IMG/VR virus record: IMGVR_UViG_3300001683_000058 | Coordinates: 23,575 to 46,632 of that record | Length of the DNA: 23,058 nucleotides | Origin: a virus | Direction: 5' to 3' (one strand) | Part shown: positions 1-23,058 of the stretch, piece by piece | Layout of the letters: each line of letters begins with the position of its first letter | Numbering within the stretch: position 1 is the stretch's first letter | Notes under the pieces: generated by a model | What the model saw: only the letters and a program-made list of their open reading frames with translations | The model's database searches: none | Told to the model about the DNA's origin: nothing | Translations under genes and position numbers: made by a program

Positions 1-741
1 TGGTTTTCCTCTCCAGATAGAATAATTAAAGTTTTGGTATTGAGTATTTGCCCATTGTCCATGTGCTGTAACGTTGTAGCCTTTACCACCTGCCTTAATT
101 GATTCAATTAAATATTCGCCATTATTTTCTGGCCAGTAATTTGATTGTACTCGTATTACATCCTCTGGCATCGCATCAAAAACTGTATCTAGTTGAAATA
201 CAACTTTGTTATTTGGAAGCATGGTACCAAAAAGACCTTTAGCTCCTCCAGGCACAATTAAATTAGGATCATCAACAGGGGAGTCAGTTCCATCATCAGA
301 TGCAGATGCCTTATAGGCACCAACAAATAATTCTACATATAAATCATCTGAAAGTTCGAATATGTAATCTTCAACCTCACCTCCCATTCCTGCAGTACTT
401 GGTGCTATATAAATAGATGCATTCTCACCCGATAACGAAATCGTTTTAGGGATACTTGCGTCCATAGTAGGTGTTTCTTTTGTTCCTGGCGGAAGTGTAA
501 TTAATTTATATTGTAATGCAATATCTGCTTTTTGTGATGCTTCTAAAATTGGCATATTTTCTATTTGTATGCCATAATAATTTGGCCCATTAGAATTAGA
601 TTCATTATATAATCTATAATCAATTTCATCATCACCTAACGCAAATTTTTCGATATCAAAGGAGTTAGAGGATAATCTCTCTCTTCCCTTGTTTGTTAAA
701 ATTGCATCAACAATCAAAGTAGATCTATCTAAAAATGCCAT
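1..741 (-). CDS. T4-like phage structural protein, paralog B (3' end cut by window edge)
   Basis: An open frame of 247 codons runs from an ATG at 741 to the left edge without a stop, so the C-terminus is missing. The protein begins MAFLDRSTLIVDAILTNKGR and continues with FALGDDEIDYRLYNES and NYYGIQIENMPILEA. The first 85 or so residues match the next gene upstream (754-1410) almost position for position, so the two are paralogs; the C-terminal parts differ. A Shine-Dalgarno-like AAGGG lies 9 bases before the ATG, and the gap to the upstream stop is only 12 bases, so the two are probably cotranscribed from the late promoter at 1435-1442. It follows the baseplate and giant tail-protein genes, so a virion (tail or baseplate-associated) role is inferred. 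I recall similar N-termini in marine T4-like phages but cannot name a function. Confidence 0.85.
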   Translation of the reverse strand, partial: MAFLDRSTLIVDAILTNKGRERLSSNSFDIEKFALGDDEIDYRLYNESNSNGPNYYGIQIENMPILEASQKADIALQYKLITLPPGTKETPTMDASIPKTISLSGENASIYIAPSTAGMGGEVEDYIFELSDDLYVELFVGAYKASASDDGTDSPVDDPNLIVPGGAKGLFGTMLPNNKVVFQLDTVFDAMPEDVIRVQSNYWPENNGEYLIESIKAGGKGYNVTAHGQWANTQYQNFNYSIWRGKP

Positions 742-753
742 TAATTATTTCCC

Positions 754-1410
754 TTATGATGCGACATAATCCACAGTTACAGTAATAGCTCTTGTAGCGC
801 CGTATGTTAATCCTGTAATAATAATTGTTGTTGTAGCACCTGATTGTGATTCCAAAATTGGTTTTGCTTTTAAATTACATGTATTACCATATACCGTTTG
901 GCTCATGTTTTGAACTGTAGTTCCGTAGTCAACACTAGAAGGTGATGCATTACCATCTGCAGTTAGATATGCAATTGAAGAATTTAAAATTGTAAAAGAG
1001 TATCCATCTTCATCAACGGTAGCATTACCTGGGAGATTTTTTGAATTTGGGGTGATATCATTTCCACTTCCGGCTGATAGACTAGTATTATTCCATACAA
1101 CCTTAATAGTATCTTGAATGTTATCGATACTTGACATTTTATTAGTCCCAGACTCTCTTGTCACCAATTTATATCTCATAGTAGTATTTGCGTTTGCTGT
1201 TGGCTCTAGTAATGGGAGTGATTCTATTATTTTGCCATAATAATCAGTTCCCAATGGATTTGTTTCATTCCAAAGCGAATAATCTACTTCATCATCTGCA
1301 AGAGCAAATTTTGTAATATTAAATTCGTTTGTACCACGAGCTAGCAATTCACGACCCTTCTTTGTTAGCACTGCATCTAAAACTGTCGTAGCATTATTTA
1401 GATATCCCAT
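754..1410 (-). CDS. T4-like phage structural protein, paralog A
   Basis: This 218-residue protein starts MGYLNNATTVLDAVLTKKGR. Its N-terminal 85 residues hold FALADDEVDYSLWNE and DYYGKIIESLPLLEP, shared with the truncated neighbour at 1-741. The C-terminal half is rich in Ser, Thr, Asn and Gly and has alternating beta-type sequence, ending in TRAITVTVDYVAS, which suggests a beta-sandwich exposed on the virion. The start is supported by GGAGAAG six bases before ATG. A perfect T4-type late promoter box lies 25 bases upstream of the ATG, which fits late expression of a virion protein. The conserved N-terminus probably docks the paralogs to the same partner while the C-termini differ; that is inference. 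Exact role unknown. Confidence 0.88.
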   Translation of the reverse strand: MGYLNNATTVLDAVLTKKGRELLARGTNEFNITKFALADDEVDYSLWNETNPLGTDYYGKIIESLPLLEPTANANTTMRYKLVTRESGTNKMSSIDNIQDTIKVVWNNTSLSAGSGNDITPNSKNLPGNATVDEDGYSFTILNSSIAYLTADGNASPSSVDYGTTVQNMSQTVYGNTCNLKAKPILESQSGATTTIIITGLTYGATRAITVTVDYVAS

Positions 1411-1434
1411 TTTTTCTTCTCCATGTTTTTGTAA

Positions 1435-1442
1435 TATTTATA
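1435..1442 (-). promoter_or_regulatory. T4-type late promoter box (TATAAATA)
   Basis: The minus strand reads TATAAATA exactly, the consensus -10 box of T4 late promoters recognised by the gp55-type sigma factor. It lies in the 67-base gap between the giant gene and the structural gene at 754-1410. With a start site five to six bases downstream, the leader would be about 20 bases and would contain the GGAGAAG ribosome binding site. A gp55-like sigma factor is encoded in the same window. Confidence 0.75.
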
Positions 1443-1477
1443 GAACATTTCATCTAATAAATATACTAAAATTTAGT

Positions 1478-4400
1478 TTATTCCCCACTCAAATCGACAG
1501 TTAAATTACTATTGCCACCTTTTTTATCAACTGTGACTGAGTATGGATTTGTTTCATATATTTCTACTGCCTGAAAAACACCGTCGGGTGATTTAGCTCC
1601 ATCATTTTTACATCCTTCATATGCTAATCTAAAAAGACCTGTATGACTATTATAAACAGATTCATATTCGCTTGCAACTAGCGATGATGAATATGCTAGA
1701 CCTAATGATGCGCTTAATGATGAAGAATAAAAAGGTATTGTCTCTTGATTAAACGATGATTTTTTAGAACCAGTAACCATAGGTTGAAAATTTTCAAAGA
1801 ATACAGCAGCTCCCCCACCCATATAAACTTTAGAATCAATATAGTCACGAGCTTCTGATAGCGGATCATCAAGTGGATCTTTGTTAAATCCTTTTAATGT
1901 GGGCATATAAGTCATTGGCCCAAGTTCTGAATTAAATTTTTGGGTTTCATATTCATCTCTACTTGACTTGATTAAACCAGCTGATTGTAATGCTATCGTT
2001 GCATAATCATGTTGTGATGATGTTATTTTGCTCTCAAGTGAAGTATCATAAACTACACCAGTTCTAAATTCGTAAGAACTTTCAAATATTGGGACAACTG
2101 ATGCAGTTGCTGATGAATAATTATTTAAACCGGTGGGCTCTGGGTATATTGCATTAATTTCTGCTGTTTTTGCTATATCTGTAAATATAGGGGGCGCACC
2201 CATAACAACTTTTGGTCTTTCTAAAAGATGTGATTCTATTAATAAGCCAATATTCTTTTTAGCACGAGCCGGTGATAATTTTCTTATGTGATCAAAAAGA
2301 CTAAGATCATAATATTTTATTAATTTAATATAATCCCAAAAGCTTGATTGTGTTGTCCATTTTTTCCAATATGTGTCTGTGATTCCATCTAATTTTCCGT
2401 GGGTATACCGGTCCTCGTACATATCTCGCGGATCTCCAAGATACGATCCAAAATCTAGATCAGCTAATGATAACATGATGTCTTCATTAATAACGTCAGT
2501 TGGCGCAAAGAATATTCCCAGCTTATTAGAATCTAATCCTGCATTATCAAATGAACTTATTTCTACTCTTTCTGTTGGACTTAGTTGTGCTGGTGCACCA
2601 TCTTGTGTTTTTAGTTGAGCACTTTCAAGTCTTATTTTATTAGCTTGAGAGCCAAATCCTATTTTTGGTACAAAAGCTTTTTGTCTATCTAAAACATTAC
2701 TAAAATTGATCTCATCTGCAAAACCAGAACCTGTAACATATATTTGTCCATCTGTGAATGTGTAATCTCTTAATCCTTTTGGGCTAGAATTTAAATTAAT
2801 ATAATCGTCCATAGATAATCTAAAACTTAAGTCATAGTATGATGAGCTAGGATTATTTCCATTGACTGCTTTTGGAGCAGCAACATGATTCCAAAATGCA
2901 TCTTCCCTAAGCGGTGTTGACCAATATCTAAATTCCATCATAGATCCACTAAATTGTTCACCTATACTACCATCTGCATTTCCACCAAGATACCATCTAT
3001 TCGCTGTAGTACTACCTGTTGTGTACCATCCTGATAATGTACTTCCCGATACTGTCATGCTTCCTGATTCTTTTATTTTAATTCGATCCATTCCGGCATC
3101 GTAATATCCAAGAAACATATCAAAACTTTGTGTAGTAGCAGTCAAATCATTATCAAAATATTGATCAACATAGCTATCATCCATAGAGCCTGTTCGTCTT
3201 CTAACCATTAATGACCAGTACTCGTTATTATAAATTCCCTGATCAGTAATACTCATACTTTGCACACTGTCAGATCCGCTTACAAAAAAGTTAATTTGAC
3301 CCTTGCCATCAATAGCTTGATCAGCAGGTCCAAGTACTGCTGTAGCAATTGCACCACTGCCATCAGGAATATTCTGATGTATTGTTATTGTGGGTGCGCT
3401 AGTGTAACCAAAACCACCATTTGTCACAGTAATTCCTGTAATTCTACCATTTGCAGGATTTACAGTCGGCGTTCCCGTGGCTCCTGTTCCTCCTCCACCA
3501 GAAAATGTTACCCAAGTTTCTAATGGCAAATAATCTGATCCTACCGCGTCCATAGTCACACTACTTATAGGAGATCCAACTGTTGTCTTAAGATAAATTG
3601 CCGCCTCTGTTTTGCCACTGTTATCAAGTTTATTTGCTAAAATTTGATTTGATTCTTTGGCAACTTTAAATCTCATTTCAATAGTATCAGGTGCTTTTTC
3701 TTTTGATGTATGATACCACGGCACTTGAATAGATTGTCCTCCCTTAAAATCTAATGCCTTTGTAAATTTCTTTTTAATTTCAAAATCAGGTTTACCTGTT
3801 GGTCTTGGCCCACCGTATTCTTGAATTCTTAATATTGATGTTGGAATACCGTATGCTGCAATCAATGATTTTAAACTTTGTTTTGTTCCTTTTGACTTGA
3901 GCATATAAGGCATTGTTGCTAATATTCTATTCCATATTTCTCGCGTTACATCTTTCTGAGATTTTTTAGTATATCTAATATTATAAATTCCCGTTCTAGA
4001 ACCTGATTCTGCTAAACCTAAGTGATATTGGGGAAGCGACACAAGATCTCTACCTTCTATCATATTAAAACCAAGAGACTTTGCTACTGGCTCAACTAGC
4101 GCTTGTGATATTCCTTTTGTTACATCTTCACTTCTATCGTGTACATCTGACAATGCTTTTATATGCGTCCAAATAATATCATAATGGTGTCCCATCATAT
4201 CCATAAAATGTAGAAACTCTATATTTTCCTTATCAGTATTGATATGCTCTGGTAAAAGATTGACTAATCTATTTCTATTATTTCTGTCATAAAGACGTGC
4301 TTTTGCAATTGAACTATCATACCACGTTATGAATGCTGAACTAGTAACAGAGTATAATTTATAAGGATTTGTTAGTGTGCCATCACCGGATATTTTAGGA

Positions 4401-7400
4401 AAAGTATTTTCAAAAAATTCTCCTATTGAACTTGAAACATAAGAAGAATTTTGGAAATACATGTAGTTTTCAAAATCATCAAACTCATTAATTACTTTTC
4501 TAGTTGAAGTTTCCCACTTAATTACTTCTGTACCAGATGCACTTACTGCAGTGCCCGCTACATTACCCAAATATCCTGTTGTAGTACCTGTCCCGCTTAA
4601 TGATGCACTATTTGCTGTATACTGCTCAATATTGGTTATTTTTATTTTAAAATTATTTATTCTCTTTTCTACAGAACTAAAATGAATAAAGTTTTCATAT
4701 TGTGAATAATCTATATTAATTTTAGCATCCTCTAAGCTTCCACTTAAAATTCTATCTTCTAGTTTATCTATAACATCTTTGTCATTTCCAATTAAGTCTG
4801 TATGCGATTTATATTCTGTTGATCTATCTCTTATCGGTATATTTACATCTGACCAGTTTGGTTGTCTTAAAACTGTATCAGGAAGTTTTTCTTCAATAAA
4901 AGGATTGAGATCAATTTTTTCTCTAAGAGTGGGTGTGACTTCCTCAGCAATAAAAACTGTGTCTAATGGAGTAATCCCTGCATCAAGGGGTTTCATCAAT
5001 TTGTATGCTATGCTTCCTGGGTATACTTCAGATTTTGTTGGTTTAAAATTTACTATTAATGATTTTGAATGATCATTAGTTATTAAATATGTGTATAAAT
5101 TATCGGCATCTTTTGATCGATATCGGACAAAGTAATCATCAAAAATAGCTGTTTGTAAATTTATTGCATCTGGACCAGTCATCACAGCACCAATCTCATT
5201 TCCATATTCTTCGTACGTTTTATTAAGAACTAATTTTTTCTGTGTTTCAGAATCATTTTGAACATCTAATATTTTTCCTTCATATCTTGCATAAATATTA
5301 TCAGAACCGCTAGGTTTTGTTATATAGTCCACTGAAAATCCTGTGCTAAATGAAGAGTACTTATTTATACTGTAGCTTGATTCAATACCTCCTTGCTCAG
5401 CTGATGCTTCAGCATATGTTTTATCAACTTGAATTCTATTTTCATCAAAGATGTTTGTTATTGTAAATTCTAAATTATCTAATACTGCATTTTCCTGAAC
5501 TTCCGGACGGAGCAATGATGACTTTATAATTGTGATTTCAAACTGATCAACCCAAATTGTTCCAAAGCTGCCATAGTGTCCTCTAGTTTCTATAAAAACA
5601 TTCATGTCTAGTGCAAAAAAATCTGTAATTTCAATTTCAAAACCAACCTTTTCCCATTGATTATATTCTTCGCATATAGGATGATATATTGCTGACGGGC
5701 CGCTATTTAGTGCCTCTGTTCTATAAGACCTTTTATATAGCGTAATATTATCGCCTTCAACTTCATACTGAGTTGCCCAGTCAATTGATCCTCCATCACT
5801 AATTGTTACCCAATCATCTAGTTCTCTACTCCATTTAAAAATACCATCACTAGAAATATTTGTATTTGTTGGGTAGTCATCATAAGAAGGATACGAACTT
5901 TCAGGATATAAAACCACTCTATTTCCGCCTACTGCCCATTTCTTCCTAAAAGCATTTGGACTCATATCATCTTCACCTGGCCATTGAGCTGCCTCTAGTC
6001 TAGCTGTTGTCCAATGTCCGTGGGTTGCACCAGGGAAATCGATAATGAAAAACCACTTAAACGCATAAGACTGAGCTAATGTGCCATCGGTTGTAATATA
6101 CCAGCCGCCATAACCCACTGCCGTTTGATTATCGTAACCGTAAGTTTGAAGAAACTCATATCCTTCAGCAAGCCACTCGCTGTCCCCGTGTGGCTCAATA
6201 TCAGTCGGCTCTCTATTTATTAGTCCACCTGTGGCGACGGAATGCTCTTCATCAAATGCCGCAAAATCATCCTCACCGCCAAAGTATAAATGAAATGCAT
6301 TATCTTCTGCCCATACATCTTCATTCGTCACGCCCAAAGGCTCAGGTGGTGCAAGATCCATCGATGTCCAGTGATTTAATCCTACCCATAATCCTTTTCT
6401 TCCGCCTTGCTCAAAATCAATAGGGTCAGATTTTTGCATCCAACTAATTTTTATTTTATCTCCTGAACGAACGCCATAAGATCCTAATGAGCCAATACCG
6501 GACATACCATCTCTAGGATTGTCAATTGAATGAATCCCTAAGTTTCTATGCGCGTAAACTGATTTATTAGCAAGCATATCTTCACTTGGCATTTCTCTCC
6601 CAAGTGCATTACCAGCTGCCCTTCTTGCTGAAACAATTTGATCAAAAATATAATCTTGATAATTTAAATCTGGAAAGCACATTGCTACACCACCATTAAC
6701 ACCTTTTCCTGCACGCCATTGTGCATGATAACCTACGTCTGCTGTACCAACATATTTTCCTGACCAGGATAAGCTCGAAATTCCACTTCCCCATCGTCTA
6801 ATACCCATATCATTTGTAGTTCTTATTGATTGTGCATTTAATGCCTCATCTGGTAATGGATAATATAATGGATTGCCACCGGCGTCTCTTTTTAATTGTG
6901 AGTATTCATACGCAGCAAGAAGTTCGCCACCTTGTGTTGTATTACCAGCTGGTCCATTTGCAGCAATCATATCCCATTCATAAATATTTTCAGTATCAAG
7001 TTCTGATATTGTGAAAGCAGATGACAAGTCTAAAATAGGGTGTGCTTTATTTATAGTAAGTTTACCACCAAGCATCAATGGTGTAAATGCATCTCCATCT
7101 GTTAACTCACCTATAATTATTTTTCCATCCGGGTCATCAAATTTTAATATAGTATCTACTGCTTGTTCTACAGTTAATTCATCACCACTTCCTGCTCTAT
7201 GAAATGGTGTTACAACAGTTCCTGCTTCTAATTGAGCACCTGCTGCCAAGATAGAGTGAACGTTTACATTACTCATATCAAATGGATCCCATATATCTCT
7301 TGGGTCCCATAAAATTTGGAGTATCATCTTATTACTTAAATTTGTATCTGACAGAGTGAATGTAAAACTTTTTCTTTCCCACTCACCTGTCATTAAAAAC

Positions 7401-8821
7401 CACGGAGAATATTTAGTTGTACCAGACGGGCCCCATGGCTCTGCATGTGCCCTAAATCTTAATTTTTCTCCTGGATCACCTTTTAAATAACAACTATATG
7501 TCATTGTAAATTCTTCTGCTATTACTCCAGGAGGTAATGCAAAATATGGATTTGTCCCAAAAGACATATTGGTTTGTACAGCAGATGATATTGATAATGG
7601 TGAAGATTCGCTATAAGCACCACCACCCTCTGTTCTTAGAGTATTTAAGTATGTTGCATCATTATTTATCGGATTTTGAAATGTTGCTTTAATTGCAAAC
7701 TGTCCGGATGGATTTGGCTCTAGCACGCTCTCAAGTCTAAGTGCCTTCTTATCATCAACTTCTACAGGGTTGCTACTAAAAACTATTACTCCATCATTTG
7801 GCCAATTGCCACCGCTTCTCCAACCAAATAACGAATCCATTGTCCTACCATGAAGCAAATTAGGAGTTAGTTGAAAAATATCTGTTGACGGCTCAAATGT
7901 TTCTACGTCTCTGATCTCATCAATTATTCTTTTGCCTATGAAATAAGCATTGTTAATTCTAATAGTGCCGTTCATAAAAGTCATTGGCATATTTTTTCCA
8001 GTGGCAAACGAAAGCATATTAGAATTTGCTTGGCCGAATATTGCATTTGGTGCTGGATCTTCATCTGGAAACCAATTTATACAATTATATGCTGCAACTC
8101 TAAAATCTTCTAAATATGATTCATCATCAATAAACGCGGGGGAAAGAATAACTTCAGTTCTGTCGCCGGAAATAGATTGTAAAATAAACTTATTCTCTTT
8201 GACAAATAACTTTTCTCCTTCAGCTGTACCTGACTTTATATCATCTTGAGAAGCATAAAAATATTTATTAGGTGCTTGTTCATAGTTACCATTAAATATT
8301 TTATCATTTTCATTTACTAATATCGGAAAAGGGCTGCCCGCTTGTAATCTTAGAAAATCAAACTTAACTGAAAATCTACCTCTTCTAAAACCAAGCTCAC
8401 GTAGCATATTACCTGCATTTATTTTTATAATAGCAGGACTACCCGGCATTTCTACAGAAATGAATGAATTAATTTTATCATTCGTAAAATATTTAGATGA
8501 AATTAATCCACCATCATTACCGTATACACATACTCTAATTAAGTCTCCATTATTTGCACCAAACGCGACATCAGGCCATTTAAGAGAGCTATATTGTTCA
8601 TTTTTTAATTGGTCGTAAAACTTAACATCTCTAAATGGTGCGTAATCAAGAGTATCTGGTAATCTGATAAGATTGTAAATCTTCTCAGGTATATCTACAT
8701 CTCTATTTAACTTTTGATCTACTAAGCTATAAATTAAATTTACATCTATCGAGTCAAGTTTTGAGATTGACTGGGCTGATAATGTTTCATCTTCATTAAT
8801 ATATGATGTGTTGGCTGCCAT
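1478..8821 (-). CDS. Giant mosaic tail/baseplate structural protein (2447 aa)
   Basis: The largest gene of the window, one uninterrupted frame. About residues 330-545 resemble a carbohydrate-binding-like beta-sandwich: WERKSFTFTLSD, then QLEAGTVVTPFHR, a signature I know from phage adsorption proteins. A second such region spans about 780-1110 (GDKIKISWMQKSDP to GTIWVDQFEITIIK). Residues about 1535-1675 (FLHFMDMMGHHYDIIWTHIK, TREIWNRILATMPYMLKSKG, AYGIPTSILRIQEYGG) match a core I recall from large wedge or tail proteins of T4-like phages. A LamG-like region follows at about 1690-1985 (ALDFKGGQSIQVPW to FRYWSTPLREDAFW) and seems interrupted by a Gly-rich module. Its place directly after gp25 and gp6 corresponds to gp7/gp8 in T4, but T4 gp7 is less than half as long. 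It probably combines baseplate attachment with surface binding. The domain calls come from motif recognition, not a search. Confidence 0.85.
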   Translation of the reverse strand: MAANTSYINEDETLSAQSISKLDSIDVNLIYSLVDQKLNRDVDIPEKIYNLIRLPDTLDYAPFRDVKFYDQLKNEQYSSLKWPDVAFGANNGDLIRVCVYGNDGGLISSKYFTNDKINSFISVEMPGSPAIIKINAGNMLRELGFRRGRFSVKFDFLRLQAGSPFPILVNENDKIFNGNYEQAPNKYFYASQDDIKSGTAEGEKLFVKENKFILQSISGDRTEVILSPAFIDDESYLEDFRVAAYNCINWFPDEDPAPNAIFGQANSNMLSFATGKNMPMTFMNGTIRINNAYFIGKRIIDEIRDVETFEPSTDIFQLTPNLLHGRTMDSLFGWRSGGNWPNDGVIVFSSNPVEVDDKKALRLESVLEPNPSGQFAIKATFQNPINNDATYLNTLRTEGGGAYSESSPLSISSAVQTNMSFGTNPYFALPPGVIAEEFTMTYSCYLKGDPGEKLRFRAHAEPWGPSGTTKYSPWFLMTGEWERKSFTFTLSDTNLSNKMILQILWDPRDIWDPFDMSNVNVHSILAAGAQLEAGTVVTPFHRAGSGDELTVEQAVDTILKFDDPDGKIIIGELTDGDAFTPLMLGGKLTINKAHPILDLSSAFTISELDTENIYEWDMIAANGPAGNTTQGGELLAAYEYSQLKRDAGGNPLYYPLPDEALNAQSIRTTNDMGIRRWGSGISSLSWSGKYVGTADVGYHAQWRAGKGVNGGVAMCFPDLNYQDYIFDQIVSARRAAGNALGREMPSEDMLANKSVYAHRNLGIHSIDNPRDGMSGIGSLGSYGVRSGDKIKISWMQKSDPIDFEQGGRKGLWVGLNHWTSMDLAPPEPLGVTNEDVWAEDNAFHLYFGGEDDFAAFDEEHSVATGGLINREPTDIEPHGDSEWLAEGYEFLQTYGYDNQTAVGYGGWYITTDGTLAQSYAFKWFFIIDFPGATHGHWTTARLEAAQWPGEDDMSPNAFRKKWAVGGNRVVLYPESSYPSYDDYPTNTNISSDGIFKWSRELDDWVTISDGGSIDWATQYEVEGDNITLYKRSYRTEALNSGPSAIYHPICEEYNQWEKVGFEIEITDFFALDMNVFIETRGHYGSFGTIWVDQFEITIIKSSLLRPEVQENAVLDNLEFTITNIFDENRIQVDKTYAEASAEQGGIESSYSINKYSSFSTGFSVDYITKPSGSDNIYARYEGKILDVQNDSETQKKLVLNKTYEEYGNEIGAVMTGPDAINLQTAIFDDYFVRYRSKDADNLYTYLITNDHSKSLIVNFKPTKSEVYPGSIAYKLMKPLDAGITPLDTVFIAEEVTPTLREKIDLNPFIEEKLPDTVLRQPNWSDVNIPIRDRSTEYKSHTDLIGNDKDVIDKLEDRILSGSLEDAKINIDYSQYENFIHFSSVEKRINNFKIKITNIEQYTANSASLSGTGTTTGYLGNVAGTAVSASGTEVIKWETSTRKVINEFDDFENYMYFQNSSYVSSSIGEFFENTFPKISGDGTLTNPYKLYSVTSSAFITWYDSSIAKARLYDRNNRNRLVNLLPEHINTDKENIEFLHFMDMMGHHYDIIWTHIKALSDVHDRSEDVTKGISQALVEPVAKSLGFNMIEGRDLVSLPQYHLGLAESGSRTGIYNIRYTKKSQKDVTREIWNRILATMPYMLKSKGTKQSLKSLIAAYGIPTSILRIQEYGGPRPTGKPDFEIKKKFTKALDFKGGQSIQVPWYHTSKEKAPDTIEMRFKVAKESNQILANKLDNSGKTEAAIYLKTTVGSPISSVTMDAVGSDYLPLETWVTFSGGGGTGATGTPTVNPANGRITGITVTNGGFGYTSAPTITIHQNIPDGSGAIATAVLGPADQAIDGKGQINFFVSGSDSVQSMSITDQGIYNNEYWSLMVRRRTGSMDDSYVDQYFDNDLTATTQSFDMFLGYYDAGMDRIKIKESGSMTVSGSTLSGWYTTGSTTANRWYLGGNADGSIGEQFSGSMMEFRYWSTPLREDAFWNHVAAPKAVNGNNPSSSYYDLSFRLSMDDYINLNSSPKGLRDYTFTDGQIYVTGSGFADEINFSNVLDRQKAFVPKIGFGSQANKIRLESAQLKTQDGAPAQLSPTERVEISSFDNAGLDSNKLGIFFAPTDVINEDIMLSLADLDFGSYLGDPRDMYEDRYTHGKLDGITDTYWKKWTTQSSFWDYIKLIKYYDLSLFDHIRKLSPARAKKNIGLLIESHLLERPKVVMGAPPIFTDIAKTAEINAIYPEPTGLNNYSSATASVVPIFESSYEFRTGVVYDTSLESKITSSQHDYATIALQSAGLIKSSRDEYETQKFNSELGPMTYMPTLKGFNKDPLDDPLSEARDYIDSKVYMGGGAAVFFENFQPMVTGSKKSSFNQETIPFYSSSLSASLGLAYSSSLVASEYESVYNSHTGLFRLAYEGCKNDGAKSPDGVFQAVEIYETNPYSVTVDKKGGNSNLTVDLSGE

Positions 8822-8823
8822 GT

Positions 8824-9123
8824 TTAAAACTCTTTAAAATCTCTATCAAAAATATCTTTCGTTTTTATTTTTGTACGGTACCTCCTTCTGTACAATTCAA
8901 CGTGTAGTTTTTGATTTGGGTTAGCGTGTGATGTACCATCAGAAATCTTTTCGTATAATTGGATTACATTAGCAGAATTTCTAAGTGTATCCCAAACTTT
9001 TCCTCCGCGGTTGCGAAAAGCTTTGTCAGTATCATCAAAGTTTTTATTATACTCAACTTCATCTCGTGCTGACAAAGATGTGTAATGTTCATTTGATTCC
9101 AATTCTTTTTTTGAATAAGGCAT
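8824..9123 (-). CDS. Small baseplate-module protein, unknown function (99 aa)
   Basis: A hydrophilic 99-residue protein starting MPYSKKELESNEHYTSLSAR and ending in a highly basic stretch, YRRRYRTKIKTKDIFDR. It has no signal peptide or membrane segment. Its start overlaps the stop of the DNRLRE-like gene by one base (TAATG), and its stop lies two bases before the ATG of the giant gene, so translation of the three is probably coupled. A TATAAATA box lies 50 bases upstream. Its placement suggests a connector or assembly factor for the giant protein, but no family was recognised. Confidence 0.8.
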   Translation of the reverse strand: MPYSKKELESNEHYTSLSARDEVEYNKNFDDTDKAFRNRGGKVWDTLRNSANVIQLYEKISDGTSHANPNQKLHVELYRRRYRTKIKTKDIFDRDFKEF

Positions 9124-10220
9124 TATCTTACAACCTTAAATTGATGTCGACCATCATAATATTGTACTGTTTTATTTATACCTGATCCTGATTCAATTTT
9201 AAATTCTATTCTATAAAATCTTTCAGGTTGTATACCTGCTGTTCTTAATTTAAAATAATTTCCGCTAGCATCACAACTTAGTTTAGATCCTGAATCATAA
9301 GGCACTATTACATCTTCTGTTTTATCATCTATTATAGAATAAAATGATGACGCGCTTGGTAAAGTATTGACTACCAAATACTCTGATGTTGCTGAATAAG
9401 TCTTGGCGGGATACTTTTCTCTTCCTTTAACTCTGATATTTGTCAACGTACCAACCTTGTATTCATGATTAAAATTTTCTAAACTAATTTTAAGTTGATC
9501 AAGTTGTGCAGATGTAAGAGATGTTAGTGATCCTGTATTCCATGTTGAATCATCCCAAACTGCTTCTAATTTTGGAGGAAATACTGTATGAGTATCAGAA
9601 GAAAAGAATTTATACATCCCATAATCTATGCTGCTAGTTTCTTCAGTACTATCTCTTTTAATAAGAAAGCCATCATTACTTATGCTTCCGCTTATCCAAC
9701 TATTAACAATTCCCGTCACATCAAATCTTGGATCAAACGATTTGTTTTTATCAAAAGTATATGAGCTGGAGCTAGCTTCATACCAAGTACCGCCCAAATG
9801 AGCATCAACAGTTGCCCACTTAGATTCTGTGCTAGCTGTTCTATATTTCCATGACACACCATCTTGAGTTTGCGGAACATTGATCAATTTACCTGTTCCT
9901 TCTGACCAACTTTGAGATACTGCATTAGCATATATTGTTGTTGGATCTTTTACTTCAGTAGCGCCTGCATCATATAAATTCAAATAAAATTTTACATCAG
10001 ACCCTATTTCTCCATTTACAACAGACTTAGAAATCTCTGTTAATGGAAATTGAATTAATGCTCTGCATATTGATTTAAATTGTGTAGAGTCGTCTTTAAA
10101 TGTTTTTCCAACTTCAAGTATCTCATCTTTTCCTTGGTTCTTTAAACTGTCAGTACCGGTAATGTCATTGGCTCTTAATAGCGTTGCATCTTTATCAGCA
10201 AAAATATAATAATGGGCCAT
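9123..10220 (-). CDS. DNRLRE-like tail/baseplate structural protein (365 aa)
   Basis: It begins MAHYYIFADKDATLLRAND. Residues 1-215 have the order seen in DNRLRE-type beta-sandwich domains of surface proteins: an early tag-like strand (ALIQFPLTEI), a short NLYDAGATEV strand, SWSEGTG, then FDVTGIVNSWISG followed by NDGFLIKRD. The C-terminal part (about 250-365) is another beta-rich section ending RHQFKVVR. There is no signal peptide or membrane helix. It overlaps gp6 upstream and the 99-residue gene downstream by one base each (TAATG). Sitting directly after gp6 makes a virion role very likely, perhaps filling the gp8 or a fibre-attachment position, but sequence identity to gp8 was not seen. 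Confidence 0.8.
   Translation of the reverse strand: MAHYYIFADKDATLLRANDITGTDSLKNQGKDEILEVGKTFKDDSTQFKSICRALIQFPLTEISKSVVNGEIGSDVKFYLNLYDAGATEVKDPTTIYANAVSQSWSEGTGKLINVPQTQDGVSWKYRTASTESKWATVDAHLGGTWYEASSSSYTFDKNKSFDPRFDVTGIVNSWISGSISNDGFLIKRDSTEETSSIDYGMYKFFSSDTHTVFPPKLEAVWDDSTWNTGSLTSLTSAQLDQLKISLENFNHEYKVGTLTNIRVKGREKYPAKTYSATSEYLVVNTLPSASSFYSIIDDKTEDVIVPYDSGSKLSCDASGNYFKLRTAGIQPERFYRIEFKIESGSGINKTVQYYDGRHQFKVVR
9173..9180 (-). promoter_or_regulatory. Candidate T4-type late promoter box inside the 3' end of the upstream gene
   Basis: The minus strand reads TATAAATA exactly. It lies 50 bases before the ATG at 9123, in the last codons of the DNRLRE-like gene, where a late promoter could give extra transcripts of the 99-residue gene and the giant gene. 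Exact matches also occur by chance deep inside genes of this AT-rich sequence, so the call rests on position. Confidence 0.4.
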
Positions 10221-12217
10221 TAATAATCTCCCAAAACTTTACCAACAATATCTATATTTGGAAACCTAACTTCAAATATAGAAGGATCAAGAGATGGATA
10301 AAGAATATCTTTAGAAGTTGCAGCTTTAACATTATAGATATTTCCTGAATAGCCGTTTTCTTTTTTAAATTTATTTGTAATAACAATCGTATCCTTATCA
10401 GGATTGTCATCAAGTGGCGGAACTACATTATTAACACCTTCAACCAATGATATTTGATAGGCGATGTCTTGTAAAATAATTGGCTGATTTACTTGCCATC
10501 TATCTATATCAAAATAATCTTTAACTTTTTGTATGCACTTCAATAGTATTTCATTTTTGTTATGACCCTTTTTAACATACATTGCAAATCTAACACTTAA
10601 GTTAATAACATAAGCATCCTTAATATTGATCGCATCTGTTAAGATTCTATACGGCCCAAGATAAGATTTTATATTTCGCTTTGTTGCTTCATTTACTTGA
10701 GTTAGTTTTTTGTTATGATCGTATCCTAAAACATAAAAATTAAGTGCCATCGGATTTTTCACACGGCCAGCTTCCCCCACAAGATCTGCTATAGAAACTT
10801 CTCCTCCTAACTTTTCTAATGTTGGCATATCAATGATGCCATCTTGAATTATACCTTGACCAACTTCTAATTGATCATCTTGAGTAATATAAACTTTTTG
10901 AATATTACCATACTTAGCAGGTAAATTATAAATTCTAGTAATATAATCTTCTTTTGAAACAGCTCTATTTTGTGCTTGAAAATATTGTTTTGTATTTTCT
11001 TTTATTTCTATTAATGTTTCTTCACCTCTTCCACCTGTTGCAGGAATAGAATTTGTCACAGCAAGAGAAGCTTCTGTTTCTCCTAGTAATCCTGCGTCTA
11101 AGCCTGATGCGGCTACTGTTTTATCAATGCCTGACAATGATGTTATTGATCCAGCAGGTACGTTTGCTTCTATTCCCCCACCATAAGAATATTGTATTGT
11201 TAGTGTTGTATTAGAAGGTGCTGTACCATAAACAGATGTATTTAAAAAATTTGATGGATCCAAAGCTGCTGCATTATTTAAGTAATTTGTATTTGTAAAA
11301 CTACTTCCAACCTGTGATGGATTTGGAATTATTTCTTCATCTGAAGAATTTGATGTTCCGGAACCAAATTGTAATTGTGTTTTACCCTCTATTGTAATTC
11401 TTGTTTTAAATCTATTGTTTGTTCTAGTTTGTTTAAGCAAGTATGGAGTGGTATCATTATATCCAGCTAAATTAGGATCATTTGTAGCAGTATTTGCTAT
11501 ACTCTCAAATATCAAATCTTGTGCTAATGATTCAACTTCATGCCACTTATTGCCATTTGAATCTATTACGGAAATAACTTCTAACACTCCCTTATTAGAT
11601 AATGAAATTCTATCATATGCCTTTGCAGTAGAAAATGCGAATTGCTCTGTAGTTATTGTGCCACTTACAGCTCTTACTGATTTTTTCAAAAGAAATTTTG
11701 TAGGAGAGCTATCATTAATGTCATATATCTCAATAGTTGTAGGATCTAAAGAACTAGAAAATGCAAAATTAATTTGATCTAAAGTTCTAAAAGTCTTTGA
11801 ATACTGACTAGATTCTACAAGGCTTCCTGCATTGATTGTGTATGCATAATCATAATTTGGTTTTGCACCATCACCTGTGCCCGTAGCAGGCACTGTTTGA
11901 AAAAAATCTAATTTTGTAGTTGATGGTGTAGCAATTGTTGGCTTATACCCATATGATTGTGCAATATCATATATTGTTTTCTTCTCTTCTGCGTATGCAA
12001 GAAGTGATTCTCTAAATTGTTCATCAACATAAAATGATAAAACATCACCAACATATGATGCCATTTCTATAAACATCATTCCAGGAGATGCTTCATTAAA
12101 ATCAGCATATGAATTTGGAAAATATGCCTTAGCATACTCTACTAAGTCTGATTTGAAATTATTAAAATTTTTATTTAAATAATTGACTTGTTTTGGCTGT
12201 AATTTTGTGCTTGCCAT
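10220..12217 (-). CDS. 6: Baseplate wedge protein gp6 (Baseplate_J type)
   Basis: A 665-residue protein, close to the 660 residues of T4 gp6. The N-terminus has the family's typical stretch: YLNKNFNNFKSDLVEYAKAY, then NEASPGMMFIEMASYVGDVL and FYVDEQFRESLLAYAEEKK at residues 15-80. The middle holds ATGGRGEETLIEIKENTKQY and SKEDYITRIYNLPAKYGNIQ, the Baseplate_J core, followed by PYRILTDAINIKDAYVINL. In T4, gp6 dimers form the inner ring that ties the six wedges together and to the hub. The gene comes right after gp25, as in T4, and is followed by structural genes with one-base overlaps. The ATG at 12217 directly follows the gp25 stop. Confidence 0.95.
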   Translation of the reverse strand: MASTKLQPKQVNYLNKNFNNFKSDLVEYAKAYFPNSYADFNEASPGMMFIEMASYVGDVLSFYVDEQFRESLLAYAEEKKTIYDIAQSYGYKPTIATPSTTKLDFFQTVPATGTGDGAKPNYDYAYTINAGSLVESSQYSKTFRTLDQINFAFSSSLDPTTIEIYDINDSSPTKFLLKKSVRAVSGTITTEQFAFSTAKAYDRISLSNKGVLEVISVIDSNGNKWHEVESLAQDLIFESIANTATNDPNLAGYNDTTPYLLKQTRTNNRFKTRITIEGKTQLQFGSGTSNSSDEEIIPNPSQVGSSFTNTNYLNNAAALDPSNFLNTSVYGTAPSNTTLTIQYSYGGGIEANVPAGSITSLSGIDKTVAASGLDAGLLGETEASLAVTNSIPATGGRGEETLIEIKENTKQYFQAQNRAVSKEDYITRIYNLPAKYGNIQKVYITQDDQLEVGQGIIQDGIIDMPTLEKLGGEVSIADLVGEAGRVKNPMALNFYVLGYDHNKKLTQVNEATKRNIKSYLGPYRILTDAINIKDAYVINLSVRFAMYVKKGHNKNEILLKCIQKVKDYFDIDRWQVNQPIILQDIAYQISLVEGVNNVVPPLDDNPDKDTIVITNKFKKENGYSGNIYNVKAATSKDILYPSLDPSIFEVRFPNIDIVGKVLGDY

Positions 12218-12218
12218 T

Positions 12219-12656
12219 TTATACTGTGTTCCTTGCTATGCGTAAAGAAATTGAGTCTGTTGAATTGTGACTATTTTCGATTTCATACGATAATGATATA
12301 TGCAGATAATTGTTGTCTTCTTGTGCATCAATAATTAAATTAATAATGTGTACGTGGGGTAACCATATTGATACTGCATCATTAATCTCTCCTGCTAATT
12401 TTTCCTCTAGAGAAGGATCAAAATTCTCAAATAATAAATTAAAAATATTGCTTCCAAATTCTGGCTGCCCTAATCTTTCGCCTTTGACTGTCAAAAGTAA
12501 ATTTTTTAAATTTGTTTTTGTTTGCTCAAGTATAGTTGATGAAGATGCAAAGAAACCATCTTTAGAATTCCGTATTGGAAATACAATTCCAATTTTAGAA
12601 TCCGGATCCCTGTCTCTTGCTCTAGATGACGCAGTTCTTGGATTTTCCAGTGCCAT
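12219..12656 (-). CDS. 25: Baseplate wedge protein gp25 (GPW/gp25 family)
   Basis: A 145-residue protein, near the 132 of T4 gp25. The family pattern is clear: KIGIVFPIRN at residues 21-30, LTVKGERLGQPEFGSNIFNL at about 55-74, LLFENFD, then an amphipathic helix and SIWLPHVHI near residue 100, followed by a beta-hairpin end (YLHISLSYEIEN). gp25 lies at the sheath-initiating side of the wedge in contractile tails, next to gp6 and gp53. The start overlaps the upstream stop by one base (TAATG), and the stop touches the gp6 start. The N-terminal 20 residues are charged and probably flexible. Confidence 0.93.
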   Translation of the reverse strand: MALENPRTASSRARDRDPDSKIGIVFPIRNSKDGFFASSSTILEQTKTNLKNLLLTVKGERLGQPEFGSNIFNLLFENFDPSLEEKLAGEINDAVSIWLPHVHIINLIIDAQEDNNYLHISLSYEIENSHNSTDSISLRIARNTV

Positions 12657-13132
12657 TATACAATTTTACCTTTACCGCTGTTTTTACTTAATTGTGAAGT
12701 CATTTCATTTGTAACTGGTTGAAATGATCCACCAAGCTGAGTTGCTCTTGCCCTTGTAGTTAAATATCTTTGTCCTGAATTAGTGACAATAATTCCAATT
12801 TCCAAACTATTTTCAAGATCGTTTATTAATATAGTTTTTTCTTCGATCGATATATTAGAATTAAATAGATCTTGTAAAGTACTAATTAGCGGTGCAAAAG
12901 AATTTTGTTCCATTAGCGGAACAGAAGATAAACCTCCGCCATCACCACCGCCCATAACAACATCAGCTTGTGATACATAGTCATGAAAGTCTTTAGCTTC
13001 TCTTTGAGCCTGCTCAACATTCTGTTTCATTTCTTGAATCTTGGGCTTTGTTTTAAGAAATTTATTTTTAGCTGTGTGCTCGTTTTTTCTATTAGCTATA
13101 TTTCTTGCAAGTCTACTAACTTCTAATGCCAT
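12656..13132 (-). CDS. Small coiled baseplate-module protein, unknown (158 aa)
   Basis: Residues 1-55 are strongly charged and helical (EMKQNVEQAQREAKDFHDYV), likely a coiled coil. A Gly-rich linker GGGDGGGLSS follows at about residue 61, then a mixed domain with ISTLQDLFNSNISIEEKTIL and GIIVTNSGQRYLTTRARATQ. The latter looks like a small beta-hairpin. The gene overlaps its upstream neighbour by 17 bases and gp25 by one base. In T4 the neighbours of gp25 include gp53 and gp5, but no motif ties this protein to either. A wedge or hub-assembly role is inferred from position only. Confidence 0.75.
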   Translation of the reverse strand: MALEVSRLARNIANRKNEHTAKNKFLKTKPKIQEMKQNVEQAQREAKDFHDYVSQADVVMGGGDGGGLSSVPLMEQNSFAPLISTLQDLFNSNISIEEKTILINDLENSLEIGIIVTNSGQRYLTTRARATQLGGSFQPVTNEMTSQLSKNSGKGKIV

Positions 13133-13556
13133 GTTTTTTCTCTATTGCTTTTACTACTTTAGCAGAATGACCGCTAAAAGCTTTTTTTATAAAATCCGGT
13201 GTATCAGAAGAAAACGTTCGTTCCGCTCCGGTAGCAGCTGTTTCTAATACTGCTTTTTGTTCATAGAATTTCTCTGGTGAATCAATTGCGCCGCCACCCA
13301 TAGTAGGATATGCCTCAAACTCTTCACCTGTAGATATTCCGCCTTTCGTTTCATTTAAAATTTTATTTAAAACTGGATCCTTAGCAAGTTGTTGATTGCT
13401 TGGTTCGTTACCAGTGTAATGATCAGCTGCATCAGCTTCTGATATTACTGCTGGATTTCTCATTTCCTCAATAACAATATTGATTTGTTTGGCAACTTCT
13501 TTTTCTACCATTTCTTTTACCACCTTTTTAAGTGCCATTATTGTATTTGCTTTCAT
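13116..13556 (-). CDS. Hypothetical baseplate-module protein (146 aa)
   Basis: The protein opens with a basic amphipathic helix (KKVVKEMVEKEVAKQINIVI), continues with an acidic, low-complexity middle (SEADAADHYTGNEPSNQQ; ISTGEEFEAYPTMGGG) and ends with a basic C-terminus (FIKKAFSGHSAKVVKAIEKK). AGAGGT seven bases before the ATG at 13556 supports this start; an in-frame ATG six codons later lacks such a site. It overlaps the following gene by 17 bases. The length and helical ends suggest a scaffold or chaperone-like component of the tail module, but no family was recognised. Confidence 0.72.
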   Translation of the reverse strand: MKANTIMALKKVVKEMVEKEVAKQINIVIEEMRNPAVISEADAADHYTGNEPSNQQLAKDPVLNKILNETKGGISTGEEFEAYPTMGGGAIDSPEKFYEQKAVLETAATGAERTFSSDTPDFIKKAFSGHSAKVVKAIEKKHGIRS

Positions 13557-13580
13557 TTGTGTGACCTCTTTTTTTCCTTA

Positions 13581-15104
13581 TTAACTATAATTTGCTGTTT
13601 TTGTAAAATCATCTAGCTCAGTTAGACATTCACTTAAATCGAGAATTTGTGAGTCTAGCATTGCATCAATTTGATCTTCATTTAAATCTGCATTATCAGA
13701 ATTTCCCATGCCACCTTCTCCACCAACAGACCAATCTCCTTCATTTGCATCGTATGGTATTACTGCAGGAGCTGTCAATGTTGAGCCTCCTGGTCCTATT
13801 GCTTGACCGCTACTAAGTTCATCACCAGCATTTAAATTCATGCCTGGTGGGAAATAATCATTTCCCACATCACCAAATCCAAGATCCGGATCTAAGTTAG
13901 CGTCTAAATTTGGTAGTCCACCTCCACTACCGGAGCCATCACCATCGGAGCCAGCTGAACTAGCATCCCCTAAATCTCCAACCGGTCTATCTACATAAAC
14001 TCCACCTAATGCCTCACACTCTTCTTGACTTAAGCCTGCTGCAGCACCTCGATTCATTGCACATTGTGAGATAATTTTTTGCAATAAAGCAATCAATTGT
14101 GGTAGTATTTTTGTTGCGTCAGTCATACTTTTAACAGCCATTTCAATTAATGCAGGAATCCCCATTATCATTTGGAGTGCCAGTAATAAGACTTGCACTG
14201 CCTTTAATGGAGCAAATAACCACAATAAAAGTTTTAGTGCCTTCTTCATTTTTTTAATTATCTTAGAAATTTTAGCCATAACAGCATTAATTCTAGCAAT
14301 TGCTGCTACAACTCTTTGCATTATTTCTATCAGTCTAGAAACATCAGGTAATAATTCGCAGGCTTTATCAGGATCCATGTCTACTAATGCTACTAAATTT
14401 TGTGTCTTTGCAATAAATTTTCCTGTAAGTTGCATGAGCTCATTTATTCTTTTCTGAATATCCACCCACCAAGTCATATCAAGCCCGGGAATATCTAATT
14501 CTAAATCTAAATCATCTAGCATATCTTCTAATCTAGTTTGTCCTGGTGGGGATGTACCTGCTAACTCTTGCAAACTACAGTAAGCATCATCATCATCTTC
14601 GCCACTTGGGGAAACAACTGCACCATCACTTGATACAGAAGAGTTTGTATCACTTACTGTATACGGTGCATACTTCTCTTGGCCGGTCCCATCTGTTATT
14701 TTCCCATTTATAATGAGATCGCCTACTTTTAATTCTGTTCCAGGTGCGTATACTCTTGCCTCAGCGCCCATCCCTTGATGAATAACATCAACACCATCAG
14801 CATTTGCTGTAAAGCCGTCTTCTACTATAAAATCTCCCGGGCCTAATTCTGTGCCTATAGGAAACATTTGCTCCATATTTAAGTCTATACCAAATACTTG
14901 TGCTGCTACTTGATTTTTTGCCAATTCAGCATCTGATAAACCTGTACCGGAGCCTGTGCCACCAGATCCTGTGCCACCAGATCCTGCCCCTATACCACCA
15001 GTTTTTGTTGCCGATCCGCCGATAATCTGATCACCCATCAATAAACTAGAATCTGCTTGAAGGTGTCTTTTAATTGTTGCAATATTTTTACAGTCTAGTG
15101 GCAT
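13581..15104 (-). CDS. Gly-rich protein with hydrophobic helical core, hub-associated (507 aa)
   Basis: Residues 36-56 form a Gly/Ser linker (SGGTGSGGTGSG). Residues 80-165 carry repeated short modules, GTELGPGDFI and GTELKVGDLI, and a third copy, GDELSSGQAI, near the C-terminus; these look like small beta-barrel or SAF-like elements. An acidic stretch, GEDDDDAY, is at about 169. A long helical region follows (residues 210-350) with a strongly hydrophobic core, LKLLLWLFAPLKAVQVLLLA at about 290-310. The C-terminus is again Gly/Asp-rich. The gene follows the gp5-like hub gene with a TAATG overlap, so it may be a hub or puncturing-device partner that contacts membrane. That is inference; no family was recognised. 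Confidence 0.75.
   Translation of the reverse strand: MPLDCKNIATIKRHLQADSSLLMGDQIIGGSATKTGGIGAGSGGTGSGGTGSGTGLSDAELAKNQVAAQVFGIDLNMEQMFPIGTELGPGDFIVEDGFTANADGVDVIHQGMGAEARVYAPGTELKVGDLIINGKITDGTGQEKYAPYTVSDTNSSVSSDGAVVSPSGEDDDDAYCSLQELAGTSPPGQTRLEDMLDDLDLELDIPGLDMTWWVDIQKRINELMQLTGKFIAKTQNLVALVDMDPDKACELLPDVSRLIEIMQRVVAAIARINAVMAKISKIIKKMKKALKLLLWLFAPLKAVQVLLLALQMIMGIPALIEMAVKSMTDATKILPQLIALLQKIISQCAMNRGAAAGLSQEECEALGGVYVDRPVGDLGDASSAGSDGDGSGSGGGLPNLDANLDPDLGFGDVGNDYFPPGMNLNAGDELSSGQAIGPGGSTLTAPAVIPYDANEGDWSVGGEGGMGNSDNADLNEDQIDAMLDSQILDLSECLTELDDFTKTANYS
14953..14982 (-). repeat. Two exact 15-bp tandem repeats in the Gly/Ser linker
   Basis: The 15-base unit CCTGTGCCACCAGAT (plus-strand reading) occurs twice in direct succession and encodes repeated Ser-Gly-Gly-Thr-Gly on the minus strand. 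Being a multiple of three, changes in copy number would only alter linker length. Confidence 0.85.
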
Positions 15105-16345
15105 TATAATTCAGGTCTCACTTTTTGAGATACTTTAATATTCTTACTTAATAGTAGATTCCCAATACTTTCTTTTGTTGTAGCTGATGTCCATCCGCCT
15201 AACTTATTACCTGCAGCCATTGCCGCTGGCAACACCACAACACCTCCAACGTTACCAATACCGGTAAGGCTCCCTAAATCTTTTGCTAAGTTATCTAATC
15301 TTTCAATTAGTTGGGATAGAAAAGTTACTAAACTCTCACCTAATACTGCTGATTGTAAATTATCATTATTAGTATCTCCTAACTTTACCATTTCACCAAT
15401 AATATTTGTATTTAATTTAGAAATAATATTCACTGTATTACCTGAAAATATATCTATTTGACCTGTAGTCGTACTTTCTTTTGTATTAAATATTATTCTA
15501 TCAGAATCAAGAATAATTGCAGCTGCTCCAGCTGTTGTCCAATTAGTTATATTATCAACCTTTGGTGTAACTTTAAACTTAATTTCTTCAGATCTTGTCA
15601 TATAAAGTGATGCTTTATCAGTATCAATATCTTCTACTCTTGTTGATCCAGCCGGGATTTCTGTGGTTGCCGTTGATTCATGAGAAATTCTCATTTTAAT
15701 TATAGCATTGTTCTTGCTTAGTTCCTTTTTACCTCTTGCAGCACTTGTATGATAGTCCATCCCCAATCTTATTGACTGATCATTTCTACCATTTAGCGCC
15801 CAATCTCCTGGATATTGTGTGACCGGTCTTGGATTTTTTTGATAATCAAATCCTCCAAGATAATCAACAACAGCTTCTTCATTAACTTTCTGCGGTGTAC
15901 TTCCGTCCTTTTCAAATCCTGCCATTATATTATGATTTATGCTATTACTAAAATTTAGTGGCTGAAAATAAAAAGTTTTGCCACCATAATTAATAATATT
16001 TACCATCTCTCCAACAATAGGATATGATCTAACTTGTGCATCTAAAGGTCTAATCCAACTATTTGCAGGTGACTGTGGAAATCCTACTTCTGGTAATGCT
16101 ACCTTAATACAACCAATATGGCTATTATTTAAATCACCCTCAAGATCATCTTCATTATAAATTACTTGTGTAACAGACGCTATTATTGTTTGTAATGAAA
16201 CCATTGCTGCTTCATCAATGAAATGTTGCACAATTGCTTTTACTCTGAGTTCAGTTGCACCTCTATCAGTTAGTTGCATCGTGCTGTTCGAGTCCGTATT
16301 TGCCTTAACTAAAACAACACCGGAGGTGTTTAATGCATCGGTCAT
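15104..16345 (-). CDS. 5: Baseplate hub protein, gp5-like OB-fold type without lysozyme domain (413 aa)
   Basis: Residues about 75-135 read as a gp5/VgrG-type OB fold: SHIGCIKVALPEVGF, then SWIRPLDAQVRSYPIVGEMV and IINYGGKTFYFQPLNFS. This domain opens the needle in T4 gp5 and related spike proteins. T4 gp5 has 575 residues with a lysozyme domain after the OB fold and a C-terminal triple-stranded beta-helix; here the middle is different and no lysozyme motif was seen. Around residues 270-330 are Asp/Asn-rich strands, then KLGDTNNDNLQSAVLGESLV and a helix. AGGAG seven bases before the ATG supports the start. It is the first gene of the hub/wedge cluster and overlaps the next gene by one base. 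Confidence 0.82.
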   Translation of the reverse strand: MTDALNTSGVVLVKANTDSNSTMQLTDRGATELRVKAIVQHFIDEAAMVSLQTIIASVTQVIYNEDDLEGDLNNSHIGCIKVALPEVGFPQSPANSWIRPLDAQVRSYPIVGEMVNIINYGGKTFYFQPLNFSNSINHNIMAGFEKDGSTPQKVNEEAVVDYLGGFDYQKNPRPVTQYPGDWALNGRNDQSIRLGMDYHTSAARGKKELSKNNAIIKMRISHESTATTEIPAGSTRVEDIDTDKASLYMTRSEEIKFKVTPKVDNITNWTTAGAAAIILDSDRIIFNTKESTTTGQIDIFSGNTVNIISKLNTNIIGEMVKLGDTNNDNLQSAVLGESLVTFLSQLIERLDNLAKDLGSLTGIGNVGGVVVLPAAMAAGNKLGGWTSATTKESIGNLLLSKNIKVSQKVRPEL

Positions 16346-16369
16346 AATCTAGCTCCTGACGATATTATA

Positions 16370-16744
16370 TTATGTTATGTTTAAATTAATGTCGTCTACT
16401 TCTTTTTGTAAATCTTTTGTAGCTTCTTCCAATTTACCAATGATTTGTTCTTTTTCTACATCAGATAAACCAAACTCACCATCTGAAGATTTTGACTCCA
16501 TTTGAATAACCCTTTGAACAACTGCTGCTAACTTAACTAGTACTTCATCATTCCGTATGTTTGCTTCCATATAATCACTAATCATAGGAAATAATTGCAT
16601 AGCAGAATTTGGGTCTTTGATATAAGTCATCAATTCCTGTATCAAAGTTTCAATTTGAATCTTATTTCGGTTGGAATTGTGGTCGATCTTCTTAAAAAGA
16701 TCAGCTAGGGAAGTTCCCTTAAATAATTCATAATCAGCAGACAT
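16370..16744 (-). CDS. Helical hypothetical protein between sigma factor and hub genes (124 aa)
   Basis: An all-helical, acidic protein: SLADLFKKIDHNSNRNKIQI, ETLIQELMTYIKDPNSAMQL, and a C-terminal coiled coil LEEATKDLQKEVDDINL. AAAGGA before the ATG at 16744 supports the start. It sits 24 bases before the gp5-like gene and 31 bases after the sigma factor gene, at the border between regulatory and structural genes. I have an impression of homologues in other marine T4-like phages but know no function. Confidence 0.75.
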   Translation of the reverse strand: MSADYELFKGTSLADLFKKIDHNSNRNKIQIETLIQELMTYIKDPNSAMQLFPMISDYMEANIRNDEVLVKLAAVVQRVIQMESKSSDGEFGLSDVEKEQIIGKLEEATKDLQKEVDDINLNIT

Positions 16745-16775
16745 AAAAACATCCTTTGATTATAAATATAGAGAA

Positions 16776-17498
16776 CTATGAGTTTAATCGTTTAGGATTG
16801 GATAAAATAAATATATCACCTTCTTCATCCCATTTTCCCCATAAATTTTTATAATGGCCCCTCATAACATTTAAAACTCTTGTTATGTGTTGAGTTTGAT
16901 AACCGGAAATTTCTCTAAGTAAAATGTATAGTGCTTTTTTGTTAAAAATTTCAATGGAGCCTACACGACTCATCAACTCTATAATAGAAAGTGCAATTGT
17001 AACATCACGTTCTTTTTTAAAAATAATATTAAGATTTTCTTCCCAATAGTTAACAACGGCATCAAAGAAAGCTTTTTGTTCAGACTTTTCTACAGTTCCA
17101 TCATCATAAGCTGTATTTTTTACATCCTTGTGTTTGAGATCTAAAACATCATTATGTGTTTTCATCTTTTTATAATTGTTGTTATTATGACAGATCAACC
17201 AATTTTTAACAACAACACTAAAGTAACTAAATGCTTTTCCTTTGCCTTGTTGATACTTCCCTAATCTGGTTATCATAAACGAAATTACTTCATGTTTTAC
17301 ATCTTCTAAGGGAATATCGAAATAATAAAACTTAAATGTATGAATTATATTTTCTACTAATTTTTCAAAAGGTTTGCGTAGATGCTCATTATAAATTTGA
17401 TTTTTTACTCTATGATCATTAGTATCGTTGTAAGCAATGATAGCTTCTTCAGTGTCTAATGTAAAGTACATTCTTGTTTGTGACTTTTTCTTTGGCAT
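16776..17498 (-). CDS. 55: Late-transcription sigma factor, gp55-like
   Basis: This 240-residue protein is longer than T4 gp55 (185 aa) but has its plan. A region-2-like segment at about residues 45-110 (KLVENIIHTFKFYYFDIPLE, DVKHEVISFMITRLGKYQQG, KAFSYFSVVVKNWLI) carries the FSYFS and N-W pattern typical of gp55 relatives. A C-terminal HTH-like part reads LLREISGYQTQHITRVLNVM. gp55 binds the host RNA polymerase core and recognises the TATAAATA late box; exact boxes occur at 1435-1442 and 9173-9180. AGAGGA before the ATG supports the start. It follows a small membrane protein gene at a 3-base distance. The insertion at about 115-140 (KMKTHNDVLDLKHKD) is hydrophilic. Confidence 0.85.
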   Translation of the reverse strand: MPKKKSQTRMYFTLDTEEAIIAYNDTNDHRVKNQIYNEHLRKPFEKLVENIIHTFKFYYFDIPLEDVKHEVISFMITRLGKYQQGKGKAFSYFSVVVKNWLICHNNNNYKKMKTHNDVLDLKHKDVKNTAYDDGTVEKSEQKAFFDAVVNYWEENLNIIFKKERDVTIALSIIELMSRVGSIEIFNKKALYILLREISGYQTQHITRVLNVMRGHYKNLWGKWDEEGDIFILSNPKRLNS

Positions 17499-17501
17499 TT
17501 T

Positions 17502-17762
17502 TTATTCCTCTGCTATAGTATCTAATTTATTTAAAGTTTCATGTAATGCTTTGAATATCGAGCCAACTTCATCATCAGATTCAAAAGCCCCTATTGTATC
17601 TAAATTTTTCATATCCTGAAGTACATCTTGTATTTGAAGATATGTTGCGTCAACCCACTGTTCTAATCTATCTGTCTTAGTATACAAATTATAAATTGTA
17701 TAAATCATTACAATATCGATTACACAAAATAATACAAACAATGCTATGTGTATTTCTATCAT
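17502..17762 (-). CDS. Small single-pass membrane protein (86 aa)
   Basis: Residues 3-25 (EIHIALFVLFCVIDIVMIYT) form one hydrophobic helix at the N-terminus, followed by a helical cytoplasmic or periplasmic part with TDRLEQWVDATYLQIQDVLQ and the acidic motif GAFESDDEVGSIFKAL. I recall a similar membrane-anchored small protein with a FEADDEVG motif next to gp55 in marine T4-like phages; function unknown. It overlaps the HD-domain gene by four bases (ATGA) and stops three bases before the sigma gene, so the three are likely coupled. AAGGA ten bases before the ATG serves as the ribosome binding site. Confidence 0.8.
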   Translation of the reverse strand: MIEIHIALFVLFCVIDIVMIYTIYNLYTKTDRLEQWVDATYLQIQDVLQDMKNLDTIGAFESDDEVGSIFKALHETLNKLDTIAEE

Positions 17763-18505
17763 TTGAATAGATCCTTTAGCTTGTCTGTGTCTAAATCTTT
17801 TATTAACTCTTCCTCTTTAGTTTTCCCCTTCATATATTTGGGGAAATCAATTCGCGAATCACCTGATAGCATAAATCTCTCCTTTTCTTGTCGTGCAGCA
17901 GAATTATCTGCAAATGATATTATAAGAGGTAGATTTGTCTTCATTGCTTTCCACTCTGCACCTTCCATATAATAAGATTTATTTGCTTCTGCATAAAGGC
18001 CATCAGCTAATCTAAGACCTAAATACTCTGATTCTGACATTTCTATTCCAAACTTATTAAGGAGCCAAATCGCTCTATCAGTTACTGTCATGTAATGAAT
18101 TGCAGGATTGTGTACATAATATTGTTGCAACTTTTTTGCACGCCACTCATCAGTATTTGTAATATAATAGTCTTCATCCATATTTCCTATCTTGCCCAAA
18201 TCATGAAATAAAGCTGCGAATACTACAGACTCTTCTGTAATATCGTCAACATACATTTCTTGAGACTTGAATAATTCATAATAAGATTTTGACCATTGTA
18301 TTATGTTTAGGACATGTGCAACATAACCACCTGGAAAAGCATTATGAAACCAACCTGTTCCTGAAGCAGGTGCTAGAATCATTCTATCTTTAAAGTGCTC
18401 ATGTAACTCTTTTATTTTTTCTAATCTTTCACCATCAAATGTTTTATCAATGGTGCTTTGTAACTCATCCCAGTTTATACTGATCTGTTCTGCAGTTAAT
18501 CTCAT
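17759..18505 (-). CDS. HD-domain metal-dependent phosphohydrolase-like protein (248 aa)
   Basis: The HD-superfamily metal ligands are visible: H64 in GGYVAHVLN, H101-D102 in FAALFHDLGKIG and D200 in ISFADNSAA. Extra histidines at 132 and 137 could join the site. The family hydrolyses phosphoester bonds, often of nucleotides, at a metal centre; the substrate here is unknown. An ATG at 18523 is possible, but the ATG at 18505 has AGGAG five bases upstream and overlaps the previous stop as ATGA, so it was chosen. The C-terminus is charged (EEELIKDLDTDKLKDLF). It lies between the 3D-domain gene and a membrane-protein gene. Nucleotide metabolism or defence against host signalling is possible; both are inference. 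Confidence 0.85.
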   Translation of the reverse strand: MRLTAEQISINWDELQSTIDKTFDGERLEKIKELHEHFKDRMILAPASGTGWFHNAFPGGYVAHVLNIIQWSKSYYELFKSQEMYVDDITEESVVFAALFHDLGKIGNMDEDYYITNTDEWRAKKLQQYYVHNPAIHYMTVTDRAIWLLNKFGIEMSESEYLGLRLADGLYAEANKSYYMEGAEWKAMKTNLPLIISFADNSAARQEKERFMLSGDSRIDFPKYMKGKTKEEELIKDLDTDKLKDLFK

Positions 18506-19017
18506 GCATTCTCCTGTGCCCATGGCATCTTAATAATATTACAGCCTTCAAATTTATAAGGCTTGACATGTGTGGATTCTAAAATGTCAACTACATTAAC
18601 AAATTTAGAATTCATAGTATCACGAACCTGATAAATACCATCTTTCTTGTCAGCCCCCTTAAGTAAAATATAGTCGCCGTAATCGAATGGTCCACCCCAA
18701 CGTTTCAAGAGATTTCTAGAAAGTGCAACAAATTTGTATTGTGATGCCCTCTCTACTCTAATCCTTGTTCCGTCTGCTGTGATATCGGGTGTTCTATCTG
18801 TTTGCGGCCAAATTGGTTGATACATAGTAACGTCTACTTCAATTCCATATTGGTAGAATTCATCTAGTTGATTTCGTAGTTCCTGTTTTTCATGAACTAG
18901 CGTTTCATAATAATTATGATAGATCGTTTTGTGTTTGTCCATAAAATAAGTAGATACGTAACCATTGATTATAGTTATTGTAATGACTGATAGAATATAC
19001 TTGTTTAGGTTTCGCAT
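18502..19017 (-). CDS. Membrane-anchored 3D-domain protein (171 aa)
   Basis: An N-terminal hydrophobic helix (YILSVITITIINGYVSTYF, residues 8-26) is a membrane anchor or uncleaved signal. A short helical linker is followed by a 3D domain from residue 60: VDVTMYQPIWPQTDRTPDIT, ADGTRI, VALSRNLLK, then D115 in YGDYI, D133 in VRDTMN and D144 in VVDIL. These three aspartates name the family, which has a double-psi barrel like RlpA and MltA and is linked to cell-wall cleavage. An ATG at 19083 gives 22 more residues but has no ribosome binding site; AAGGAG six bases before the ATG at 19017 decides the start. A role in lysis or envelope remodelling is inferred. It directly follows the tmRNA. Confidence 0.8.
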   Translation of the reverse strand: MRNLNKYILSVITITIINGYVSTYFMDKHKTIYHNYYETLVHEKQELRNQLDEFYQYGIEVDVTMYQPIWPQTDRTPDITADGTRIRVERASQYKFVALSRNLLKRWGGPFDYGDYILLKGADKKDGIYQVRDTMNSKFVNVVDILESTHVKPYKFEGCNIIKMPWAQENA

Positions 19018-19101
19018 GGCGTGCTCCTTGTTTATGATAGAATCTAATAACATTTTAGTATACGCGTAAAGGTTTTTTTTCATTTATTTTCATATTTTTT
19101 G

Positions 19102-19533
19102 TGGACCCGGGGAGATTCGAACTCCCGTCCGGCCTGCTATTAACAATGAGTCGTTACAGCTTAGTTAGTTTCCATCAGTAGCAACTAACAAACAACCATG
19201 TGGATTTCTTTTGCAGAACGTATCCTTTAACTGGCTTTTAGTTATACTCCAAATCACCAATGAGTTTGTGTTCAACTTATTTTATAACCGGGTGTTGAAC
19301 AACCCAGTAACTTATGCCGCGTAGGAATAAGTTGGTTGGTAAGCCAGACCTGTATCTAGTACAGGAGCAGTACTGACATTAGCTGGTACATCATACTCAG
19401 CCATATGCCAATCTATTACCAACCCGTCTAGCGAATTATCGCCATATTGGTTAGTGAACCTTTTGTCTCGAGTCTTGTTCAAACTCTGCTGCACTCAATT
19501 GTCAAAAAACACCCGTCGATACCGAGCGGGCCC
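19102..19533 (-). ncRNA. ssrA: Phage-encoded one-piece tmRNA (transfer-messenger RNA)
   Basis: The ends fold as a tRNA-like domain. GGGCCCG at 19533-19527 pairs with CGGGTCC at 19109-19103 (one G-U), with discriminator A at 19102; CCA is not encoded. The T-arm is GGGAG/CTCCC around the loop TTCGAAT (19126-19110). The conserved 5' motif GGTATCGACGGG lies at 19523-19512. Helix 2 pairs GACAATTGAGT-like sequence near 19500 with ACTCATTG near 19150. A clear pseudoknot follows the tag: CTGGGT/ACCCGG (19307-19302, 19293-19288), whose loop GTTCAAC pairs with GTTGAAC (19300-19294, 19276-19270). The tag frame ends PTYSYAA-stop, the stop being at 19314-19312. It begins only seven bases after the upstream stop, so it is probably processed from a longer transcript. 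With SmpB, tmRNA rescues stalled ribosomes and marks proteins for proteolysis. Confidence 0.95.
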
Positions 19534-19540
19534 ATTTCTT

Positions 19541-19792
19541 TTAGTCGCCCCAATTCTCAGACCATTGGTCTATATCTTCTTCTGCGGCTCTTAAATCTTG
19601 TAATAATAAATCAACAGCATCCCAATCTTTATCTTCGTATGCTGCCTCTAGTCTCATAATAATTTCTTCAAGTGAAAGCATATGATTTGCCCCTCCTATT
19701 ATATTTGACACTAAATATGGATAAGGTGCTAAATTTATTCTAGTTACTGTTGTACTTTTTGGGCTTGCTTCCCAAGGTAATATAACTTTCAT
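19541..19792 (-). CDS. Small acidic phage protein, start uncertain (46 or 83 aa)
   Basis: The C-terminal 46 residues, MLSLEEIIMRLEAAYEDKDW onwards, form a short acidic helical protein ending IDQWSENWGD; I recall similar small proteins in marine T4-like phages. GGAGGGG ten bases before the internal ATG at 19681 marks it as a good start. The frame stays open to an ATG at 19792 that directly follows the previous stop (TAA then ATG), giving 37 extra residues (MKVILPWEASPKSTTVTRIN and on). The longer range is given because a stop-free run of that length is unlikely by chance in AT-rich DNA, but both forms are possible. It ends seven bases before the tmRNA. Confidence 0.65.
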   Translation of the reverse strand: MKVILPWEASPKSTTVTRINLAPYPYLVSNIIGGANHMLSLEEIIMRLEAAYEDKDWDAVDLLLQDLRAAEEDIDQWSENWGD

Positions 19793-20050
19793 TTATGCTT
19801 CTGCTAATTGATAACTTAATTTAATGTTTTGATTTTTATGTTTTGGTGCTTTAGTCAATGCATAATCATATATTAATGCAATAAAAACTTCTTCTGCTGT
19901 TTCATCAACAGACAATTCTTCGCCACCAGTTAAAGCATCAAACATCGCTCTATTGGTTTGATAAAAATATTTTACTTCAAAACACAGTGATTCCCAATCA
20001 AGTATCGAAGGTTCACCCACAATATTATTTTCTAGTATAGATGGTCTCAT
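19793..20050 (-). CDS. Hypothetical phage protein (85 aa)
   Basis: A globular-looking small protein: SILDWESLCFEVKYFYQTNR, then MFDALTGGEELSVDETAEEV and FIALIYDYALTKAPKH, ending in a basic tail. It has no membrane helix or known motif. It lies four bases after the small barrel-like gene and is followed directly by the next start. The ribosome binding site is weak (only AT-rich sequence precedes the ATG), which suggests coupling to the upstream gene. Confidence 0.7.
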   Translation of the reverse strand: MRPSILENNIVGEPSILDWESLCFEVKYFYQTNRAMFDALTGGEELSVDETAEEVFIALIYDYALTKAPKHKNQNIKLSYQLAEA

Positions 20051-20054
20051 GAGC

Positions 20055-20267
20055 TTATTTATTTTCCATTGAATCTAAAATATCTTGCATAGCAGTCCTA
20101 TTATCTTCTGATTGTTTAACTTTTGCTTTTCTAATTTTTGTTATTCCTTTACCATTTATTGTTGGCATGCCGTGATCATCAACTCCAATACTTTTTACAG
20201 TAATTTTTTTATTTTTCCACTTACCAGTAAGTATCTCATCACCAATATTAATATCTAATTTTATCAT
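20055..20267 (-). CDS. Small KOW/SH3-like barrel protein (70 aa)
   Basis: Residues 1-48 are short beta strands with the pattern INIGDEILTGKWKNKKITVK, SIGVDDHGMPTINGKG, ITKIRKAKV, consistent with a small SH3- or KOW-like barrel; I recall this pattern in many T4-like phages with no known function. A hydrophilic tail follows (DNRTAMQDILDSMENK). It overlaps the upstream gene as ATGA, with AGGAT ten bases before the ATG. Confidence 0.78.
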   Translation of the reverse strand: MIKLDINIGDEILTGKWKNKKITVKSIGVDDHGMPTINGKGITKIRKAKVKQSEDNRTAMQDILDSMENK

Positions 20268-20620
20268 TTCGCCATCCTATACATTTTTTCAGTATTTTTT
20301 TTTAATTCGTCAAGTTCTACATCCATACCTTTAAGTGTATCCTTGAGGTTACCAACTGGAATTCGTTTTGAAACAAAAGCCATTCTTTTCTTATCTTCTT
20401 TTTTAGATCCAAAGATAAATGAAGCAACAGGAAAATCTACTTGCTCAAATTCTAATTGATCATACCACGCCTCTGCTTTTCCAGATCCATACCCTAAAAT
20501 TCTGGTGTCACCCCCAGGCAACCAACCAGTATCTGGTTCACCCGCATCTGCGTTGTATGAGCTTGGATTATTTGACACTTCAAAAAGGTTCTTCATGTTA
20601 TTAAATATCTTCATCTTCAT
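20264..20620 (-). CDS. Hypothetical phage protein (118 aa)
   Basis: The N-terminal part is polar with Asp/Gly/Pro turns (NADAGEPDTGWLPGGDTRIL), the middle holds FEQVDFPVASFIFGSKKEDK, and the C-terminus is a helical coiled coil (LKDTLKGMDVELDELKKNTE). Possible starts are the ATGs at 20620, 20614 and 20596; the first two lie inside the end of the preceding gene and none has a strong ribosome binding site. No family was recognised. Confidence 0.68.
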   Translation of the reverse strand: MKMKIFNNMKNLFEVSNNPSSYNADAGEPDTGWLPGGDTRILGYGSGKAEAWYDQLEFEQVDFPVASFIFGSKKEDKKRMAFVSKRIPVGNLKDTLKGMDVELDELKKNTEKMYRMAK

Positions 20621-20855
20621 TTAGTAACTCAATTGCTTCTTTACTCTCAGGTACTGTATCAGACATTTTCATAATTTTTAATTTTTCTTCTTCTAACTTT
20701 GCAATCCATTCAGATAATAGATCGATAATTTTATTCTTTGTTACATCATGATCATCATTATCTAATATTCTATCAACCCACTTTTTGTACATTGTTAAAT
20801 AGCCAGATAACCACATAGCTATTTCTTGTCTTTCTTCGGGCCACGATTTTCTCAT
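20601..20855 (-). CDS. Helical hypothetical phage protein (84 aa)
   Basis: An all-helical protein: RKSWPEERQEIAMWLSGYLT, KKWVDRILDNDDHDVTKNKI, IDLLSEWIAKLEEEKL, with an acidic end (LLNEDEDI). GGAG six bases before the ATG at 20855 supports the start. It overlaps the next gene by 20 bases. No known domain was seen; soluble and cytoplasmic by composition. Confidence 0.72.
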   Translation of the reverse strand: MRKSWPEERQEIAMWLSGYLTMYKKWVDRILDNDDHDVTKNKIIDLLSEWIAKLEEEKLKIMKMSDTVPESKEAIELLNEDEDI

Positions 20856-20867
20856 TTAACTCTCCGA

Positions 20868-21302
20868 TTATTTCTTAAAAAGAAAAAATATTTTATACTT
20901 TAATTTTCTCATTATAAACATCATACTAATAAATACACTTAAAATTTTATCTAAAGCTATATTTTTTGAAGTGTATTCTATTGTGTTAGTGATCTCACAG
21001 CCTTCTTTTGTTTTCACAATATTGTATCTATTAGTCCAAAACTTTATGCCAAAAGGCAAATTATTCTCATTAATTACATGGAAATAATATAAGGAATCAG
21101 TTGAATTACACATCGCAATTTTAAAATGATATGTTTTAAAAAACCATGTGTACACACTAATTGTTGCTCTTCTTCTTATACCCTTAAACTTAAGTATACC
21201 GCATCCAAAAGGTAAAAGCTTATTCATAAGTTTACAATCGCTGTCAAGAAATGCAGCCTTAACAACATCCACCGGTTTGTTAATTGAAACTTTAAATTCC
21301 AT
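20868..21302 (-). CDS. SRPBCC (START-like) domain protein (144 aa)
   Basis: The start MEFKVSINKPVDVVKAAFLD has the usual first strand and helix of SRPBCC-fold proteins. A long run of alternating strands follows (RATISVYTWFF, HFKIAMCNSTDSLYYFHVIN, FWTNRYNIVKTKEGCEITNT), then a long C-terminal helix (LDKILSVFISMMFIMRKL). The fold makes a deep cavity for lipids or other hydrophobic ligands; the ligand here is unknown. The hydrophobic last helix with a basic end (KYKIFFLFKK) might also touch membrane. The call rests on strand order and length, not on catalytic residues. The ribosome binding site is weak. Confidence 0.6.
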   Translation of the reverse strand: MEFKVSINKPVDVVKAAFLDSDCKLMNKLLPFGCGILKFKGIRRRATISVYTWFFKTYHFKIAMCNSTDSLYYFHVINENNLPFGIKFWTNRYNIVKTKEGCEITNTIEYTSKNIALDKILSVFISMMFIMRKLKYKIFFLFKK

Positions 21303-21303
21303 T

Positions 21304-21582
21304 TTATGCTACTTCAGCTTCTAGTTCGCAGCTTAAATGATTTGTTCCTGACCCAATATAATCAAAATCTACGTCAAAAGTATTCTCTCCGCAGATTCCA
21401 CATTCCCACTTCTCGCTATTAAGCCACTCATCTTCGTCCGATTCATCATACTCAGTATAACAACCCCTAGACTTTAGTGCAGCTACAATAAGATTTGTTA
21501 TAGTTTCTCTTGCAGCTGATGAAGCTAAATTAATTTGATCATTAGCAATATCACTAAGCACACCTTTTATTATATTTTTCAT
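21304..21582 (-). CDS. Small zinc-binding-motif protein (92 aa)
   Basis: The N-terminal half is helical (VLSDIANDQINLASSAARET). The C-terminal part carries C61-x2-C64 (WECGICGENTF) and, 17 residues on, H82-x2-C85 (GTNHLSCEL), a plausible C2HC zinc site. I recall a family in T4-like marine phages with this CxxC and GTxHLSC pattern; its function is unknown. AAGGA precedes the ATG at 21582, and the start overlaps the stop of the 38-residue gene as ATGA. Confidence 0.8.
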   Translation of the reverse strand: MKNIIKGVLSDIANDQINLASSAARETITNLIVAALKSRGCYTEYDESDEDEWLNSEKWECGICGENTFDVDFDYIGSGTNHLSCELEAEVA

Positions 21583-21695
21583 TTTCCTTGACCTCGACTG
21601 GGTTTTTTAAATCTCTTGCTGCCAACTCTGGTACTAAATTTTGTTCCTCTTCCGGAACCTTGGCGCGTCTTCTTTCCTTTTCCTACTTTGTACAT
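21579..21695 (-). CDS. Highly basic 38-residue protein
   Basis: A frame from ATG 21695 to TGA 21579 encodes MYKVGKGKKTRQGSGRGTKF followed by STRVGSKRFKKPSRGQGK. Fourteen of 38 residues are Lys or Arg, none is acidic, and six are Gly besides several Ser and Thr, so it is probably disordered and nucleic-acid binding. The gene exactly fills the gap between its neighbours: its ATG overlaps the upstream stop as TAATG and its stop overlaps the next ATG as ATGA. AAGG lies seven bases before the start. I have an impression of similar small RGQG-type proteins in marine T4-like phages, with no known role. DNA condensation or RNA binding is inference from charge. Confidence 0.8.
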   Translation of the reverse strand: MYKVGKGKKTRQGSGRGTKFSTRVGSKRFKKPSRGQGK

Positions 21696-22129
21696 TATAT
21701 TACCTTATCCCATGTTAATTTTTTTCTTTTTATATACGCTTTTTTAGTTAACTTATCTTCATTGGTATTCCATACTGCCTTACTTAATAGTTCATTTAGT
21801 GGCTTGTCCTCTTCACCAAATCTTGCATCGCTTTCCCACAATACATATAATGTTGTGTTGAGTGATGCTGCTATTTCCTTCAATGTCAAATAGTCTTCTG
21901 TCAAGTTTACATCAGCATAAAGAACCTTTCCTACTAGCGGCATAAAAATATTAGAATTGTATACTACTAGATCTTCAACATGATTATTACTATAATCTAA
22001 TTTTGATCCCAACATTCGTCCATCATACCAATCATATGCAGCAAAATGCTTTTGTATTTCTATGACATTTGTAGCAGGTGCAAAGTCACTTGGATATACA
22101 CCTTCTAATTTAATAGTTTCAAATTTCAT
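21695..22129 (-). CDS. Hypothetical phage protein (144 aa)
   Basis: The start at 22129 is preferred because AAGGAG lies seven bases upstream and it overlaps the previous stop as ATGA; another ATG six bases earlier would be too close to that site. The protein reads MKFETIKLEGVYPSDFAPAT, then YDWYDGRMLGSKLDYSNNHV, and mixed alpha/beta elements (KVLYADVNLTEDYLTLKEIA) ending in a basic tail (KKAYIKRKKLTWDKVI). No family was recognised. It has no signal or membrane helix. Confidence 0.72.
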   Translation of the reverse strand: MKFETIKLEGVYPSDFAPATNVIEIQKHFAAYDWYDGRMLGSKLDYSNNHVEDLVVYNSNIFMPLVGKVLYADVNLTEDYLTLKEIAASLNTTLYVLWESDARFGEEDKPLNELLSKAVWNTNEDKLTKKAYIKRKKLTWDKVI

Positions 22130-22314
22130 TTCCATTCTCCTTCTGCATATTTTATTAAGTCTTCTTTCTTTTCATGAAGACCATCAATTGTATTTAGATT
22201 TAAGTACCATCCACCACTAGTAGCTATGTAAGCTAATATTAATTCAGATAATTTATCATTTGGCACGTCAGTATTTCTCCACTCAGCCAAGATTTTTGTT
22301 AACAGCTTTTTCAT
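22126..22314 (-). CDS. Hypothetical phage protein (62 aa)
   Basis: Sequence MKKLLTKILAEWRNTDVPND, then LSELILAYIATSGGWYLNLN and LHEKKEDLIKYAEGEWK. It is helical with one moderately hydrophobic segment in the middle, not long enough for a certain membrane helix. It overlaps both neighbours as ATGA, and AAGGA precedes the ATG. No domain was recognised. Confidence 0.7.
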   Translation of the reverse strand: MKKLLTKILAEWRNTDVPNDKLSELILAYIATSGGWYLNLNTIDGLHEKKEDLIKYAEGEWK

Positions 22315-22511
22315 TTTTCCTTCCTATGTTTTCCAATATTAAAAATTTTATCCCATCTATCTGACCACTCTTCTGAAGAAATCCCCATTCTTGGAACGTC
22401 TCCTTTGCCAGCATCAGATTTATCATGGAAAACTGATTTGCTTTTTGGTTTTTCTTTTTTAGATTTTTTTGTCTTCTCTTTTTTATTCATCATCTTTTTC
22501 ATAATGACCAT
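22311..22511 (-). CDS. Small lysine-rich phage protein with KGDxPRMG motif (up to 66 aa)
   Basis: The N-terminal third is almost only Lys, Glu and Ser (KKEKTKKSKKEKPKSKS); the rest reads HDKSDAGKGDVPRMGISSEE then WSDRWDKIFNIG, a pattern I recall from many phage small proteins of unknown role. In-frame ATGs at 22511, 22502, 22493 and 22490 are all possible starts and none has a clear ribosome binding site; the first lies inside the previous gene. It overlaps the next gene as ATGA. Confidence 0.7.
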   Translation of the reverse strand: MVIMKKMMNKKEKTKKSKKEKPKSKSVFHDKSDAGKGDVPRMGISSEEWSDRWDKIFNIGKHRKEK

Positions 22512-22716
22512 CTGGCCCTATATAATAATCACTATCATCTTCTTCATTAACCAATTTTAATTTTACTTCAGATTGTAAATCTATAAATTGTAGTTGAGTA
22601 ATTTCACCGATCTTTTTTTGTTTTTTATCTTTAGCATCCCAACCTAAATTTTCAACTACACTATACATAATTTCTGGGATTACTCTTTTCTTATTTAAAT
22701 CTAGCGGTTCGTCCAT
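22483..22716 (-). CDS. Hypothetical phage protein (77 aa)
   Basis: The ATG at 22716 gives MDEPLDLNKKRVIPEIMYSV; a longer version would need a TTG at 22755 that lies inside the preceding gene. The middle reads KKQKKIGEITQLQFIDLQSE and the C-terminus is acidic (EEDDSDYYIGPDGHYEKDDE). There is no recognisable domain. The frame overlaps the first codons of the next gene if that uses its earliest ATG. Confidence 0.65.
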   Translation of the reverse strand: MDEPLDLNKKRVIPEIMYSVVENLGWDAKDKKQKKIGEITQLQFIDLQSEVKLKLVNEEDDSDYYIGPDGHYEKDDE

Positions 22717-22723
22717 TTTACTT

Positions 22724-23058
22724 TCAATCCCACAAATTAAATAAGTGCTTTCCAATCAATTCAAATGAACGCTGAGAACTCTTTTTTAACTTTTTTAGTG
22801 ATTCTTTATCTTCGTAATCGTAATCTTGAATTTTCTTTGCACATTCCAATCCGAATATAATTACATTCAATATATGTTCCCACCTTTGTTCTGCTAATCT
22901 ATCTGCCTCATCAGTTGAATTTCCAAATATATCAACTCCGTCTTTCTTTCTAAACATTGATGCCGGCGTGCCGTGTTTATTGTTTTTCAATCTTTCTAAC
23001 ATTGGAATCAAATTATCTACTAACCAAGTATCAATAGACCAAGCTGACCTATCAGACC
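22724..23058 (-). CDS. Hypothetical phage protein, 5' end cut by window edge
   Basis: The frame is open up to the right edge. The residues before the apparent TTG at 23011 (SDRSAWSIDTWLVDNLIPML) belong to the protein: they carry the W-S-x-D and L-I-P-x-L pattern I recall from a phage family of unknown function. The rest reads KNNKHGTPASMFRKKDGVDI, then a helical domain (EQRWEHILNVIIFGLECAKK) ending GKHLFNLWD. So this is the C-terminal 111 codons of a longer gene and not a TTG-started one. No membrane or signal segment is seen. Confidence 0.75.
   Translation of the reverse strand, partial: SDRSAWSIDTWLVDNLIPMLERLKNNKHGTPASMFRKKDGVDIFGNSTDEADRLAEQRWEHILNVIIFGLECAKKIQDYDYEDKESLKKLKKSSQRSFELIGKHLFNLWD

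Follow-up and report, generated by a model that had tools for sequence, protein, structure and literature searches.

The marine phage DNA analyzed here, a stretch of 23,058 nucleotides that we refer to as the window and that lies at the end of a virus record of 46,632 bases with T4-like baseplate genes, carries a one-piece tmRNA gene with a tag frame of 43 codons. The gene belongs to a family of viral tmRNAs in which tags of 34-43 amino acids contain an internal motif, SLxGLxIDWHLA, that is under purifying selection at the level of the peptide. Phage tmRNAs are already known; what appears to be new is a family that combines a tag of this length with a selected internal motif. Because the RNA is intact in both its tRNA-like and its mRNA-like parts and is under structural as well as coding selection, we consider it very probable, judging from comparative sequence analysis, that it is a working phage tmRNA of the standard type, which would act in host SmpB-dependent trans-translation and append an extended, composite tag.

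A one-piece tmRNA gene and its fold

The standard one-piece tmRNA model, RF00023, was the sole cmscan match above its gathering cut-off in the window (19533-19099, minus strand; 68.9 bits against a cut-off of 47 bits, E-value 3.4e-25). The match spans model positions 1-374, its full length, and none of the permuted tmRNA models of the same clan outscores it. The gene order is likewise unpermuted: the swapped halves and intervening sequence of two-piece tmRNAs are absent, and the standard model alone was reported. The complete one-piece tmRNA proposed in the sequence-only reading, together with the Infernal comparison of standard and permuted models by which it was to be checked, was therefore borne out. 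That reading had placed the gene at 19102-19533 without a strand; the location holds, but the strand is minus and the end lies at 19099 when the CCA position is counted. The gene thus occupies 19099..19533 (435 nt including a 3′ ACAA in place of ACCA), and RNA position p corresponds to window position 19534 minus p. ARAGORN, which had also been suggested as a check, called no tmRNA in the window, although RF00023 matches there. The fold is 6 standard deviations better than those of dinucleotide shuffles (z-score -6.05).

The tRNA-like domain is complete. The 5′ strand of the acceptor stem, GGGCCCG (RNA 1-7; 19527..19533, minus strand, as are all features of the RNA given below), forms seven of seven pairs with CGGGUCC (RNA 425-431; 19103..19109), and the two strands hold G3 and U70, the alanine identity pair. 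The domain also contains the GGUAUCGACGGG motif (19512..19523) and a T-arm, GGGAG-UUCGAAU-CUCCC (19110..19126). Across 76 non-redundant viral tmRNAs (sequences under 93% identical), all seven acceptor pairs form in 75 and six form in the other, while G3-U70 and the full five-pair T-stem are found in every one; both the acceptor sequences and the T-arm covary. The 3′ end reads ACAA (19099..19102), with A as the discriminator, and since CCA is not encoded, 3′ processing is required. ACAA stands in 65 of the 76 and ACCA in two; it is odd that the deviation from an encoded CCA is so uniform.

Helix 2 (H2) and two pseudoknots flank the mRNA-like region, each with compensatory changes. The 5′ strand of H2 (19488..19501) pairs with a 3′ strand at about 19144..19160. 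In pseudoknot PK1 (19455..19486; S1 GAGU/ACUC, S2 UGAAC/GUUCA) seven of nine pairs have changed on both sides, and pseudoknot PK2 (19270..19308; S1 ACUGGGU/ACCCGGU, S2 GUUCAAC/GUUGAAC), which lies directly 3′ of the tag stop, is paired in 100% of cells and shows compensatory changes in both stems. A further helix, H5, is formed within the tag frame by GGUUGGUAA (5′ strand, 19416..19424) and UUACCAACC (3′ strand, 19334..19342). H5 covaries though both its strands are translated: 8.88 of 10 positions pair, compared with 8.29 +/- 0.064 when partners are shuffled among sequences, and one of its pairs occurs as A-U, C-G, G-C and U-G across relatives. When 52 named pairs, including the pseudoknot stems, were followed through 22 diverse tmRNAs, 96.0% of cells paired and 28 of the 52 pairs had changed on both sides; sliding the partners by 1-3 columns lowered pairing to 33-41%. 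The elements listed in the earlier reading (7-bp acceptor with G3-U70, 5-bp T-stem, tRNA-like-domain motif, H2 and PK1) were all found, with compensatory changes across relatives.

A long tag frame with a selected internal motif

The first homologues occupied the same place in neighbouring contigs, with 73-100% identity and one conserved open frame, GDNSLDGLVIDWHMAEYDVPANVSTAPVLDTGLAYQPTYSYAA. A tag-profile search gave 77 viral loci and one contig from a metagenome-assembled genome (MAG). Two further scans made no use of the tag: a PK2 sequence of 26 bases gave 69 stretches of viral contigs, and H2 plus the T-arm gave 31. Every complete tag region in the PK2 set contains [IV]DW[HQ]. Among the 31 loci of the H2/T-arm set the motif was seen directly in 21, four are cut by the contig end, and for the remaining six (L134, L149, L177, L193, L196 and L201) it was seen on the same contigs through the other scans. 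Searches with the tag gave no match by tblastn in 50,697 phage records and no meaningful match in PHROGs or the PDB, and at the DNA level the whole RNA matched isolate phages only in the T-arm and other short stretches. A literature search found no tmRNA family with a 34-43-residue tag and a selected internal motif, and a text search for DWHLA was also empty.

In the window the frame runs from the resume codon GGC (RNA 91-93), 11 nt after PK1, through the whole of H5 to a UAA (RNA 220-222) just before PK2, and its 43 codons (19312..19443) close with a YAYAA-type C-terminal end. The Ala-Ala ending had been recognized from the sequence alone; the 43-codon length had gone unnoticed. All relatives keep this frame, their insertions and deletions being multiples of three, and in the 76 tmRNAs it encodes 34-43 amino acids in a single frame with no in-frame stop. 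Two subtypes can be told apart, IDWHLAEYDY... and IDWHLANxEMGFDNFVEP.... Tags of at least 36 residues (36-43) occur in 64 of the 76, which is above the 8-35 residues given in a tmRNA review (PMC8012679), a reported range rather than a defining feature of tmRNA, and in five relatives (L078, L109, L095, L167 and L205) the start has one extra codon or more, so their tag lengths are lower bounds. The commonest tag length in a 2025 tmRNA database paper is 10 amino acids (PMC11915505), and the comparison viral tmRNAs have tags of 9-13 amino acids by ARAGORN (GAYAPALAA, ANDNIEIADRAAA), in contrast to the 34-43 found here. How far upstream the frame can begin is limited by one relative (L099), in which it is closed two codons before the G. 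Selection does not pinpoint the exact first codon, since pN/pS for the opening five codons (GDNSL) alone is 0.82; that assignment relies instead on position and on a GGC that is nearly invariant.

An ordinary tag of about 11 residues would place the resume codon downstream, for example at the GGU of GDYQPTYAYAA, and would make the DWHLA region an untranslated insertion between PK1 and that codon. Such a tag resembles those of bacteria (for example GENNYALAA), and ARAGORN gives tags of this kind in many relatives: among L039-L185 it either missed the gene or cut the tag to 11-24 amino acids, mostly starting at nt 136-173. However, GDY is not conserved (relatives have VSNDQ, SRKADVQ or GSELDYQ), the GGC at nt 91 falls where ARAGORN itself starts the tags of canonical tmRNAs (nt 90-99), the frame between the DWHLA block and the tail is kept in 76 of 76, and the upstream block is under codon-level selection in that same frame. 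We consider the short tag unlikely, and the selection data contradict the downstream starts that ARAGORN assigns in relatives.

This selection was measured over the six codons of IDWHLA (IDWH[LM]A in the family; 19399..19416): across all 76 sequences pN/pS is 0.038 in the tag frame, compared with 0.52 and 1.9 when the two alternative frames are read. The full set was retrieved in part with a pattern that needs residues of the motif, so amino-acid conservation there reflects partly the choice of data and the tag-blind set is the fair test. In the 32 sequences of the tag-blind set, which still passed a peptide-level filter ([GDA]LxxDW) to which no complete locus was lost, pN/pS is 0.070 in frame versus 0.55 and 1.1 out of frame. 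At the internal motif SLxGLxIDWHLA, purifying selection acts on the peptide; for GL and QP, H5 pairing accounts for part of the conservation. What is conserved could instead be the RNA of the block, which might form a small hairpin (UUGGC/GCUGA) or bind a protein, with the peptide incidental, and RNAalifold does pair UUGGC with GCUGA inside it. We judge this very unlikely given that pN/pS rises from 0.038 in the tag frame to 0.5-1.9 in the others, and given that the motif varies at synonymous positions (ATT/ATA/ATC, CAT/CAC, TTA/TTG/CTA), the leucine codons at both first and third positions.

Phage lineage, neighbours and host

The ORF list and a comparison of loci place close genes on the same strand on both sides of the tmRNA. 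Upstream, an 83-aa ORF (19541..19792, minus strand) ends 7 nt before it and belongs to a family present in 20 of 76 loci; downstream, a 193-aa ORF (18502..19083, minus strand) starts 15 nt after it and its family is present in 43 of 76. The tmRNA is probably processed from an operon transcript. Since the downstream family recurs and most large contigs share a baseplate protein at 51% or more, the RNA belongs to what this phage lineage has inherited. In a sister group (L019-L033) the same neighbouring HD-domain gene is present and there is no tmRNA at that place, indicating that the tmRNA has been gained or lost within one lineage and is dispensable in some phages.

Two other genes of these contigs deserve mention. 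In as many as 36 of the 76 loci a peptide deformylase gene is found some 2 kb upstream of the tmRNA; the name comes from its sequence, and Pfam confirms it in 13 of 16 records. Beside the baseplate genes of the window, a single ORF of 2447 amino acids (1478-8821, minus strand) is probably a very large tail or baseplate protein.

Two isolates come closest by the baseplate protein, Microcystis phage Mel-JY01 (46.5%) and Flavobacterium phage immuto (37%); both lack a tmRNA that scores above the cut-off. The sequence-only reading had reasoned from the two-piece tmRNAs of alphaproteobacteria and picocyanobacteria that this one-piece form was not copied recently from such a host; that argument rests on an assumed host, and the nearest isolates infect Microcystis and Flavobacterium. 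Genes of the psbA type occur in 0 of 16 records, a result that neither proves nor excludes a cyanobacterial host. Among 84,980 prokaryote genomes the tag search gave one match, on a phage-like contig (L116, NHIV01000037.1) in the MAG of bacterium TMED198. TMED198 was considered as a host and rejected: the contig bears phage-family genes, a separate canonical tmRNA (tag ADYGYAAAA) belongs to the MAG itself, and L116 is probably a phage contig that was binned there.

No SmpB was found in 17 records (this one and 16 others), which include contigs of 165, 126 and 120 kb and are mostly fragments, and SmpB of the host is presumably used for rescue. The earlier proposal that the RNA gives the phage its own ribosome rescue remains the most likely role, except that host SmpB would be needed; the smpB gene that had been suggested as worth looking for elsewhere in the genome was not found in this record. 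No Lon gene was found in the phage records searched, and apart from Mel-JY01 ClpP was seen in only 2 of 14 viral contigs; no phage protease therefore stands out as a consistent partner.

Proposed function and its implications

In trans-translation a tmRNA is charged with alanine through G3-U70 and delivered by SmpB and EF-Tu, translation resumes at the first tag codon and the product is released at the stop, and ClpXP-like proteases recognize C-terminal tag ends of the kind seen here. We envision that the alanyl-tRNA synthetase of the host would charge the phage RNA through this pair and that host SmpB and EF-Tu would deliver it to a stalled ribosome, which would resume at GGC (nt 91), translate through H5 and halt at the stop just before PK2. 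With H5 inside the tag frame, the ribosome must melt this helix wholly before it reaches the stop codon. About 34-43 residues would be added, comprising the internal SLxGLxIDWHLA module and a canonical C-terminal degron of the YAYAA type that ClpXP-like proteases may recognize. Charged and used during infection, the RNA could keep phage translation going on damaged mRNAs and sustain rescue while the host supply falls. The module, in turn, could be a second docking site, for an adaptor or a protease of host or phage, that alters the fate of tagged proteins. As a tentative extension, SLxGLxIDWHLA might dock tagged proteins on a partner outside the usual ClpXP route, giving stalled products a fate chosen by the phage; that partner might be a factor of the phage itself, an adaptor from the host or a different protease.

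Two other readings concern the RNA as a whole. It could act against host tmRNA as a decoy or inhibitor, the role suggested for an RNA of mycobacteriophage DS6A that has only the tRNA-like part (PMC4131195, PMC11915505), and an RNA of that type is also present in the huge phage LR756508 (L214). We find this highly improbable, since selection maintains the whole set of mRNA-like part, resume region, tag, stop and pseudoknots. That it is the decayed remnant of a host gene acquired at an integration site can practically be dismissed: tmRNA genes are frequent integration sites (PMC11915505), but the structure is intact in 76 of 76, the neighbours are conserved in many phage contigs, and only one phage-like contig among the 84,980 prokaryote genomes has a related tag.

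The working tmRNA that we favor has much in common with the bacterial tmRNAs of RF00023, including a tRNA-like domain with G3-U70, H2, PK1, a resume codon near nt 90, a hydrophobic tag end, a stop and PK2. It differs in its tag of 34-43 residues (usually about 10), a frame that passes through the whole of H5, the internal SLxGLxIDWHLA and the replacement, in most cases, of ACCA by ACAA. Mycobacteriophages Bxz1 and Wildcat, Bacillus phage G and phage Melnitz are likewise tailed phages with a tmRNA gene, that of Melnitz being two-piece, unlike the one-piece form described here. Such genes had been called uncommon in the sequence-only reading, but they are not that rare: a survey found them in 402 of 18,146 phage genomes, and 50 of its 53 two-piece phage tmRNAs were marine or aquatic (PMC9004378).

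Long tags have a bacterial counterpart in Mycoplasma, where they are about 27 residues and have a YAFA-type end, similar to the YAYAA-type end found here. These extended tags, too, may bear more than one recognition element. They are recognized by Lon (Ge and Karzai 2009, as cited in PMC11986505), whereas the phage records searched here yielded no Lon. The huge phage LR756508, an uncultured phage of 484 kb, resembles the present family in having a related baseplate protein (39%) and a long candidate tag. Its full tmRNA of 447 nt (L211, LR756508.1 92434-92880) has a candidate tag of about 36 amino acids, GVNNADYESAGFTAEDFAQMDGESLYHGSERKPAAV (GVNNADY...KPAAV), that is unrelated in sequence and lacks DWHLA, and it is a single example with a candidate frame. 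The same phage also carries L214, a 112-nt tmRNA that consists of a tRNA-like domain only (LR756508.1 414804-414915) and is akin to that of DS6A.

These findings bear on how tmRNA genes are recorded. ARAGORN cuts or misses genes of this kind, and phage ribosome rescue is therefore probably under-recorded; some recorded tags may be wrong, and annotations of long-tag tmRNAs that are based on ARAGORN will carry wrong tags. They also bear on what a tag is for. The usual view takes tmRNA tags to be short degrons at the end of a protein, typically of about 10 residues; in the present case an entire phage lineage has retained tags three to four times that length. A segment inside the tag is under strong selection as protein, within an RNA that must fold too. 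This points to tags being able to serve a second function, and the phage seems to mark unfinished proteins with an unusual label of its own.
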